A DNA stretch of 64,000 bases, from NCBI RefSeq assembly GCF_015169395.1, contig NZ_CP063458.1, forward strand, positions 3,782,001 through 3,846,000, written 5' to 3'. Below the pieces are notes generated by a model that was given only the letters and a program-made list of their open reading frames with translations, did no database searches and was not told where the DNA came from. Positions 1-64,000 of this stretch are shown piece after piece; the first letter of the stretch is position 1, and each line of letters opens with the position of its first letter. The translations under genes were made by a program, and so were the position numbers. This DNA comes from Humisphaera borealis (GTDB lineage Bacteria; Planctomycetota; Phycisphaerae; Tepidisphaerales; Tepidisphaeraceae).

Positions 1-1
1 G

Positions 2-360
2 CGGGCGATCGCGTTCGTTGAAGCGGCCAAGAAGCAGGCCAAGGGCGACGAGAAGATCGGCTTCGACATCGTCATCCAGGCCCTGCAGGCCCCGGCGATC
101 CAGATCGCCGAGAACGCCGGCGAAGACGGCGAAGTCGTTGTCGACAAGATCCTGCAGAAGGAAAGCCAGAGCTACGGCTACAACGCCGCCACCGGCGAAT
201 TGGCGACATGTTCAAGTTCGGCATCATTGACCCGGCCAAGGTCGCCAAGACGGCGTTGCTGAACGCCGCCAGCGTCAGCGGCCTGGCCCTGACGACCGAC
301 GTCATCCTGACCGATTACAAGGGTGACGACGAAGACCAGATTCCCGGCGCGATCATCTAA
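2..360 (+). CDS. groEL: Chaperonin GroEL, C-terminal part, apparent frameshift
   Basis: This is the C-terminal 120 or so residues of the 60-kDa chaperonin, the ATP-driven folding cage of the cytoplasm; the 5' part lies outside the window. Recognisable segments are [26 protein letters not shown], then [20 protein letters not shown] and [20 protein letters not shown]. The first half reads in the frame starting at base 2, but after GYNAATGE (near 200-201) the match continues only in the frame starting at base 1. One base is therefore missing from what would be a Phe or Tyr codon before GDMFK. Read without correction, the protein would stop at 260-262 after about 20 unrelated residues. The end lacks the GGM-rich tail of typical GroEL. 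dnaJ and grpE follow, forming a chaperone block. The family call is certain; whether the frameshift is biological or a sequencing error cannot be decided here. Confidence 0.9.
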
Positions 361-397
361 GTGTCGGCAGTCGTAGAAAAGCTGAACCACGGCGGCG

Positions 398-428
398 CGA
401 AGACACGAAGATACCCTTTGTGTCTTCG
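398..428. terminator. Hairpin downstream of groEL
   Basis: CGAAGACAC (398-406) pairs perfectly with GTGTCTTCG (420-428) across a 13-nt loop. It lies 38 bases after the groEL stop and before dnaJ. There is no T-tract, so a Rho-independent role is uncertain. The arms carry the ACGAAG word seen in larger intergenic palindromes near 25.4 and 27.4 kb. Confidence 0.45.
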
Positions 429-447
429 TGCCGTTTGTGGATATTGA

Positions 448-476
448 GGTGGCACGGGTGTCCTGCCCGTACCACC
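448..476. repeat. GTGGCACGGG-type palindrome
   Basis: GGTGGCACGGG (448-458) and CCCGTACCACC (466-476) form an 11-bp stem with one mismatch around a 7-nt loop, just upstream of the dnaJ ribosome binding site. It belongs to the same sequence family as the palindromes at 10991-11080 and 40774-40842. Confidence 0.6.
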
Positions 477-500
477 GCCCGCGCCTGTTGGAGCACCTGA

Positions 501-1646
501 GTGGCCACGACCAAGCGAGATTACTACGAAGTCCTCAGCGTCTCCCGTACCGCGACGGGCGAGGAGATCAAGCGCGCTTATCGCAAGCTCGCGATGAAGT
601 ACCACCCCGATCGCGCCGGTGCCGATCAGAAGGCCGAGTACGAGGTGCACTTCAAGGAGTGTGCCGAGGCTTACGAAGTCCTTTCCGACGACACCAAGCG
701 ACAGCGCTATGACCAGTACGGCCATGCGGGCGTCGGCGGGCAGCACGACTTCTCCCACATGGACGTCGGGGACATCTTTTCGATGTTCGGCCTCGACGAA
801 CTGTTCGGCGGTGGTCGACGCCGGGGTGGCGGCGGCGGAGCGGGTGGAAGGCCGCGCGGGTTCGACCTCGAAACCCAGGTCGAGCTCACCCTCAACGAGA
901 TCGCCAACGGCACCGAGAAGACGATCGAGTTCGAACGCCAGGACGCCTGCGAAAACTGCAAGGGCTCCGGCGCTCGCCCCGGCTCATCACCGATCGTCTG
1001 CCCGCAGTGTGGCGGGCAGGGTCGCGTCGCACAGCAGGGCTTTGGCGGCATGTTCCGCATGGTCACGACCTGTCCCAACTGCCGCGGCAAGGGGAGCGTC
1101 GTCAAGGAACACTGCGTCGCCTGTGCAGGCAGCGGGAAGAAACAGAAGCACCGCGTCGTCAATGTGAAGATCCCCGCCGGCGTTCATGAAGGACAGGCGG
1201 TTCGCGTTGCCGGCGAAGGCGAGGCCGGTGACGGCCCCAACGCTCAGCCCGGCGACCTGCACTGCTACATCGCGATCAAGCCGCACCCGATTTTCACCCG
1301 CCACAACAACGACCTGGTCTGCCAGGTGCCCGTGTCGTTCGCCCAGGCGGCGCTCGGCGGCAAGATCGAAGTGCCCACGCTCAAGGGGCGCGAGCAGCTC
1401 GATATCCCCGGCGGCACCCAGCACGGCGAAGTGTTCAAGCTCAAGGGCAAGGGCCTGCCCGACATTCGCAGCCATCGCACCGGCGACGAGCTGGTTCAGA
1501 TCCTGATCGAGATCCCCAAAAAGCTGACCGACCGTCAGAAGCAGTTGCTCAAGGAGTTCTCCGAGCACGATAGTGCCGACGGCGACCACCTTCCGCAGCG
1601 CAAGGGTTTTCTCGATAAGTTAAAGGAAGTCTTCAAGGGCGAGTAA
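501..1646 (+). CDS. dnaJ: Co-chaperone DnaJ
   Basis: Type I Hsp40 that delivers clients to DnaK and stimulates its ATPase. The 381-residue protein has the full architecture. The J domain (about 6-72) carries HPD at 35-37. A Gly/Phe-rich stretch follows at about 95-120. The zinc region has four CxxCxGxG repeats starting at C150, C167, C191 and C205 (CENCKGSG, CPQCGGQG, CPNCRGKG, CVACAGSG). Two C-terminal beta domains include the GDLHCYIAIKPHPIFTR segment. The start is GTG; GGAG at 490-493 lies 7 bases upstream. grpE follows 118 bp downstream, so the two are probably co-expressed. No dnaK is visible. Confidence 0.97.
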   Translation: MATTKRDYYEVLSVSRTATGEEIKRAYRKLAMKYHPDRAGADQKAEYEVHFKECAEAYEVLSDDTKRQRYDQYGHAGVGGQHDFSHMDVGDIFSMFGLDELFGGGRRRGGGGGAGGRPRGFDLETQVELTLNEIANGTEKTIEFERQDACENCKGSGARPGSSPIVCPQCGGQGRVAQQGFGGMFRMVTTCPNCRGKGSVVKEHCVACAGSGKKQKHRVVNVKIPAGVHEGQAVRVAGEGEAGDGPNAQPGDLHCYIAIKPHPIFTRHNNDLVCQVPVSFAQAALGGKIEVPTLKGREQLDIPGGTQHGEVFKLKGKGLPDIRSHRTGDELVQILIEIPKKLTDRQKQLLKEFSEHDSADGDHLPQRKGFLDKLKEVFKGE

Positions 1647-1727
1647 CGAAGGTGTTCACTGTCATGAATCAACTTTCCCCGGCGACAAACGGGAATGGAA
1701 GCAACCGGCATGATTTACCGCCGCTTG

Positions 1728-1759
1728 CCAGTGACAAGGGACAAACGACAAAGGACCAA
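1728..1759. repeat. Word-type repeat (GACAA iterations) before grpE
   Basis: The dnaJ-grpE gap contains iterations of GACAA (GTGACAAGGGACAAACGACAAAGGACCAA region) that end a few bases before the grpE start. The same word is present in the flanks of the large palindrome at 24248-24466. No opposite arm is seen here. Confidence 0.5.
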
Positions 1760-1764
1760 CCCAG

Positions 1765-2337
1765 ATGACCCGCATCCCCATCAACGACAACGATCCCGAG
1801 CAGGCCAATACGGCAGCCGCCGACCAGGCCGAAGAACTGTTCGAGCCCGATCCGGAAGCGCCGGGTGCCACCGACGACGAACTGGCGAAGGTCAAAGCCG
1901 AGCGCGACGACTTCTACAACCGCCTGGCCCGCGCGACTGCCGACTTCAAGAACACCCAGAAGCGGCTGCAGGACGAGTTCGACCAGCGCGTGAAGTACGC
2001 CAACCAATCGCTCATCAAGGAGCTGTTGCCGGTCATCGACAACTTCGAGCGAGCATTGGCGGTTGACCCTGCGAAGGTCGATTCTGCGAAGATCCTGACC
2101 GGCCTGCAACTGGTTCACGACCAGTGGCTGTCGGCGCTGAAGCAGAACAAGGTCGAAGAGATCGCCCCGCAGCATGGCGAAACGTTCGACCCGACCCGCC
2201 ACGAGGCACTGATGCAGCAGGACGCCCCGCCGGAGTTCGTCGGAAAGGGTACCGTTGTGCTCAACCTGTTCCAGAAGGGCTACGCGCTGCACGGCCGTAC
2301 GCTCCGCCCGGCACAGGTGGTGGTCAGCAAATCGTAA
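1765..2337 (+). CDS. grpE: Nucleotide exchange factor GrpE
   Basis: GrpE releases ADP from DnaK and completes the DnaK-DnaJ cycle. The 190-residue product has the expected acidic, low-complexity N-terminus, then a long coiled-coil helix (about 40-90, including AERDDFYNRLARATADFKN). The beta-domain carries the family signature around GETFDPTRHEALMQQ and ends with GYALHGRTLRPAQVVV. Length and order of elements are normal for the family. It follows dnaJ and precedes the FmdB-like gene on the same strand. Confidence 0.95.
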   Translation: MTRIPINDNDPEQANTAAADQAEELFEPDPEAPGATDDELAKVKAERDDFYNRLARATADFKNTQKRLQDEFDQRVKYANQSLIKELLPVIDNFERALAVDPAKVDSAKILTGLQLVHDQWLSALKQNKVEEIAPQHGETFDPTRHEALMQQDAPPEFVGKGTVVLNLFQKGYALHGRTLRPAQVVVSKS

Positions 2338-2339
2338 GG

Positions 2340-2418
2340 ATGAAGGCGGTAGGACGAAGGATGAACCAGTCCTTGGTCCAGCCGCATCACACTTCATCCT
2401 TCATCCCTCTGCCTTCAT
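2340..2418. repeat. GAAGGATGAA-type inverted repeat
   Basis: Arms 2340-2365 and 2393-2418 match in inverted orientation at 22 of 26 positions and are built from the words GATGAAGG and GAAGGATGAA. The structure fills the gap between grpE and the FmdB-like gene. It may act as a transcript-end hairpin but has no T-tract. Confidence 0.65.
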
Positions 2419-2430
2419 CATTGGATCCCC

Positions 2431-2850
2431 ATGCCCACCTACGAATACCACTGCGACGCCTGTCAGCACGACTTCGAGAGCTTTCACTCGATGTCGGCGC
2501 CGCCGGTTAAGAAATGCCCCAAGTGCGGCAAGAACAAGGTGCGCCGGCTGATCGGCGCGGGCGCCGGCCTGATCTTCAAGGGCAGCGGGTTCTACATCAC
2601 CGACTACCGCGACGCCGGCTACAGCGAGAAAGCCAAGGCCGACGCGGCTCCTGAAGCCAAGTCGTCGAGCGGGGACGGCAAGTCGTCGGACGCCAAGTCG
2701 TCCGATGGCAAGACTGAGACCAAGGCCGAGTCCAAGCCTGCCGAGACCAAGTCCGCCGATACCGCTGCCGCGCCCAAGGCCGAATCCAAGCCGGCGCCAA
2801 AGTCGGAACCCAGGGCTTCCTCCAGCGCGTCGAAGAAGAAGTCGAAGTAG
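2431..2850 (+). CDS. FmdB-family zinc ribbon protein
   Basis: A 139-residue protein with an N-terminal FmdB/CxxC zinc ribbon: MPTYEYHCDAC with Cys at 8 and 11, then KCPKC with Cys at 29 and 32, followed by the family's GAGAGLIFKGSGFYITDYR segment. After about residue 70 the chain becomes a Lys/Ser/Ala/Glu/Pro-rich disordered tail with SSDAKSSDGK-like repeats. FmdB proteins are small predicted regulators of unknown mechanism. The gene sits between grpE and yacG on the same strand. Confidence 0.85.
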   Translation: MPTYEYHCDACQHDFESFHSMSAPPVKKCPKCGKNKVRRLIGAGAGLIFKGSGFYITDYRDAGYSEKAKADAAPEAKSSSGDGKSSDAKSSDGKTETKAESKPAETKSADTAAAPKAESKPAPKSEPRASSSASKKKSK

Positions 2851-2900
2851 TTGTCTGAACCGGGCTGTCGTGTGGACAGGCCGGGATCCGCGGCAATCAG

Positions 2901-3116
2901 ATGGGAGTCGTGATGGCCTCAACCGCCTGCCCCATCTGCAAGAAGCCCGTACCCATCCCTCGCGACGACGAGCCGATGGGTCGATTCCCGTTCTGCTCGG
3001 AGCGTTGCAAGCTGGTGGACCTCGGCCGATGGCTTGATGGGAAGTACCAGATCCCCGTGGCCAAGGACGACGACGAGGAAAAGGACACACCCGACTTCGA
3101 ACTGGAAGACGACTAA
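2901..3116 (+). CDS. yacG: DNA gyrase inhibitor YacG-like zinc protein
   Basis: A 71-residue YacG-family protein. The four Cys of the zinc site are visible at 10, 13, 32 and 36 (CPICKK and [15 protein letters not shown]). The segment ending [12 protein letters not shown] is characteristic, followed by an acidic tail. In E. coli YacG binds GyrB and inhibits gyrase; that role is inferred from family membership. A second in-frame ATG at 2913 (MASTACPIC) is an equally plausible start. Confidence 0.88.
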
Positions 3117-3346
3117 CGGCCGGGCGGCGACAATTCCGACATTTCCCGTCGTCCCGCGACGAAGCCATTGGTGCGGCAGTCCGGCCGGTATCCCCCGCTG
3201 CCACCAAGACTGACCGTTTCTTGCAGCAAAGCCCCACGATTTCTGCTTCGCTGGTGCCGTCAGGGCCGGTTCGACCCTGCCGCCCCGATAGACCGGACGA
3301 CCCCACCCGCCGCTCGCAACTCCTGCGTTGACAAGTCGATCGTCGA

Positions 3347-3374
3347 TTGTGCGGCGGGGCCTGCCCACTATAAT
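3347..3374 (+). promoter_or_regulatory. Possible sigma-70-type promoter
   Basis: A perfect TATAAT (3369-3374) lies 16 bp after TTGTGC (3347-3352), giving a plausible promoter about 75 bp upstream of the membrane-protein start at 3453. The better -35 match TTGACA at 3328-3333 is 35 bp away, too far to pair with this -10. The rest of the 336-bp gap after yacG shows no gene. Confidence 0.45.
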
Positions 3375-3452
3375 GCGGGCGTCGGCGGATAATGCGTCAG
3401 CGGTCGTGCCGCGCCACATCCCACGCCGACACAGGGACAAGGAGAGCCGCCC

Positions 3453-5153
3453 ATGGCGGAAGAATCGCAATCCAACTCACCGACCGTTCTGCGCTCGATC
3501 AACTGGCGGGAAGTCTTCCCGTTCACCAACATCTTCCGGGGGTTCCGCATTGCGGTGCACCCGTCGAAGCTGGTGCTCGGGTTGCTCGCGCTGCTCTCGC
3601 TGTACCTCGGCGGGCGCGTGATGGACGCCATCTGGCCCACCGGATCGCTGGCCAACCCGGGAGAGATCGCGGCGTATCAGTCGTTCGTCGACGCCACGCC
3701 CAAGGCGGACTTCTCGGAAAAGATCAAGAAGGACCGCGAGGGGATGGAAGCCCGCTACGGCAGCATCCTTCGTCAGGCCGGCATCCTGACCGATGACGCC
3801 GCAATCAAGGAAGCGGCCAAGAAGTTCGCCCGGCGCAGCGAACTGGAGAGCAAGCGGATGTGGATCGCGAACACCGCGATCGAAGAAGCCGCCAAGGCCA
3901 AAACCAAGGCGATCGAGGAAGCGAACAAGCTCGACACGGAAAAGAAGAAGAAAGGCATCGAAGACGCCGAGGCCGCCTACAAGAAGGCTTTCCTTGAGAA
4001 CAAGTCCGAGGCCGGTTCCGACATTGCCCAGTTGCGCAGGGTCGTGCCCGAGGGCATCTTCAAAGCGTTCTTCGAATACGAAGTGCAGCAGGTCAACGGC
4101 GTCGCGTATGCGGTCTGGCAGAATGAATGGCTCGCCAAAGGCGGCGTCAAGGATTGCGTCGTCAACTTCTTCTCGGTGGGGCCGGTCTGGCTCTGGAAGT
4201 ATCACACGGTTTACGCGGTGATCTTCACCGTGCTGTTCCTGCTGGTCTGGGCGGTCTTTGGCGGGGCGATCAGCCGTATCGCCGCGGTGCATGTGGCCCG
4301 TGACGAGAAGATCTCCGTCCGCCAGGCCCTGCGATTCAGCCTGAACAAGGTGCTCAGCTTCATCTTCGCTCCGGTGATTCCGCTGGTGATCGTTGCGATC
4401 ATCGGGCTGGTGATTGCCGTCGGCGGGTTGCTGCTGTACATCCCGGTCGCGGGCCCGATTGTCGTCGGTGCGATGTTCTTCCTGGCGCTGACCGCGTCGG
4501 TGGTCATCACGCTGGTGCTGTTCGGGACGATCGGCGGCTTCGGCCTGATGTACCCGACGATCGCGGTCGAAGGGTCCGACAGCTTTGACGCCATCAGCCG
4601 CAGCTTCAGCTATGTCTTTGCCCGTCCCTGGCGGATGGTGTTCTACACCGCCGTCGCGATCGGATACGGGGCGTTCACTTACCTGTTCGTGCGGTTCTTC
4701 GTCTGGATCGTCCTGCTGGTGACGCACACCTTCGCGGGCCTGTTCCTGAGCGGTGCCGAGAGCGGCGGGACGGCGTACTGGTTCAGCCAGATGTGGCCAG
4801 AGCCGGGCACGTTCTTCAGCTTCAAGCTTCCTTACGAGGTCAACTACGCCGGCCTGGCATGGTCGGAGAGCGTCGCTTCGTTCCTGATCAGCTTCTGGGT
4901 CTATCTGCTGATTGCCCTGGTCGGTGCGTATGCGATCAGTTACTTCCTATCCGTCAGCACGATCCTGTACGCGTTGATGCGGCACGAGGTCGACGCGACT
5001 GAAATGGAAGACGTCTACGTCGAAGAGATGGAAGACGATCTGGCCGATATCGCCCCGGCGACTCCCGCGGCTGCCCCCGCCGCCTCGACCTTCTCGCCGG
5101 CGACGATCCAGGGCACGACGGCCGACGTCAAGCCGCCGGAAGGCCAAGCCTGA
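3453..5153 (+). CDS. Large multi-spanning membrane protein, unknown function
   Basis: A 566-residue membrane protein that I do not recognise. One hydrophobic segment at about 38-53 is followed by an extramembrane, charged, Ala/Lys/Glu-rich region (about 70-200) with coiled-coil character (EEAAKAKTKAIEEANKLDTEKKKKG area). Five or six strongly hydrophobic segments follow between about 248 and 510, and a Pro/Ala-rich acidic tail ends the chain. The layout suggests an inner-membrane protein with a large external or cytoplasmic coiled insert. AAGGAGAG at 3437-3444 fits the chosen start. A promoter-like site lies upstream and a strong terminator directly downstream, so it is probably monocistronic. 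Confidence 0.85.
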   Translation: MAEESQSNSPTVLRSINWREVFPFTNIFRGFRIAVHPSKLVLGLLALLSLYLGGRVMDAIWPTGSLANPGEIAAYQSFVDATPKADFSEKIKKDREGMEARYGSILRQAGILTDDAAIKEAAKKFARRSELESKRMWIANTAIEEAAKAKTKAIEEANKLDTEKKKKGIEDAEAAYKKAFLENKSEAGSDIAQLRRVVPEGIFKAFFEYEVQQVNGVAYAVWQNEWLAKGGVKDCVVNFFSVGPVWLWKYHTVYAVIFTVLFLLVWAVFGGAISRIAAVHVARDEKISVRQALRFSLNKVLSFIFAPVIPLVIVAIIGLVIAVGGLLLYIPVAGPIVVGAMFFLALTASVVITLVLFGTIGGFGLMYPTIAVEGSDSFDAISRSFSYVFARPWRMVFYTAVAIGYGAFTYLFVRFFVWIVLLVTHTFAGLFLSGAESGGTAYWFSQMWPEPGTFFSFKLPYEVNYAGLAWSESVASFLISFWVYLLIALVGAYAISYFLSVSTILYALMRHEVDATEMEDVYVEEMEDDLADIAPATPAAAPAASTFSPATIQGTTADVKPPEGQA

Positions 5154-5176
5154 GTTGACCTCATTCGCTGAAGCAC

Positions 5177-5212
5177 AAAGGGCGCAGACCTTCGTTGGTC
5201 TGCGCCCTTTTT
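5177..5212. terminator. Rho-independent terminator, bidirectional position
   Basis: AAAGGGCGCAGACC (5177-5190) and GGTCTGCGCCCTTT (5197-5210) make a perfect 14-bp stem with loop TTCGTT, followed by T residues. A-residues on the left side give a T-run on the opposite strand too. It separates two convergent genes, and its end touches the stop codon of the minus-strand gene (5212-5214). Confidence 0.92.
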
Positions 5213-5406
5213 CATGCGCCCTGATCGACATCTCTCTGTACGACGCCGATAAAACCGAGCACGATCATCAGGATGGCGATGAACGCCCAGAACCATTTCT
5301 CCGGGCTGCTGGTGGACCACTTGCCAAGCTCGAACGCCAGAAAGATCACGCCGCCAATGGCGGCGACGGCGGAGTAAAGTCGCTTGGGTTTCTTTCGTTG
5401 AAGCAT
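5212..5406 (-). CDS. Small two-helix membrane protein
   Basis: A 64-residue protein with a basic N-terminus (MLQRKKPKRL) and two hydrophobic helices (about 11-27 and 39-55). I do not recognise a family. It is convergent with the large membrane protein and divergent from the FHA histidine kinase. Its stop codon overlaps the T-tract of the shared terminator. Its hydrophobic pattern and placement make it more likely real than a chance ORF. Confidence 0.6.
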   Translation of the reverse strand: MLQRKKPKRLYSAVAAIGGVIFLAFELGKWSTSSPEKWFWAFIAILMIVLGFIGVVQRDVDQGA

Positions 5407-5473
5407 GGGTTGCTCAACTATAGGGCCGCTCGCTTGATTTCAACCGACCCCTGCAAGCGTTAGACTTTCGCTC

Positions 5474-7201
5474 GTGCTCACACTTCTCGTTATCCAGGGC
5501 CCCGACAAGGGCCGTCGGTTTGAACTTCCCGATGCGCCGACGTTCTGCGGCCGCGACAGCCGTTCGCTTCCCCTGACCGACAACACCGTCAGCCGACGAC
5601 ATTTCGAACTGCTTCCCGCCGACGGCGACTGGATCCTGAAGGACCAGGGCAGCGCCAATGGGACGTACGTCAACGGCGGCCGGGTCATGGATCGCCGGCA
5701 GCTCAAGCTCGGCGACCAGATCCGCGTCGGGCGGACGATCATGGTCTTCGGCGCCCAGCCCGGCGTGTCGCGCGTCAGCGGACAGCAGGTGAGCCTTGCC
5801 GGCGAGGAAGCCGGCATGGACTCCTCCATCATGCACGCCATCCCGTCGAACGAAGATTCGATGGTGCTCGCCGTCCCCGAACCCGCGGCGGCGGCGGTAT
5901 CGAACCTCCGCGTGCTCTACCAGCTCGCGGCGGCGCTGGGCACCGGTTTCGACCTCCAGCAGATTCTTGAAGTCGTGATGGACCTGGTCTTCGAATACGT
6001 CAAAGCCGACCGCGGCATCGTGCTGCTGCTGGACGAGAAGCAGAACCAGCTCATCCCCCGCGTCGTGCGGACCCGCGACGATGAATCCAGCCGCAGCATC
6101 AACAACGGCGATCCGGCCGAAGCCGCCGCACCCAAGATTCAGGCCTCGCGGACGATCATCAACCACGTCATCAATACCGGCGAAGGCGTGCTCTCGAGCA
6201 ACGCGATGGCCGACCAGCGGTTCAGCAAGGGCAAGAGTGTTCACAGCCTGGGCATTCGTTCGGCGCTGTGCGTGCCGATCAAGGCTCGCCGCCTCGATGC
6301 CCGCGACCAGCGCACCGATGAGACTCCCGACGCCGCCGCCGGCATCATGGGCGTGATCTACATCGACAGCTCGGTCAAGAATTACACCTACGCGCCCGAC
6401 CAGCTCCGGTTGCTGACCGCGATCGGCCTGCAGGCGGGCCTGGCGATTCAGAATGCGCGGCTCTACCAGAACCAGTTGCAGGCCGAACGACTTGCCGCGA
6501 TCGGCGAAACAACCGCCGCGTTGTCACACTCGATCAAGAACATTCTCCAGGCGCTCCGCGGCGGGGCCGACGTGGTCGAGATGGGCATCAAGGGTGCCAA
6601 TCTGCCGCAGGTCGGCAAGGGCTGGCGGGTGGTCGAGCGCAACCTCGACAAGATCTACCACCTGACGATGAACCTGCTCAGCTACAGCCGCACCCGCGAG
6701 CCGACGCTGGAGTTCGTAAACCCCAAGGTGCTGATCAACGAATGCGTCGAGCTGGTCAGCCCCAACGCCAGTCAGCAGGGCGTAATGGTGGTCGCCGACA
6801 TCGACGCCGACCACCCGGCGATTCCGATGGATGCCGCCGGCATGCACCAGGTCCTGATGAACCTTCTGGGCAACGCCCTGGACGCCGTCGAAGGGGGCAA
6901 GGGCCTGATTCGTGTCGAATGCCACTACAGCGCGGCGAATCGTGAGTCGGTGATCGAGGTCATCGACAACGGCGTCGGCATCACGCCGAGCATGATGAGC
7001 CACATGTTCGAGCTGTTCCACTCGACCAAGGGGAACCGTGGAACAGGTTTGGGCCTGGCCGTCGCGAAGAAGATCGTGGACGAACACGAAGGGACGATTT
7101 CCGTCAGCAGCCAGCCGGGGCAGGGGACGACATTCTCGATCAGGCTGCCGGTGTATCACGAGAATCTGACGGACCCGAGTCATACACACGGACCGCGATA
7201 G
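5474..7201 (+). CDS. FHA-GAF sensor histidine kinase
   Basis: A 575-residue soluble signalling protein. An N-terminal FHA domain (about 1-95; GRDSRSLPLTDNTVSRRHFE and GSANGTYVNG) would bind phosphothreonine peptides. A GAF domain (about 150-335) is followed by a HisKA-type helix with phosphoacceptor H352 in LSHSIKNIL, then an HATPase domain with N-box NLLGNALDAVEGG, DNGVGI and GTGLGLAVAKKI. No transmembrane segment is present, so input is cytoplasmic and may come from a Ser/Thr kinase pathway through the FHA domain. No response regulator is adjacent. The start is GTG; no later start would retain the first FHA strand. Confidence 0.93.
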   Translation: MLTLLVIQGPDKGRRFELPDAPTFCGRDSRSLPLTDNTVSRRHFELLPADGDWILKDQGSANGTYVNGGRVMDRRQLKLGDQIRVGRTIMVFGAQPGVSRVSGQQVSLAGEEAGMDSSIMHAIPSNEDSMVLAVPEPAAAAVSNLRVLYQLAAALGTGFDLQQILEVVMDLVFEYVKADRGIVLLLDEKQNQLIPRVVRTRDDESSRSINNGDPAEAAAPKIQASRTIINHVINTGEGVLSSNAMADQRFSKGKSVHSLGIRSALCVPIKARRLDARDQRTDETPDAAAGIMGVIYIDSSVKNYTYAPDQLRLLTAIGLQAGLAIQNARLYQNQLQAERLAAIGETTAALSHSIKNILQALRGGADVVEMGIKGANLPQVGKGWRVVERNLDKIYHLTMNLLSYSRTREPTLEFVNPKVLINECVELVSPNASQQGVMVVADIDADHPAIPMDAAGMHQVLMNLLGNALDAVEGGKGLIRVECHYSAANRESVIEVIDNGVGITPSMMSHMFELFHSTKGNRGTGLGLAVAKKIVDEHEGTISVSSQPGQGTTFSIRLPVYHENLTDPSHTHGPR

Positions 7202-7210
7202 CCGGCAGCG

Positions 7211-8029
7211 TTATTGCACCGGCTTTCTCGAGGGCCTGGCGTGCTCGGCCGTCGTTTGTTTTGCCCGTCGGCCATATCGGGTTCCTTCGCCGCTGTCGGC
7301 GTTGGCACCGGCCAGCGGACCGGTCTTTTTCATGGCTGCGGTTGCCTGCGCGGCACGCACGTCATCCAGCGGCTTCCACCACGCCTTCTTGATGCCCTGC
7401 TCAATGAGCTTCACGCACTGCTTCGGGCTGTCGACCACGCGGAAGATGTCGATGTCTTCGGGGTCGACATAGCGCGGCAGCAGTGTCTTGCGCATCCATT
7501 CGACCAGTCCGCCCCAGTAATCGCTGCCGTAAAGGATGACCGGGAACGGCTCGCACTTGAGCGTTTGGATGAGCGTGACGGTCTCAAAGAACTCATCGAG
7601 CGTCCCAAAGCCGCCGGGGAAACAGACGATCGCTGACGTGTACTTCAGGAACATCACCTTGCGGGCGTAGAAGTAATGGAAGTCCAGGCTGATGGTCTGG
7701 TAGGCGTTGCCTTCCTGCTCCTGCGGCAGCGTGATGTTGCAGCCGACGGAGGTGCCGCCGGCATCGAACGCCCCTTTGTTGCCGGCTTCCATGATGCCCG
7801 GCCCGCCGCCGGTGATGACGGCGTAGCCGTCTTTGGCGAGCAGATGGGCCACCTTCTCGGCGGCCTTGAAGTCGGCGTGATCGGGGTCGGTCCGGGCAGA
7901 GCCGAAGATCGACACGGCTTTGCCGATACCGCCGAGGGCTTCAAACCCTTCGACGAACTCTGACATGATCCGAAAGATCCGCCAGGAGTCTTTGCCATCG
8001 ATCGAGAATTCGGCGGATTTCTTTGGCAT
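7211..8029 (-). CDS. LOG family protein (TIGR00730-type)
   Basis: A 272-residue Rossmann-like protein of the LOG / former lysine-decarboxylase-like family. The two diagnostic motifs are present: GGGPGIMEAGNKGA and PGGFGTLDEFFE. Characterised members hydrolyse nucleoside monophosphate riboside bonds to release cytokinin-like bases; other members are predicted nucleotide hydrolases, so the substrate is open. A basic Ala/Lys/Arg-rich tail of about 50 residues extends past the usual domain. The gene converges with the histidine kinase at 9 bp and has a repeat palindrome upstream. Confidence 0.88.
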   Translation of the reverse strand: MPKKSAEFSIDGKDSWRIFRIMSEFVEGFEALGGIGKAVSIFGSARTDPDHADFKAAEKVAHLLAKDGYAVITGGGPGIMEAGNKGAFDAGGTSVGCNITLPQEQEGNAYQTISLDFHYFYARKVMFLKYTSAIVCFPGGFGTLDEFFETVTLIQTLKCEPFPVILYGSDYWGGLVEWMRKTLLPRYVDPEDIDIFRVVDSPKQCVKLIEQGIKKAWWKPLDDVRAAQATAAMKKTGPLAGANADSGEGTRYGRRAKQTTAEHARPSRKPVQ

Positions 8030-8132
8030 GATTCTCGCCTGCGCGGGGTTGACCGAAAACGAGCAGAGACGCGGCTGCCGGTTCGCGAAGGATTCCAGAT
8101 CTTTCGGCGTACATCAGAAGTTGAGAGTTCTC

Positions 8133-8209
8133 AAGGAGCCGCGCACGAAGTAAGCGGGGGTGTGCCGCCGCTTCTGGCAATTTCCCGCTTACTTCGTGCG
8201 CGGCTCCTT
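8133..8209. repeat. AGGAGCCGCGCACG-type inverted repeat
   Basis: Perfect 26-bp arms at 8133-8158 and 8184-8209 flank a 25-nt spacer. The core AGGAGCCGCGCACG and the end AAGCGGG are shared with the element at 26090-26214, so this is a dispersed family. It lies between the thyX 3' end and the LOG start, both on the minus strand. Confidence 0.9.
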
Positions 8210-8261
8210 AAGAGCAACACGTTCTCGGGATAACGGTCGAGCGTCGACGCATCGCTTCTTG

Positions 8262-9200
8262 TTACAGCCCCAGTTTCCCCTTCTTCTCCTCCCACTCGGC
8301 CGTCTCGCGTTTATTGATCGTGTCCAGCGGCTTGCCGCTCTTGATCGCTTCGATCTCCAGTCGCGTCAGGTGCATCGCGCCGAAGTGGTAATCCAGGAAA
8401 GCCTCGGCGGCGACGGGGACGATCGGGCGAATGAGCGCGAACATCGCCATCGCGTAATCGCGAATCTCCTGCTGGGCATGCGCGTCCATCCGCAGCGACA
8501 AAAAGTGCAGCAGGTTGTGCAGGTCGATCTTCCAGTACCACTCGGTGTACACACTCACCGGCAGTGCGATGCGGGCCAGCTCGCGGCTGACGCCCTTGGC
8601 CATGAACTCCTCGTACTTCTGGTGCGACTTCTCGATCTCGTCGAGCCAGGTGAGGAACTCCTCGGCCGTGCCGCTGTCGATCGGCTCTTCGCCGCCCTGG
8701 CGGTTGGTCATGCTCTGCTTGCGGACATTGCCGACGTCCGGCCGGTAGTAGCGGTCCTGAACGATGCTGTACCGGGCCGAGTATTCGTTGACGTTCGCCG
8801 TGCGGTGCCGAATCCACTGCCTCGCGATGAAGATCGGCATGACCTGGTGGAACTTGAACTCGACCATTTCGAATGGCGTGGTGTGCCGGTGACGGGCGAG
8901 GTAGCGAATCAGCCCGCGGTCTTCGTTCACCTGCTTGGTCCCAGCGCCGTAGCTGACGCGCGCCGCCTGCACGATCGCAAAATCGGCCGTCTTGCCGACG
9001 GGGGCCAGGCGGGGCATGGTGTCGACCAGCGCAACCAGGCCGTGGTCGTGAACCTTCACCTCCCAGCGGGAAGCGCCGCCCATGACGTCGTAGGTGGGTT
9101 CCTCGAACGGCTTTTTCTCGATCGCGATCGAATCGAGGTGCTGGAGGGAAGGGATCGACTGGATGATCTGCGAAATCTTGTCGTCGGGGCGGTCGCTCAT
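8262..9200 (-). CDS. thyX: FAD-dependent thymidylate synthase ThyX
   Basis: ThyX makes dTMP from dUMP using FAD, NADPH and methylene-tetrahydrofolate, replacing ThyA. The ThyX signature is present as RQWIRHRTANVNEYSARY (RHRxxxxNExSxRY). Other family features are the HHTTPFEMVEFKFH-like segment (RHRHTTPFEMVEF), the QDRYYRPD stretch and the YWKIDLHNLLHFLSLRMDAHAQ helix with the catalytic Arg region. About 312 residues is slightly longer than the classical 220-250 residue enzymes, because of an N-terminal extension and an insertion before the catalytic helix. The start was set at MSDRPDDK; an upstream in-frame ATG ending at 9233 would add 11 residues. Confidence 0.95.
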   Translation of the reverse strand: MSDRPDDKISQIIQSIPSLQHLDSIAIEKKPFEEPTYDVMGGASRWEVKVHDHGLVALVDTMPRLAPVGKTADFAIVQAARVSYGAGTKQVNEDRGLIRYLARHRHTTPFEMVEFKFHQVMPIFIARQWIRHRTANVNEYSARYSIVQDRYYRPDVGNVRKQSMTNRQGGEEPIDSGTAEEFLTWLDEIEKSHQKYEEFMAKGVSRELARIALPVSVYTEWYWKIDLHNLLHFLSLRMDAHAQQEIRDYAMAMFALIRPIVPVAAEAFLDYHFGAMHLTRLEIEAIKSGKPLDTINKRETAEWEEKKGKLGL

Positions 9201-9251
9201 AGGTGCCGAGGATGATAGCGGCAGCGCGACCATCCGGCACGGACCGGGGCT

Positions 9252-9683
9252 TTAGAGAACAATGCTGCTCATGCCTCTCCACCGCATCGGGTAGTCGTTT
9301 TCGGCGTAAGAAGCCATTGTTGCAACGGACCTGATCGCGATCGCCAACAGAAACACATGCAGCAGGATGGGAAACCAGTACCACGCCCGCGGCTTGCGAC
9401 CTGCGAAAAGCCGCCCGCAGATGATCAGTGTCATCCCCGAACCGACACACAAAAGCTGCATCGCCGGAACCAGCGTCGAGACGACTGGCTTGTAGTTGCC
9501 GCAGTGATCGGGGTACTTCCAGACTGGCAGCATCAGTCCCGTCAGACACAATCCAATGAACGCGATCACCCCGCCGATGCGGATCATCGGCGGAAGTTTC
9601 TCCCGCGTCGCGGCATTGGCGTAGGTCAACGTCAGGGCCGGATTCGGTTCGGAGATGAGGATTGGGGAGGGTAGCGCGGTCAT
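9252..9683 (-). CDS. Small membrane protein, unknown function
   Basis: A 143-residue protein starting MTALPSPILISEPNP, with four hydrophobic segments (about 35-55, 68-86, 100-115 and a weaker C-terminal one). The reading frame remains open further upstream, but that extension runs through the palindrome at 9726-9794 and is unlikely to be coding. No family recognised. Neighbours are thyX (same strand) and the divergent ABC ATPase. Confidence 0.6.
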   Translation of the reverse strand: MTALPSPILISEPNPALTLTYANAATREKLPPMIRIGGVIAFIGLCLTGLMLPVWKYPDHCGNYKPVVSTLVPAMQLLCVGSGMTLIICGRLFAGRKPRAWYWFPILLHVFLLAIAIRSVATMASYAENDYPMRWRGMSSIVL

Positions 9684-9725
9684 ATCAGTTGTATCGGGTG
9701 AATTGGACCGTTGGTGAAACTGCCC

Positions 9726-9794
9726 GGGAACGCCGAGCGCCTGCTCGGCTCTTCGGACACACGAAAGCATGCCGAGGAGGCGCTCGGCGTTCCC
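9726..9794. repeat. GGGAACGCCGAGCGC-type inverted repeat
   Basis: Arms 9726-9749 and 9771-9794 match at 23 of 24 positions around a 21-nt spacer. The right arm contains the shorter stem GCCGAG/CTCGGC. The element sits in the divergent gap upstream of both the membrane protein and the ABC ATPase, so it could affect either promoter. Confidence 0.85.
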
Positions 9795-9893
9795 AGGAAT
9801 CGATCGGCGCGCCACACTCTTCTCGAACACGATTACCGGACCGCTTGAACTCCCAGACTCCCGCGGCGATTCTGTGCTTCTGCAACGCCACCC

Positions 9894-10940
9894 ATGACCT
9901 CCACCCCCCGCGTGCAAATCCTCAATGTCCGCAAGCAGTTCGCAGCTACCGCGGGGCGGACGAGTTCCGAGCGGGACAACGTCGCCGTCAATGACGTCTC
10001 GCTAGACATTGCCGCCGGCGAGTTCTTCTCGCTGCTGGGTCCCAGCGGGTGCGGGAAGACGACGTTGCTGCGTATCCTGGCCGGGTTTGAGACGCCGGAC
10101 GCGGGCAAGATCATGATCGATGGCGTCGACATGACCAATGTCCCGCCGAACCGGCGGCCGACGAACCTGGTCTTCCAGCACTATGCCTTGTTCCCCCACC
10201 TGAGCGTTGAGAAGAACGTGGCGTTCGGGCTGGGCTACCAGAAGATCCGCGGCGATGAAGCCCGGCAGCGCGTGGCCGCCGCACTCGAACAGGTACAACT
10301 CATCGGCTTCGAGAACCGCAAGCCTCACCAGCTTTCCGGCGGGCAGAAGCAGCGGGTGGCGCTGGCGCGGGCGCTGGTGTTGCGGCCGAAGGTGCTGCTG
10401 CTGGATGAGCCGCTATCGGCGCTCGACCAGAAGCTGCGGCGGGAGATGCAGGTGGAACTTAAGCACCTGCAGCGGAGCCTGGGCATCACGTTTGTCTTCG
10501 TGACGCACGACCAGGAGGAGGCGCTGGTGATGAGCGACCGAATCGCCGTCATGAACGCCGGGCGGCTGGAACAGGTCGGCCCGTCGGCCGAGGTGTTCGA
10601 GCGGCCGCGAACGGAGTTCGTGGCGCGGTTCATGGGCGCGGCGAACTTCTTCAACGGTGGCGCCCGGCGGTTCATTGTTCGGCCGGAGAAGCTTTCGCTC
10701 CGTCCGGCGGATGCTTCAGTGAACGGCCAACTCGTCAGCCGGCCGGTGACCGTCGTCGAACGGCTCTACCAGGGCTTGAGCACGACATGGACAGTTCGAG
10801 AGGCGGGCGGGGGCGTGCTCAGCGTTTACGAGCAGAACTCGGCCGCGACGCAGCAAGGCTCACTCGTCAGCGAAGGGCAGCCCGCGCTGCTGTGCTGGGA
10901 TCGGTGTCATGAAGTTGAGATGGAAGCGAAAGGCGAATAG
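9894..10940 (+). CDS. PotA-like ABC transporter ATPase
   Basis: A 348-residue ATPase of the spermidine/putrescine, iron or sugar importer class. Walker A is GPSGCGKTT, the Q-loop is VFQHYALFP, the signature is [15 protein letters not shown], Walker B is [11 protein letters not shown], and the switch His is in [10 protein letters not shown]. The C-terminal 90 residues form a TOBE-like domain (IVRPEKLSL). The periplasmic binding protein and permeases normally encoded beside such an ATPase are absent on both sides, so its substrate cannot be inferred. It is transcribed alone between two repeat palindromes. Confidence 0.9.
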
Positions 10941-10990
10941 GGATTCTTGCCTGTCACTCGGGACCGAGTTGGCGTTCGAATACAGTTTTC

Positions 10991-11080
10991 GGGTGGCATG
11001 GGCAAGCGTACTCGCTTGCCCGTGAGGGACGCCAACCGACGTTCGACACGGGCAAGCGAGTACGCTTGCCCATGCCACCC
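10991..11080. repeat. GGCAAGCG-type nested inverted repeat
   Basis: Perfect 34-bp arms at 10991-11024 and 11047-11080 flank a 22-nt spacer. Each arm contains its own hairpin, GGGCAAGCG-TACT-CGCTTGCCC, so the element can fold as one long stem or as two hairpins. It lies between convergent genes and may end both transcripts. The outer GGTGGCATGGGC matches the families at 448 and 40774. Confidence 0.92.
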
Positions 11081-11098
11081 AACTCTGCCGCAGCGAAC

Positions 11099-12580
11099 TC
11101 AATCCTTCTCTCCCCATACCTTGGGCGTCTTGAAGCCAGCGGCTTTGGGCGCGCTCTTGGGCGCGACGGCCTGGGCGGCGAGTACGTCGTACCGTGCTCG
11201 CAGTTCCTTCACCTTGTCGGGGTTGGCCTCGGCGACGTTGGTCTTCTCGGACGGGTCTTTCGCGACGTTGAACAGCTCGATCTGCGGACCGCCGTCGGCT
11301 CGCCTGGCCTGGCGCTTCTGGCGCGGTCCGCCTGCGGCAGGGGCATCGGCGGCGGGCTTTGCGGCCGCCGCGGGGTTGGCGTCGGCAGCGGTGGGTTCGG
11401 GCCCCTCGGTTTCGCTGATGTTCCCGCCGATGACCAGCTTCCAATCCCCCATCCGAATCGCGCCGCGGCCGGGGGCGGTGTTGTGCAGGATTTCCTTCCG
11501 CGGCGAGGTCTGACCGCTCGCGATCGTCGCCCAGACGTCCATCCCATCCAGTGGCAGCTTCTGCTCCACCTTCGCCCCGGCTAGTTTCAGCAGCGTGGGG
11601 TACATATCGACGACGTGCATCGGTTGATCGACGACACTACCCGGTTTGATGTGCCCTTCCCACGCGGCCACCGCACACACGCGAACGCCGCCTTCGTAGA
11701 CGGTTCCCTTGCCGGCGCGGAGCGAGCCGTTGTCGGTGACCTTGCCCGGGCTCGGGCCGCCGTTGTCGCTGTGGAAGACGATCAGCGTGTTCTTCCGCAG
11801 GCCATTGTCGTCGATCGCCTTGAGGATCTTGCCGATCGCCTCGTCCATCGCGGCGAGCATACCGGCGTAGGTTTTTCGCGTGCCCTTCAGGTTGTCGTAG
11901 GGCTTGGTGTATTCGTCGGGAACCTGGTGCGGGGCGTGGACCGCATTGAACGGCACATACAGGAACAGCGGCTTGTTCTTGTCGCGCTCGTTGATCAGGC
12001 GGACGGCTTCCCTGCCGATCAGGTGGGTGCTGTAGCCTTCGTCGCGGTTGACCTTGTCGTTCTTGTGCCAGTCAAAGCCGCCGTCGCGGATGTGGGTGTT
12101 GTAGTCGATCGCGCCGTTGTAGTGGCCGTACTGGTGGTCAAAGCCGCGGGCTGTCGGGAGGTACGCCGGCGTCACGGTTCCCAGATGCCACTTGCCGACG
12201 ATCGCCGTCTCGTAGCCGGCGGATTTCAAGCCCTGCGGCAGGGTCTGCTCTTCCAGCGGCATGCCGTACTCGGCCCACGGCCGGACCACGCCGACCTGCA
12301 GGCCCATTCGCATCGGGTAACGGCCGGTCATGAACGACGCCCGCGTCGGCGAGCAGACGGGTTGGACGTAGAACTGTTTCAGGATCGCGCCAGCCGCGGC
12401 GATGCTGTCGATCGCGGGGGTCTTGATCTCCTTGCCGCCGTTGAACCCGGCATCGGCGTAGCCCATGTCATCGGCGATGATATAAACAATGTTCGGCCGG
12501 GCGCCCGCATCATCAGCGAGCATCGGCCTGGCCAGGAGTGCAATCGCCAGCAGACATAAGACCGTCGTCACTCGTTTCAT
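11099..12580 (-). CDS. Secreted sulfatase (arylsulfatase type)
   Basis: A 493-residue exported sulfatase. A signal peptide (MKRVTTVLCLLAIALLARP, cleavage near LADD) is followed by the metal-binding RPNIVYIIADDMGYAD. The formylglycine motif is CSPTRAS with the Cys at 76 for conversion by the maturase. GKWHLG and FHSDNGGP are further active-site segments. A Pro/Ala-rich insert (about 400-440) interrupts the C-terminal domain. Planctomycetes carry many such enzymes for removing sulfate from algal polysaccharides; the actual substrate is unknown. AGGAGCG 7 bp upstream supports the start at 12580. The phosphoesterase gene lies just upstream on the same strand. Confidence 0.93.
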   Translation of the reverse strand: MKRVTTVLCLLAIALLARPMLADDAGARPNIVYIIADDMGYADAGFNGGKEIKTPAIDSIAAAGAILKQFYVQPVCSPTRASFMTGRYPMRMGLQVGVVRPWAEYGMPLEEQTLPQGLKSAGYETAIVGKWHLGTVTPAYLPTARGFDHQYGHYNGAIDYNTHIRDGGFDWHKNDKVNRDEGYSTHLIGREAVRLINERDKNKPLFLYVPFNAVHAPHQVPDEYTKPYDNLKGTRKTYAGMLAAMDEAIGKILKAIDDNGLRKNTLIVFHSDNGGPSPGKVTDNGSLRAGKGTVYEGGVRVCAVAAWEGHIKPGSVVDQPMHVVDMYPTLLKLAGAKVEQKLPLDGMDVWATIASGQTSPRKEILHNTAPGRGAIRMGDWKLVIGGNISETEGPEPTAADANPAAAAKPAADAPAAGGPRQKRQARRADGGPQIELFNVAKDPSEKTNVAEANPDKVKELRARYDVLAAQAVAPKSAPKAAGFKTPKVWGEKD

Positions 12581-12633
12581 TGCTCGCTCCTGTTGATCGC
12601 AACACACCATCGCCTGGCGGAAGAGACGCTACG

Positions 12634-13770
12634 TCACCCGCGTTTGATCGCGAACTTCCACGCCTGTGGCGTCCACGCGCCGGTTTCCCAGGAATCCTTG
12701 GTGGCAAACTCCCGGACGACCATCTCTTTCGCGCCGATCTCGAAGTGCAGGATCGCCTGCGTGGCGCTGTGATAATGGCCGGCGTTATCCGTGTTGAAGT
12801 AGTTAACGCCGCCGACGGCCGGTTCTTTTGGTGTTCCGTCCCAACGGGCAATTTTTCTGACGTGGGTATGGCCGAAAAGGGCGCCGATCACGTTGTACTT
12901 CGCCAGTGCCTGGTGATAGCCCTTCACATCGCACGGGTCCCACTCCGGGTTGCCCTTGGGCAGTTCCTGGCCGCAAGGCTGGCTGTAGCGGGCCATGTCA
13001 ACGTGGTGGGTGACGACGACCGGCGCGCCGCTCTCGCCGACGTTTTTTGCCAGGTAGTCTTCCAGGAAGCCCAGGCTCCCCTTGGGGTCGTAGCGTCGGG
13101 CGCGGCTGACTTCCTTGGATCCGCCGACGACGATTCCGAGGTTCAAAAAGTGCACGCCGCCCCAGTTCCAGGCGTAGTGCAGGCCGTTGTCGGAGGCGGT
13201 CTTGATCGCCTTTCGCTTCTTGTTGCGGTTGATGATGTCGGCGACGACCGGCCCGTCGCCGCGCGGGCCGTCATGGTTGCCGTGAATCTCGAACACCGGC
13301 CATTTCAGTTTGGCGTCGCCGCCGTTGAGGCCCCAATCAGCCAGGAACGCGGCCCACTCCGTGTCCTGCATCTTGCGGGCGGTGGCCGCGGCGCCTTTGT
13401 CGCCGGAGTCGATCAGGTCGCCGGCGTGGATGACGCCCATCGGCGTCGGCACGGTCGCTCCCGGTCCGCCGGCGGCGTCGGCCGAGATCGCCGTCCCGGG
13501 GAGCTTGTTGAGCCAGTCGATCAACCGGCTGTTGGTCTGCTGCGACGCTTCGTCGAGCTTGTCCGGAGCTTCCTTCGGTGCGTAGTAGTGCGTGTCGCCG
13601 ACGAGAAAAAAGGACACGGTCGTCGGCGACGCCGGGGCGTCGCCCCGCGTCAGCCCTGGCAGCGCGAGCGTACCAGCCCCGGCGACGGCAGCCTTGAGCA
13701 GGCCACGGCGGGACCAATGGCTTGGGACCACGGCAGGATTCGACGACGGTTCCTCGATGCGGTTTTGCAT
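12634..13770 (-). CDS. Tat-exported metallophosphoesterase
   Basis: A 378-residue calcineurin-like phosphoesterase. The N-terminus is a twin-arginine signal (SRRGLLKAAVAGAGTLALPG, Arg 21-22). Metal-binding motifs are visible in order: GDTH, GD in HAGDLIDSGD, GNHDG, VVTHH and GHTHVR. The two-metal active site therefore looks complete. It lies 53 bp upstream of the sulfatase on the same strand, suggesting joint expression and a role in extracytoplasmic phosphate-ester or sulfate-ester breakdown. It is divergent from the TPR-redoxin gene. Confidence 0.9.
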   Translation of the reverse strand: MQNRIEEPSSNPAVVPSHWSRRGLLKAAVAGAGTLALPGLTRGDAPASPTTVSFFLVGDTHYYAPKEAPDKLDEASQQTNSRLIDWLNKLPGTAISADAAGGPGATVPTPMGVIHAGDLIDSGDKGAAATARKMQDTEWAAFLADWGLNGGDAKLKWPVFEIHGNHDGPRGDGPVVADIINRNKKRKAIKTASDNGLHYAWNWGGVHFLNLGIVVGGSKEVSRARRYDPKGSLGFLEDYLAKNVGESGAPVVVTHHVDMARYSQPCGQELPKGNPEWDPCDVKGYHQALAKYNVIGALFGHTHVRKIARWDGTPKEPAVGGVNYFNTDNAGHYHSATQAILHFEIGAKEMVVREFATKDSWETGAWTPQAWKFAIKRG

Positions 13771-14049
13771 AAGAGCGGTCTTTCGTCATGGCGGGTGGTG
13801 CCCGCGGCTACGGGGCCAGTGTGACGCGTTGCTGCAATGGACTTACAGCGATCGTCGGTCGGCGTCGCTGTGTCATGTGGTTTTTGGTCATTCCGCCAGG
13901 CCGCGGAAGCCCCGACCAGCGAGGAACAACCATTTCGCTGGCATCACGGAATGGTTTCGGCGAAACTTTTAACAGGCGGGTGCCGACCAACGCCGTGCCC
14001 TTCCCCCTGTATTGCCCTGAGGATGATGTCATCGGCTTGGAGACCCGGG

Positions 14050-16518
14050 ATGAAATTACTACGTTACAATAAGCACCGCGTCGCCTGCCTGGCCCTTGCC
14101 GCGGCCGCCGGTCTGGCAGTTTTCACCGCCAGCGGACGCGCCCAGCAGCAGCCAGCCGACCCGACAACCGAAGTTCGTCCCGGGCATTCGGTTCACGGCG
14201 ACACATTCGACGAAGGCCCCCGCCGCGCCGCGCCACTGATGGTCGGCACGGGTGATGTGCACTTCCCGGTCACCACGCGAAGTGAAGAAGCGCAGAAGTT
14301 CTTCGACCAAGGGGTCGGCCAGTTACACGGGTTCTGGTATCTCGAAGCCGAGCGATCCTTCCGCCATGCCGCATCGATCGATCCCACCAGCCCGATGACG
14401 TACTGGGGCATGGCGATGGCGAACTACAAGAATCCCAAGCGGGCGAAGGTCTTCATTGACGAAGCCTCGCATCGCATGACGCAGGTGAAGGTCCAGCCGA
14501 TTGAAGAAGCGTGGATCAAAGCCGTCGCTTCGATGTACGTGCCCGACATCAAGCCGGACCAGAACCGCAAGAAGAAGTTCGTCGAAACGCTCGGCAAGAT
14601 GCGCGAGTCGTTCAAGGACGATATCGAGCTCAAGGCGTTCTCGGTCTTTTTCATCTGGGAGTACAAGACCGGCGACAAGAACACCGCCCAGTTGCTGGAC
14701 GAGGTCTTTGCGGTCAACCCCCGACATCCCGCGCATCATTATCGCATTCATCTGCTGGACGGCGGTAAGGCGAAAGACGCGCTGGCCTCGGCGGCGATCA
14801 ACGGCCCCGCGGCCGCGGGCATTGCCCACATGTGGCACATGCCGGGGCACATCTATTCGTCGCTCCAGCGCTACGGCGATGCTGCCTGGCAGCAGGAAGC
14901 GTCGGCCCGGGTCGACCACGCGTACATGATCCGCGACCGGGTCATGCCCTACGAGATCCACAACTACGCGCACAACAATGAATGGCTCATTCGCGACCTG
15001 ATGTTCGTCGGGCGTGTGTCCGATGGCATCGACCTGGCGAAAAACATGGTCGAGCTGCCGCGGCATCCGAAGTACGGCGCCAGCAGTAACCGAGGGACCG
15101 GTGCCGAGTACGGATACCAGCGGCTGATCGACGCCCTCTCGCTTCACCAGATGTGGGACGATTACCTCGACGCCTGCGGCTCCGGATATCTGCCCGCCAA
15201 CGAAGGCGACAATGACCATCAGATCCGGCGGCTGCGGTTCAAAGGCGTTGCCCACGCCGCGCTCGGCCAGGTCAAAGAGGCGCAAAGCGTCATCGCCGAG
15301 CTGAAACAGATGAAGGCCAAGGCGGCACCGGCACCGGCGGCCGCGCCAGCGACGCGCCCTGCGGCGGTCGTGTCGTCGACTCCGGCGACACCGCCGGCAT
15401 CGCCGAAACCCGCGACCAAGCCCGCAGGCGCGACGCCTGCCCCTCAACAAGCAGTTGCCAATTCGGGTGACCAGCGCCCGCCGGCGATGATCAAGGCCCT
15501 GGCGGCCGCCAAGGCAGCGACCCAGCCCGCGGTCGCGTCGGCGACAAAGCCCGCGACCGCACCCGCCGTCGCCGGTCGCCCGGGCCGCGGAGCGCCGGCT
15601 TCGGGTCCCGGTGCCAGCTTCGACCGCGCCATCGAACACATCGAAGGCCAGCTCGCCCTGACCGCCAAGGACTACCCCAAGGCGATCAAGCTGCTGACAT
15701 CGGCGAACATCCGCCAGGAACACCTGAGCCTGGTCCACCTCGCCGCCGGCGACAACGCCAAGGCGATCGACCTGGCAAAAAAGGCCGCCGACAGCGCTAA
15801 GGGGCAGACCTATCCGCTGGCCAACTACGTAAAGGTCCTCTTCAACACCGGCAAAAAGGACGAAGCCAAGGCACAGCTCGAAAAGCTCAACGAACTGGCG
15901 TTTTTCGTGGATCTGAAAGTCGAGCCTTACAAGTCGATCGGCCCGATCGCCAAGGCGTTCGGTGTGACGAAGGACGACTGGCGTCCGGAATACAAGCCGG
16001 CGAAAGACCTCGGCGAGCGCCCGCCGCTCGACCAGCTCGGGCCGTTCCGCTGGCACCCTTCGCCCGCGCCGGCGTTCAGCGCCCCTGCCGCCGACGGGGC
16101 GGCAATCAACCTCGAATCCTACAAGGGCAAGCCGGTGGTAGTGATCTTCTACCTCGGCTACGGCTGCCTGCACTGCACGCAGCAGCTCGCGGCGTTCGCC
16201 CCGCTCGCCAAGCAGTACGCCGAGGCTGGCATCTCGCTGGTCGCGATCAGCACCGACGACCGTGAATCGCTGCACAAGGCATGGGAAGGTGCCAAGCTCC
16301 AGGACGCCGGCCAGTTCCCGTTCCCGCTCGCGGCCGATCCGAAGATGGACATCTTCAAGCGGTACAACTGCTATGACGATTTCGAGAAGTCGCCGATCCA
16401 CGGCACGTTCCTGATCGACGGCAAGGGGCTCATCCGCTGGCAGGACATCAGCGCCGAGCCGTTCATGGATGGCGCATTCCTGTTAAAGGAAGCGAGGCGG
16501 CTGCTGGCGGCGGGGTGA
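14050..16518 (+). CDS. Exported TPR protein with C-terminal redoxin domain
   Basis: An 822-residue exported protein. A signal peptide (about 1-34, ending near GRAQQ) leads into a TPR-like helical region (about 60-430: FDQGVGQLHGFWYLEAERSF and later helical pairs). An Ala/Pro/Thr-rich linker follows (about 430-520), then more helical repeats. The C-terminal AhpC/TSA-type thioredoxin fold has VVIFYLGYGCLHCTQQLAAF with C706 and C709, then LVAISTDD and GTFLIDGKGLIRW. The CxxC suggests a disulfide reductase or oxidoreductase outside the cytoplasm rather than a classical peroxidase. The chosen start has GGAG at 14039-14042; the open frame further upstream has no RBS or signal peptide. It is followed by the cytochrome and DUF1552 genes. 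Confidence 0.88.
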   Translation: MKLLRYNKHRVACLALAAAAGLAVFTASGRAQQQPADPTTEVRPGHSVHGDTFDEGPRRAAPLMVGTGDVHFPVTTRSEEAQKFFDQGVGQLHGFWYLEAERSFRHAASIDPTSPMTYWGMAMANYKNPKRAKVFIDEASHRMTQVKVQPIEEAWIKAVASMYVPDIKPDQNRKKKFVETLGKMRESFKDDIELKAFSVFFIWEYKTGDKNTAQLLDEVFAVNPRHPAHHYRIHLLDGGKAKDALASAAINGPAAAGIAHMWHMPGHIYSSLQRYGDAAWQQEASARVDHAYMIRDRVMPYEIHNYAHNNEWLIRDLMFVGRVSDGIDLAKNMVELPRHPKYGASSNRGTGAEYGYQRLIDALSLHQMWDDYLDACGSGYLPANEGDNDHQIRRLRFKGVAHAALGQVKEAQSVIAELKQMKAKAAPAPAAAPATRPAAVVSSTPATPPASPKPATKPAGATPAPQQAVANSGDQRPPAMIKALAAAKAATQPAVASATKPATAPAVAGRPGRGAPASGPGASFDRAIEHIEGQLALTAKDYPKAIKLLTSANIRQEHLSLVHLAAGDNAKAIDLAKKAADSAKGQTYPLANYVKVLFNTGKKDEAKAQLEKLNELAFFVDLKVEPYKSIGPIAKAFGVTKDDWRPEYKPAKDLGERPPLDQLGPFRWHPSPAPAFSAPAADGAAINLESYKGKPVVVIFYLGYGCLHCTQQLAAFAPLAKQYAEAGISLVAISTDDRESLHKAWEGAKLQDAGQFPFPLAADPKMDIFKRYNCYDDFEKSPIHGTFLIDGKGLIRWQDISAEPFMDGAFLLKEARRLLAAG

Positions 16519-16635
16519 ATGACGCCGGCCGATGTGGCCCTCTGACGCACCGGCCGGGCGAGATCAGAGAGAAGGCTTGAAATCCCGGCGAAAGTTCTCT
16601 GAACAAACCCGGGCTCCGATTGGTACATCGGATTG

Positions 16636-19080
16636 ATGAGACGTTTTGTTGTGCAACTAAGCCCCACCGTTCGTTCACTGTCGGCCGCGCTGGCGGTCTT
16701 CACCGCCGTTGCGATGTCCGTTCAGGTCGTGAATGCGGCCGAAGTCACCGGCGAAGCAATCTACACCCAGCAATGCGTCCGTTGCCACAGCCCCAGCGGT
16801 GGCGGAACGAAAAAGGCCGCACTTCCGCTGATCGGCGACAAGTCCCTGCCGCAACTGGCCCGCGTGATCCAGCGGACCATGCCCGAGAGCGATCCGGGCT
16901 CGCTGTCGCAGGCCGACGCCGCCAAGGTTGCCGAGTATGTCTACAAGGGCTTCTATTCCCCCGACGCCCAGGCCAAAGCCAACCCGCCGCGGGTAGACCT
17001 CGCCCGGCTGACCGTCCGCCAGTATCGCAACTCTGTCGCCGACCTGATCGGCAGTTTTCGGCAACCCATCAAACCGGACGACCGGCGAGGCTTGCGCGGC
17101 GAATATTTCGCGTCGCGCGATTTCCGGACCGATCGCCGGCTAATCGACCGGATCGACCCCGAGCTGAACTTCGATTTTCACGCCGACGGCCCGGCTGAGG
17201 CGGCTCCGCAGGACGTACGAGCGTCGAAAGACGACGGCAAATCCAAGTCGGGTACAGCCGCGAAAGGGGCACCCGAGTCCAAGGCGGCGGCAGGCCAAGA
17301 CGACGGCAAGTCGAAGGACGGCTTCAATCCGCAGCAGTTCTGCGCCCGCTGGGAGGGGTCCGTGACCGCGCCGGAAACCGGGCCGTACGACTTTGTCGTC
17401 CGCAGCGATCAGGCCGTCCGCCTGTTCGTCAATGATCTGCGCACGCCGCTGATCGACGCGATGATCAAGTCCGGTTCGGACACCGAGTTTCGGGGCACCA
17501 TTTTCCTGCTCGCCGGGCGGAGCTATTCGCTGCGGCTGGAGTTCTCGAAGGGTCGGCAACTGACGCCGGAGAATCTGCGCAAGCACCTGCCGCCGGTGCC
17601 GGCATCGGTGGCACTGTTGTGGAAGGCCCCGCACCGACCGGAGGAGATCATTCCGTCGCGGCACCTGTCGGCGGGCCGGTCGGCGGAAGTCGCGGTGATC
17701 GAAACGCCTTTTCCGCCCGACGACCGAAGCTACGGTTGGGAGCGCGGCACGACGATCTCGAAGGAATGGTTCGCGGCGACGACAGGCGGCGCGCTCGAGG
17801 CGGCCGGCTACATCGCCGCGCGGCTTCCGGAACTGTCGGGCGTGCAGGACAACGCGTCCGATCGGGCGATCAAGCTGCGAGCGTTTTCCAAGACCTTCGC
17901 CGAGCGGGCGTTTCGGCGGCCGCTGACGGACGCAGAGAAGAAGCGGTACGTCGATTCGCAGTTCGACGCTGAGCCGAACGATCCGCAACTGGCGGTTAAG
18001 CGATCGGTGCTGCTGGTGCTGAAGTCGGCACGGTTTCTGTACCCGGCGTTGTCGGACATGCCGCCGCAGTACGCCGCCGCGTCGAAGTTGTCGTACACCC
18101 TCTGGGATTCGTCGCCGGACAAGCTGCTGATGGATGCTGCCGCGGCAGGAAAGCTCGGCACGCGCGACGAGCTTCGCCGGCACGCCGAGCGCATGCTGGC
18201 CGACCCCCGCGCTCGGACGAAAGTTCGCGAGTTTATGTTCGCCTGGCTGCACGTCGACCACTCGCCGGAAGTGGTGAAAGATGCCAAGCGGTTCCCGGGG
18301 TTCGATGCCAAACTCGCCGCCGACCTGCGGACATCGCTGGAGCTGTTCCTCGACGACGTCGTCTGGAGCGAGGCCTCGGATTTCCGCCAGTTGATGCTGT
18401 CCGACCAGGCTTACTTGAATGGCCGGCTCGCAAAGTTCTACGGGGCAGGCCTTCCGCCGGACGCCGGGTTTCAAAAGACGACCTTTGACCCGGGGCATCG
18501 GTCGGGGGTGGTGACGCATCCCTATCTCTTGTCGGTACTTGCGTACGCCGGCGAGAGCTCGCCGATCCACCGCGGTGTCTTCCTGGTGCGGGGGATTCTG
18601 GGTGTCTCCCTGCGGCCCCCGAATGAAGCTTTCGTACCCCTGCCGCCGGACAAGCACCCCGATCTGACCACCCGCCAGCGGGTTTCACTGCAGACCAAGG
18701 GGGAGTCATGCATCGGCTGTCACGGGGTCATCAACCCGGTCGGATTCGCGCTGGAGAACTTCGATGCAGTCGGCCGACATCGGGAGAGGGACGCGAGCAA
18801 GCCGATCGATGTGACCGGAGAATATGAGACGCGGGCCGGCCCCATCGCAAAATTCGACGGCCCCAAGCAACTCGCGACCTATTTGGCCGGTAGTGAAGAC
18901 GTGCATGGGGCTTTCGCCCAGCAGATGTTTCAGCATCTTGTGAAACAATCGGTCCGTGCCTATGGCCTGCAAATGCCGGCCGAACTGCGGAAAACGTTCG
19001 TCCAGAACGGCTATAGTGTGAAGAAGTTGATTGTGGAGATCGCCGCAACCGCGGCTGAGAAGGTAGTCAGTAGTCAGTAG
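16636..19080 (+). CDS. Planctomycete cytochrome/PA14/DUF1592-DUF1588 protein
   Basis: An 814-residue exported protein. A signal peptide is followed by a c-type heme motif CVRCH (47-51) in a small cytochrome domain. DUF1587-like sequence comes next (LARLTVRQYRNSVADLIG). A PA14-like beta domain (about 150-325: LRGEYFASRDF, WEGSVTAPETGPYDFVVRSDQAVRLFVN) interrupts it. DUF1595, DUF1592 and DUF1588 regions follow; the last contains a second heme-like motif CIGCH (692-696) in CIGCHGVINPVGFALENFD, then DUF1585. Such proteins are abundant in planctomycetes, are paired with DUF1552 proteins, and have no proven function. ATG at 16636 was preferred over TTG at 16633. The last codons and the stop lie inside a repeat arm. 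Confidence 0.9.
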   Translation: MRRFVVQLSPTVRSLSAALAVFTAVAMSVQVVNAAEVTGEAIYTQQCVRCHSPSGGGTKKAALPLIGDKSLPQLARVIQRTMPESDPGSLSQADAAKVAEYVYKGFYSPDAQAKANPPRVDLARLTVRQYRNSVADLIGSFRQPIKPDDRRGLRGEYFASRDFRTDRRLIDRIDPELNFDFHADGPAEAAPQDVRASKDDGKSKSGTAAKGAPESKAAAGQDDGKSKDGFNPQQFCARWEGSVTAPETGPYDFVVRSDQAVRLFVNDLRTPLIDAMIKSGSDTEFRGTIFLLAGRSYSLRLEFSKGRQLTPENLRKHLPPVPASVALLWKAPHRPEEIIPSRHLSAGRSAEVAVIETPFPPDDRSYGWERGTTISKEWFAATTGGALEAAGYIAARLPELSGVQDNASDRAIKLRAFSKTFAERAFRRPLTDAEKKRYVDSQFDAEPNDPQLAVKRSVLLVLKSARFLYPALSDMPPQYAAASKLSYTLWDSSPDKLLMDAAAAGKLGTRDELRRHAERMLADPRARTKVREFMFAWLHVDHSPEVVKDAKRFPGFDAKLAADLRTSLELFLDDVVWSEASDFRQLMLSDQAYLNGRLAKFYGAGLPPDAGFQKTTFDPGHRSGVVTHPYLLSVLAYAGESSPIHRGVFLVRGILGVSLRPPNEAFVPLPPDKHPDLTTRQRVSLQTKGESCIGCHGVINPVGFALENFDAVGRHRERDASKPIDVTGEYETRAGPIAKFDGPKQLATYLAGSEDVHGAFAQQMFQHLVKQSVRAYGLQMPAELRKTFVQNGYSVKKLIVEIAATAAEKVVSSQ

Positions 19081-19133
19081 AGATTCGCGAGTCCTTTGTC
19101 CTCTCTGACGACTGACCACCGACTACTGGCTAC
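19063..19133. repeat. GTAGTCA-word inverted repeat overlapping a stop codon
   Basis: Arms 19063-19080 and 19116-19133 match in inverted orientation at 15 of 18 positions and consist of iterated GTAGTCA/TAGTCAG words. The left arm encodes the last five residues and the stop of the DUF1592 protein, so the element appears to have entered or spread into the coding end. Confidence 0.7.
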
Positions 19134-19155
19134 TCCATCGCAAACGGAGTGATTA

Positions 19156-20469
19156 ATGTCCCGTACTCGCCGCGAATTCATCCGAGACCTTGGCCTTAGC
19201 GCCGCGGCGATCCCGTTCGTGCTGAACCTGCCGAGCCTTGCGTTCGCCAACCAGGCGAAGCGCAAGCAGCGCGTCATTTTCATGTTCAGCCCCAATGGCG
19301 TGGTCCGGAAGAACTTCTGGCCGGACAAAGACGGTAAGGACTTTGACCTCAAAGAGATCCTGCAACCGCTGGCGCCGTTCAAAGACCGCACGCTGATGCT
19401 TAACGGCATGAGCACGCTGGTCCGCGGCGACGGCGACGGACACATGCGCGGCATGGGCTGCCTCCTCACCGGCACGGAACTGTTCCCCGGTAACATCATG
19501 GGCGGTGGCAACACGCCCGCCGGCTGGTCCAAGGGCATCTCGATCGACCAGGAACTCAAGAACTTTCTGCAAAAGAACCCGGCGACGAAGACGCGTTTCG
19601 GCTCGTTGGAGTTTGGCGTCATGGTCCCCGAACGGGCCGACACCTGGACCCGGTGGAGCTATGCCGGTCCGAACAAGCCGGTCACGCCGATCGACGATCC
19701 GTACCAGATGTTCGCAAAGCTGTACGGCAAGGCGAAAGACCAGGAAGCGCTCTCGAGCGTACTCGACGGCATCAAGGACGACCTGAAGAAGGTCGGAGCG
19801 GCCGTCGGTGCCGCCGACCGCAGGCTCATCGAAGAGCACGCGACCTTCGTCCGCGAGATGGAAGAAGAGCTGAAGCAGGCCAAGGCGGCGGCTTCCCACC
19901 CTGTGCCGGTGATCGAACCGGGCGTGCGCAAGGACAACGACAACATCCCGCAGATCAGCAAGGTGCAGATCGACCTGATGGTCAACGCGTTCGTGGCCGA
20001 TTTCACCCGCGTCGCGTCGATGCAGTACACGCATAGCGTCGGCGGGGCGCGCATGAAGTGGCTCGGCATCACCGAAGGCCATCACACGCTCTCCCACGAG
20101 GGCAACGACAAGATTCCGGCCCAGGAAAAACTGACCAAGATCAACAAGTGGTTCTGCGAGCAGCTGGCTTACATGGCCAAACGCCTTGCCGAGACCCCGG
20201 AGCCCGGCGGCCAGGGCAGCCTGCTCGACAACACCACCATCATCTGGACCAACGAGCTCGGTGAAGGCAATTCGCACTCGCTGGACAATATCCCGTACGT
20301 GATGGTGGGCAACGGCCTGAACTTCAAGATGGGCCAGGCGATCACGTATCCCAAGCGCACCGCGCACAACCGCCTGCTGATGTCGATTGCACACGCGTTC
20401 GGACATGAGGTGAAGACGTTCGGCAGCGCAAACTTCTGCGGCGACGGGGCGCTGACGGGTTTGACCTGA
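19156..20469 (+). CDS. Tat-exported DUF1552 protein
   Basis: A 437-residue DUF1552 family protein. The N-terminus [20 protein letters not shown] is a twin-arginine signal. Family landmarks are [54 protein letters not shown] and the C-terminal [27 protein letters not shown]. The fold resembles the alkaline-phosphatase-like DUF1501/DUF1552 group, but no activity is established. It is 75 bp downstream of the DUF1592 cytochrome. This pairing is typical for planctomycetes and suggests a two-protein extracytoplasmic system, here joined by a redoxin protein. Confidence 0.93.
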
Positions 20470-21267
20470 TCGGCGGTCAACGAAATGCGGGGCCTTGAAG
20501 AGGTGCTCCAAGGCGCGGCGAGTTCGTTCGTCGACCAGTTGCGCGGGTCTGATGCCCTTGACGCCAGTCAACCAATCGGCCTCGGTACCTGGAGGACTCC
20601 GGCGGGCAGGCGGGTCAGGAACTTAGGATGTCGCCCCACGAAACGCCTACAATCTGTCGCAATTTACGCCACCCCTTGAAATAGCCGATGATCTTGTCAT
20701 GATGTGTGCGGGTTGAACCGGGCACGACCTGCACTTCGCAGTAGAATCGATCCGATAAACCGAATCGGCCGTTGAGATGAGCTCGCTGTAGTCGGCAGGT
20801 ATTGTGCCGGAAGTGGTCTGCCGCATGGATGCGGGTTTGACCGGCAGTTGAAGCGACGTCAGGGATGACAGATGACGTCGTCGGGGCCGGTAGTTTCCTT
20901 CTTCCATGCTGGATGATTTCACACCACGACGGTGTGTTTGACCGCGCAAGCCATGGCCTGTTGAGGGCCTGTGTTGTGCGAGCTGTCCTGATGTCTATCA
21001 GGATGACGGTGTGAGACGTTCTCCCCGGCGGGAGGGCGTGAAATGGCAGTGAGTTCGATGTTGAAGCTCGAAAGTGATTGAAGTCCGGGCGGTATCCGGA
21101 CCGTTTTGAGGGTCATCAAACCAATAGGACGGGGTAAGAGTCAGCGACGCACCAGCGAACGGAGTCGTTTTAAGGGATGGGCAGTGTAGCCGGGCCCTAT
21201 GGACGGGGTCCTTCATTGCACCTCGCGTCGCGTACCGCCGGGCCTTGTTTAGCGTGTTGAGGCAAGT
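20470..21267. other. 800-bp gap without a recognisable gene
   Basis: Between the DUF1552 and PilZ genes I see no credible protein. The open frames (for example 20647-20949 minus and 20919-21119 minus) lack RBSs, family motifs and the strong third-position GC of neighbours. No tRNA or known riboswitch pattern was recognised. The gap contains several short G-rich hairpins and could hold a small RNA, but nothing specific supports one. Confidence 0.6.
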
Positions 21268-21606
21268 ATGAGTCGTTCCTTGGAGCACCGGCGTCCGCCG
21301 GTCGTTCTTCAGTCCCCCGTGATTCCCGACCGCCGTCGCGACAGCCGTAAGCCGCTGCAGACGCGGAGCACGGTCGTCGTTCTCGACGGCCCGGACGCCA
21401 ACACAACCCATGACGTGCTCACGCGCGACATGTCGTTCAGTGGCGTTTCTTTCCAGCTGAAGCTGCCGCTGAATGTCGGTTGGCGCGTCCGCCTGGATGT
21501 GCCCGGCCCCGGCAACAGCCTGACCCGCCGCACCGCCGAGGTCGTCCGCAGTCGCCCCCTGTCGAACGGCAAGTTCGAGATGGCGGTTCAGTTCCGCTCC
21601 GCATAA
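21268..21606 (+). CDS. PilZ domain protein
   Basis: A 112-residue protein with a single PilZ domain. The c-di-GMP-binding signature is visible: RRRDSRKP (RxxxR) at about 22-29 and DMSFSGVSF (D/NxSxxG) at about 54-62. The rest is a beta-barrel core (GWRVRLDVPG, RRTAEVVRS, FEMAVQFRS). PilZ adaptors bind c-di-GMP and modulate motility, adhesion or polysaccharide production by contacting partners. No diguanylate cyclase is nearby. GAGGC about 5 bases before the ATG is a weak RBS. A separate permease gene follows. Confidence 0.9.
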   Translation: MSRSLEHRRPPVVLQSPVIPDRRRDSRKPLQTRSTVVVLDGPDANTTHDVLTRDMSFSGVSFQLKLPLNVGWRVRLDVPGPGNSLTRRTAEVVRSRPLSNGKFEMAVQFRSA

Positions 21607-21717
21607 CGCGACGGTCGAAAGTGGAATGCCGACCTTTGGTGCAACGCATCGGGTTTGCCGGCACCAATTCGACGATCCACAATCGACAATCAACCCGCTC
21701 CGAGTTCCAATTCCGAC

Positions 21718-24243
21718 ATGAGCCTTCTCGCTCGCGTCGCGACCGTCAGTCCCTTCGGACCGATTTTCGGCAAAGAGCTGCGCGTCACCAGTCGGCGAAA
21801 GCGCACCTATCTGCTGCGCGTCGGCTATCTCTCGCTGCTGCTGCTGGCGCTGTTGCTGGCGTACGCCAGTTCCGGCCGGTCGTATGGGGGTGTCGCCGCG
21901 CAGATGCAGCGGCAGGCGGCACTGGGGACGGCATTCTTCGTGGCGTTCACGATCTTCAGCGTCGGGGCAATGGGCCTCATCGGCCCGGTCCTGACCGCCA
22001 ACGCGATCGGCGCCGAAAAGCTCGCCAAGACCCTCCCCGTTCTGCTCATGACGCCGATCACCGCCTGGCAGGTGGTCAGCGGCAAGCTCTTCAGTCGCGT
22101 GCTGGTCGCGCTCATGCTGCTGGGCCTGAGCCTGCCGGTGCTGGCGCTGTGTCGGCTTCTGGGCGGCGTGGAACTGCGGCAGATGCTCGCGGTGCTGTCG
22201 ATTGCGACCAGCTTCGTCATCTCGTGCGCGGCGATCGGCCTGTTCCTGTCGCTTTTCCTGAACCGCGCCGCGATTGTCATCCTGCTGGCGTACGGCATTC
22301 TCGGGGTGCTGTACATCCTTGTGCCGGTCGTGCTGGTAGCGATCTTTGACATCGGCAAAGGCGGGCCCCGCGGCGGACTGGGCGGGATGCAGTTTCTGAT
22401 GGCGCTCAACCCATTCGGCTGCGCCGCGATGATGTGCGAACCCCGCATCGGCAACTTCCTCGGGGATACCTGGATTGCCTGCGTGATCGTGCAATTGGCG
22501 TTCGCCGCGGGGCTGGTAGGGCTGACGTCGATCCTGCTCCGTCGACAGTTCCGCAATGCCGGCGAGAAGCCGATCGCGATGCCCGCTGCCGCCGGTCCGA
22601 GCTTCGTTCCCCAGCCGCCATCGCTACTGCCATCTCAATTACCGCCGCCGCTGCCGGCTTTTGGCGAGTCCTCTGAGCCCGCACTGCCGCCTGTAAGGGT
22701 CGCCTCCGGCCCGCCTCCGATCGTGACCTACGTCGCCCCCATGACGGCCATCGCCGCACTTCCGACCCGCGAGGTCGGCGACAACCCCGTCCTGTGGCGC
22801 GAGCTGCGCCGGCCCCTGTTGCCGAAGTTCTGGCAACGGCTCGTCGCCAGCCTGGCGGTCATGGCCATCATGCTGTTGATTTATGCCGTCCTGGCCGAAG
22901 GCAACGACCTGGACGACGTAGACGTCCAGGGCGGCTTCGCGTGCGTCTTCTTCGGTGTCTGGTGGCTGCTGTCGGCGGTGCTGTCTGCGACCGCGATTTC
23001 CCAGGAAAAAGAGACCGACACTTGGACGCTGCTCATGGCCGCCCCCATGTCCGGCAGCGATATCGTCTGGGGCAAGGTCGTCGGCCTGCTCCGCCGGATG
23101 ATGTGGCCGACCATCCTGATGTGCGTCCACTTCCTGCTCTTCGTGATCGGCGGCGTCATCCCGCTCTGGTCGATCCTGTTCGTCATCCTGATGACCGTCG
23201 CGTGCAACAGCATCTGGCTGGCGACTGGGGTCTGGATCTCATTGCGGATCAAGAAGGTCACCTTCGCGGTCATCGCGAACCTGATGCTCGCGATCATCGC
23301 GTACGGCGTGGTGCCGCTGATGGTGCTGATCCCCGCCGAACTGCTCACCCGTCGCGGCGAACGCCTGGCCCAGCACACGGCGTGGTACATCCCTTACTTT
23401 TACCTGGCCGAGGGTTTCGAGGGGATTCGCCGGACGGACAACAACTGGAAGAACAGCTATTACGAGAATGGTCGCTACATCACGGAGAGCTCGTCGAGAG
23501 CGTATCACCTTCCTGGGAGCGAACGCGTCGGTTCTGTCGGGTTCGTGTCGATCGCGGCCGGCTGCGCGGCGATCCATCTGCTGCTGGCGTTCCTGATCCT
23601 GCGACGGACGGCCGACAACTTCGACGAGATCGTCGGCCGGGCCGGCAAACGCCGATTCGTCGGCGTTACCGATACCGACGACGCGCTGCTGCCGGTCGGC
23701 ACCAGCGCGCCATCCGAAGCGGCCGGCAGGGGTGGTATCGTCGCCGCGTCCGCCGCGACGTCGGCCCACCCGGCCGCTCTTTCCGACGAATCTCCCGATC
23801 TGTATGCCTCGTTCGGTCGCCGGGCGGTCGCGGCGACGGTCGATACTGCGATCGTCATGTTCGCCTGCTCGGTGGTGGGCTTGGTCTGGGGCGTGATTAA
23901 CGTGCTGACCGAAGCCGTGGACGAACTGGACGAGAGCGTGACCCACCGCGTGATGCTCAACCACCTGGGTGTTGCCATCCTGGTGAGCTTCGTGGTCGGC
24001 GTGTTTTACTGGGCGGCGTTCGAGTCATCCCGCCGCCGGGCGACGCCGGGCAAGCTGCTGATGGGCATCTTCGTCGCCGACCTGGAAGGCCGCCGGCTGA
24101 GTTTCGGCAAGGCGCTCGTCCGGCACGTCGGCAAGCTGGTGTCGGCCCTGACGGCCGGCGCCGGATTCCTAGAAGTCCTCTTCAACCGCCGCCGCCAGGC
24201 GATGCACGACCGAATGGCGGGCGCGGTGGTGCTGAGGAAGTGA
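21718..24243 (+). CDS. Duplicated ABC-2 permease fused to an RDD domain
   Basis: An 841-residue inner-membrane protein. Two ABC-2/NatB-like permease halves are visible. The first (about 1-280) starts FGKELRVTSRRKRTYLLRVGYL; the second (about 365-660) starts NPVLWRELRRPLLPKFWQRL. Both contain the IGAEKLAKTLPVLLMTPITAWQ / EKETDTWTLLMAAPMSGSDI type segment with about six hydrophobic helices. A Pro-rich linker joins them. The C-terminal about 140 residues form an RDD domain (FGRRAVAATVDTAIV, RRATPGKLLMGIFV, RQAMHDRMAGAVVL). No ATPase gene is adjacent, so an unlinked NatA-type partner is expected. The start MSLLARV was preferred because upstream bases form an ACAATC repeat. Confidence 0.88.
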   Translation: MSLLARVATVSPFGPIFGKELRVTSRRKRTYLLRVGYLSLLLLALLLAYASSGRSYGGVAAQMQRQAALGTAFFVAFTIFSVGAMGLIGPVLTANAIGAEKLAKTLPVLLMTPITAWQVVSGKLFSRVLVALMLLGLSLPVLALCRLLGGVELRQMLAVLSIATSFVISCAAIGLFLSLFLNRAAIVILLAYGILGVLYILVPVVLVAIFDIGKGGPRGGLGGMQFLMALNPFGCAAMMCEPRIGNFLGDTWIACVIVQLAFAAGLVGLTSILLRRQFRNAGEKPIAMPAAAGPSFVPQPPSLLPSQLPPPLPAFGESSEPALPPVRVASGPPPIVTYVAPMTAIAALPTREVGDNPVLWRELRRPLLPKFWQRLVASLAVMAIMLLIYAVLAEGNDLDDVDVQGGFACVFFGVWWLLSAVLSATAISQEKETDTWTLLMAAPMSGSDIVWGKVVGLLRRMMWPTILMCVHFLLFVIGGVIPLWSILFVILMTVACNSIWLATGVWISLRIKKVTFAVIANLMLAIIAYGVVPLMVLIPAELLTRRGERLAQHTAWYIPYFYLAEGFEGIRRTDNNWKNSYYENGRYITESSSRAYHLPGSERVGSVGFVSIAAGCAAIHLLLAFLILRRTADNFDEIVGRAGKRRFVGVTDTDDALLPVGTSAPSEAAGRGGIVAASAATSAHPAALSDESPDLYASFGRRAVAATVDTAIVMFACSVVGLVWGVINVLTEAVDELDESVTHRVMLNHLGVAILVSFVVGVFYWAAFESSRRRATPGKLLMGIFVADLEGRRLSFGKALVRHVGKLVSALTAGAGFLEVLFNRRRQAMHDRMAGAVVLRK

Positions 24244-24247
24244 ATTT

Positions 24248-24466
24248 GTCACTGGTCACCGGTCACTGGTCACTGGTCACTGGTCACTGGCTGCGCTGCG
24301 CGGCAACCCGTAGGGTCCGCCTTGGCGGACGCGGTCGCTCGAATTGGCATCCGATGTCCACCTTGGCGGTTCGCTCGCGTTGGTGTTCGCTCGCGTCCGC
24401 CAAGGCGGACCCTACGGGTTGCCGCGCAGCGCAGCCAGTGACAAGTGACAAGTCACCAGTGACAAC
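24248..24466. repeat. 49-bp perfect inverted repeat with word-repeat flanks
   Basis: Arms 24285-24333 and 24392-24440 are perfect inverted copies of 49 bp with a 58-nt spacer. Each arm contains the hairpin TCCGCC-TT-GGCGGA. Outside the arms, TCACTGG words (24248-24284) face GTGACAA/CCAGTGA words (24441-24466) in inverted orientation, so homology continues beyond the perfect arms with indels. The element fills the whole gap between the ABC-2/RDD gene and ymdB. Confidence 0.95.
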
Positions 24467-24480
24467 CGATACTCCCCCGA

Positions 24481-25338
24481 ATGCCCTTTCGCATTCTCGC
24501 TCTCGGCGACATCGTCGGCCGGCCCGGACGGATGGTCGTCCACCGCAAGCTCGCCGAACTCGTCCGCACCCAGAAGATCGACCTCGTCGTCGCCAACGGT
24601 GAAAACATCGCCGGCGGTAGCGGCATCACCCAGAACTTGTTCCACAAGCTTCGCAGCTACGGCGTGGACGTCATCACCCTCGGCGACCACGTCTTCAAGA
24701 AGGTCGATATCCTCCCGACGATGGCCTCCAGCGAACGGCTCGTACGCCCGGCGAACCTCTCCGAAGGCGCGGCCGGCCGTGGGCATACCGTGATCAGCAC
24801 CAACGCCGGCGTTCAGGTGTGCGTCTTCTCGGTGCTCGGTCGCATTTTTATGAATAACCTGCCGGCGAACGACCCCTTCGCCGCCGCCGACCGTGTGCTG
24901 GCGACGATTCCCAAGTCGGTGAAGATCTGCGTCTGCGACGTCCACGCCGAGGCCTCGAGCGAGAAGGTCGCGATGGGGCATTACCTCGACGGACGGGTGA
25001 GCTTTATCTTCGGCACGCACACGCACATCCCCACCGCCGACGCCAAGATCCTGCCCGGCGGCAGCGCGTTCATCAGCGACCTGGGCATGTGCGGCCCCTA
25101 CGATTCGGTGCTGGGCCGGCGGAAAGACCGCGTGGTGCGGTACATGACCACGAACATGCCGCAGCCGTTCGATGTCGCCACGGGTGACGTACGGATGTGC
25201 GGCGCGATCGCGGAGGTCGACCCGGAGACCGGGCGGGCGATCTCCATCGAACGCGTCGAGATCGCCGACGGCAACGCCGATGCGGCCTACGACTCCGACG
25301 ACAAAACCCCGCCCGCGAACTACGGCGGCGGGGATTAG
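24481..25338 (+). CDS. YmdB-like (TIGR00282) metallophosphoesterase
   Basis: A 285-residue cytoplasmic phosphodiesterase of the YmdB family. Metal-binding segments appear in the family order: ALGDIVGRPGR, ANGENIAGG, TLGDHVFKK, DVHAEASSEK and GTHTHIPTADAKIL. The SDLGMCGPYDSVLG stretch is also diagnostic. Bacillus YmdB hydrolyses 2',3'-cyclic nucleotides and cAMP-like substrates and influences biofilm genes; the substrate here is unproven. A 20-residue acidic, Gly-rich tail follows the domain. It stands alone between two repeat elements. Confidence 0.92.
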   Translation: MPFRILALGDIVGRPGRMVVHRKLAELVRTQKIDLVVANGENIAGGSGITQNLFHKLRSYGVDVITLGDHVFKKVDILPTMASSERLVRPANLSEGAAGRGHTVISTNAGVQVCVFSVLGRIFMNNLPANDPFAAADRVLATIPKSVKICVCDVHAEASSEKVAMGHYLDGRVSFIFGTHTHIPTADAKILPGGSAFISDLGMCGPYDSVLGRRKDRVVRYMTTNMPQPFDVATGDVRMCGAIAEVDPETGRAISIERVEIADGNADAAYDSDDKTPPANYGGGD

Positions 25339-25398
25339 GGCACTATAACACGCGTCCCGGGTGGCAATGATGTTTGCCGATCGCGAAGGTTGCCGGTT

Positions 25399-25536
25399 GG
25401 AAGTCCGGTTTCAACACGAAGGCACGAAGAGCACGAAAGGCACGAAGAAATGGAGACGGCAGGCGGCGATCGAAAGCAGCTTCATTTCCGCCTCTTCTTC
25501 GTGTTCTTCGTGCCTTCGTGTTGAAATCGGACTTCC
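25399..25536. repeat. CACGAAGG-word inverted repeat
   Basis: Left arm 25399-25449 and right arm 25495-25536 pair over about 40 bases with few mismatches and consist of iterated CACGAAGG/CACGAAGA words framed by GGAAGTCCG. The left arm has one more word unit than the right. It lies after ymdB and before the UreE-like gene. Confidence 0.9.
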
Positions 25537-25576
25537 GGGGATTTGATACGCGCGTGAAATCCTTGGTCCTTGCCCC

Positions 25577-26083
25577 ATGACCTCACTGCTCTGCGATCAA
25601 GTCCTCTGCCCGTTCGACGGCGTCGCCGATGCGCGACTGGACCACCTCGACCTGCGCTGGGACGAATGCCATCGCCGGGCGTCGGTCAAAACGACGCGCG
25701 CCGGCCGGTCGGTGCGGCTGATCCTGCGACTGGGCGTGGCGTTGCGCGACGGCGACGTGATCGCCGATACCCCTGAGTGCCTGCTGGTCGTTCGCGTCGT
25801 CCCCTGCCAGGTGCTGGTCGTTCGCCCGGCGTCGGCGCGTGAGGCCGCACTGGCGTCGCTTGAACTGGGCAACCTGCACGTGCCCGTCGAAGTCACCGAC
25901 ACCGAAATCCTCACCCCCGCCGACGGCCCGGCGATGGGCGCGCTGTCGCGACGCGGGATCGCCTACGGCGTCGAAACCCGCTTGTTCCAGCCGACGGCGA
26001 TCTCCGGCGTGACCTGGAACGTCGCGGGCGATGGCGCGGGGATCACGATTAACTCGCCGGCGAGAATCCGTTCCACGCCTTGA
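25577..26083 (+). CDS. UreE-like nickel chaperone domain protein
   Basis: A 168-residue protein resembling urease accessory protein UreE. The N-terminal part (about 15-75, RSVRLILRLGVALRDGDVI) matches the UreE beta domain. The C-terminal part contains LELGNLHVPVEV, equivalent to the UreE GNRHxPV motif with the conserved metal-binding His, then an AMGALSRRGIAYG helix. The His-rich tail of many UreEs is absent. No urease structural or accessory gene occurs in the window, so it may be a stand-alone metal carrier or a relic. The assignment rests on motif resemblance alone. No clear RBS was seen before the ATG. Confidence 0.62.
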   Translation: MTSLLCDQVLCPFDGVADARLDHLDLRWDECHRRASVKTTRAGRSVRLILRLGVALRDGDVIADTPECLLVVRVVPCQVLVVRPASAREAALASLELGNLHVPVEVTDTEILTPADGPAMGALSRRGIAYGVETRLFQPTAISGVTWNVAGDGAGITINSPARIRSTP

Positions 26084-26089
26084 TCGCGC

Positions 26090-26214
26090 AGGAGCCGCGC
26101 ACGGACTCAGGAGCCGCGCACGGAGTGTACTCACGGAGTAAGCGGGCATGGGCATGAGCCCCGAACCGTCACCGTTCCCGCTTACTGCGTGAGTACACTC
26201 CGTGCGCGGCTCCT
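26090..26214. repeat. AGGAGCCGCGCACG-type inverted repeat, expanded copy
   Basis: Arms 26109-26146 and 26177-26214 match at 37 of 38 positions around a 30-nt spacer. A further direct copy of the first 15 or so bases precedes the left arm (26090-26108). Compared with 8133-8209 each arm carries an extra segment with GAGTGTACTCAC between the shared ends. The right arm runs into the queA stop codon (26214-26216). Confidence 0.92.
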
Positions 26215-27254
26215 CACCCCACAAACATCGCATCCCCGTAACTGAAGAACCGATACCGCTCCCGAATCGCCTCGGCGTAGATCCGCCGTTGCTCGTCCAG
26301 GCCGATCTTCGCCGCCACCAGCGCGATCAGTGTGCTCCGCGGCAGGTGGAAGTTGGTCACCAGGGCATCGACGTGCTTCCACGCGTAAGGCGGGTAGATG
26401 AAAATCGCCGTCTCGCCGGTCGCCGCGGCGATCGGCCCGGCTGGCTGGCTTTCCAGCACCCGCGTGCTGGTCGTGCCGACGGCGATCACCCGCCGGTCTT
26501 CGGCCTTGGCTTGGTTGATCGCCTCGGCCGTCTCGGACGACAGCGTGTAACTCTCGGTGTGCATCGCGTGGGCCTCCAGCGTATCGGCCGAGACGGGTTT
26601 GAAGGTGCCCATCCCCACGTTCAGCGTGACGAACGCCCGTCGCACGCCCCGCGCTTCCAACTCCTCCAGAATCGCCGGTGAAAAGTGCAGCGCCGCCGTC
26701 GGTGCCGCGACCGATCCCGCCTGCTGCGCGAACACCGTCTGATATCGCGCCCGGTCCATGTCGTCGCGGTCGTCATGCCCCTTGTGCCGCTTGATGTAAG
26801 GCGGAAGCGGCATTCGCCCGATGCGATCGAGCAGCGCCGCCGCGTCGATCGGCGGATCGACGCTCACGCGAAACTCTCCGCCATCCACACGCTCCACTAG
26901 CCGAAATATGACCGACTCGTCCCCTTCCAACCGAAACGCCATGCCCGGCGACGACGGGCCGACGTTCCGCAGCAGCACGTTCCAATCGCCGGGGCCGTTC
27001 TGGCGGATGAAAAGCCCTTCCACCTGCCCGCCGGTGAGCTTGCGGAGCATGAACCGCGCCGGAATCACCCGCGTGTTGTTGAACACCAGCAGATCGCCCG
27101 GCCCCAGCAGCGACGGCAGTTCGGTAAACGCCCGGTGGGCGATCGACCGCGTAACAGGGTTGTAGTGCAGCAGCCGTGATCCATGCCGCTCGGCCGGCGG
27201 CTCCTGTGCGATCAGTTCGGGCGGGAGATGGAAGTCCAGTTCGTCGGTGCGCAT
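26214..27254 (-). CDS. queA: tRNA preQ1(34) S-adenosylmethionine ribosyltransferase-isomerase QueA
   Basis: QueA transfers and isomerises the ribosyl part of SAM to preQ1 in tRNA anticodons, forming epoxyqueuosine. The 346-residue protein shows the family landmarks in order: FHLPPELIAQEPPAERHGSR, DLLVFNNTRVIPARF, LPPYIKR, YQTVFAQQAGSVAAPTAALHF, VTLNVGMGTFKPV, AVGTTSTRVLES, TNFHLPRSTL and RFFSYGDAMF. The start was placed at MRTDELDF, where the family begins. No other queuosine genes are adjacent. The 3' end overlaps a repeat arm. Confidence 0.96.
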   Translation of the reverse strand: MRTDELDFHLPPELIAQEPPAERHGSRLLHYNPVTRSIAHRAFTELPSLLGPGDLLVFNNTRVIPARFMLRKLTGGQVEGLFIRQNGPGDWNVLLRNVGPSSPGMAFRLEGDESVIFRLVERVDGGEFRVSVDPPIDAAALLDRIGRMPLPPYIKRHKGHDDRDDMDRARYQTVFAQQAGSVAAPTAALHFSPAILEELEARGVRRAFVTLNVGMGTFKPVSADTLEAHAMHTESYTLSSETAEAINQAKAEDRRVIAVGTTSTRVLESQPAGPIAAATGETAIFIYPPYAWKHVDALVTNFHLPRSTLIALVAAKIGLDEQRRIYAEAIRERYRFFSYGDAMFVG

Positions 27255-27328
27255 CGAAGTCGATAGAACACTACCCGAGGCCGCCCCACCTGGGAACGCT
27301 GGTCCCTTGGCTGACACGGAGGGAGGAA

Positions 27329-27513
27329 GAGAACGCGAAGGCGCAAAGCCGCGAAGAATGCGCGAAGCTGATCAAATTTGTCGATGGCCGCATGCTTTCG
27401 CCCATCTTCGGGCTTCGCGTGGTTGGTCAGCAGGAAGTCGTTTCACAATCATCGCTCGATCTCGGTATTGAGTTCTTCGCGTCTCCTTCGCGGCTTCGCG
27501 CCTTCGCGTTCTC
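27329..27513. repeat. GCGAAGG-word inverted repeat
   Basis: Left arm (about 27329-27367) and right arm (about 27473-27513) pair over about 39 bases with four mismatches. They are built of GAACGCGAAGGCGCAAAGCCGC-like word iterations, related to the CACGAAGG element at 25.4 kb. A 105-nt spacer separates the arms. It occupies most of the 400-bp gap between the divergent queA and DUF6065-like genes. Confidence 0.88.
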
Positions 27514-27655
27514 CCCGTTCTTCGGTCGCGACCCCCCTCGTGGCCTGTGAACGCTCTTTTTCTCCCGAGTCGTCCATGGTTTGGGTGAAAATCTCACCCG
27601 CTCGTCTGTATCATGCGAAAGTCTTGTAACCCGCGATCCGCCCCGGAGGTTGTAG

Positions 27656-28507
27656 ATGCCGTCTTCCAGTGACACTTCCAATGACCCGATCGAACAGAAC
27701 CCGCTGAACCTCGTCGCCGCCGGCAACGGCCGGGGACTTCAGGTCGAACAGGCGCCCGGACAGAAGGACTTCATCGCCTACCGCGTGAGCAATCGCCCGG
27801 CGTTCAAGCTGGTCCGCGCCCCGCTCGACCGAAAGTGGATGGACGACAGCCGCGACCGCTTCGCCTACCGCTGCCTGCCCCTGCTGATCGCCAATCAGTC
27901 CGGCTGGCTCGCACTGAACTCGGTCCCCTTCCGCGCTTCCTGGAATGGCGGATGGGACAAGGCCTGCATGGCCGTCGAAGCCCTCGACGGCGTCTCGGAG
28001 CTGCCGGCGATCACCCACTTCGGGGAAGGCGTCCTCACCTTCCACATGCCCTGGCTCTTCCGCACGCCGCCGGGCTGGAACCTCTGGGCCCACGGCATTC
28101 CGAACCACCCGAAGGACGGCATCGTCGCCCTCGAAGGCGTCATTGAAACGGATTGGGCGCTCGCCACCTTCACCATGAACTGGAAGTTCACCGCCCGCAA
28201 CATGTGGGTGACGTTCGAGAAGGACGAGCCGATCTGCATGCTCACCCCCTTCCGCCGGGGCGACCTGGAAAGCCTCGACCCCGTCGAAAAGGATCTCGCC
28301 GAGAACCCCGAGATGCACGCCGCCTACACCGAGTGGTCGGCCAGCCGCGAAAAGTTCATCAAGGACCTGAACAAGCCCGGTAGCGAGGCACAGGCGATGA
28401 AGTGGGAAAAGGACTATTTCCGCGGCCTCGGCCCCGACGGCAAGGTCATGCCCCAGCACCAGACCCGGCTGACGCTGAAAGAGTTCGAGCCGATCAAGAA
28501 GAAGTAG
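27656..28507 (+). CDS. DUF6065-like protein, unknown function
   Basis: A 283-residue soluble protein without signal peptide or membrane segment. Aromatic-rich segments such as DRFAYRCLPLLIANQSGWLAL, FHMPWLFRTPPGWNLWAHG and TMNWKFTARNMWVTFEKDEPICMLTPF recall DUF6065 proteins, whose function is unknown; this match is from memory and moderate. A strong RBS, GGAGGT at 27645-27650, lies 5 bases before the ATG. It is divergent from queA and convergent with the SdpI-like gene. Confidence 0.75.
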   Translation: MPSSSDTSNDPIEQNPLNLVAAGNGRGLQVEQAPGQKDFIAYRVSNRPAFKLVRAPLDRKWMDDSRDRFAYRCLPLLIANQSGWLALNSVPFRASWNGGWDKACMAVEALDGVSELPAITHFGEGVLTFHMPWLFRTPPGWNLWAHGIPNHPKDGIVALEGVIETDWALATFTMNWKFTARNMWVTFEKDEPICMLTPFRRGDLESLDPVEKDLAENPEMHAAYTEWSASREKFIKDLNKPGSEAQAMKWEKDYFRGLGPDGKVMPQHQTRLTLKEFEPIKKK

Positions 28508-28617
28508 GCGCCCCTATCCGCGGTTAAAGCGGCAACGAAGTGCCTTGCCATCCATCGCGACGACGTGTCCGCGGGGGCAGATGCCACGCGCAGGCCGCGG
28601 TCCGCTTCGAACGCTGT

Positions 28618-28971
28618 TTATCCCCTCGGCCGGTATCGCCGGGCGAACCGCCACGACTCGAAAACCGGGATCAGGATGAACACCAGCGGCGCGAACCCCA
28701 GCACAAGGGCCAGGGCGGTGTTCGATCGCAGTGGCAGGAAGAACGAGACCAACCCGACGACGACAAGAGGGGTCGACCAGACGGCCAGTCGCATTCCGCC
28801 GAACCGGTTGATGGCGAACCACGCCTCATCCGATTCGAACGACTGGGGGAACCGGACCCCATAGAACGCGTTCGGCCTGATATGACCACGGATGAGCGGG
28901 ACCGACAGGGCGATCGAAATAAGCCCGACGAGCGTCCAGCTGATACCGATCGTAATCGCTACTGCGTCCAT
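28618..28971 (-). CDS. SdpI-family membrane protein
   Basis: A 117-residue membrane protein with three hydrophobic segments (about 5-24, 60-80 and 86-104) and the SdpI/YhfL-type motif PNAFYGVRFPQSFESDEAWFAINRFGG. In Bacillus, SdpI gives immunity to the SdpC toxin and signals through SdpR; most family members elsewhere are uncharacterised. GGGAGGCGAG just before the ATG at 28971 decides this start over the one 18 bases upstream. A repeat shared with 30935-31020 lies immediately upstream. Confidence 0.82.
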   Translation of the reverse strand: MDAVAITIGISWTLVGLISIALSVPLIRGHIRPNAFYGVRFPQSFESDEAWFAINRFGGMRLAVWSTPLVVVGLVSFFLPLRSNTALALVLGFAPLVFILIPVFESWRFARRYRPRG

Positions 28972-28984
28972 CTCGCCTCCCGAG

Positions 28985-29054
28985 GGCATAACCTAAGGCC
29001 GAGCCGGAGCCGCGCCGACTCTCAAACCACAATAGTTTACCCACCAGCTCGGTC
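28985..29054. repeat. Intergenic repeat, copy A (cassette-boundary-like)
   Basis: Read on the plus strand, the segment from CTCTCAAACCACAA to CAGCTCGGTCC matches copy B at 30935-31020 at about 31 of 37 positions with one indel. The other end (CATAACCTAAGGCCGA against CCTAACGTAACGCCGA) also matches. On the minus strand it ends GTTATGC, 14 bases before the SdpI start codon, the same geometry as copy B. Confidence 0.7.
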
Positions 29055-29218
29055 CGAAAAGAACGGCCCAGCACTTCGATTCATCGACGTCCGAAAACAA
29101 AACGACAGCATACCTCCTGAAATCGCCGTTTCAGCTCGGAACGCTTTCTACAAGCCGCGGCCGCAACTGGTTTTCCCCGCGTCCTTATGGTCGGTAGACC
29201 ACGGATCGATAAGACGAT

Positions 29219-30334
29219 ATGCCCAATCAGAAGTGCTGCGTTTTCGAGCCTGTCAGGGGCAGACGGTGCCTTCGTCGGCGAGGTATGGTTCTGGTTTACT
29301 CCATTCTCGCAATGGTGGCGTTGCTCGCCATCGCCAGCTTTGCCGTGGACTGGGGCTACGTCCAATGCACCAAGTCGGAGATGCAGCGAACGGCCGACGC
29401 CACCTCGCGGGGATATCTCTCCATCTACTCCATTTATGGCACCAACGCCGCCAACGCGAACGGCCCGCAGCTCTACGAGAAAACCTACGGACTGAACCCG
29501 ATCGATTCCGGATCACCAGCCAGTCCAACGGTGAGCACGACCTGGGGTTACTGGGTTGCGGCGTCGAGTCAGTTTATCGCGGGAACCAATTCGAGTTACC
29601 CCATCGCAGTACGTACGGTCGTCTCCCGTAAAGCGTCGAATCTCAATCCGCTATCCATGCCGATCGCACGCGCAATTGGTTGGCAGAGCACCGACATCAC
29701 CTGCGCCGCGACCGCCGTTCTGATTCAAACCGAACAGTCGCAGGGAGCCAACGTGCCATCGACGAGCGATCTCTGGCTCGCCGGAATGCCCAATGGATCC
29801 AAAGCCAGCGCCAACGCGAGCGGCCAGTACCAGGATACGACAGCGAACGCCACCGCGTACCAGGCGACCACGATACCCGTCACGCCGGGCACATACCTGA
29901 AGTTCGACTATATCGATGGGCATTCGGCGAACAGCCCGACGGTGACAAGTGTTCCGCCGGACGGCGATACCGGCTTCATTCTTTCGCACGAAGCCGGGGC
30001 CGAGAACGGGGTGGCGAGCATTACCGCGCCGATCAACTGCCTCATTGGCCTTTTCCTCAATGCAAATGCGCCCAATACGTCGGCCGCGCCGGCGGCGCTG
30101 GACTACAGTTCGGCCAGCAGCCGGGACCAGGAACAGTACGACAGCATTCAGTTAAAGCAGCCATTCTTCATCGGCGACGGACTGACCTCAGCGGGTGCCA
30201 GCCAGATGTTCAAGGTCCCCGCCGGCTGCACGCGGTTGTTTCTTGGAACGATGGACGGGTACCAGTGGCACAACAACAACGGCAACATCAACTGCTCGGT
30301 GACAGCCACGCTGACCATCGAGATGAAACAGTAG
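29219..30334 (+). CDS. TadG-like protein with C-terminal lectin-like domain
   Basis: A 371-residue protein. Its N-terminus is of the Tad pilus-assembly TadE/G type: a basic run (RGRRCLRRRG), one hydrophobic helix (MVLVYSILAMVALLAIASFA), then VDWGYVQCTKSEMQRTADA. The rest is extracytoplasmic and Ser/Thr/Ala-rich. The C-terminal third contains PFFIGDGL and VPAGCTRLFLGTMDGYQWHNNNG. That pattern is found in PA-IL-like galactose-binding folds of PEP-CTERM proteins. The combination suggests a pilus-associated or membrane-anchored adhesin. No other tad genes are in the window. No clear RBS precedes the ATG. Confidence 0.78.
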   Translation: MPNQKCCVFEPVRGRRCLRRRGMVLVYSILAMVALLAIASFAVDWGYVQCTKSEMQRTADATSRGYLSIYSIYGTNAANANGPQLYEKTYGLNPIDSGSPASPTVSTTWGYWVAASSQFIAGTNSSYPIAVRTVVSRKASNLNPLSMPIARAIGWQSTDITCAATAVLIQTEQSQGANVPSTSDLWLAGMPNGSKASANASGQYQDTTANATAYQATTIPVTPGTYLKFDYIDGHSANSPTVTSVPPDGDTGFILSHEAGAENGVASITAPINCLIGLFLNANAPNTSAAPAALDYSSASSRDQEQYDSIQLKQPFFIGDGLTSAGASQMFKVPAGCTRLFLGTMDGYQWHNNNGNINCSVTATLTIEMKQ

Positions 30335-30616
30335 GCGAACTGAAGGGCGAAGAGAGAAGTGATGTTTGTTCTTTGCCCCTTCGCATTGCCGACTACCTGT
30401 CGCAACGCTCTTTCAGCCTTCAACCGACGACGCGAATCCCCATGCGCTCGTTGGTCGCCTGAAGGATCGATAGCGGCGTTCGCCGTGGTCTATGCCCGGG
30501 CCACCCGACGCCGCCGGGCCAGACGACCGCAGCCAGTGGGTGCGAAGAAATGGACCCGTCCGGTACTCTCTGCTCAAAACTTACTGTAGACCGAGAGTGG
30601 GATTCATCGTCGGCTG
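30335..30616. other. Gap after the TadG-like gene
   Basis: About 280 bp with no credible gene. It contains GC-rich short inverted repeats (for example around 30495-30525) but no terminator with a T-tract. Confidence 0.5.
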
Positions 30617-30626
30617 GTTAGGCCGC
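30617..30626. repeat. 10-bp boundary repeat GTTAGGCCGC
   Basis: GTTAGGCCGC at 30617-30626 is the exact inverted copy of GCGGCCTAAC at 30935-30944. The pair brackets the 96-residue gene, 8 and 11 bases from its stop and start. GTTAGGC fits the GTTRRRY core of integron attC sites, but a full site is not seen here. Confidence 0.6.
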
Positions 30627-30633
30627 TGGTATC

Positions 30634-30924
30634 TCATTTGGAGTCCTTCATCTCTGTCTTGGGCAGGGAGTCGCGAAAATTCGCATCGAGCTCTGTTAGC
30701 TCCACATAGATGACATGATCTGACCACTTCCTGCTGACCGCGGACATCGAACTGCGCTTGATATAAGCCCGTCCTTCGCGGCGACCGAGGTAGGTGACGC
30801 TGTGCATGGACTGAGGCATCCCGACCTCCGCATACTGCTTCTTGAACTCGGAGGGTGTGACGTGCTCCGGATCGGAGGAGCCGCTTAGAAGCAGAGCGAG
30901 GAGAAGTGGTATGAGTAGTTTCAT
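30634..30924 (-). CDS. Small exported protein, unknown function
   Basis: A 96-residue protein with an N-terminal hydrophobic export signal (MKLLIPLLLALLLSGSSDPE) and no lipobox Cys. The mature part contains SMHSVTYLGRREGRAYIKR and VIYVELTELDANFRDSLP. I do not recognise a named family. The gene is tightly bracketed by an inverted GTTAGGCCGC pair, an arrangement like a mobile cassette. The gene upstream on the same strand (31065-31574) is another small orphan. Confidence 0.7.
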   Translation of the reverse strand: MKLLIPLLLALLLSGSSDPEHVTPSEFKKQYAEVGMPQSMHSVTYLGRREGRAYIKRSSMSAVSRKWSDHVIYVELTELDANFRDSLPKTEMKDSK

Positions 30925-30934
30925 GGCGTGTGAA

Positions 30935-31020
30935 GCGGCCTAACGTAACGCCGATCAGCGGCCGCGGCGGCACCGTGCGGCCTCTCGAACCACAAGAAGC
31001 TTACCCGCCGGCTCGGTCCA
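30935..31020. repeat. Intergenic repeat, copy B (cassette-boundary-like)
   Basis: An 86-bp segment homologous to 28985-29054 at both ends, with a longer GC-rich middle (GCGGCCGCGGCGG). On the minus strand it ends GTTACGTTAGGC, 13 bases before the ATG of the 96-residue gene. It separates two same-strand small genes, as a recombination site between cassettes would. Confidence 0.7.
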
Positions 31021-31064
31021 CTGCATTGGCGGGGTATTTGGCGGGTGGATCGCCGCGATCGCGA

Positions 31065-31574
31065 TCACGTAGAGTATTCGCCACTGTCCCACGGCTGGTG
31101 GAACACGATGTCCTGCGGTTGCAACATCACACACTCGCTTGCCTCCCGTATCCCGTCGTATTCCTCAAGGTGATGCTCGTAGATCAGCCCGTACGTAACC
31201 CCGTCCAACTCTACCGCGAACGGCTTCACCCATACGTCACAGAACTCCGGCTCGCCGGCTTGCATCAACTCCCCGCACATTGTCTTCAAGTGCTCAGACG
31301 CCTTCTCGCCTGCCACGTCACGGCCCTCGATGTCGAACGCACCGAGTCGTGACTCGCTCCCGATGTGATTCCCGTCAGCATCGAAGCGGTGGATAACGGC
31401 GAGCCATCGCTTCTTCGTCTTCCAGTCGTCGCCGAGGTAGTGCTCCTGCCCGGTTGGGAAGGCACCGGTCACGAAGGCCATGAACTGCGTGCCGTTCGGC
31501 AGCCGCCCGACGCTTGTGAACCGCCCGTAGTCGCCGTCCTCGTACGGGATGCGAAGTTTGTCGGGTGCTGGCAT
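31065..31574 (-). CDS. Hypothetical soluble protein
   Basis: A 169-residue protein without signal peptide or membrane helix (MPAPDKLRIPYEDGDYGRF at the start). It is rich in aromatic and acidic residues, with TQFMAFVTGAFPTGQEHY, RWLAVIHRFDADGNH and YGLIYEHHLEEYDGIR. It looks like a compact globular protein of unknown family. Its placement upstream of a repeat and another small orphan gene fits an accessory, possibly transferred, segment. Confidence 0.75.
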   Translation of the reverse strand: MPAPDKLRIPYEDGDYGRFTSVGRLPNGTQFMAFVTGAFPTGQEHYLGDDWKTKKRWLAVIHRFDADGNHIGSESRLGAFDIEGRDVAGEKASEHLKTMCGELMQAGEPEFCDVWVKPFAVELDGVTYGLIYEHHLEEYDGIREASECVMLQPQDIVFHQPWDSGEYST

Positions 31575-31614
31575 GCTGAAGGGCTCCCCGCCAAGTAATC
31601 ATTGTTTACCGTAA

Positions 31615-31635
31615 CCACGCGGCCAACCCGCGTGG
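31615..31635. repeat. Short perfect hairpin CCACGCGG
   Basis: CCACGCGG (31615-31622) and CCGCGTGG (31628-31635) form a perfect 8-bp stem around CCAAC, about 40 bases upstream of the hypothetical gene. It has the same build as the other GGC/GCC-core hairpins. Confidence 0.5.
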
Positions 31636-32236
31636 ATCGACAATCGCGAAAATAGCCCTTGGTGCTAGCGCCAACAAGGGAATCGCAAGCCCTCAATAGG
31701 ACAATCTTGTCCATTCGGACCAATATTGAACATGTATCCCGTGACGCTACTTGAGTCTGGACGTCCTGCTTCACGAAGGCCTCGCCTGCCCGGGATCGGG
31801 TGGCCGCCAGGGGGGTCTTGCCGGCGACTGACGCCGGGCGCATTTTGCTTGTCTTCCACGGCCATCTACCTAACATATATAGAACAATATCAGGCGTCGC
31901 CGTGGGACGGGTGGCGTCCTTCCTCCATGCGCCGGTCGGCGGGTGTGATCTGTCGGCCTTCAGCGTGTACTCCGTGGAGATGGCCGTCCTAGGACGATCG
32001 GTGTCGGTCGGGCCGGGGTGGTGGTGTTGGTGCTTTGGAGGCGTGGAGGCTTAGCGACGGAGAGAGACGACGTGGGCAGGCTGATCGATCACTTGGGTTC
32101 GTTCGGCGATGTACTCGCTGGGTTCGTTCGGCCAACAAGCCGCGGGCGCAGCGTAATCGCGGAGCCCCGGGTTTGCCGGCGTGATCTCGGGTTCGTTCTG
32201 CAGGAGGGCGGTATGTCAGCGACGCTGACGGCTCAG

Positions 32237-32427
32237 TCAGTGACACGGGCTTCCAGCCCGTGCGTGCGACATTGTGGTCGATGGGCGCTCCGAACGACGG
32301 TTTCCTTTGCTTCTATTCCATTGTCATCATTACCAACCATGTACTCGTGGAGAGGACAGTAAATGCAAAGCGAGCAGCTGCTTGAAGCATCACGCACCAC
32401 GCACGGGCTGGAAGCCCGTGTCACTGA
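32237..32427. repeat. Perfect 30-bp inverted repeat CACGGGCTTCCAGCCCGTG
   Basis: Arms 32237-32266 and 32398-32427 are perfect inverted copies of 30 bp with a 131-nt spacer. Each arm contains the hairpin CACGGGCT-TCC-AGCCCGTG. The right arm lies directly before a truncated TTGGGTTCGTTCGGC copy. Confidence 0.93.
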
Positions 32428-32640
32428 CGGGGTCGTTCGGCAAGGGGTTCTTGGGTTCGTTCGGCGATGCCGTCTTGGGTTCGTTCGGCAGAGGGTGTGA
32501 TTGAGGATGAACAGTCTTCTACTCATGACGCAACTTGCACGGCTTGGAAAGCCGTGTCACGGACAGCCGGCCGGGCCCCCGATAGAAATCGCCAGAGGCG
32601 ATCTCGGGTTCGTTCGGCTATCCGCGCTTGCCGATTCGGT

Positions 32641-32700
32641 GTTCGATGTTCGATGTTCGATGTTGGGCGTTGGGCGTTCGATGTTCGGCGTTCGTCTTCG
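32641..32700. repeat. TTCGATG word run
   Basis: GTTCGATG repeats three times and then degenerates into GTTGGGC and GTTCGGC words over 60 bases, between two copies of the TTGGGTTCGTTCGGC array. It has the same iterated-word style as the elements at 19.1, 24.3, 25.4 and 27.4 kb. Confidence 0.8.
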
Positions 32701-32747
32701 GCCTTGGGTTCGTTCGGCCAAACGACGACGCATGGGGATGGCCGTGT

Positions 32748-33599
32748 TTATGGGTTCCACTCGCCCTGGAAAACTTCTGTTGCCGGGCCGGTCATGTAGA
32801 CGCAGTTGTCGCTCTCGCGCCATTCGAGGGTCAGGTCGCCGCCGGGGAGGTGGGCGAGGAGTTTGCGGTCGGTGCGGCCGGTGAGCACGCCGGACACGCA
32901 CACGGCACAGGCACCGGTTCCGCAGGCGAGGGTGATGCCGGAGCCGCGCTCCCAGGTTCGCATGGTGACTTCGCCGCGCGAGTGAACCTGAACCCAGTGC
33001 GCGTTGATGCGGCGCGGGAACGCCTTGTGGTTCTCGACAACCGGGCCGTCGCGGTTGAGATCGACCCTGGCCACGTCGGGTGTGTAGATGGTGGCGTGCG
33101 GGTTGCCCATGGAGACGAAGGTGGCGTCGAGCAGTTCGTTCGATTGGGCGATGGACAGCCGGTAGGTGTTCTTGTCCTTGCCGGCGACGACCTTTTCGCG
33201 GTCGACGGGGACCTGCGGCAGGTCGAGGATGGGCTCGCCCATATTGACGGTGGCGGTGGCGACCTTGCCGTTGCGGACGTCGAGCGAGATGGACAGCACG
33301 CCGCGGCCGGTTTCGACCTTCATGGGGTTGTTGGTCGTCAACCCGTGATCGAACGAGTACTTGGCGACGCAGCGGACGCCGTTGCCGCACATTTCGGATT
33401 CGCTGCCGTCGGCGTTGAACATGCGCATGCGGACGTCGGCGACGGACGACGGGAGGATGAGAATGAGGCCGTCGCCGCCGATGCCGAAGTGGCGGTCGGC
33501 GACCTTGATCGCGGTGGCGGCCGGGTCGGCGACGGTTTCGGCGAAGCCGTTGACGTAGACGTAGTCGTTGCCGATGCCGTGCATCTTGGTGAACTTCAT
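32748..33599 (-). CDS. dapF: Diaminopimelate epimerase
   Basis: DapF converts LL- to meso-diaminopimelate for lysine and peptidoglycan synthesis, without cofactor. The 283-residue protein has both catalytic cysteines in family context: C71 in SEMCGNGVRC and C226 in GITLACGTGAC. The start MKFTKMHGIGNDYVYV is the family N-terminus, and GDGLILILPS and MRMFNADGSE are further conserved segments. A DAP pathway gene supports meso-DAP-type peptidoglycan. It stands alone, with the gene-free repeat region downstream. Confidence 0.96.
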   Translation of the reverse strand: MKFTKMHGIGNDYVYVNGFAETVADPAATAIKVADRHFGIGGDGLILILPSSVADVRMRMFNADGSESEMCGNGVRCVAKYSFDHGLTTNNPMKVETGRGVLSISLDVRNGKVATATVNMGEPILDLPQVPVDREKVVAGKDKNTYRLSIAQSNELLDATFVSMGNPHATIYTPDVARVDLNRDGPVVENHKAFPRRINAHWVQVHSRGEVTMRTWERGSGITLACGTGACAVCVSGVLTGRTDRKLLAHLPGGDLTLEWRESDNCVYMTGPATEVFQGEWNP

Positions 33600-33812
33600 G
33601 GTGCTCTTACGATAGCGTCGGAAACCCGAGGTTTGTAGGGCCGTCGCGGCCGGCGGACCGGGGCCAGGACGTCGGGAGCCGCACTGCGGGGAACGCAAGC
33701 TGAGTGCCGCGCAGTTAAGCAGCATGCCGTGGGCTGCCTACGGGCGACGCGGGAAAGGGGCTGATTATGGACGTTCGGCGGGCTGGCACCGCGGTTGTGA
33801 TACCGGCCTTGC

Positions 33813-34397
33813 GTGAGAGCGTCGTCTCTGATTTTCGGGTCGCTCGTTTGCCTGGTGGTGGCCACCGGCTGCGCGACGCGCCCTGTGGACTCTGGTGCAA
33901 CCAGTGTTGACCGGTGGGTGAGCCGTCAGGGCGGGTGCATCGACGGAGATCCGGCGTGCCGTGCCCGGCGGGCATTGGATGCCCTGCGGTTGGACGACCC
34001 GACGGTCGAAGGTCTCCGCGGGCGGCCACTGACGGTGGCGGTACTGGATTGCGATCGTCCGACGGCATACGCGTGGCCTTGCGGCAGGCTTTATGTGAGC
34101 CGGGGGCTCGTGGAAGCGTTGAGCGACCAGGAGCTGGCGGCTGCGATCGCCCACGAAGCCGGTCACCTGATAGCCGAGCCGGCCGGAGAGGATCGCGCGG
34201 CACTGTCGGGAAGCCACGACAACGACGCCTGCGAGATGGCCGCCGATGTCGCCGGCAGGCGGCTGCTGGTGGCCAGTGGCATCCCGCCGTCGGCGATGGT
34301 GTCGATGCTTCGCAAGGTGGCCGGCGACAGCCGGACTGCGGAACACCTGCGGCCGCTGCTCACCCGGCGGGCCGACGCGATCGCGGAGTCGAAGTAG
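33813..34397 (+). CDS. Putative M48-like metallopeptidase lipoprotein
   Basis: A 194-residue lipoprotein. The signal ends in the lipobox VATGC with C20. The zincin motif is HEAGH at 114-118 within LSDQELAAAIAHEAGHLIAEP, and a likely third ligand is the Glu in NDACEMAADVAGRRLL. Both are typical of M48/Oma1-type peptidases. The catalytic domain is short compared with full M48 proteins and lacks a second membrane segment. The start is GTG. Likely located at the inner leaflet of the outer membrane or on the periplasmic face. Confidence 0.82.
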   Translation: MRASSLIFGSLVCLVVATGCATRPVDSGATSVDRWVSRQGGCIDGDPACRARRALDALRLDDPTVEGLRGRPLTVAVLDCDRPTAYAWPCGRLYVSRGLVEALSDQELAAAIAHEAGHLIAEPAGEDRAALSGSHDNDACEMAADVAGRRLLVASGIPPSAMVSMLRKVAGDSRTAEHLRPLLTRRADAIAESK

Positions 34398-34543
34398 TTC
34401 GGGATGAAGCCGTTCGGTTCGTCGGCGAGGGAGCCGATTCTTGTGTCGGCGATTGTGGTGCAGACGTCCGGCCTGCAACGCTGCCGAGGCGGCTGGACTA
34501 CAACGGTGCCGTTCACGCAAAGTCAACGAGGCGTTACCGGCGA

Positions 34544-36574
34544 TCAGGGTTCGAGGTAAACGTGCAGCGTGGGCGGGCGTTCGGTCTCGGAGGAGGTGAA
34601 CAGCGCGTTGATGTCTGCCGTAGGCACGGAATGCAGGCCAACATTGAGCGCACGGCGACCCTCTGACAACTCGGCGCGAAGGAAGCTGGTCAGGTCCAGC
34701 GGGTACCACGACTCTTCGCCGGTCTTAACATCTACTGTCGCCAGTGCCATGCTCAAATCGTTCCACCCCAGGAGATAGGGACGATTTCGCCAGGTTAACG
34801 TGCTCTCGAGCCATTCGGCGTTCGCATCCTTGAATGGGAACGCCGAGACATTGATGGACGGAAAAAGTTCCGCGCTGGAGTTTCTGCCGGTCAGCGCCGT
34901 CCCGTACAGCCAGAGAACCGAGCTGCGAACCTTTCTTCCGGATGGGATGGTGTTCAGTGGGAAACGGAGATAGGCATCGCGGGTGAAGCCGGGCTCGTTC
35001 ACGGTTTTGACTTCGAGCCGAACGTGGTTGCTGTTGGGGCGAAGCTCTTCGACGCCCTGCGGGATGGTCGAGAAGTTTCCGTCGCGGACGTAGGTGTCGT
35101 CCGACGGAAGAATCTTCAGAAGTGTGACGGCACCTTCGGAATTGCCCGGGAGACCGGCCGATGGTGAAGCACCCGTAGCGGCAGGCGCGGACGAGGGGGA
35201 GATTGCCTTGCTGTCCGGACGCTGGATGGAGCGCCAAGCCATGACGACAAACAGGACGACCGACAGCGCCAGCACCAGCAGAGCCACGGCTCGACGGAAC
35301 GACCTGCGAGGCGGCGGTGTGGAAGAGGGCGGTGCTGAAGTCGACGGTGCTGAAGTTGGTGGAGCGGCAACGCCCGGCGGGACGGGGTCGTAGGCGTGCG
35401 CTCGTTGTCCGGTCGGCGATGATGTCGTTGTCGGGCAGCGCCGCAGTGCGTCGAGGAACTCCCCGGCGGTGGCGAATCGGTCGGTGGGGTTCTTGGCCAG
35501 GGCTTTCATGACGACCGCATCCAGTTCCGGCGAGAGGCCCGGAATGAAGTGGCTGGGCGGCGTCGGAATTGCGTTCTGAATCGCCAGGAGCGACTCGGCG
35601 AGGGTTCCGTTTCGCGGATAGGGGTGTCGGTGGGTCAGCGACTCATAAAGCATGACGCCGATGGAATAGACGTCAGACGGTGCGCCGACATCAAGGCCGG
35701 TTCCGCTGGCTTGTTCGGGGCTCAGCCAGGGAATGGACCCGACGACGTCGCCTTCCATCGAGATGCTTCGTTCGTTCAATGCAGGGCTGTCGTCGTCGCG
35801 GACGATGCGGGCCAGGCCGAAATCGAGCAGATAAGGCTCGTTGCGTCGATCCACCCGGACGTTGGACGGCTTGAGATCGCGGTGGACGATGTTCCTGGAG
35901 TGGGCCTCGGCGACCGCGTCAACGATCTTGACGAACAGCGTGAGGACGGACGAAACATAGTCCGATGGGAGACCGCCTGTTGGGACACCGTCCGATGGGT
36001 TTGCCGCTTCGCTGCGGCGTGATTCGACCCAGACGTCGAGGTCCTGCCCGTCGATGAAGTCCATCGCCATGAACAGCGATCCGTCGAGCGTACGCCCGTG
36101 GTCGAAGACGCCGACGATGTTGTTGTGCCGAAGCGAGGCGAGGATCGTGACTTCGCGTTCGAGCCGAACCTGCCGACGGCGGTTCAGGAGTGGTCCGCCG
36201 AGCAGCACCTTGACGGCGACCTCGCGACCGGTGGAAAGCTGCGTCGCCCGGAAGACGACGCCCTGCCCGCCACGGCCGAGCGTCGCATCGAGTCGGTACC
36301 CGGGGACAATGACTTCCCCGTTGTCGTCCGGCGGGCTCGCGTCGAGGGCCTCTACCCGCCTGGCGGCCAGGAGTTGACGGTGAGTCAGCTCGAGCAGACG
36401 GAGTTCGTCGGCCAGTTCGGGCATGAGGTCGGGATTGGATTCGGCGACGCTGGCGATGTTGACGGAAACACCGCGGGCGAGCTTGTCGGCGACGTCCTGG
36501 CGGATCTGTTCGAGCTTCGCCTGCCGGGCGGACTCTGCTTCGCTGGGGGTGGTTGGCAATCCGGCCTGGTTCAT
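34544..36574 (-). CDS. Transmembrane Ser/Thr protein kinase with DNRLRE-type tail
   Basis: A 676-residue receptor-like kinase. The cytoplasmic kinase domain has the glycine loop LGRGGQGVVF, catalytic Lys in VAVKVLLGG, HRDLKPSNVRV, DFGLARIV and a WLSPEQASG activation-segment end. A Pro/Ser/Thr linker and one transmembrane helix (AVALLVLALSVVLFVVMAW) follow. The extracytoplasmic C-terminus resembles a DNRLRE/CBM96-like beta domain (DDTYVRDGNF, DAYLRFPLNTIPSG, WLESTLTWRNRP, HVYLEP). The design suggests sensing of a carbohydrate or surface ligand. GAGGG before ATG 36574 fits the start. The FHA kinase at 5.5 kb is a possible reader of its output, but linkage is not shown. Confidence 0.9.
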   Translation of the reverse strand: MNQAGLPTTPSEAESARQAKLEQIRQDVADKLARGVSVNIASVAESNPDLMPELADELRLLELTHRQLLAARRVEALDASPPDDNGEVIVPGYRLDATLGRGGQGVVFRATQLSTGREVAVKVLLGGPLLNRRRQVRLEREVTILASLRHNNIVGVFDHGRTLDGSLFMAMDFIDGQDLDVWVESRRSEAANPSDGVPTGGLPSDYVSSVLTLFVKIVDAVAEAHSRNIVHRDLKPSNVRVDRRNEPYLLDFGLARIVRDDDSPALNERSISMEGDVVGSIPWLSPEQASGTGLDVGAPSDVYSIGVMLYESLTHRHPYPRNGTLAESLLAIQNAIPTPPSHFIPGLSPELDAVVMKALAKNPTDRFATAGEFLDALRRCPTTTSSPTGQRAHAYDPVPPGVAAPPTSAPSTSAPPSSTPPPRRSFRRAVALLVLALSVVLFVVMAWRSIQRPDSKAISPSSAPAATGASPSAGLPGNSEGAVTLLKILPSDDTYVRDGNFSTIPQGVEELRPNSNHVRLEVKTVNEPGFTRDAYLRFPLNTIPSGRKVRSSVLWLYGTALTGRNSSAELFPSINVSAFPFKDANAEWLESTLTWRNRPYLLGWNDLSMALATVDVKTGEESWYPLDLTSFLRAELSEGRRALNVGLHSVPTADINALFTSSETERPPTLHVYLEP

Positions 36575-36647
36575 CGCGCCCTCGTCACACAGGAACCTGT
36601 AACGTGGGCGAATTGTGACAAGTGGCTCCGAAGATCGCCACCCCGGA

Positions 36648-38435
36648 TCAGGCGAGTCTTGCGGCAAACTGGCGAATCCGCTCGACCATGCCGGCCAGAC
36701 CGTTGCGGCGGCCGGTGGTCAGGTGCTGGTCGAGGCCGAGCCGGCGGAAGAACGACTCGACATCAAATGCGAGCACGTCCTTCGCCCGCTGACCGGCGAA
36801 CACCTTCTGCAGGATCGCGATCAGCCCGCGGACGATGTCGGCGTCGCTGTCGGCGAGAAAGTCGAGCCGGTCGGGAGACTTGGGATGAGCCCTTGCGAAC
36901 AGATGCACCGTGCTCTGGCAGCCGTGGACGCGCGTCGCTTCGGTCTTCATGACCGCGGGCATGGGCAGAAGTTTGGCGCCCATCTCGATGACGAAGTGAT
37001 ACCGCTCGGTCCAGTCGCCGAGGAAGTCGAACGTCTCGGCGAGTTCGTCGGCGGCCTCGGTGGGGCTGCCGGCGGCGGGATCGGGGTACTTGGCGTCGGC
37101 GAGCGCGGCGGGGGAATGTCCGTTGCCGCTGGCCGATTCATTCGCGGCGGCGGCGCGGCTGACCTTGGCATTCGATTCCTGCCGGACCTTCTGAACCGCC
37201 GCGACCAGGGCATCGACGTCTTCCCGCGTGTTGTACATCGCGAACGACGCCCGCGTGGTGCTGGGGATGCCGAGCCGGTTCATCAGCGGCATGCAGCAGT
37301 GGTGCCCGGTGCGGACGGCGACGCCTTCGCCGTCGAGGCGGGTGCCAATATCGAGCGACGCGATGCCGTCCATGACGAACGACACGACGCTCCCCTTGTT
37401 CTTCGCGGTGCCGATGATGCGCAGGCCAGGGATCGCCGACAGTTGCTCGGTGGCGTAGTGGAGCAGGTCCTGCTCGTGCTGCACGTAGTTCGCGACACCG
37501 ATCGACGTGACGTAGTCGATCGCCGCGCCCAGGCCCACGGCACCGGCGATGTCGGGCGTGCCGGCCTCGAACTTGTTGGGGAGCTGCGCGTAGGTGGACT
37601 TCTCGAACGTGACCGACTCGATCATGTCGCCGCCGCCCATGTAAGGCGGCATCGCTTCGAGCAGTTCGCGCTTGCCGTAGAGCACGCCGATGCCCGTCGG
37701 GCCGAAGAGCTTGTGGCCGGAGAAGACGTAGAAGTCTGCGTCGATGTCCCGCACATCGGTCGGGGCGTGGGCAACCCACTGTGCGCCGTCGACGAGAACC
37801 TTCGCGCCGACTTTGTGGGCCAGCCGGGCGATCGTCTTGACGTCGTTCACGGTGCCCATCGCGTTGGAAAGGTGAGTGACGGCGACGAACTTCGTGCGCT
37901 CCGACAGCATCTTCGCGTAGTCGTCCATCGCCAGTTCGCCGGCGTCGTTCATCGGGATGACGCGGAGCGTGGCCCCGGTCATCTCGCAGGCGATCTGCCA
38001 GGGGACGATGTTGCTGTGGTGCTCCATCGTCGAGACGAGCACTTCGTCGCCGGCCTTGAGCTTCGTCCGCCCCCAGCAACCCGCGACCAGGTTCACGCCT
38101 TCGGTCGTCCCGCGAACGAAAAGGCATTCCTTCTCGTCGGCGGCGTTGATGAACGCCTGCACCTTACGGCGGGCAGATTCGTAAAGATCGGTCGCGACCT
38201 GGCTCAGGCGGTAGACGCCGCGATGGATGTTGGCGTTCTGGGATTCGTAGTAGCGGCTGATGGCGTCGATAACCTGGCGGGGCTTCTGAGTGGTCGCACC
38301 GTTGTCGAGGTAGATCAGCTTCGGTCCGCCGGGGGAGACGGTCGTCTGGAGGATGGGGAAGTCGGCGCGGACCTTGTAGGGGTCGAACGAGGCAGCCGCG
38401 GTCGAATCTGTCAGTTTCTGGGAGGTCACAGTCAT
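36648..38435 (-). CDS. sufS: SufS-SufE fusion: cysteine desulfurase with sulfur acceptor domain
   Basis: A 595-residue fusion. Residues 1 to about 410 are a SufS-type group II cysteine desulfurase: YLDNGATTQKP at the start, TMEHHSNIVPW, VDGAQW, PLP-binding Lys in FSGHKLFGPTG, and catalytic Cys in RTGHHCCMP. After an Ala/Ser-rich linker of about 45 residues, a SufE domain of about 140 residues follows, with the acceptor Cys in RVHGCQSTVHLF. SufE normally is a separate protein that takes persulfide sulfur from SufS and passes it to SufB; the fusion would tether donor and acceptor. It is the last gene of the suf operon. Confidence 0.95.
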   Translation of the reverse strand: MTVTSQKLTDSTAAASFDPYKVRADFPILQTTVSPGGPKLIYLDNGATTQKPRQVIDAISRYYESQNANIHRGVYRLSQVATDLYESARRKVQAFINAADEKECLFVRGTTEGVNLVAGCWGRTKLKAGDEVLVSTMEHHSNIVPWQIACEMTGATLRVIPMNDAGELAMDDYAKMLSERTKFVAVTHLSNAMGTVNDVKTIARLAHKVGAKVLVDGAQWVAHAPTDVRDIDADFYVFSGHKLFGPTGIGVLYGKRELLEAMPPYMGGGDMIESVTFEKSTYAQLPNKFEAGTPDIAGAVGLGAAIDYVTSIGVANYVQHEQDLLHYATEQLSAIPGLRIIGTAKNKGSVVSFVMDGIASLDIGTRLDGEGVAVRTGHHCCMPLMNRLGIPSTTRASFAMYNTREDVDALVAAVQKVRQESNAKVSRAAAANESASGNGHSPAALADAKYPDPAAGSPTEAADELAETFDFLGDWTERYHFVIEMGAKLLPMPAVMKTEATRVHGCQSTVHLFARAHPKSPDRLDFLADSDADIVRGLIAILQKVFAGQRAKDVLAFDVESFFRRLGLDQHLTTGRRNGLAGMVERIRQFAARLA

Positions 38436-38490
38436 AGGCGTCTGCCCCATCTTAGGGTGCCTGAACGCCGTCCACGCGCTCATCCGAGGA

Positions 38491-39876
38491 CTACATGTTC
38501 AAGACGCCCTCGTCATGCTCCCCGAGATCCGTAATCCGCAGGTCCACCGGCAATCCGTGCTGTGCCGCCATGAAGGATTCGAGCCGCTCCCGCACAGGCG
38601 TCACCTTGATTCGGCGGGTGACGTCGGCGGCGAATGCATAGGTCATCAGGTGCCGGGCGGCGGCGAGGCTGACGCCCCTCGATCGCAGGTAAAACACCTG
38701 CTCTTCGTCCACCGGACCGGTCGTGGAGCCGTGCGTACACTTGACGTCATCAGCGTAGATCTCAAGGGCCGGCATGCTTTCCATCGTCGCGCCATCGGAC
38801 AAAAGCAGCGACTTACTCTGCTGCTTGCTGTCGGTCTTCTGGGCGGCGTTGCGGACGAGAATCTTGCCCTTGAAGATCGCCGTCGCCTTGCCGTCGAGCA
38901 CGTGCTTGAACAGCTCATGGCTCGGGCAGTTGGGGGCGGCGTGATCGAGCAGCGTGTGGTTGTCGCAGTGGTCTTCGCCGCCGATCAGGACCAGGCCGTT
39001 CAACGTCGCGGTTGAGCCCTGCCCGGCGAGAGAGACGTTGTGATCATTCCGCGTCAGGCGGCCGCCGATGGTGGCCGTGTGAGATACGAACTGGCTGTCG
39101 CGCTCGAGCTTCACCTGCAGCGTGCTGACATGAAACGCGTCGCCGCTGTCGTGCTGAAGTTTGTAGTGATCGACCCGGGCGTCCTGGGCCGCGTAGACCT
39201 CGGTCACCGGGTTACACCAGTGGAGCCCCGGCGTGCCGACGAAGCTTTTGACGAGTGTCAGTTCGCTGTTCTGCTCGGCGACGACCAGCACCCGGGGATG
39301 CGAAACGATCGGCGCGATGCCGTCATGGGCACCGGTGCTGACGAACAGCAGGTGGATCGGACCCTCGACGGTCACGTTCTTCGCCACATGCAGCACCACG
39401 CCGTCGCGGAGAAAGCCGGTGTTCAGGGCGACGAACGCGTTGGCGTTGATATCAACGTACTGACCGAGGTGCGCTTGGACGACTTCCTCGTTCGACTCGA
39501 TCGCCTCGGGCAGGCTCATCAGCCGGGCGCCTTTGGGCAGATCACCAAGGTTGGACAGGTCGGGGCGGTAGTGGCCGTTGACGAAGACCAGCTCGGCGCT
39601 CGCCGCCTTGCCGAAGGTGTACTGTTCGACGGTATGACGCGACCCCATGTTGTCGTCGGGGGTCGCCAGGCGGAAGCCGGTCTTGGCGATCGGGGCGACG
39701 TTGGTGAACCGCCACTCTTCGAGCTTGGTCGTCGGGAAGCCGACTTCATTGAAGCGGGCCATGCCCCGGCGGCGCAGATCCGTCAGCCAGTCGGGCGAGC
39801 CACCGGCGGCATCCTGCTTCTGCAGCCGCTTGAGGTTCGAGAGGTCGGAGGATGTCGGTTCCATCAGTTGGGTCAT
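38491..39876 (-). CDS. sufD: Fe-S cluster assembly protein SufD
   Basis: A 461-residue SufD-type scaffold subunit of the SufBC2D complex. N-terminal helices contain PTTKLEEWRFTNVAPI, the usual SufD signature. The beta-helix core includes LERDSQFVSHTATIGG, HCDNHTLLDHAAPNCPSHELFKHV and IFKGKILVRNAAQKTDSKQQSKSLL. The C-terminus has CTHGSTTGPVDEEQVFYLRSRG with the conserved His. It lies between sufC and sufS-E with short gaps, so translation is probably coupled in one transcript. The start MTQLMEPTS was chosen by fit to the family. Confidence 0.94.
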   Translation of the reverse strand: MTQLMEPTSSDLSNLKRLQKQDAAGGSPDWLTDLRRRGMARFNEVGFPTTKLEEWRFTNVAPIAKTGFRLATPDDNMGSRHTVEQYTFGKAASAELVFVNGHYRPDLSNLGDLPKGARLMSLPEAIESNEEVVQAHLGQYVDINANAFVALNTGFLRDGVVLHVAKNVTVEGPIHLLFVSTGAHDGIAPIVSHPRVLVVAEQNSELTLVKSFVGTPGLHWCNPVTEVYAAQDARVDHYKLQHDSGDAFHVSTLQVKLERDSQFVSHTATIGGRLTRNDHNVSLAGQGSTATLNGLVLIGGEDHCDNHTLLDHAAPNCPSHELFKHVLDGKATAIFKGKILVRNAAQKTDSKQQSKSLLLSDGATMESMPALEIYADDVKCTHGSTTGPVDEEQVFYLRSRGVSLAAARHLMTYAFAADVTRRIKVTPVRERLESFMAAQHGLPVDLRITDLGEHDEGVLNM

Positions 39877-39983
39877 GGTAGTCGGGATGCGTCGCGATGC
39901 GAGTGATCGTAGTCGGATCTTACGGCTGTCGGAACCCACCCCTCCGGGGGATGGCACAAAAGTGAAAGCTGCTCAGGACTGGG

Positions 39984-40760
39984 CTACACCAGCTGCGCGA
40001 CTTCCTTTTCCACCCAGTCGTAACCGCGGTTTTCGATCTCCGAGGCCAGGTCCTTGCCGCCGCTCTTCACGATCCGTCCTTCGAGCATGACGTGGACGTG
40101 ATCGGGTTCGATCAGGTTCAGGAACCGTTCGTGGTGGGTGACCAGGACGATCGTCCGCTGCGGCGAACGGAGCGTGTTGATGCAGTTGGAAACGGTTCGC
40201 AGCGCATCGATATCGAGCCCGCTGTCGGTTTCGTCCATCAGGCAGAGTGTCGGGTCGCAGACTGCCATCTGGAACACTTCATTCCGCTTCTTCTCGCCGC
40301 CGCTGAACCCTTCGTTCACAGCGCGGTTCATGAAGCTCTTGTCCATCTTAAGCAGGTCCATCTTGCTCTTGACAAGCTTCAGGAACTCCGCGGCGTCGAG
40401 CTCGGGCAGGCCCTTGTGCTTGCGGGTGGCGTTGACGGCGGCCTTCAGGAAGTAGCTGGTCGATACGCCGGGGATTTCCACCGGGTACTGGAAGCCGAGG
40501 AAGACGCCTTCGCGGGCGCGCTCCTCGGCGGACATGTCGAGCAGGTCTTTGCCTTCGAACGTGATCGAGCCTTCGGTCACTTCATACGCTTCGCGGCCCA
40601 TGAGGACCTGGGCGAGCGTGCTCTTGCCGGAGCCGTTCTTACCCATGACGGCATGAACCTGGCCGCGGCCAATGGTCAGATCGACGCCTTTGAGGATCGA
40701 CCGGCCGTTCGGGCCGGCGACCTTGGCGTGGAGATTCTTGATTTCAAGCAAAGCAGACAT
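39984..40760 (-). CDS. sufC: Fe-S cluster assembly ATPase SufC
   Basis: A 258-residue ABC-type ATPase that powers conformational change in the SufBCD scaffold. Walker A is GKNGSGKST, the signature is FSGGEKKRNE, Walker B is LCLMDETDSGLD, and the switch His is in VLVTHHERFL. The absence of transmembrane partners and the FLGFQYPVEIPGV segment are typical of SufC. It is preceded by sufB with an 87-bp gap that holds a repeat palindrome, unusual inside an operon. Confidence 0.97.
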   Translation of the reverse strand: MSALLEIKNLHAKVAGPNGRSILKGVDLTIGRGQVHAVMGKNGSGKSTLAQVLMGREAYEVTEGSITFEGKDLLDMSAEERAREGVFLGFQYPVEIPGVSTSYFLKAAVNATRKHKGLPELDAAEFLKLVKSKMDLLKMDKSFMNRAVNEGFSGGEKKRNEVFQMAVCDPTLCLMDETDSGLDIDALRTVSNCINTLRSPQRTIVLVTHHERFLNLIEPDHVHVMLEGRIVKSGGKDLASEIENRGYDWVEKEVAQLV

Positions 40761-40773
40761 TGTTCTTTCTTTC

Positions 40774-40842
40774 GTGGCACGGGCGTCTCGCCCGTGTGTC
40801 GCTTGTCAGCAGATGAAAACATGGGCGAGACGCCCATGCCAC
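40774..40842. repeat. GTGGCACGGGCGTCTC-type double hairpin inside the suf operon
   Basis: Arms 40774-40796 and 40820-40842 match at 21 of 23 positions in inverted orientation. The left arm is the hairpin CACGGGC-GTCTC-GCCCGTG and the right is CATGGGC-GAGAC-GCCCATG. The two differences between arms are compensatory within each hairpin (C-G pair in one, T-A pair in the other). It sits between sufB and sufC and could attenuate or stabilise the mRNA. Confidence 0.92.
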
Positions 40843-40847
40843 CGCAA

Positions 40848-42293
40848 TCACCCGACGCTTCCTTCCAAACTTACGCCCAACAGCTTCTGTGCCTCGACGG
40901 CGAACTCCATCGGTAGTTCCCGGAAGACTTCCTTGCAGAAGCCGTTGACGATCATGTTCACCGCATCTTCCAGCGCGATACCGCGGGTCTTGCAGTAGAA
41001 CAACTGGTCGTCGCCGATCTTGCTCGTGCTGGCTTCGTGCTCGGCGCGGCTGGTGGTGTTCTTGATCTCGATGTACGGGAACGTGTGCGCCCCGCACTTG
41101 TCGCCGAGCAGCAGCGAATCGCACTGCGTGTAGTTACGACTGTTCTGGGCGCCCTTGAGGATTTTCACCAGGCCGCGGTAGGTGTTCTGACCCTGGCCGG
41201 CGCTGATGCCCTTGCTCACGATCGTGCTCTTGGTGTTCCGGCCGATATGGATCATCTTCGTGCCGGTGTCGGCCTGCTGGCGGCCGTTGGTGAGCGCGAC
41301 GCTGTAAAACTCGCCAACACTGTCGTCGCCTTGCAGGATGCAGCTCGGGTACTTCCAGGTGATTGCCGATCCGGTTTCGACCTGCGTCCAACTGATCTTG
41401 CTGCGCGCTCCCCGGCAGGCACCGCGCTTGGTGACAAAGTTGTAGATGCCGCCCTTACCGGTCTTCTTGTCGCCGGGGTACCAGTTCTGAACCGTGCTGT
41501 ACTTGATCTGGGCGTCTTCAAGCGCGACCAGTTCGACCACCGCCGCGTGAAGCTGATTTTCGTCCCGCATCGGGGCGGTGCAGCCTTCGAGGTAGCTCAC
41601 GTATGCACCGGCGTCGGCGATGATCAACGTCCGCTCGAACTGCCCGGTGTTACGGGCATTGATGCGGAAGTAGGTGCTCAGTTCCATCGGGCAGCGAACG
41701 CCCTTGGGGATGTAAACGAAGCTGCCATCCGAGAAGACGGCGCTATTAAGCGTGGCGAAGTAGTTGTCGCTGTAGGGAACGACCGAGCCGAGGTACTTCT
41801 GCACCAGTTCCGGGTGCTCGCGGACGGCTTCGCTCATCGGGCAGAAGATGATGCCCTTCTCGGCGAGCGACTTCTGGAATGTCGTCTTCACCGAAACCGA
41901 ATCGAATACCGCATCCACCGCGACGCCGGCGAGCATTTCGCGCTCGTGCAGGGGAATGCCCAGCTTTTCGTAGGTCGCGAGCAGTTCCGGATCGACCTGG
42001 TCGAGGCTCGTCAGCGACTTCTTCGGGGCCGAGTAGTAAATGATGCTTTGGTAGTCGATCGGCGGGTATTCGAGCTTCGGCCAGTGCGTCGGCTCTTCCA
42101 TCGTCTGCCAGTGCCGAAACGCCTTCAGCCGCCAATCGAGCATCCACTGCGGCTCGTCCTTCTTCTTGGAGATAAAGCGAACGGTGTCTTCGGTCAGGCC
42201 CGGCGGAAGCGTGTCGGACTCGATGTCCGTAACGAAACCCCACTTGTACTCGCGATTGGCGAGTGTTTCGATTTCTTCTGTTTCCGTGGGCAT
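40848..42293 (-). CDS. sufB: Fe-S cluster assembly protein SufB
   Basis: A 481-residue SufB scaffold. Family segments occur in order: [18 protein letters not shown], KPEWMLxWR-like [91 protein letters not shown] and [19 protein letters not shown] with the Cys that receives sulfur. SufB binds the nascent cluster together with SufD. The start MPTETEEIE was chosen because the open frame further upstream is not SufB-like. It is the first of the four same-strand suf genes after the IscA-type gene. Confidence 0.97.
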
Positions 42294-42640
42294 GGTACTT
42301 CCGTGGGGCCAGAGAAACTTGAGCGCGACGAGCCAGCTTCCCGAGACAAGGTCGAATCCGACGATGCTACGGCAGCCGGCCATCGCTGGCGCTCCCAAAC
42401 ATCCCTTTCATGAAAATCGCAATGGACGCCGCAACTACGCGTCGTCAGTGGGATGCAAGGAATGTCGGGGGCCCGCGCAAAGGTCCGACAAGTCGCTTGC
42501 GGTTTCGCGTTTCGTCCCGAAGGAGACGGGCGAAACCGCAAGCAACAACGGGCGAACTCCGCGTGAAGAACGCCCTTTGCGTTCGACAGCAGCGAGTAGT
42601 CACACCTTTTGAGCGCAGTATCCGGGATCAGCGCGTTGCT
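42294..42640. other. Gap between IscA-type gene and sufB
   Basis: About 350 bp with no credible gene. It contains the inverted repeat at 42495-42543 and should hold the sufB leader and possibly a second promoter on the minus strand; no clear promoter could be named. Confidence 0.5.
42495..42543. repeat. GCTTGCGGTTTCG inverted repeat
   Basis: GCTTGCGGTTTCG (42495-42507) and its perfect inverted copy (42531-42543) flank 23 bases that contain a further imperfect GTTTCG/CGAAAC pairing. It lies between the IscA-type gene and sufB. Confidence 0.85.
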
Positions 42641-42997
42641 TTACACCGAGAAGCTGCTGCCGCAGCCGCAGGAATGGTGCTTGGTGTTCTTGAATGCGAA
42701 GCCTTCGCGCATCGGGCCTTCGCTGACGTAGTCGATGACGGTGCCTTCCAAGTAGAGCAGGCTCTTCTGGTCGACGAGCACCTTCACGCCATGGACTTCG
42801 AGCTCTTCGTCGTATTCGCCGGCGTTCTCGGCGGTCAGGTCCAGCACGTAGCTGAAACCCGAGCAGCCGCCACCCTTTACGGCGACCCGCAGGCGGGTTT
42901 CTGCGCCGGGGTTACCTTCTTCGGCGAGCTGGTCGGCGGAAGAAGCGATGATTTCCTTGACCTTGGCGGCAGCGGCTTCAGTGATTTGGATCGACAT
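42641..42997 (-). CDS. IscA/ErpA/SufA-type iron-sulfur carrier
   Basis: A 118-residue A-type carrier that passes Fe-S clusters to target proteins. The three conserved Cys are visible: one in KGGGCSGFSYVL (about C45) and two in HHSCGCGSSF near the end. Length and the GTVIDYVSEGPMREGFAFKNT segment are typical. It lies upstream of sufB on the same strand with a 347-bp gap; its position makes it the SUF-associated A-type protein. A perfect 16-bp palindrome lies about 65 bp upstream of its start. Confidence 0.95.
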   Translation of the reverse strand: MSIQITEAAAAKVKEIIASSADQLAEEGNPGAETRLRVAVKGGGCSGFSYVLDLTAENAGEYDEELEVHGVKVLVDQKSLLYLEGTVIDYVSEGPMREGFAFKNTKHHSCGCGSSFSV

Positions 42998-43064
42998 AGA
43001 TTACTCACCTCGCGGACGGTGAAAGCGCCCGGGTAAGACAGCAAGTTGCGCCCGAACCGCCGCC

Positions 43065-43080
43065 GGCCCGATATCGGGCC
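43065..43080. promoter_or_regulatory. Perfect 16-bp palindrome upstream of the SUF genes
   Basis: GGCCCGATATCGGGCC is perfectly self-complementary with no spacer. It lies 68 bp upstream of the IscA-type gene and about 190 bp upstream of the divergent PHP gene. The position fits an operator for SUF control, but the sequence does not match IscR or Fur boxes I know. Confidence 0.4.
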
Positions 43081-43269
43081 AGAGAATCACGGCAATGAGA
43101 ACGGGTCGCGACAACTATAGTCCGTTACGACTCCTATGTCACGCAGTTCGCGGCGATGGTCAGAATCGATGCGATCCCCCTGCCGGGAACAACCTTAGCG
43201 CGAGATATCTCAACGCCGGGTACAACACCCGTGTTAACGGTCGCGAACAGTCATTGCTGGAGAACCCGA

Positions 43270-44559
43270 ATGTCCCGCCATCTTCTAACGGTGCCAACTG
43301 GGCTTCTATCGATTTTTGCTCTGGGTGCATTGCTTTGGGTAGGTCCGGTGTCCCACGCGGATGCACCCCCGACCGCAAGTGCCAGCCCCCGGTGGTACAA
43401 GGGCAATCTCCACACGCACTCCCTCTGGTCCGACGGCGACGACTTCCCCGAGCGCATTGCCGCATGGTATCGCGACAACGGCTACCAGTTCCTCGGAATC
43501 TCGGATCACAACACCATCCAGACCGGCGAAAAATGGGTGCGGTTCGCCGACCTCAAGAAGCGCGGCGCGGCGGCCGCGACCCGGCAGTATCTCAAGGATT
43601 TTGCCGACTTGGCAAAAACCCGTGGCGACACCTCCACCGAGGCGTTCGAAATCCGCCTGTCCCCCTTCGCCGACTACGCCCCCAAGTTCGATCGCCCCGG
43701 CGAGTTCCTGATGATCCCGAGCGAGGAGATCAGCGATAAGTTCGAGCAGAAGCCGATCCACATGAACGCGACCAACATCGCCGGCGAAGCGATCAAGCCG
43801 CAGGGCGGGTCGAGCGTGGTGGAGGTCATCCGAAACAACCTCAAGGCGGCCGAAGAGCGTTCCAGGGAACTCAATCGCCCGATTCTCGTCCACCTGAACC
43901 ATCCGAATTTCAAGTGGGGCGTCACGGCCGAGGAAATCGCCGAGGCGGTCGAAGAGCGCTTCTTCGAAGTCTTTAATGGGCATCCGATTGTGTATCAGGA
44001 AGGCGACGCCACCCACCCGAGCATCGACCGGATCTGGGACATCGCCAATACCCTTCGGGTTACGGCGTTTAAGGCCGCCCCGCTGTTCGGTGTGGGCACC
44101 GACGACAGTCACAACTATCACGTCAGCGGAATGACCCGCGCAACGTCCGGCCGCGGCTGGGTCTGCGTCCGGGCAAAGTCGTTGTCCGCCGCCGACCTGA
44201 TCGCCGCAATGAAGGCAGGTGACTTCTACGCCTCCAGCGGCGTTGTATTGAGTGACGTCCGGTACGACGCCGCCGCGGGCGCGCTGAAGGTATCCGTCGC
44301 CGCGGACGGCGATGCAAAGTTCGTCACGCGGTTCATCGGTACGCTCGCCCCGGACGACGGTAAGTCGATCCCGCCCGAAGCGGTGGGCGTTGAGCTCGCA
44401 AAGGTCGAAGGGCGGAACGCGACCTACAAACTGACGGGCAAGGAACTCTATGTCCGAGCCCAAATCACTTCAGACCAGACCCCCGCGAACCCCTGCATGA
44501 AGGACCAGAAAAAGCAGGCATGGACGCAGCCGGTGGGCTGGGAGAAGCGAGTGAAGTGA
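43270..44559 (+). CDS. Exported PHP-domain phosphoesterase-like protein
   Basis: A 429-residue exported protein. The signal peptide (MSRHLLTVPTGLLSIFALG, cleaved near SHADA) precedes a PHP-type metal site: GNLHTHSLWSDGDDFPER at the start, LGISDHNTI, SEEIS, HLNHPNF, and GTDDSHNY near the end. These match the HxH, D/H, E, H and DxH ligands of PHP phosphoesterases. A C-terminal beta-rich region of about 130 residues follows. The substrate is unknown. The start was chosen for the signal peptide; the open frame extends upstream without features. Confidence 0.88.
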   Translation: MSRHLLTVPTGLLSIFALGALLWVGPVSHADAPPTASASPRWYKGNLHTHSLWSDGDDFPERIAAWYRDNGYQFLGISDHNTIQTGEKWVRFADLKKRGAAAATRQYLKDFADLAKTRGDTSTEAFEIRLSPFADYAPKFDRPGEFLMIPSEEISDKFEQKPIHMNATNIAGEAIKPQGGSSVVEVIRNNLKAAEERSRELNRPILVHLNHPNFKWGVTAEEIAEAVEERFFEVFNGHPIVYQEGDATHPSIDRIWDIANTLRVTAFKAAPLFGVGTDDSHNYHVSGMTRATSGRGWVCVRAKSLSAADLIAAMKAGDFYASSGVVLSDVRYDAAAGALKVSVAADGDAKFVTRFIGTLAPDDGKSIPPEAVGVELAKVEGRNATYKLTGKELYVRAQITSDQTPANPCMKDQKKQAWTQPVGWEKRVK

Positions 44560-44637
44560 CACAATCGCAATGTTCGGCGTAAGGACAAAGCCCGGCTTTT
44601 GGTGGCGATTTTGGGCTTATTTCCGTACTTTAGCGAT

Positions 44638-44865
44638 ATGCCCGCAGACCCCATCGACATCAAGTCCCTTCTCGAGGCCAAGCCCTTCGTTCCGTTCGTC
44701 ATCACGACAACGCGGACAGGCCAATTCCGGGTCGGCTCGCCGGCCCATGTGCTGCTGACGCGGTCCACGCTGTACGTCGGCAATGACGTGGGCCCCGACG
44801 GTGTGCCTGCGGATGTGTCGCTGGTGGCACTGGCACAGATCGGTTCGATCAAGCTGGACCCGTGA
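44638..44865 (+). CDS. Small conserved-looking protein, unknown function
   Basis: A 75-residue protein (MPADPIDIKSLLEAKPFVPFV) with an all-beta look: FVITTTRTGQFRVGSPAHVLLTRSTLYVG, then VSLVALAQIGSIKL. Many planctomycetes encode short proteins with this KPFxPFxIxxxxG pattern; no function is known to me. It is convergent with the DUF922-like gene, and a tandem repeat starts two bases after its stop. Confidence 0.7.
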   Translation: MPADPIDIKSLLEAKPFVPFVITTTRTGQFRVGSPAHVLLTRSTLYVGNDVGPDGVPADVSLVALAQIGSIKLDP

Positions 44866-44866
44866 G

Positions 44867-44900
44867 GTCGGTGATCCGTGCTCGTCGGTGATCCGTGCTC
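44867..44900. repeat. 17-bp tandem duplication GTCGGTGATCCGTGCTC
   Basis: GTCGGTGATCCGTGCTC occurs twice back to back (44867-44883 and 44884-44900) directly after the small protein's stop codon, as after a recent slippage event. Confidence 0.9.
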
Positions 44901-44924
44901 GCGCGAGGTGTGACCGGGTGAAGC

Positions 44925-44942
44925 CGGCGAGCTTGCTCGCCG
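44925..44942. terminator. CGGCGAG hairpin between convergent genes
   Basis: CGGCGAG and CTCGCCG pair around CTTG. It lies between convergent genes and resembles the other GGC/GCC-core intergenic hairpins. No T-tract follows, so the terminator role is inferred from position. Confidence 0.4.
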
Positions 44943-44974
44943 TCCGGGCACGCGATCTGACCACGTCACGAGAA

Positions 44975-45724
44975 CTACTTCGTCGTCCGGAGCACCGGTT
45001 TTGTCGCCGGTTTTGTTGCTGGTAGCGTCGCGGGTCGGGTCGCCGGATTGCCGACCCAGAGTGGCGGCGGGCGATCGGTGAACGCCTTGGCGATTGCGTC
45101 GGCCTCGGCGACTTCCCCTCTGGCGCCGTGTGCGGTGATCTCGTCGTACAGTTCCTGCGTCTTCTGACCGGCGCGGCTCGTCTGATCGAGATACGCCTGG
45201 ATCATCGCCGAATGTGCCTTGGCCATGGCAGCGTCGGCGGCCTCGCTAGCTTCCTTGCTGGTGGCCCCTTCCCCTTCGAACTTCCTGCCGTCCAGTTTGT
45301 CCGCTGCCTGCCGGGCGGCCTTCTCGGCGATCTTGTCGTAGACCATCTCGGCAATCTGGCGATGCCCTTCCTCGTGTGCCTTGAGCTTGTCGCTAGCGTT
45401 GTTCGGAATCCAGATCTGGTTGATCAGCTCGAGCTCGACGAAAACGTCGGCGACCACCACCCTGGCCAGGTACTTGCCGTTGGCCTGCTTGCGGACACTC
45501 GGGGTGTAAGCCAGCTTCACGGCAACGCCGTAATCGCCTTTGCAGAACGCGATCTCCCCGTGGTTCATCGGGGGCATGTCGGCGGGTTTGTTCTGGGGAT
45601 CGAACGGGCGGTATTCCACCTTCGCGGGTTTACGCGTGACCTTGATCGCGGCCGGCGACGCGTCTGTGAGCGCGACCAGGGCAAAGACGGCCGTGATGAC
45701 GATGCGCGTCGCCGTGAACTTCAT
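44975..45724 (-). CDS. DUF922-like predicted secreted zinc protease
   Basis: A 249-residue exported protein with an N-terminal signal (MKFTATRIVITAVFALVALTDASPA). The central domain matches DUF922, predicted Zn-dependent proteases, with HEEGH at 117-121 in LKAHEEGHRQIAEMVYDKIAEKA. A charged helical region (AARQAADKLDG to YLDQTSRAGQ) and a Pro/Ala/Thr-rich tail (ATRPATLPATKPATKPV) follow. Activity is not established for the family. It is divergent from nothing close; the FG-GAP gene lies upstream-side on the same strand. Confidence 0.82.
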   Translation of the reverse strand: MKFTATRIVITAVFALVALTDASPAAIKVTRKPAKVEYRPFDPQNKPADMPPMNHGEIAFCKGDYGVAVKLAYTPSVRKQANGKYLARVVVADVFVELELINQIWIPNNASDKLKAHEEGHRQIAEMVYDKIAEKAARQAADKLDGRKFEGEGATSKEASEAADAAMAKAHSAMIQAYLDQTSRAGQKTQELYDEITAHGARGEVAEADAIAKAFTDRPPPLWVGNPATRPATLPATKPATKPVLRTTK

Positions 45725-45803
45725 GCGAGGTCCTCAATCCCTGATTCCAAGATTCCGACGGGCGAGCCCGCCGGCTGAACCGGGGAAGCTACTCGAAGCG
45801 CGC

Positions 45804-47852
45804 CTACTCGATCAACGTCGCCGTTGTGCTCAGAACTTCATTGTCGATCTCGCTGCTCTCGATGATCGCATTCCCCGAATCCAGCGTCGCCACCAGGCGA
45901 TACGACCCGGCGGCAAACGACTCGGGAATCAGGAACTTGAGCGTGATCTTCTTAGACTTACCGGGAAGGACGGAGAACTTCACCGGCACCGTCGCGATCG
46001 CGACTCTTGGTGCGCCGACGATTCCCTCCGGTGCGGTCTCGACCGTTACCGTCGCAGTGGAGGTCAGTTTTACGTTGCCGCTGTTTAGTGTCGTTACGAC
46101 GAACTTTCCGTTCTTGCCCGGCGTCAGCTTCGCCGGCCCGCTGCCCGTCCCGGACAGATTGAAGAACGGCGCGGCGACGGCGGTAAAAGCGGTGGTCGCG
46201 GCGGTGGTCGCGGCGGTGGTCGCGGTTGATCCGACGGGCGTTACTTCGGCGATCACCTTGTAGTTGCCGTCGGCCAACGTGTCGGGGAAGGACTTCACCG
46301 CCAGCTTCACCGCCTTGCTCGCACCGGACGCGATCTTGAGCTTCTTGGTGATCGCGGCCAGTTCGGGGTCGGAACCATCGAGAATGTCATCGGTCGAGGC
46401 AAAAAGCCGAACCGTGACCGGCGAATTGACGAGCAGGCCGGTGGCGTTCGACACCGTGACGCTGACGCTCCCCTTGATCTTGGCGCCTGCAACCGCCGAC
46501 GCCGGCAGCTTGCCGACCGCCGACGCGCCGAGCGTGACCGGCGGAGAAGTCGGGGGCGAGGTCGGCGGAGAAGTGGGCGGCGACGTCGGTGGGGACGTTG
46601 GGGGAGACGTTGGAGGCGACGTCGGCGGGGATGTCGGGGGAGAAGTCGGGGGAGAAGTCGGTGGAGAGGTTGGGGGCGACGTCGGTGGTGAAGTCGCCAG
46701 TCCGCTGATGTACACCGCGATCTTGTTGTCCCGGTACGACGCCGACGCCACGTCTTTGTCGCCGTCGCCATCGAAATCCCCGACCGCCACGTCCTGAGCC
46801 TGGTCGGCGGCGGCACTGATCGTCCGCACGGTAAAGCTCGTGGCATTGCCGGCGGTGTTGTCGTACCAGTCGATGTGGTCGTTCACGAAATTGGACGAGA
46901 GGACGTCCTTGTCGCCGTCGCCGTCGATGTCAGCGACATACACGCCGCTGGCACCGTCGGCCGTATTGGAAATGACATGCTTGGTGAAGACCTCGCTGCC
47001 GTTGTTTTCGTACCACGCGACGGTATCGCCATTGAGCGACGTCGCCAGAACGTCGATGTCGCCGTCGCCATTCAGATCGGTGGAGAAGACCGACAGGCAG
47101 AAATCGAGGGAGGTATCGATGTTCCGCGATGTGAACGTGCCGCTGCCGTTGTTGAGGTAAAGGATGACCGAGTCGGACTGCTCCGAGCCGGAGATGATGT
47201 CTTTGTCGGTGTCGCCGTCGATATCGATGACGAAGACGGATTTAACGACGCCGGCGCTGCTCAGGATGGTCCGCTCGGTGAAGGCCTGCGCGCCGTTGTT
47301 CTCGTACCAGACGAGTTTGTCGCCGCTGGCGTTGTCGGCGGCGAGATCGATGTCGCCGTCGCCGTCGAGGTCGCCGGCCATGACGGCGTTGGCGCCGACG
47401 GCGGTGGACGTCACGTTGTGCGGGGTGAAGGCATTGGAGCCGTTGTTCTCGAACCAGCTCAGGTGACCGGTCTTGGCGGCGGCGAGAATGTCGATGTCGC
47501 CGTCCTTGTCGAGATCGACCGCCGACACCGCGCCGACTTCCGACGCGCTGGTCGTGATGGTCTGCGCGGTGAATCCCCCGCCGGCACCATTGGAACGAAA
47601 CCAGATGACGCTGTTGTCGGTTTCGACGGCGGCAAGCACGTCGTCGAAGCCGTCCTTGTTGACGTCAAAGACGAAGACGCCGTGAGCGCCGTCGGCGGTG
47701 GTGGTGAGGTTCGAGGCCGTAAAGCTGACGGCGGCGAACAGGGTGCGCACCTCGAGCTGTTCGATGGCACTGACCGCGGCGACCACGGCCGCCCGGCGTC
47801 GAGCGCCAGGGCGGGTCACCGGGGAGATTCTGGACAGGTTTACAACAGGCAT
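45804..47852 (-). CDS. FG-GAP/VCBS repeat surface protein with TSPP linker
   Basis: A 682-residue surface protein. The N-terminus holds a LEPR-XLL-like motif (IEQLEVRTLFAAVSF, about 30-45), thought to mark sorting in planctomycetes. Residues about 45-390 form seven FG-GAP/VCBS beta-propeller repeats with calcium-binding DxDxDGxxD loops (DLDKDGDIDILAA, DLDGDGDIDLAA, DFDGDGDKDVASA). A linker of 13 TSPP units follows, then two CARDB-like beta domains (SVSVTVSNATG and KFVVTTLNSGNVKL). It probably is an extracellular adhesin or binding protein. It lies next to a histidine kinase and the giant adhesin. Confidence 0.92.
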   Translation of the reverse strand: MPVVNLSRISPVTRPGARRRAAVVAAVSAIEQLEVRTLFAAVSFTASNLTTTADGAHGVFVFDVNKDGFDDVLAAVETDNSVIWFRSNGAGGGFTAQTITTSASEVGAVSAVDLDKDGDIDILAAAKTGHLSWFENNGSNAFTPHNVTSTAVGANAVMAGDLDGDGDIDLAADNASGDKLVWYENNGAQAFTERTILSSAGVVKSVFVIDIDGDTDKDIISGSEQSDSVILYLNNGSGTFTSRNIDTSLDFCLSVFSTDLNGDGDIDVLATSLNGDTVAWYENNGSEVFTKHVISNTADGASGVYVADIDGDGDKDVLSSNFVNDHIDWYDNTAGNATSFTVRTISAAADQAQDVAVGDFDGDGDKDVASASYRDNKIAVYISGLATSPPTSPPTSPPTSPPTSPPTSPPTSPPTSPPTSPPTSPPTSPPTSPPTSPPVTLGASAVGKLPASAVAGAKIKGSVSVTVSNATGLLVNSPVTVRLFASTDDILDGSDPELAAITKKLKIASGASKAVKLAVKSFPDTLADGNYKVIAEVTPVGSTATTAATTAATTAFTAVAAPFFNLSGTGSGPAKLTPGKNGKFVVTTLNSGNVKLTSTATVTVETAPEGIVGAPRVAIATVPVKFSVLPGKSKKITLKFLIPESFAAGSYRLVATLDSGNAIIESSEIDNEVLSTTATLIE
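46540..46695. repeat. Coding minisatellite, 13 units of 12 bp
   Basis: Thirteen in-frame 12-bp units of the form GGCGGAGAAGTC (plus strand) encode (TSPP)13 in the FG-GAP protein. Units differ mainly at synonymous positions, so the peptide is constant while the DNA has diverged. Confidence 0.97.
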
Positions 47853-47942
47853 CAGACTCCTTTACAACGTACCGTCCCTCAACGGGCGGGAAATCTTCCG
47901 GGTTTGCCCTGGATTCATGATATTGCCGGCACGTGAAACGCG

Positions 47943-50159
47943 CTAACTGGCTGTGGCCGAGGTCGTTCCGTTCGTCGGGGCGATCAGGTGAATGCTCGTT
48001 CCTTCCCCCGATCGGCTGGTGATCGTGAGGGTGCCGTGCAGCTTTGCCGCACGCTCGTTCATGCCAAACAGGCCGAAATGGCCGCTGACCGGGGCCGGCG
48101 GGTGATCGGCGTCGAAACCCTTGCCGTCGTCCGTCACCCGCAAGACCACCCGGTTGTCTTCAAAATCGACCTTCACGCGAACGGTCCTGGCGCTGGCGTG
48201 CTTGAACGCATTGGTGACGGATTCCAGTGCGACGCGCAGCAGGTGATTCTCCATCTGAGGCGGGAGTTCGCGCTCCTGCCCGCTGACTTCAACTTCGATC
48301 TCAGGGCCGCCCGTCGTGCCGGCGCCGCTGGTCAGCCCCGCCAGCGCCGATCGAAGGGTCGGAACGAGCCCCTCCTGACCGACTTTGCGCTCCCGAAGGT
48401 CCCAGACGGCACGATGGGTTTCCGCCTGGCTGCGGCGGACCATCGCCGACGCCAGTTGTAATGATGTACGAGCCCGCTCCGGGCGATCCAGCAGCTTTTC
48501 GGTCGCCTTGAGCTGCATGGTGATACCGAGGAGGTCCTGTTCGAGCGAGTCGTGGAGTTCGCGGGCGATGCGCATCCGCTCTTCGTTGAGGGTTTCCTGC
48601 TGGACGTGCCGGCTGATCTGTACCGTCTGCTGTGTCACCCGCCGACGCAGCGCGACCACCCACGCCATCGCCGCCAACGCCGACAACAGCAACAGGCCGA
48701 TGACAACTAGCACCCGTTCGAGCGTCCACCAGTTGGGGGCCCGAATGACACTGACCGCGTCTGGCCCGGCGAGCATCAGGTGAAACGACACCGGCCTTGC
48801 CCAGACATCCGCCCGATCCGGCGAAGTCTCCCGCGGGGCGCGATTGTTCACGCAGACGCCGGACACCCGCACCCAACTGTTCTCTGCCGCGGGAATGGTC
48901 TGGCTGGCGTCGGCGGGACCGGCGAGCCGCGCCAGAAACACACGTTCGCCGGCCTGGAGGACCATGGTGGAACCTTCGCTGAATCGCGAGATCTCGAGCA
49001 CCAATGCGTCCATCTGAATACGACGGGAGTTATACGTTCCGGAAAGCGCCTCGTCGGCCGTTACGGGAATCACTGAGGGCAGCTGGGCAGCGCCCATCGA
49101 CTCCCAGATCGCATCTTCAAGAATAGGGCTGCCGTCGCGCAGCAGCGGGAAGCCGACCACATCCACCTTTTCGCCGATCCTGGCCTGGGTCTGGCGGTCG
49201 GGAACGTCGACCCAGACACCGCCGCCGTCGTCCTGCACGTACATCCCCTTGCCGGCGACCGGCAACGTGACGACGCCCTGGACGCGAACGCGTGTCTCGT
49301 CGGCGGGAACCGCTTCGATACTGGTCGTCGGTGACAGCGGGAGTGCCGCGGCCGGCGTGGCGGCATTGACAATGGCGACATCCCGCATCGCAGCGACAAG
49401 AAGGCGCATCGACGCAACCTGCTGGCGATCGGGCACCGTCGAATTGAAGACGCCGCGCACCCGTACTCGTGCCCCGACCCAGGTCTTGGGCAGGATGGAT
49501 GCATTGCTCCAGTTCAGATAGGCGACTTCCAGTCGCTGGCCGGCCTCGACGACCGTGACGACCAGGGCTTCCTGTAGGGGCCCGAAGCTTTCGATCCGAG
49601 CCGAGCGGCAGGTTCCATGCACCTCTACGAGTTCCCCCGCCCCGCGCAACGTCAACACATCGGCGATCGCCACCGGCCGGGGTGGCAGCAGTTCCGTCTC
49701 GTCGAATACGGTGATCGCGAGCGGCTCCTTGGGCTTGGCCGAAAGATATGGACCTCCGCGTCCGGAAAGGACGATGCCTTCGACCTCGATGACCGCGCCG
49801 ACCTTCAGAGACCGCCGGATACCCGCCTCGCGAGGACCAAAGACGCACACACCGCCAGTGGGGTCCTGGACGAAAAGGATGCTGGGCTGATTGGCAAGGT
49901 AGGTAAGGGATCCACGCACGCGGACGGTCGGGGTGCGTGCCACCTGATCCAGCGGCATGGCCTTCAGCTCCGCGGCGGAGATCAGTGGCGAGGTGGGCAG
50001 GGTTGTCGGACGTGAAGCCGGATCGGCGGCCTGGGTGCTCGCGCCCGACCCGGCGAACACGACAAGCCCGATAAGCGTCAATAGCAGCGAACGGGCAAGT
50101 CCGGCCCGATAACCTGGCGCGGACGGGTGCTCTTGTGGTGTCTGGTCAGGAACATGCAT
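47943..50159 (-). CDS. NarL-class sensor histidine kinase with tandem OB-like domains
   Basis: A 738-residue membrane sensor. A signal anchor (LARSLLLTLIGLVVFAGSG) leads to about 450 extracytoplasmic residues that look like four OB-fold-like repeats: VRVRGSLTYLANQPSILFVQD, LVEVHGTCRSARIESFG, VRVQGVVTLPVAGKGMYVQDD and IQMDALVLEISRFSEGS. A transmembrane helix (LVVIGLLLLSALAAMAWVV) follows. The HisKA_3 box is MRIARELHDSLEQDLLGI; the ATPase lobe has N-box LESVTNAFKHA, DDGKGFD and HFGLFGMNERA. A LuxR-type regulator is expected but none is adjacent. The start MHVPDQTPQ was chosen; earlier ATGs exist. Confidence 0.92.
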   Translation of the reverse strand: MHVPDQTPQEHPSAPGYRAGLARSLLLTLIGLVVFAGSGASTQAADPASRPTTLPTSPLISAAELKAMPLDQVARTPTVRVRGSLTYLANQPSILFVQDPTGGVCVFGPREAGIRRSLKVGAVIEVEGIVLSGRGGPYLSAKPKEPLAITVFDETELLPPRPVAIADVLTLRGAGELVEVHGTCRSARIESFGPLQEALVVTVVEAGQRLEVAYLNWSNASILPKTWVGARVRVRGVFNSTVPDRQQVASMRLLVAAMRDVAIVNAATPAAALPLSPTTSIEAVPADETRVRVQGVVTLPVAGKGMYVQDDGGGVWVDVPDRQTQARIGEKVDVVGFPLLRDGSPILEDAIWESMGAAQLPSVIPVTADEALSGTYNSRRIQMDALVLEISRFSEGSTMVLQAGERVFLARLAGPADASQTIPAAENSWVRVSGVCVNNRAPRETSPDRADVWARPVSFHLMLAGPDAVSVIRAPNWWTLERVLVVIGLLLLSALAAMAWVVALRRRVTQQTVQISRHVQQETLNEERMRIARELHDSLEQDLLGITMQLKATEKLLDRPERARTSLQLASAMVRRSQAETHRAVWDLRERKVGQEGLVPTLRSALAGLTSGAGTTGGPEIEVEVSGQERELPPQMENHLLRVALESVTNAFKHASARTVRVKVDFEDNRVVLRVTDDGKGFDADHPPAPVSGHFGLFGMNERAAKLHGTLTITSRSGEGTSIHLIAPTNGTTSATAS

Positions 50160-50578
50160 GGGCGGGCCGGCGATCATAACGTGTGGCGTCGCAGGATATT
50201 TACGTGAAAGGGCGGTTTGCATCTGCCGGGCGAAAGCGAACCTCCTGCCTCAGGGCACGTAAGTTCTGACGCGACAGTATGAGGACGTTGATGTCCCATA
50301 AGACGGCAGTGCGGAAGTTTTTCCGTTTCCTGGGCAACATTTGCTTGGGAGCCCAGCGGACCCTCCGTATTATTGAAGCGGTCGTCGGCGGAACCAAGCG
50401 CTGAATTCCCACCACGCCGAAGACCCCTCGCGCAGGAGGGGTGTAGAGTGTCTCACAGCCTTCGGGCTGATCACAGGTTTGAAGAGGGCGCGGCGTTGAC
50501 GTTACGGGCTGACGACGCCGCGATGTTTCATCGCCATTATTGAATGGTCGGCCCAGGTTTCGCTCCGGAGTATCCACA
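50160..50578. other. Divergent regulatory gap between sensor kinase and giant adhesin
   Basis: About 420 bp without a gene. It contains several hairpins: CCCCTC-GCGCAGG-AGGGG near 50427-50445, AGCCTTCGGGCT near 50457-50468, and GCGGCGTTGACG with CGACGCCGC near 50490-50521. No known riboswitch consensus was recognised. Promoters for both divergent genes must lie here, which makes regulation of the adhesin by its neighbour kinase plausible but unproven. Confidence 0.55.
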
Positions 50579-53500
50579 ATGCGTTTCAAGACGACGCGCC
50601 GCCCAGCGGCGCGCCCCGATACTGCAACGAGTCTTTACTCGGGCACCGCTGGCGAAGCCGGGTCGGAAGGGCGGCGCGCCAATCTTGTGGGGCGCTTAAG
50701 CCCCCATGTGTTCGAGTCGCTCGAGTCGCGCATTCACCTGTCTGTCACGCGCGACGTGAACGGATACACGATCGTCACGCCGGCGGTCGACTCGCGCGTC
50801 GTCTACGTCGCCGCCGACGGCAACGATTCCAACGCGGGCACCATCGGTTCCCCGGTCAAGACCGTCGAAGGCGCCAGGGCCAAGCTTGGTATCGCAACGG
50901 CGGCCAACGCCGCCACCGGGGCATCGGTCCGCAACAACGTCGCCGACCAGATTCTGTTTCGCCGGGGCGATGTCTTCACCGACCGGATCGACAACTGGGC
51001 CACCTCGGGTCGAAGCGCGAACGAACCGTTCGTCATCGGTGCCTATACCGACCCTAACCGCCCGTCGAGCGAGCGGCCCAAGATCCAGACGGGCATTAAC
51101 ACGGCGTTCGATAACATCGCGACCGCCTCGGTCCACCCCCAGCTGAACAACGTTTACATCCTGGGCATCGCGTTCGAAGCGAACAACCGAAACTACAAGC
51201 AGCCGAACTCCAACTTTACGATCGGTTACAAGTCCGACGCTTCGGGCGGCACCTACGGAATCAACATCTTCGGGGCGATCAAGAACTTCTGGATCGAAGA
51301 CGCGTCGTTCCAGTACTTCCGGGCCGGTGCGGTCATGCAGTCGGTTGCCGGGTGGGGCGAACTGGCCGACGTAACGATCCGCCGATCCATCATCGCCGAC
51401 AACTACGCGCCCAGTTTCGATTCAACGGGCAAGTACATCACGTCGGAAGGTGTGTACATCAACGGCGTCAACAAGCTGACGATCGATGAGAACGTGTTCG
51501 ATCACAACGGATGGACCGACCCGGCCTACGGGAACTTCGGCACGTTCGCGACGATCTACAACCACAACATCTATCTCAATATCGATAACACGAACGTCAC
51601 CGTCTCGAACAACATCATCGCCAACGCCTCGAGCCACGGCCTGCAGATGCGCCCGGGCGGCGACGTCAAGAACAACCTGTTCATCAACAACCCGATCGGG
51701 ATGAGCTACGGCTATCTCAACGGCAAGGAAAAGCCGGGCGGCGTGTTTGGTGAAATCAGCGGCAACGTCGTTTACGGTTCGCAGTCGATCAACGGTCAGG
51801 CACGAGGCTGGGGTTTTGAACTCGGCAACCTCAGGCCGACCGCCAACGGCGGCGGCACGGTCGTCAAGAACAACATCTTCTCGGGTTATAACGGTGTCGG
51901 GACCGGCGTCCTCTGGCCGGCCATCCATGTCACCTTCGGTAGCAACACGGTCAATCCGACCGAAGCCGTCGGCGTCAACGACCTCACCATCCAGAACAAC
52001 ATCATCTCGGGATGGACCAAGGGGCTGTACATCAACCCCGGTTTCGCGGTTGGTGGGAACACCCGGTACGCGCTGAACAACCTGAGCGTCCTGAACAACG
52101 AGTTCCAGACGATCTACGCCTCGCCCATGATCGAACACGGGCCGAACTACAGTTCCGCCGAGGAGACGTGGCGCGGCAACCGCTACAACTATTCCAACAA
52201 TGCCGCCAGCTCCACCCCCTTCTTCGCCACCAAGGCGACCACCTACAGCCTGACGCAGTGGCAGGGACTGGCCGAACCGACCGCGACGAACGCGAAGATT
52301 ACCTACCCCAACGCGAATGTTTCTCCGGCGTCGTTCAACGGTTCGATCGGCGGAACATCGAGCACCGACGCCTACCTGACTCAGTCGCGGCGGCAGTCGT
52401 CGCTGTTCTATCGTCCCAACTACTCCCCGACGGCGGCCGTCAACTACATGAAGGCCGGCTTCTCCGGTCAGCGGACGGACACCCAAGCGCCCGCTGCCAG
52501 CCTCGACAGCCCGAACATCAATGCCGGCGGTGCCGCGACCCATACGTTTACGGTCCAATGGACCGATGACAGCCAGGTGGACCTGGCCCGCATCGGAACC
52601 GGAGATGTGCAGGTCACCGGGCCGGGTGGTTACTCGCAGGTCGCCACGCTGCTGGCGGCGCTGCCCAACGGCGACGGCTCGTCGGTGACGGCGACCTACA
52701 GCGTTCCGGCACCGGGTGGGGCGTGGAGTTCCACCGCCAACGGCACCTACACGGTCGCCGTCCGGGCCAATCAGGTTTACGACACGTCCGGCAACGCGAC
52801 CAACGCCGGGACCGTTGGCACGTTCACCGTACTGATCGGCGCGTCGTCGCCAACGGCTTCGCTGGTCACGACGAATGTGGCAGCCGCGGCGGCTGCGGCA
52901 ACCCTCACGGTGACCTACAAAGTCACTTCAGGGCAGATCGATGCAAGCACCGTCGGCGTGGACGACCTGCAGGTCATCGGACCGAACGACTTCTCCGGCA
53001 CGGCGCGGTTCGAGAGCGCCACGCCGTCGGGCAATGCGTCGACGATTGTCGCGGTGTACAAGATCGATCCGCCAGCCGGCGGTTGGACGCCTTCGTCCAA
53101 CGGTCTCTACGAAGTGATCATCCGCGACGACGCCGTTCGCAGCGTCGCCGGCGTCAAGATCGGCGAAGCGGTCCTCGGGACCTTCACGGTCACGGTGGAC
53201 TTGCCGACCGCGACCGGTGTGGGCACGAACATCACGGCAACGACGACGGCCGCACAAACTGTCACGGTCACTTACACCGACAAATCGGGCATTAACGCAA
53301 GCTCCATCGACAGCAACGACGTCCGCATCGACGGTCCCAATGGCTTCTCGGCCAACGCAACGCTGGTCAGCAGAACGGGGGCCGGTACCCCGGCCAGCCC
53401 GATGGTCGTGACGTACAGCTTCCTGCCGCCGACCGGTGGCTTCGTCGAAGCGTCCAACGGCACCTACTTCATCGTCCTCAAGAGCGACCAGGTGTTTTCG

Positions 53501-56500
53501 ACCGCCGGCTCCGCCGCGACGACGGGGCCGATCGGCACGTTCGATGTCAACATCGACGTTACAGCGCCGTCAGCGGTCTCGACCACCGCGTCGATCTTCC
53601 AGCCTTCGAGCAACACCAGCCTCCCGCTGACCGTCGTCTTCGCCGACCCGTCCGGCGTGAATGTGAGCTCCATCGGCACCGGCGACCTGATCGTCGAAAG
53701 GCCCGACGGCTCGACTGACACCCCTGTGCTGCAAAGCACGTCGGGAAGCGGCCTGTCGGTCACCGCGACGTTCCTGCTGAACATGCCCGCCGGTATCGGT
53801 GCCTCCGCGGTCGGCACCTATACGCTCACCACCGGCGGAAACGGCGTGAAGGACGCCATCGGCAACACCACCGCTGCAGGACAAGTCGCCGGTTCGTTCA
53901 ACATCGCGCTGGACCTTTCGATTCCGCAGGCGAGCGGCACGGCACCAGGCATCTTCGGTCAGTACGAAGAGCTGATCATTCCGGTGGAGTACAGCGACGA
54001 GCCTGGCATCGACTTGTCCACGATCGACAGCCTGGACCTGCGCGTCACCGGTCCCAATGGCTTCAACGCCCCGGTCGAACTGCTGGACACCGACTTCCCC
54101 GAAGGCAACATCGCATTCGCGATCTACTCGCTGAAGCCCCCGACCGACGGATGGCGGTTTGATGACAACGGCATCTACAGCGTTGTCGTTCAGCCGAACC
54201 AGGTGAAGGATCTTTCGGGCAACCCGGTCCCCGCGGGCACACTGACGACCTTCCTGGTTTCCGTATCTTCCGTCCTCAGCGGAACGGCCGATCCGATCGT
54301 CCCGAACCCGGCTCCCAAGGGACTCAGTGAAGCAACGATTCACTTCAACCAGAGTGTGACCGGTTTTGATCTGAGCGACGTCACGCTGACCCGCAACGGC
54401 GGCGCAAACCTTCTGACCGCGTCGCAGCAGCTTGTTTCCACGGACCAGACTACGTTCCGGTTGACGGGATTGTCGTCCCTCACGCAGATTGATGGCGACT
54501 ACGTTTTGACGGTCCCACAGACTGCCGCGGTCTCCGGCCAGTTCGGGTCGGTTTTGACCCAGGATATCGTGCTGTCGTTCAAGATCGACGCGACGCCTCC
54601 TACGTTCGTTCTCTCCGCCCCGGACCTGACGACCGCCAACAATTCCGCCTATAAGTTCGACGTGACGTGGACCGATTCGAACGGCGTGGATACGTCCGGG
54701 CTCACCGACGGCGACGTCCGTGTCACCGGGCCCGGCGGCTACAACGTGCTGGCCAAGCTGGTGACGCTCGACAAGCCCGGCGTCGGCTCGCCGCGCGTCG
54801 CCACTTATTCGATCACCCCGCCCGTCGGTGGCTGGAGCCAGGGGATCAACGGCAGCTACACCGTGAGTGTCGAGGCGAACCAGGTGAGCGACGTGGCGGA
54901 CAACTTCGTCGCCGCTCAGTTGATCGGCACCTTCAACGTCAATGTCGTCGGCCAGGCCGATATTACTGCGCCGACGGCGTCGGTCGTGGCGGTGTCGCCG
55001 AACCCGCGCGCAACGCCGGTCGACGCGATCACTGTCAATTTCAATGAGGCTATCTCCGGGTTCGACATCTCCGATCTGACGCTGACACGCGACGGCGGGG
55101 CCAACCTGCTCTCCGGCGGCGAGTCTCTGACCAGCGCCAACAACCAGTCGTTCTCCCTCGGCGGGCTGACATCGCTCACCGGGAGCGGGGGCGTCTATAC
55201 CCTGACGCTCAAGTCGTCCGGCAATGGCATTACCGACATCAGCGGCAACAGCCTGAACGGCGGCGCGACCGCAAGCTGGACCGTCACCGTTCCTCCGACG
55301 GTGCCCCCGACGGTGCCTCCATCAGTGGCGCCGAGCTCGGGAATCAACGTCAACTTCCAGCCGTCGGCTGCCGCCAACGTGAGCGGCTATCTGATCGATG
55401 CCGGCGAACTGTATGGTGCCCGCAACGGCCAGACCTACGGTTGGACGGCGTCCCATACGGACTCGGTTTTCGATCGCAACGTCATCGGGGACCAGCTCCG
55501 CGATACCGTGGCGTCTGTGAAAGCCGGAGCAAAATGGGAAGTGGCTGTCCCGAACGGTACTTACACCGTGCTGGTCGGCATCGGCGATGCGAGCACAGCC
55601 AGCACGAACAACGTCTGGGTCGAAGGCGTCAATCTGTTCAACTACCAGGCGCAAGCCGCGAACACGTTCGACGCCAAGTCGATCAGCGTACCAGTGAATG
55701 ACGGTAAGCTGACGCTGTCGATCGGAAGCGCGGTCTCCGGCCTTGTGAAACTGAACTTCGTTCAGGTGTACGTGCCGGGGTCGCCGCCCCCACCGCCGCC
55801 GCCTCCTCCTCCTCCGCCCCCGCCGCCCCCACCACCGCCGCCGGTGTTTGGCGTCACGGGTCTGATGCTGGTGAACGCGGACAACGATACTGACACGGGT
55901 CGGGTGTCGGCCGGTCAGACGATCCAGGTCGGTTCGCCGGCGATCAACCTCCACGCGGTGACCACCGGCACCATTGGTTCGGTTCAGTTCCTCGTGGACG
56001 GCGTTCAGGTCAGGATTGAAGGCGGCGCGCCCTACTCCATCGGTGGAGACGCGGCACCGGATTACCTGCCCTGGGCTGCGCCCGTCGGTACTCACGTGGT
56101 GAAGGCGATCGCGTATTCCGGCGCGAACCTGAGCGGTGAGATCGGTGGCTCCTACGAAGTCTCGGTGACGTTCGTTAACCCGACATCACCCCCGCCCCCG
56201 CCTCCTCCGCCGCCGGCGAGTTCGCCGATCAAGATCAACTTCCAGCCGTCGGCGGCACCGACCGTTTCGGGTTACATCGTCGATGCCGGACTGACCTACG
56301 GTGCGCGGAATGGTCAGACTTATGGCTGGACGACCAGCCATGCCGACACGGTTGTGGATCGCAACGTCAACTCGAACCAACTTCTGGACACCAACGTCGG
56401 CGTCAAAGCCGGTTCCAGGTGGGAGCTGGCGGTTCCGAACGGGACGTACACAGTCACGATCAGCGTGGGTGACGCCGGGGCCTCGACTCGCAACAACATC

Positions 56501-57685
56501 TGGCTCGAGGGAACGCTTAATCCGTTCGCGTATACCACGCTTGCCGCGAATCAATTCTTGTCAAAGTCAACCGCGGTGACGGTGAGCGATGGCAAACTGA
56601 CGCTCGCGTTCGGCGGAACGGTCACAGGACAGACGCACATTGACTACATCGAAGTGGCGGTTCCACCGACGGTTCCGCCGCCACCACCCCCGCCCCCGCC
56701 GCCACCACCACCGCCGCCGCCTCCCCCGCCGACCGCTGGAACGGTGAAGGTCAACTTCCAGCCCTCCAGCGCGGCTACGGTCAGCGGTTACATCGTCGAC
56801 GCCGGTCTGACCTACGGCGCGCGAAATGGCTATTCCTACGGATGGACGACCAGCCATGTCGATGCCGTGTTCGATCGAAACGTCAACGCCAATCAGCTTC
56901 TGGATACCAACGTCGGCGTGAAGGCCGGCTCGCGCTGGGAGTTTGCTGTGCCCAACGGCACCTACACCGTGAACATCGGCGTGGGTGACGCAGCGGCGGC
57001 ATCTCGTAACAACATCTGGTTGGAAGGAACGCAGAACATCCTGGCGTATGTCAGTCTCGCCGCCAACAAGTTCACGTCCAAGTCGGCGACGGTCAACGTC
57101 GCCGACGGAAAGCTCACCGTCGCCATCGGTGGTGCCGCCACCGGCGAAACGCGGATCGACTTCATCGAGATCACCGGTGCCGGCCTGGCACCGGCCTCGC
57201 CGCCGGTGATTGTCCCCGTCGTGTTGGCCAACGCCGGTTTCGAGTCAACTGCCGTCGGCAGCGGATATGTGTACAACCCGACGAACTCGGGTTGGGTGTT
57301 TACCGGTAATGCCGGTGTCGCCGGCAACGCGAGCGGATTTACTGCCGGTAACTCGGCCGCCCCTGGGGGCACGCAGGTCGCGTTCCTGCAGACTGGCGAT
57401 CCTGTTGTGACTCAAGCCATCGCAGGTTGGCAGGCTGGTACCTACCAGCTGTCACTTAAGGCGGCTGCCCGAGCCGGACTTGGTGGCCAAATGTCATTCC
57501 AGGCGCTCGTCGACGGACAGCTTGTTGGTACGTTTACTCCAACAACGACCGTTTACCAGCCGTACACCACGAACAGTTTTACCGTCACCGCCGGGTCTCA
57601 CACGGTTCAACTGCGTGGGGTCAACACGCCGGGTACGGACCAAACGGTGCTCGTTGACGATGTTGTCGTGCTGATCGCGCCCTGA
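50579..57685 (+). CDS. Giant adhesin-like surface protein (beta-helix, Ig-like, malectin-like)
   Basis: A 2368-residue exported protein. The N-terminus has a LEPR-XLL-like motif (FESLESRIHLSVT). Residues about 60-630 look like a right-handed parallel beta-helix with Asn-rich turns (NNIIANASSHGLQMRPGG). From about 52.5 to 55.3 kb lie eight beta domains of about 110 residues with a recurring DVxVTGPxG and FTV pattern. Three malectin-like domains follow (NFQPSAA...GYIVDAGLTYGARNGQTYGW), separated by polyproline linkers near 55780-55845, 56185-56215 and 56660-56735, with one extra Ig-like domain between the first two. A C-terminal carbohydrate-binding-like domain starts LANAGFESTAVGSGYV. GGAG at 50567-50570 supports ATG 50579. 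Likely roles are polysaccharide binding and attachment. Confidence 0.92.
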   Translation: MRFKTTRRPAARPDTATSLYSGTAGEAGSEGRRANLVGRLSPHVFESLESRIHLSVTRDVNGYTIVTPAVDSRVVYVAADGNDSNAGTIGSPVKTVEGARAKLGIATAANAATGASVRNNVADQILFRRGDVFTDRIDNWATSGRSANEPFVIGAYTDPNRPSSERPKIQTGINTAFDNIATASVHPQLNNVYILGIAFEANNRNYKQPNSNFTIGYKSDASGGTYGINIFGAIKNFWIEDASFQYFRAGAVMQSVAGWGELADVTIRRSIIADNYAPSFDSTGKYITSEGVYINGVNKLTIDENVFDHNGWTDPAYGNFGTFATIYNHNIYLNIDNTNVTVSNNIIANASSHGLQMRPGGDVKNNLFINNPIGMSYGYLNGKEKPGGVFGEISGNVVYGSQSINGQARGWGFELGNLRPTANGGGTVVKNNIFSGYNGVGTGVLWPAIHVTFGSNTVNPTEAVGVNDLTIQNNIISGWTKGLYINPGFAVGGNTRYALNNLSVLNNEFQTIYASPMIEHGPNYSSAEETWRGNRYNYSNNAASSTPFFATKATTYSLTQWQGLAEPTATNAKITYPNANVSPASFNGSIGGTSSTDAYLTQSRRQSSLFYRPNYSPTAAVNYMKAGFSGQRTDTQAPAASLDSPNINAGGAATHTFTVQWTDDSQVDLARIGTGDVQVTGPGGYSQVATLLAALPNGDGSSVTATYSVPAPGGAWSSTANGTYTVAVRANQVYDTSGNATNAGTVGTFTVLIGASSPTASLVTTNVAAAAAAATLTVTYKVTSGQIDASTVGVDDLQVIGPNDFSGTARFESATPSGNASTIVAVYKIDPPAGGWTPSSNGLYEVIIRDDAVRSVAGVKIGEAVLGTFTVTVDLPTATGVGTNITATTTAAQTVTVTYTDKSGINASSIDSNDVRIDGPNGFSANATLVSRTGAGTPASPMVVTYSFLPPTGGFVEASNGTYFIVLKSDQVFSTAGSAATTGPIGTFDVNIDVTAPSAVSTTASIFQPSSNTSLPLTVVFADPSGVNVSSIGTGDLIVERPDGSTDTPVLQSTSGSGLSVTATFLLNMPAGIGASAVGTYTLTTGGNGVKDAIGNTTAAGQVAGSFNIALDLSIPQASGTAPGIFGQYEELIIPVEYSDEPGIDLSTIDSLDLRVTGPNGFNAPVELLDTDFPEGNIAFAIYSLKPPTDGWRFDDNGIYSVVVQPNQVKDLSGNPVPAGTLTTFLVSVSSVLSGTADPIVPNPAPKGLSEATIHFNQSVTGFDLSDVTLTRNGGANLLTASQQLVSTDQTTFRLTGLSSLTQIDGDYVLTVPQTAAVSGQFGSVLTQDIVLSFKIDATPPTFVLSAPDLTTANNSAYKFDVTWTDSNGVDTSGLTDGDVRVTGPGGYNVLAKLVTLDKPGVGSPRVATYSITPPVGGWSQGINGSYTVSVEANQVSDVADNFVAAQLIGTFNVNVVGQADITAPTASVVAVSPNPRATPVDAITVNFNEAISGFDISDLTLTRDGGANLLSGGESLTSANNQSFSLGGLTSLTGSGGVYTLTLKSSGNGITDISGNSLNGGATASWTVTVPPTVPPTVPPSVAPSSGINVNFQPSAAANVSGYLIDAGELYGARNGQTYGWTASHTDSVFDRNVIGDQLRDTVASVKAGAKWEVAVPNGTYTVLVGIGDASTASTNNVWVEGVNLFNYQAQAANTFDAKSISVPVNDGKLTLSIGSAVSGLVKLNFVQVYVPGSPPPPPPPPPPPPPPPPPPPPVFGVTGLMLVNADNDTDTGRVSAGQTIQVGSPAINLHAVTTGTIGSVQFLVDGVQVRIEGGAPYSIGGDAAPDYLPWAAPVGTHVVKAIAYSGANLSGEIGGSYEVSVTFVNPTSPPPPPPPPPASSPIKINFQPSAAPTVSGYIVDAGLTYGARNGQTYGWTTSHADTVVDRNVNSNQLLDTNVGVKAGSRWELAVPNGTYTVTISVGDAGASTRNNIWLEGTLNPFAYTTLAANQFLSKSTAVTVSDGKLTLAFGGTVTGQTHIDYIEVAVPPTVPPPPPPPPPPPPPPPPPPPTAGTVKVNFQPSSAATVSGYIVDAGLTYGARNGYSYGWTTSHVDAVFDRNVNANQLLDTNVGVKAGSRWEFAVPNGTYTVNIGVGDAAAASRNNIWLEGTQNILAYVSLAANKFTSKSATVNVADGKLTVAIGGAATGETRIDFIEITGAGLAPASPPVIVPVVLANAGFESTAVGSGYVYNPTNSGWVFTGNAGVAGNASGFTAGNSAAPGGTQVAFLQTGDPVVTQAIAGWQAGTYQLSLKAAARAGLGGQMSFQALVDGQLVGTFTPTTTVYQPYTTNSFTVTAGSHTVQLRGVNTPGTDQTVLVDDVVVLIAP

Positions 57686-57729
57686 TCGCGATCGATGGAA
57701 GTCCTCAGGCGTCCTCCCCGGGCGTCTCC

Positions 57730-57777
57730 AGACCGTCGCTGACAACCGGAACCAATCCGGTTAGTCGGCGACGGTCT
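57730..57777. terminator. Long hairpin between convergent genes
   Basis: Bases 57730-57750 and 57756-57777 pair over 21 positions with one mismatch and one bulge around loop ACCAA, followed by TTT. It closes the giant adhesin transcript and probably the opposite secreted-protein transcript. Confidence 0.85.
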
Positions 57778-57837
57778 TTGCCATTGTGAAGCAGCGTCTC
57801 GCATGCTCCCGCAATGCCGCGGGCGGGGCCGAGTGCT

Positions 57838-59025
57838 TTACTGCTTCAGATAGATTTTCCCATCGAGCCTCAAGCCGTTGCTGTGCAGTTCGTACGGGGC
57901 GCTCCAGTTCGTCCCGTCGTCGTAGCGAAACGTCAGCACGTTGCCGCGTTTGACGACCCTTCCCCGGCTACCACCCTTCGCGAGGCCGGTGGCATCCTGC
58001 CCGGAGAAGCCGGTGCTTGCGGTATCGGCGAACGTGCCGTTGGGATAGAGCGTGACGGATCGCGACTGCGACAGGTTGAAGGGCTGCTCGTCGACCTTCG
58101 CCGGTGCCAGTCGAACGTAGTTCTCCAGAACCCACGTGCCAACGAGCCCGGGCTCGATGGCCGCTTCCTTTACGCTGATGCTCTGGGCGACAATCTCGAT
58201 CGCGCGGCCGAACTCCTTCATGCCGGCGTCGGACCCGAGGGCCACGACAGCGATCGCGACATCCTGCCGTCTGACAAGCATCACCCGGCAGATCGCCAGC
58301 TTGCCTTTGATCGTCGCCTGGTATTCCAGGATCATCGCCTCGTCGCCGCCGCAGGTCGTTTTGATCGGCTTGCCCGTCCGCTGGAAGACGGGGCCGGCGA
58401 GCTGATTGAGGAGTTGCTCGACCAACACCGGCCCGGCCACGAACAGATTGGACTGATCCTGCGCATTGGGTGTGCCGATCGCCGCGCGGAGGATGAAATC
58501 TGCCTCGCGTCCCTTGGGCGCACCGTCGCACCAGATGACGTTGTTGGCAACCCCGGGCTGTCCGTAGACCCAAGTGTCGAACCGGGCAATCGTTCCGCCG
58601 GGAAACTGCAGCACGCGGTAGGCGAGCGGATCGCCGCTTCCTGCTTCGCGCGTTGCCGGCTGTGACGAAGCGAAACGTCCGGTATCGCCGGTAGCGTGCG
58701 CCGCTTCGCCGGCGACGCGCTTCAGCCGATACTCCGCGCGACCGCTGCGCAAGACCATGCCTTCGCCGTGGCGAGCCATGGAGAAGTCGAACCGTGAACC
58801 ATCGGCGGCAAACGTGCCGGTCAGTGCTTGGCCGTCGTCGATTGCCTGTGCCGGATACTGTTGCGCGGCTTTGGTAATCAGGCCGTGGTAGGACTTGCCG
58901 TCACGGCTCGACAAGTCGATCCGGAGCTGTTCGCCAGCCCATCCACCATCGTAAGTCGATGCGTTCACCGAGCCGCAAGCCAGCATCACCAGGGTCATTG
59001 CGAGTGCGACGTTGGAAACGGCCAT
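57838..59025 (-). CDS. Secreted protein, unknown function
   Basis: A 395-residue exported protein (signal MAVSNVALAMTLVMLACGSV, cleaved near VNAST). It has an N-terminal beta domain (GGWAGEQLRIDLSSRDGKSYHG), a linker, a middle domain with IARFDTWVYGQPG and YQATIKGKLAICRVMLVRRQD, and a C-terminal lipocalin-like part: GTWVLENYVRL, SVTLYPNGTFADTASTGFSG and VVKRGNVLTFRYDDG. I do not recognise a named family for the middle. GGAG before the chosen ATG at 59025 supports this start over an upstream in-frame ATG. Convergent with the adhesin. Confidence 0.85.
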   Translation of the reverse strand: MAVSNVALAMTLVMLACGSVNASTYDGGWAGEQLRIDLSSRDGKSYHGLITKAAQQYPAQAIDDGQALTGTFAADGSRFDFSMARHGEGMVLRSGRAEYRLKRVAGEAAHATGDTGRFASSQPATREAGSGDPLAYRVLQFPGGTIARFDTWVYGQPGVANNVIWCDGAPKGREADFILRAAIGTPNAQDQSNLFVAGPVLVEQLLNQLAGPVFQRTGKPIKTTCGGDEAMILEYQATIKGKLAICRVMLVRRQDVAIAVVALGSDAGMKEFGRAIEIVAQSISVKEAAIEPGLVGTWVLENYVRLAPAKVDEQPFNLSQSRSVTLYPNGTFADTASTGFSGQDATGLAKGGSRGRVVKRGNVLTFRYDDGTNWSAPYELHSNGLRLDGKIYLKQ

Positions 59026-59180
59026 ATCGTTTCTCCGGGGTGGGTGACCAGGAATTGTTCCCTCGACATCATCAGACAGCAAGAAACGCGAGTCGTGAGT
59101 CCGCCGCGACTGCACAGCGGACCGGGTTCCCGATATAACTCCGACCCGCGACAAGCGATCAACTGAAACCGGAGGCACCG

Positions 59181-60446
59181 ATGGCCGAACTACACCTACT
59201 TTCTCCGCGCGGCTTTCGTGCGGCGGGCGTCTATTGCGGAATCAAGAGCACGAACACGCCCGACATCGGTCTGCTGGTGACCGAGCCCGGTGCCACCGCG
59301 ACGGCGGCATTCACGACGAACAAGGTCTTCGCCGCCCCTGTGAAAGTCGGCCGGGAACACATCGCCTCCGGCAGGCTCCGGGCTGTCGTGCTCAATTCGG
59401 GCAACGCCAATGCCTGCACCGGAAAGCAAGGGGAAGCCGACGCAAGACGCATGTGCGCGATCGCGGCGGAACTGGCAAGCGTTCGACCGGACGAAGTGCT
59501 CCCTTCGTCCACGGGCATCATCGGTCACATGCTGCCGATGGAAAAAGTCGAAGCCGGGATCCGGAACGTCGCCCAGTACCTCGGCGATAGCATGGAGCAC
59601 GCGCATGACTTTGCCGCGGCCATCCTGACCACCGATACCCGTCGCAAGGCCGCCGCCGTCGAGGTGCGGTTCGGCAAGGAGAAGGTCACGATCGCCGGCG
59701 TATGCAAAGGTGCCGGCATGATCGGCCCGCGAATGGCTGTTGCGGCAGGAGGAGCGCCCGGCGTCAAAGCTTCAGCGGGAAAGACGAAATCGCTGAAAGG
59801 GCGCAGCGCGACCATGCTCGCGTACCTGACAACGGACGCCAAAATCGCCGCTCCTGCGTTGCGAAAGCTCTTCTCGCCCACGGTGGACGGCAGCTTTAAC
59901 TGCGTGACCATCGACGACCACACGAGCACGAATGACACGGCGGTGCTTCTCGCTTCCGGCGTGGGCGCGTCGGTCGTCGGTGACAAGGACCTGGCCAAGT
60001 TCGCGGCGGCGCTGGATGAAGTCTGTCAGTCCCTCGCATATCAGATTGCCGCCGACGGCGAAGGCGCTACGAAGGTGGTTGTGGTTCACGTCCGCGGCGC
60101 GGCGAACGACGCCGCCGCCCGTGCAATGGCACGGGCAATTGCCAACAGTCCGCTCGTCAAATGTGCGATGAACGGCAACGACCCCAACTGGGGCCGCATC
60201 GTTTCGGCCGCCGGCCTGGCAGGGGTGCCATTCAATCCCGATAAAGCCACCCTGACCCTGCAGGGCACGACCGTCTTCAAGGGCGGCCGACCCGTCGCGT
60301 TTGATCCGGAGAAGGTCAGTCAGCAGCTCGGCGTTCCTGAAGTCCGCGTTGACCTCGCCTGCAAAGACGGAAAGGGGTCTGGCACGGTATGGACCTGTGA
60401 TCTCTCGAAAGACTACGTGACGATCAACGCCGACTATCACACGTAA
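59181..60446 (+). CDS. argJ: Bifunctional glutamate N-acetyltransferase ArgJ
   Basis: ArgJ transfers acetyl from N-acetylornithine to glutamate (and may use acetyl-CoA) in arginine synthesis. The 421-residue precursor is autocleaved before a Thr in ATML into two chains. Here CKGAGMIGP and ATMLAYLTTDA are present with T211 as the expected nucleophile. Between M185 and A210, however, 24 residues rich in Ala, Gly, Lys and Ser are inserted where the family is contiguous. Other landmarks: LNSGNANACTG, SSTGIIGHMLPMEK, SFNCVTIDDHTSTNDT, GEGATKVVVVHVRGA and GNDPNWGRIVSAAG. No other arg genes are nearby. Confidence 0.95.
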   Translation: MAELHLLSPRGFRAAGVYCGIKSTNTPDIGLLVTEPGATATAAFTTNKVFAAPVKVGREHIASGRLRAVVLNSGNANACTGKQGEADARRMCAIAAELASVRPDEVLPSSTGIIGHMLPMEKVEAGIRNVAQYLGDSMEHAHDFAAAILTTDTRRKAAAVEVRFGKEKVTIAGVCKGAGMIGPRMAVAAGGAPGVKASAGKTKSLKGRSATMLAYLTTDAKIAAPALRKLFSPTVDGSFNCVTIDDHTSTNDTAVLLASGVGASVVGDKDLAKFAAALDEVCQSLAYQIAADGEGATKVVVVHVRGAANDAAARAMARAIANSPLVKCAMNGNDPNWGRIVSAAGLAGVPFNPDKATLTLQGTTVFKGGRPVAFDPEKVSQQLGVPEVRVDLACKDGKGSGTVWTCDLSKDYVTINADYHT

Positions 60447-60586
60447 CACTCCGAGAGACGCGGCCCATTCCCCTGCTGATCGAGAAAGCCCGCGGTTCGG
60501 GATCGCCTGCGTTTTGAGAGCTCTTGAGGTGTGGCGGCGCAACGGCCGCTCGTGACAAGTGGCAATCCACTCGTCACACTCGCACC

Positions 60587-60934
60587 ATGCTCGAAGGGAT
60601 TCCGCTTCTCGTCACGGTTATCGCCGGCGCGATCGCGCTGGTGCTGGTGGTCCGCTGGCGCTCACGCGACTTCGCGGCCAATCGTGACGAACTGGCGCAC
60701 GACAACGTCTGCGAACACCTGAAGCCGGCGCTCGAACACATCCTGGCCCGTGGCTGCCGGATCACGCGGGTGGGTCAGAAGCACCCGGATCTGCCGCTGG
60801 AAATCCACGTCGCTCCGCCGTTCGATCCCCGGGCGGTGTATGACGAACTCAAGCTCGCCGAGCCTGTTTTCGTCTCGGATCGCAACGTGCTCTACTGCAA
60901 GGAAGACTTCTGCGAACTGGACCCCAAGGCATAG
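60587..60934 (+). CDS. Small membrane-anchored protein, unknown function
   Basis: A 115-residue protein with one N-terminal transmembrane helix (IPLLVTVIAGAIALVLVV) and a soluble C-terminal domain (DNVCEHLKPALEHILARGCRITRVGQKHP, LPLEIHVAPPFDP). Four Cys are present, including the pair in LYCKEDFCELD near the end. No family recognised. It is convergent with the next small membrane gene, 8 bp apart. Confidence 0.72.
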   Translation: MLEGIPLLVTVIAGAIALVLVVRWRSRDFAANRDELAHDNVCEHLKPALEHILARGCRITRVGQKHPDLPLEIHVAPPFDPRAVYDELKLAEPVFVSDRNVLYCKEDFCELDPKA

Positions 60935-60942
60935 ACGTCTCG

Positions 60943-61215
60943 TCAGAACACCACATCGAACAGCGCGACGACAAACCCGATCGCTGCCAGGACGATCGCA
61001 ACGACGCTCAGAATTCCGCCGCTGACCCGTGGGCTCACGGACCGGAGAAGTCCGATCAACCCTGCAACGACCGCGATGCAGACCAGCAGCAGTCGCAGCA
61101 TCGCGTGATCGACAAAAAAGCTGCCGACGGCGCAAGCGATCGCGATGATTGAGGCCGTGCTTTTTACAGGCTCGGGAACGCGGGGAAACGTATTGGGGTA
61201 ACTCAGGCGAGTCAT
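60943..61215 (-). CDS. Small membrane protein with two or three helices
   Basis: A 90-residue protein with hydrophobic segments at about 20-35, 40-57 and 66-88 and a short polar N-terminus (MTRLSYPNTFPRVPEPVK). AGGAG 6 bases before the ATG supports it as a real gene. No family recognised. Confidence 0.72.
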   Translation of the reverse strand: MTRLSYPNTFPRVPEPVKSTASIIAIACAVGSFFVDHAMLRLLLVCIAVVAGLIGLLRSVSPRVSGGILSVVAIVLAAIGFVVALFDVVF

Positions 61216-61329
61216 GATGCTCCTGTTGGCTGGTGACGCCCAACAGTAGCGCTCGACAGTGATGAATTGCGGCTTATTTACTGCTCATGGTGGCGACGGT
61301 GTTCGAGGAGCCATACCGCTCGCTGTCTC

Positions 61330-61452
61330 CCTGAACGCAGTGAAGGACCTGATATCACGGCAGGAAGACTGCCGGCTGTCGAACGACGCATTTCGCCGGT
61401 TCGACTTGGGCATTCCTTCTGCTCGAACACCGGGTCCTTCATCGCGATCAGG
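61330..61452. repeat. CCTGAACGCAGTGAAGGACC inverted repeat
   Basis: Arms 61330-61349 and 61433-61452 match at 17 of 20 positions in inverted orientation around an 83-nt spacer. It occupies the gap between the divergent small membrane gene and the flgM 3' end. It is another member of the intergenic inverted-repeat class. Confidence 0.75.
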
Positions 61453-61483
61453 ATGACAGGCTGACATCCCCCCAAGACACAAC

Positions 61484-61777
61484 CTACCCTTCGAGCAGAT
61501 CTTCCAACATGCGGTCGGTCGCGAGATCGAACTTCTTGTCATCGTCGTAGGTTCCGGCCGCGATCTGGGCCTTGATCTGGGCGACCTTGTCGGTCCGCAC
61601 ATCGCCACCGGCTTTGAGGATTTCCATGAAACCTCCGACCTGGGCACCGGACGAAAGCTCGACCGTGTCGGTTCCGCGGGCGGGCGAGGTGGTCGCCGGA
61701 GCGGCGACCGGCCTTGGGCCGGGACGATTGACGGTGTAGACGGGGGAGGTGTTACCGATGTTGTTCACGGAGCTCAT
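61484..61777 (-). CDS. flgM: FlgM-like anti-sigma-28 factor
   Basis: A 97-residue protein whose C-terminal half matches FlgM: VRTDKVAQIKAQIAAGTYDDD and LATDRMLEDLL. The N-terminal half is disordered and Pro/Ser/Thr-rich, as in FlgM, which is secreted through the flagellar basal body to release FliA. A TVELSS segment resembles the flagellar FlgM linker. AAAGGAG before ATG 61777 decides the start. No other flagellar gene is in the window, but it implies flagellar motility in this organism. Confidence 0.88.
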   Translation of the reverse strand: MSSVNNIGNTSPVYTVNRPGPRPVAAPATTSPARGTDTVELSSGAQVGGFMEILKAGGDVRTDKVAQIKAQIAAGTYDDDKKFDLATDRMLEDLLEG

Positions 61778-62192
61778 GGACGACTCCTTTGCTTGGCCTG
61801 ATCCCGGGGACGAGCCGACGATCAGGACGAGGAAAGTGGGTGCTTCGAGCGGGCGATTCCTTCGCCTCGCCGGCCGGCTGACGGTACATCCGCGAATCCT
61901 CGCGGCGGGCTTCATTGCCCTGTCCACGTCAACCTGACACCCCAATCATCGACCCCTGCATCGGCAACTCTTGAAGCTGTTCAGTACGCCACGAATCTGC
62001 GTTAAGTGTATGTAATTAATGTATTTATCGACTATCACAAAAACGCCCGCGCAGAATTCTCAGATTTATCGGACGATTCCTGCCGGTTTTAGTTTATCCC
62101 AAGATTCCCATGTTTCCCATATTAACGCGTCTGCAGCTTTCGCAGTATGCCGGAAACGGGTCTTATCAGACGTAACGGTTACCGGACCTGCA
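61778..62192. other. AT-rich leader upstream of flgM
   Basis: About 415 bp without a credible gene. Bases 62000-62150 are much richer in A and T than the rest of the window (for example TGTAATTAATGTATTTATC near 62012-62031). The region lies upstream of flgM on the minus strand and downstream of the FAD reductase, so it may hold the flgM promoter; no sigma-28 consensus could be fixed. Confidence 0.5.
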
Positions 62193-63365
62193 TTACCGGA
62201 CCACGCTCTTGCCCATCAGGATGGATTCGGTGAGCCGGGTCGTCATGACCTCGTTGCGATAGATCAGGGGCAGGAGGAAGCGAAAATCCTGCTGGGGACC
62301 GCGCATGTATTGCCCGAGAGTCGTCCGCCACTTCGAACGATACGGACCCAGGGCATCCTGAAGATGCGGCTCTTTGAGAGCCTTCTTCATCGCCTCCACG
62401 GCATGCACGGCAGACCAGCAATTGGGATAGATGTCTTCCGCCGATGCGGTGTAGAACCCGCCCGCCGGGCCCACGAGCAACGTGCGATTGGCGACACCTT
62501 CCTGCATGAGTGCGCCGGTGAGGGGCAGATCGATCGATTCGATATGGTCCAGCGGCACATCCGCCGCGCCCAGCGACCCAGCCGCATGGAGCACCTTCGC
62601 CCAATGGGCCAGCAGCAGAGCGGCCGGCACCTGGCTGGCCGCTTCGATCGGCTGACTGACGGCGATCTGCCAGCATTTGGGCCCGGGCAGCAGCCAGCCC
62701 CAGCAGAGCGTATCGCGCAGATTCAGCGACATCGGCGCGACCGGTCGATTGCCGACTTCGCCCCACTTCTTTCCCGCCAGTCGAATATAGCTGTAACGGT
62801 GGACGACCTCAGGTCCCCAGTTCTCGTGCATTCGCAGCAGCTTCTGCTGCAGCGGATCGGGCGTGGTTGAGAGGATGAGCGCCCTGGGTCGCAGCGTCTG
62901 TTTCCCAACCGCCACGTCGACGCCGGTCTCATCCAGCCGCAGGATCTCGAGCTTCTTCGGCGTGCAGCATTCGACGCCTGCCTGCTCGGCGACGCGCGCG
63001 AACTCCGCCCGGACGGCCTTCGACGACGCGACATAGCCGAGAATGGTTTTCGACCGGTGTTCGCTGCGGACGGCAGGGTCGTCGGAGATAAACTGCAGGC
63101 CGTAGATCGCGGTTGATTCGAGCCGCCGACGGATCGGTTCGAGGAGGGGGTGCAGGCCGAAAACCGCCGGATTGATCAGCACGAGCCGGTCGGGCTCCTG
63201 CTCGCCGGGTAGCGTGGCGTGAATGACGCGCGGTGCCTTCCCTTTTTCGCCGGCGTGCAGGAGCGTTGCCGCCAGATACGCCGACGGATGCTCGCCAATG
63301 ACGAGCACGTCGAGCGGGGGCGGCAGTTTTTCGCGGGAGCTTTGTGGCGCGGCCTTGGTCTTCAC
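62193..63365 (-). CDS. FAD-dependent oxidoreductase, geranylgeranyl-reductase-like
   Basis: A 390-residue flavoprotein resembling GGR-type or halogenase-like FAD oxidoreductases. The N-terminal dinucleotide fold is LDVLVIGEHPSAYLAATLL, with a degenerate GxGxxG. The C-terminal FAD-contact segment is LLVGPAGGFYTASAEDIYPNCWSAVHAVEAM, which is highly typical. A GDGxxG-like substrate side is not clear. The reaction is uncertain: reduction of isoprenoid chains or a similar hydrophobic substrate is the best guess. Nearest neighbours give no pathway context. Confidence 0.8.
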   Translation of the reverse strand: MKTKAAPQSSREKLPPPLDVLVIGEHPSAYLAATLLHAGEKGKAPRVIHATLPGEQEPDRLVLINPAVFGLHPLLEPIRRRLESTAIYGLQFISDDPAVRSEHRSKTILGYVASSKAVRAEFARVAEQAGVECCTPKKLEILRLDETGVDVAVGKQTLRPRALILSTTPDPLQQKLLRMHENWGPEVVHRYSYIRLAGKKWGEVGNRPVAPMSLNLRDTLCWGWLLPGPKCWQIAVSQPIEAASQVPAALLLAHWAKVLHAAGSLGAADVPLDHIESIDLPLTGALMQEGVANRTLLVGPAGGFYTASAEDIYPNCWSAVHAVEAMKKALKEPHLQDALGPYRSKWRTTLGQYMRGPQQDFRFLLPLIYRNEVMTTRLTESILMGKSVVR

Positions 63366-63511
63366 GTGCGGTGGGATGATAACGGTGTGCGTGGAGAAGA
63401 GGTAGTGGCGTGATGGAATGGAACGGTAAGACGGCCACTAACTTGGAAGCAACCTCAACACCGCAACAGCAATTCTTCAGGCCCGACGGGCCTGGGTTTC
63501 CCCCTTCTAAT

Positions 63512-64000
63512 CTATTCCCGCCGCATATCCCGCGCCGTGAAGTTCACCCCGCTGATCCGCACCGCCACCACCGACGCGAACAAGCCCAGGGCCAGCACAC
63601 CGACAAGGGTCAGCACCAGCGGCATCCAGGCTATGCCGCCCTTCTGCGTCAGCAGTGTGGGCACAATGCCGAGCAGCGCGCACCCCGTTCCGACGCCCAA
63701 ACCGAGCACCAGGAGCAGCACATTTTCGCTGAGGATCAGCTTCACACGATCGCCGCGGACAAAACCGATCGCCGACAGCAGCGCCAGTTCCCCGCGTCGC
63801 TCAATCACGTTGCGGATCAACACCACCGCCAGCCCGATTGTCCCCAACGCCAGGCCGAGCGAACCGAGTGTACGGAACGTGGAGAGATAGGTGTTTTGTA
63901 TCGTCTGGAACGCCTCCAGCCGGGCGGCGGTCGTGTCCACGCTGACGGCGTAGGGCTCCAGCTCGGCGTTGATCGCCTGCATCGCCGGCGTCACCTTGTC
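63512..64000 (-). CDS. FtsX-family permease, C-terminal part
   Basis: C-terminal about 160 residues of an ABC-type MacB/FtsX permease running off the window edge; its start lies beyond base 64000. An FtsX-like domain is visible: FRTLGSLGLALGTIGLAVVLIRNVIERRGELALLSAIGFVRGDRVKLILSENVLLLVLGLGVGTG in outline, with helices at about 40-60, 90-115 and 125-150. The RRGELALLSAIG segment is the hallmark of the family. Such permeases export lipoproteins, peptides or macrolides with a separate ATPase, which should lie beyond the window. Confidence 0.9.
   Translation of the reverse strand, partial: DKVTPAMQAINAELEPYAVSVDTTAARLEAFQTIQNTYLSTFRTLGSLGLALGTIGLAVVLIRNVIERRGELALLSAIGFVRGDRVKLILSENVLLLVLGLGVGTGCALLGIVPTLLTQKGGIAWMPLVLTLVGVLALGLFASVVAVRISGVNFTARDMRRE

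Follow-up and report, generated by a model that had tools for sequence, protein, structure and literature searches.

In the planctomycete Humisphaera borealis, whose genome is a single contig of 7,189,892 bp, the gap between two genes read in the same direction is filled by an inverted repeat with perfectly matching arms of some fifty bases. How does a palindrome of this kind arise, and are its arms kept identical by copying one onto the other, as a sequence-only reading of the locus had proposed? The locus lies in a window of 64,000 nucleotides (contig NZ_CP063458.1, positions 3,782,001 to 3,846,000), to which coordinates refer unless they are given as genome positions. The answer put forward here, with a probability of roughly 0.8, is that the element is a nested palindrome of three dispersed intergenic repeats, built by the accretion of small repeats of known kinds.

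Structure of the intergenic element

The features of the locus are as follows.

21718 to 24243, plus strand: upstream gene (open reading frame), an ABC-2 type permease with a C-terminal RDD domain (Pfam RDD 1.8e-22, ABC2_membrane_2 6.1e-20)
24248 to 24290, plus strand: left heptad array, six GTCACTG words (one of them the variant GTCACCG) reading toward the loop
24291 to 24309, plus strand: left 19-bp core arm CTGCGCTGCGCGGCAACCC, private to the locus and resembling the inner part of the palindrome family CGCTCCGCTNCGCGTCGCGGCTAACC
24310 to 24333, plus strand: left GTAG REP unit GTAGGGTCCGCCTTGGCGGACGCG
24334 to 24391, no strand: spacer of the REP dimer, with a degenerate REP-like palindrome (24356-24371) and a 12-bp direct repeat (24369, 24385)
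24392 to 24415, minus strand: right GTAG REP unit, inverted to give a head-to-head dimer with the GTAG ends outside
24416 to 24434, minus strand: right 19-bp core arm, the exact complement of the left one
24435 to 24466, minus strand: right heptad array, GTCACTGG and then TTG-type words on the minus strand
24481 to 25338, plus strand: ymdB, a YmdB-like metallophosphoesterase (Pfam YmdB 4.4e-96)

The inverted repeat occupies a 219-bp block (24248-24466) and, as had been claimed, fills the gap between the RDD/ABC-2 gene and ymdB: 24243 is the last base of the upstream stop codon, the heptads begin 4 bp on at 24248 and finish at 24466, and ymdB follows 14 bp later. The longest open reading frame of the upstream gene starts at 21655, and an open reading frame that spans the repeat itself (24240-24602) has no Pfam match and is taken as spurious. 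The perfect arms, originally put at 49 bp, are real and two bases longer than that, extending over 51 bp (24283-24333 and 24392-24442) on either side of a 58-bp spacer, and ungapped pairing reaches 72 bp at 96% identity (24262-24333 and 24392-24463). The inversion does continue into the flanking words with a difference in copy number (6 on the left, about 4 on the right), but to call these flanks indel-rich is an overstatement, because the mismatches beyond the perfect arms are mainly substitutions within the seven-base words (TGG against TTG) together with that one difference in word count. Three segments make up the 49-bp arm with nothing left over: 6 bp from a heptad array (GTCACTK)n, a private core of 19 bp and a GTAG REP of 24 bp.

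As RNA, the gap is predicted to fold at -171.1 kcal/mol (z = -15.4), a value that 0 of 200 shuffled sequences equalled, which speaks against a chance pairing. A consensus scan finds no T-run terminator, that is, no GC-rich stem followed by a run of T, and an Rfam search returns no family at gathering score, with only sub-threshold hits to microRNA-precursor models, which match long hairpins. If the hairpin affects RDD-to-ymdB transcripts at all, it would most likely act as an mRNA 3'-end protector or an intercistronic insulator and not as a terminator. The right heptad array also contains a promoter-like match (GTGACA-17-GATACT, 24445-24473) which ends 7 bp before the ymdB ATG and which, if real, would make the ymdB transcript nearly leaderless.

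Dispersed repeats within the arms

The innermost layer belongs to a large set of intergenic repeats. Both arms carry GTAG-G-GTCCGCC-TT-GGCGGAC-GCG, an unpaired GTAG tag beside a short palindromic stem-loop of the form expected of GTAG REPs (stem 5-13 bp, loop 2-20). A genome-wide search for copies related to the arm, which had been suggested as a test and whose failure would have spoken against arm homogenisation, finds hundreds: the 21-bp REP core has 293 matches at no more than 2 mismatches, compared with 0 for a reversed control pattern. The repeat censuses rest on a 1.6-Mb sample tiled from four places of the genome, which holds 87 REP units when up to 3 mismatches are allowed. Neighbouring units in this sample are inverted with GTAG outside in 32 of 39 pairs, mostly 20-100 bp apart, the spacer at the present locus being 58 bp, and just 3 of 55 sampled dimers or single units fall within predicted genes. 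Among the 52 extragenic placements, counted with a rough codon-usage gene caller, 39 are co-directional, 10 convergent and 3 divergent, although divergent gaps make up about 30% of intergenic bases; this is the bias usual for REPs. A second GTAG REP family, GTAGGGTGGGCTTCAGCCCACC, is present at 17-18 similar places in the sample (for example genome 349949-350088, 5129479-5129634 and 3652353-3652489).

The outermost layer is similarly widespread. Convergent pairs of the form (GTCACTK)n ... (MAGTGAC)n number 23 in the collection, the array of this locus among them, and 9 of the 11 whose gene context was examined sit between co-directional genes, most of them a few bases past the preceding gene. 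One further pair, at 57930-58085 of the window, also encloses a REP dimer. Outside this genome the word GTCAYTK is found in many Nostocales contigs, and the heptad word also occurs in contigs titled Bacteroidetes, Acidobacteria, Anaerolineae and other planctomycetes. These pairs sit within a strong bias of the intergenic DNA of this planctomycete toward period-7 sequence and inverted pairs: tandem arrays of period 7 in the 1.6-Mb sample are intergenic in 86 cases and coding in 4 (8 in shuffled sequence), and an inverted partner is present for 47 of 77 merged arrays of any word (61%, against a null of 5%). Read toward the loop, their consensus words number 21, some of them close variants, or about 20 different words. 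They include AGTAGTC, AGGCAGT and AAGGATG, with arrays for example at genome 3686112-3686198, 2805614-2805716 and 149667-149735. In a partial coverage of the literature, the papers found describe single-word cases (cited below), and none treats period-7 inverted arrays as a general class. We tentatively raise the idea that heptad hairpins form such a class, under-described and general, with some 20 words mostly in inverted pairs, a preferred direction for each common word and arms that drift independently; a direction-specific process would make the pairs and perhaps also use the loops as places for REP dimers to land.

The 19-bp core between these layers is of a different character. CTGCGCTGCGCGGCAACCC is found nowhere else in the H. 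borealis genome and has a single match, with 2 mismatches, in one of 25 members of the same taxonomic family; its junction with the heptads is identical in both arms. When one gap is allowed, 17 of the 19 core bases align to the inner part of the dispersed palindrome family CGCTCCGCTNCGCGTCGCGGCTAACC (P = 2e-4 by shuffling); at genome 5113748 a REP dimer is enclosed by a complete member of this family. REP dimers lie within palindromes in 3 of 32 cases, compared with 3.5% of random intergenic points, an enrichment that is suggestive but not clear. The 1.6 Mb contain 86 perfect inverted repeats 22 bp or longer; in 81 the arms come from dispersed families, and in 5, this locus included, they are private. 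The complete arm of this locus is single-copy in the sample. Another private case is a perfect 60-bp inverted repeat at genome 2899906-2900123, whose arms overrun a dispersed family core on both sides and which is the strongest candidate for a genuine local event of inverted copying. The window also holds further dispersed inverted-repeat families (10991-11080, 8133-8209, 26109-26214, 25409-25526 and 32236-32428), which include GTGGCATGGGCAAGYGTACTCGCTTGCCCGTG, a sequence beginning GGAGCCGCGCACGAAG, CACGAAG words and GTGACACGGGCTTCCAGCCCGTGC.

Divergence of the arms and origin of the palindrome

There is no sign that the two arms are kept identical by copying. Across the 32 REP dimers, partner arms share 0 variants and carry 52 unshared ones, and the differences within dimers number 51, compared with 49.3 +/- 2.0 on random re-pairing. 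In the 23 heptad pairs an arm resembles its own partner (0.646) no more than it resembles the arms of other pairs (0.644; P = 0.45), and a search for anti-correlated words between the heptad arms, TGG on one side and TTG on the other, gives nothing significant. A REP dimer that is orthologous between H. borealis and its congener (genome G001) has a substitution in one H. borealis arm, with its perfect partner unchanged. Between the two genomes this dimer (genome 291653-291761 and contig C77 of the congener) shows 1 base difference in its REP arms, while little of the spacer can be aligned and flank identity is about 80%, a contrast that may point to constraint on REP units or to their replacement. 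Arms that diverge freely were named beforehand as the observation that would argue against active homogenisation, and this is what is found at family level in the REP dimers, the heptad pairs and the orthologous dimer. Repeated palindrome correction acting on this class of element would account for the perfect arms of the locus, and the CGCTCCGCTNCGCGTCGCGGCTAACC family shows a weak within-pair similarity (7 against 10.5 differences, P = 0.046, in a sample of only 5 pairs). However, because REP variants are not shared, heptad arms are like those of strangers and the orthologous substitution stands uncorrected, such homogenisation is not supported and is very improbable as an explanation. The earlier proposal of copying between arms thus fails as an ongoing process and survives, with modest prospects, as a one-off inverted copy.

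The components, with their copy numbers and orientation, and the independent divergence of their arms are observed directly; the nesting that we propose adds an order of events. A convergent heptad pair (GTCACTK)n ... (MAGTGAC)n would form the outermost layer, the short palindromic core, with its likeness to a different dispersed family of palindromes, would have come to lie in the middle, and a head-to-head dimer of GTAG REPs, putatively mobilised in trans by a RAYT-type (Y1/HUH) transposase, would be innermost. The heptad arms would afterwards have changed independently through slippage and substitution, and the presumed consequence for the cell, as a by-product, would be an exceptionally stable intercistronic hairpin in any RDD-to-ymdB transcript. 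On this account the arms are perfect over 49-51 bp because the stacked elements were each already inverted: a 24-bp consensus REP, a 19-bp core and 6-8 bp of heptad word. Several observations sit less easily with nesting. The core is shorter than its proposed family and shows the same changes from that family in both arms, and the heptad junction falls at the same base in both, an outcome not necessarily expected if an old family member had simply been inserted; the enrichment of REP dimers in palindromes is unclear; none of the Y1 transposases of the genome is flanked by REP; and the RDD-ymdB order is absent from the relatives examined (no member of the family with a ymdB match has an RDD-gene match beside it), so the gap is not directly comparable.

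The chief rival is a single template switch, in which hairpin-primed copying duplicated some 51 bp of one arm (heptad, core and REP) as its inverted partner. It would explain why a private core and its heptad junction are the same in both arms, and why this locus is the only one of the 32 head-to-head REP dimers whose arms run more than 2 bp beyond GTAG (by 27 bp), and the case at genome 2899906, with 60-bp arms extending past a family core, offers a second private example. Most of the arm, however, needs no copying, because heptad pairs that converge and REPs that face head to head are each found on their own at other places, and the core itself resembles an existing palindrome family. Since the arms are private and uniquely extended among REP dimers, a single inverted copy of the core and heptad junction is possible though doubtful; it is compatible with the rest of the nesting and bears only on how the core came to be present twice. 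Selection of a dedicated regulatory RNA structure or terminator for the control of ymdB would fit a hairpin of such extreme stability, which lies between co-directional genes and ends 14 bp before ymdB. It is nevertheless unlikely, given that T-run and Rfam family are both lacking, that the components are present at hundreds of unrelated genes and that, in the congener, what lies downstream of the orthologous RDD gene is a single GTAG REP-like unit and, after it, a different gene. Least probable of all is a MITE of a DDE transposon with the arms as its terminal inverted repeats. Its ends would be inverted, its location intergenic and its components dispersed, as seen here, but the full arm is single-copy in 1.6 Mb instead of recurring as full-length copies, and the outer boundary shifts with heptad number. 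The one REP empty site examined, where an insert of about 100 bp containing a REP in the congener is missing from H. borealis between matched flanks, shows no target duplication; the existence of this empty site counts in favour of nesting.

Nesting of dispersed repeats stays the preferred reading. The locus illustrates a route by which ordinary repeats, when stacked, can yield a striking perfect palindrome, and it supplies a negative test of arm homogenisation.

Comparison with known repeat systems

GTAG-tagged REPs and their head-to-head dimers were described by Di Nocera, De Gregorio and Rocco (2013, PMC3733652), who also described Planctomycetes with GTAG families and cases of a REP dimer inserted in a longer palindrome. 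The H. borealis units have in common with them the GTAG tag, a 7-bp stem, a TT loop and hundreds of intergenic copies, as well as head-to-head dimers mostly with spacers of 20-100 bp and scarcity in divergent gaps. The stem GTCCGCC-TT-GGCGGAC is assigned at the level of the GTAG REP class, for which that study numbers 24 families. The association of GTAG REPs with RAYT genes is usual but not obligatory (PMC3733652), and here H. borealis differs, with 11 Y1-transposase (Y1_Tnp) matches in its genome of which 0 are REP-flanked. A likeness to REPtrons is seen in two members of its family, one with a RAYT-type gene between GTAG REP dimers whose stem differs from that of the H. borealis REP (G015) and one with an IS200-like gene that has on either side a copy of a similar REP, GTAGGGTCCGCTTCAGCGGAC, the two copies being inverted (G020). 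From this we infer that the REPs of H. borealis may have been transposed in trans by a RAYT that is lost or distant.

The heptad arrays recall two systems: the STRRs of cyanobacteria, heptad repeats capable of forming hairpins between genes (PMC2670836), and the convergent GGGAATC heptad pairs of Xanthomonas, of which there are 70-75 per genome (PMC4692102). The word here, GTCACTK, differs from that of Xanthomonas, the single genome of H. borealis has many different words, and Xanthomonas words can form G-quadruplexes whereas GTCACTK words are without runs of G. Shared with both systems are tandem seven-base words that are intergenic, as in the 86 intergenic arrays against 4 coding ones, and hairpin-forming, in close convergent pairs of which GTCACTK alone gives 23; contigs of cyanobacteria and other phyla also contain the heptad word of H. 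borealis. The locus as a whole is an unusually neat example of kinds of repeat that are already known.
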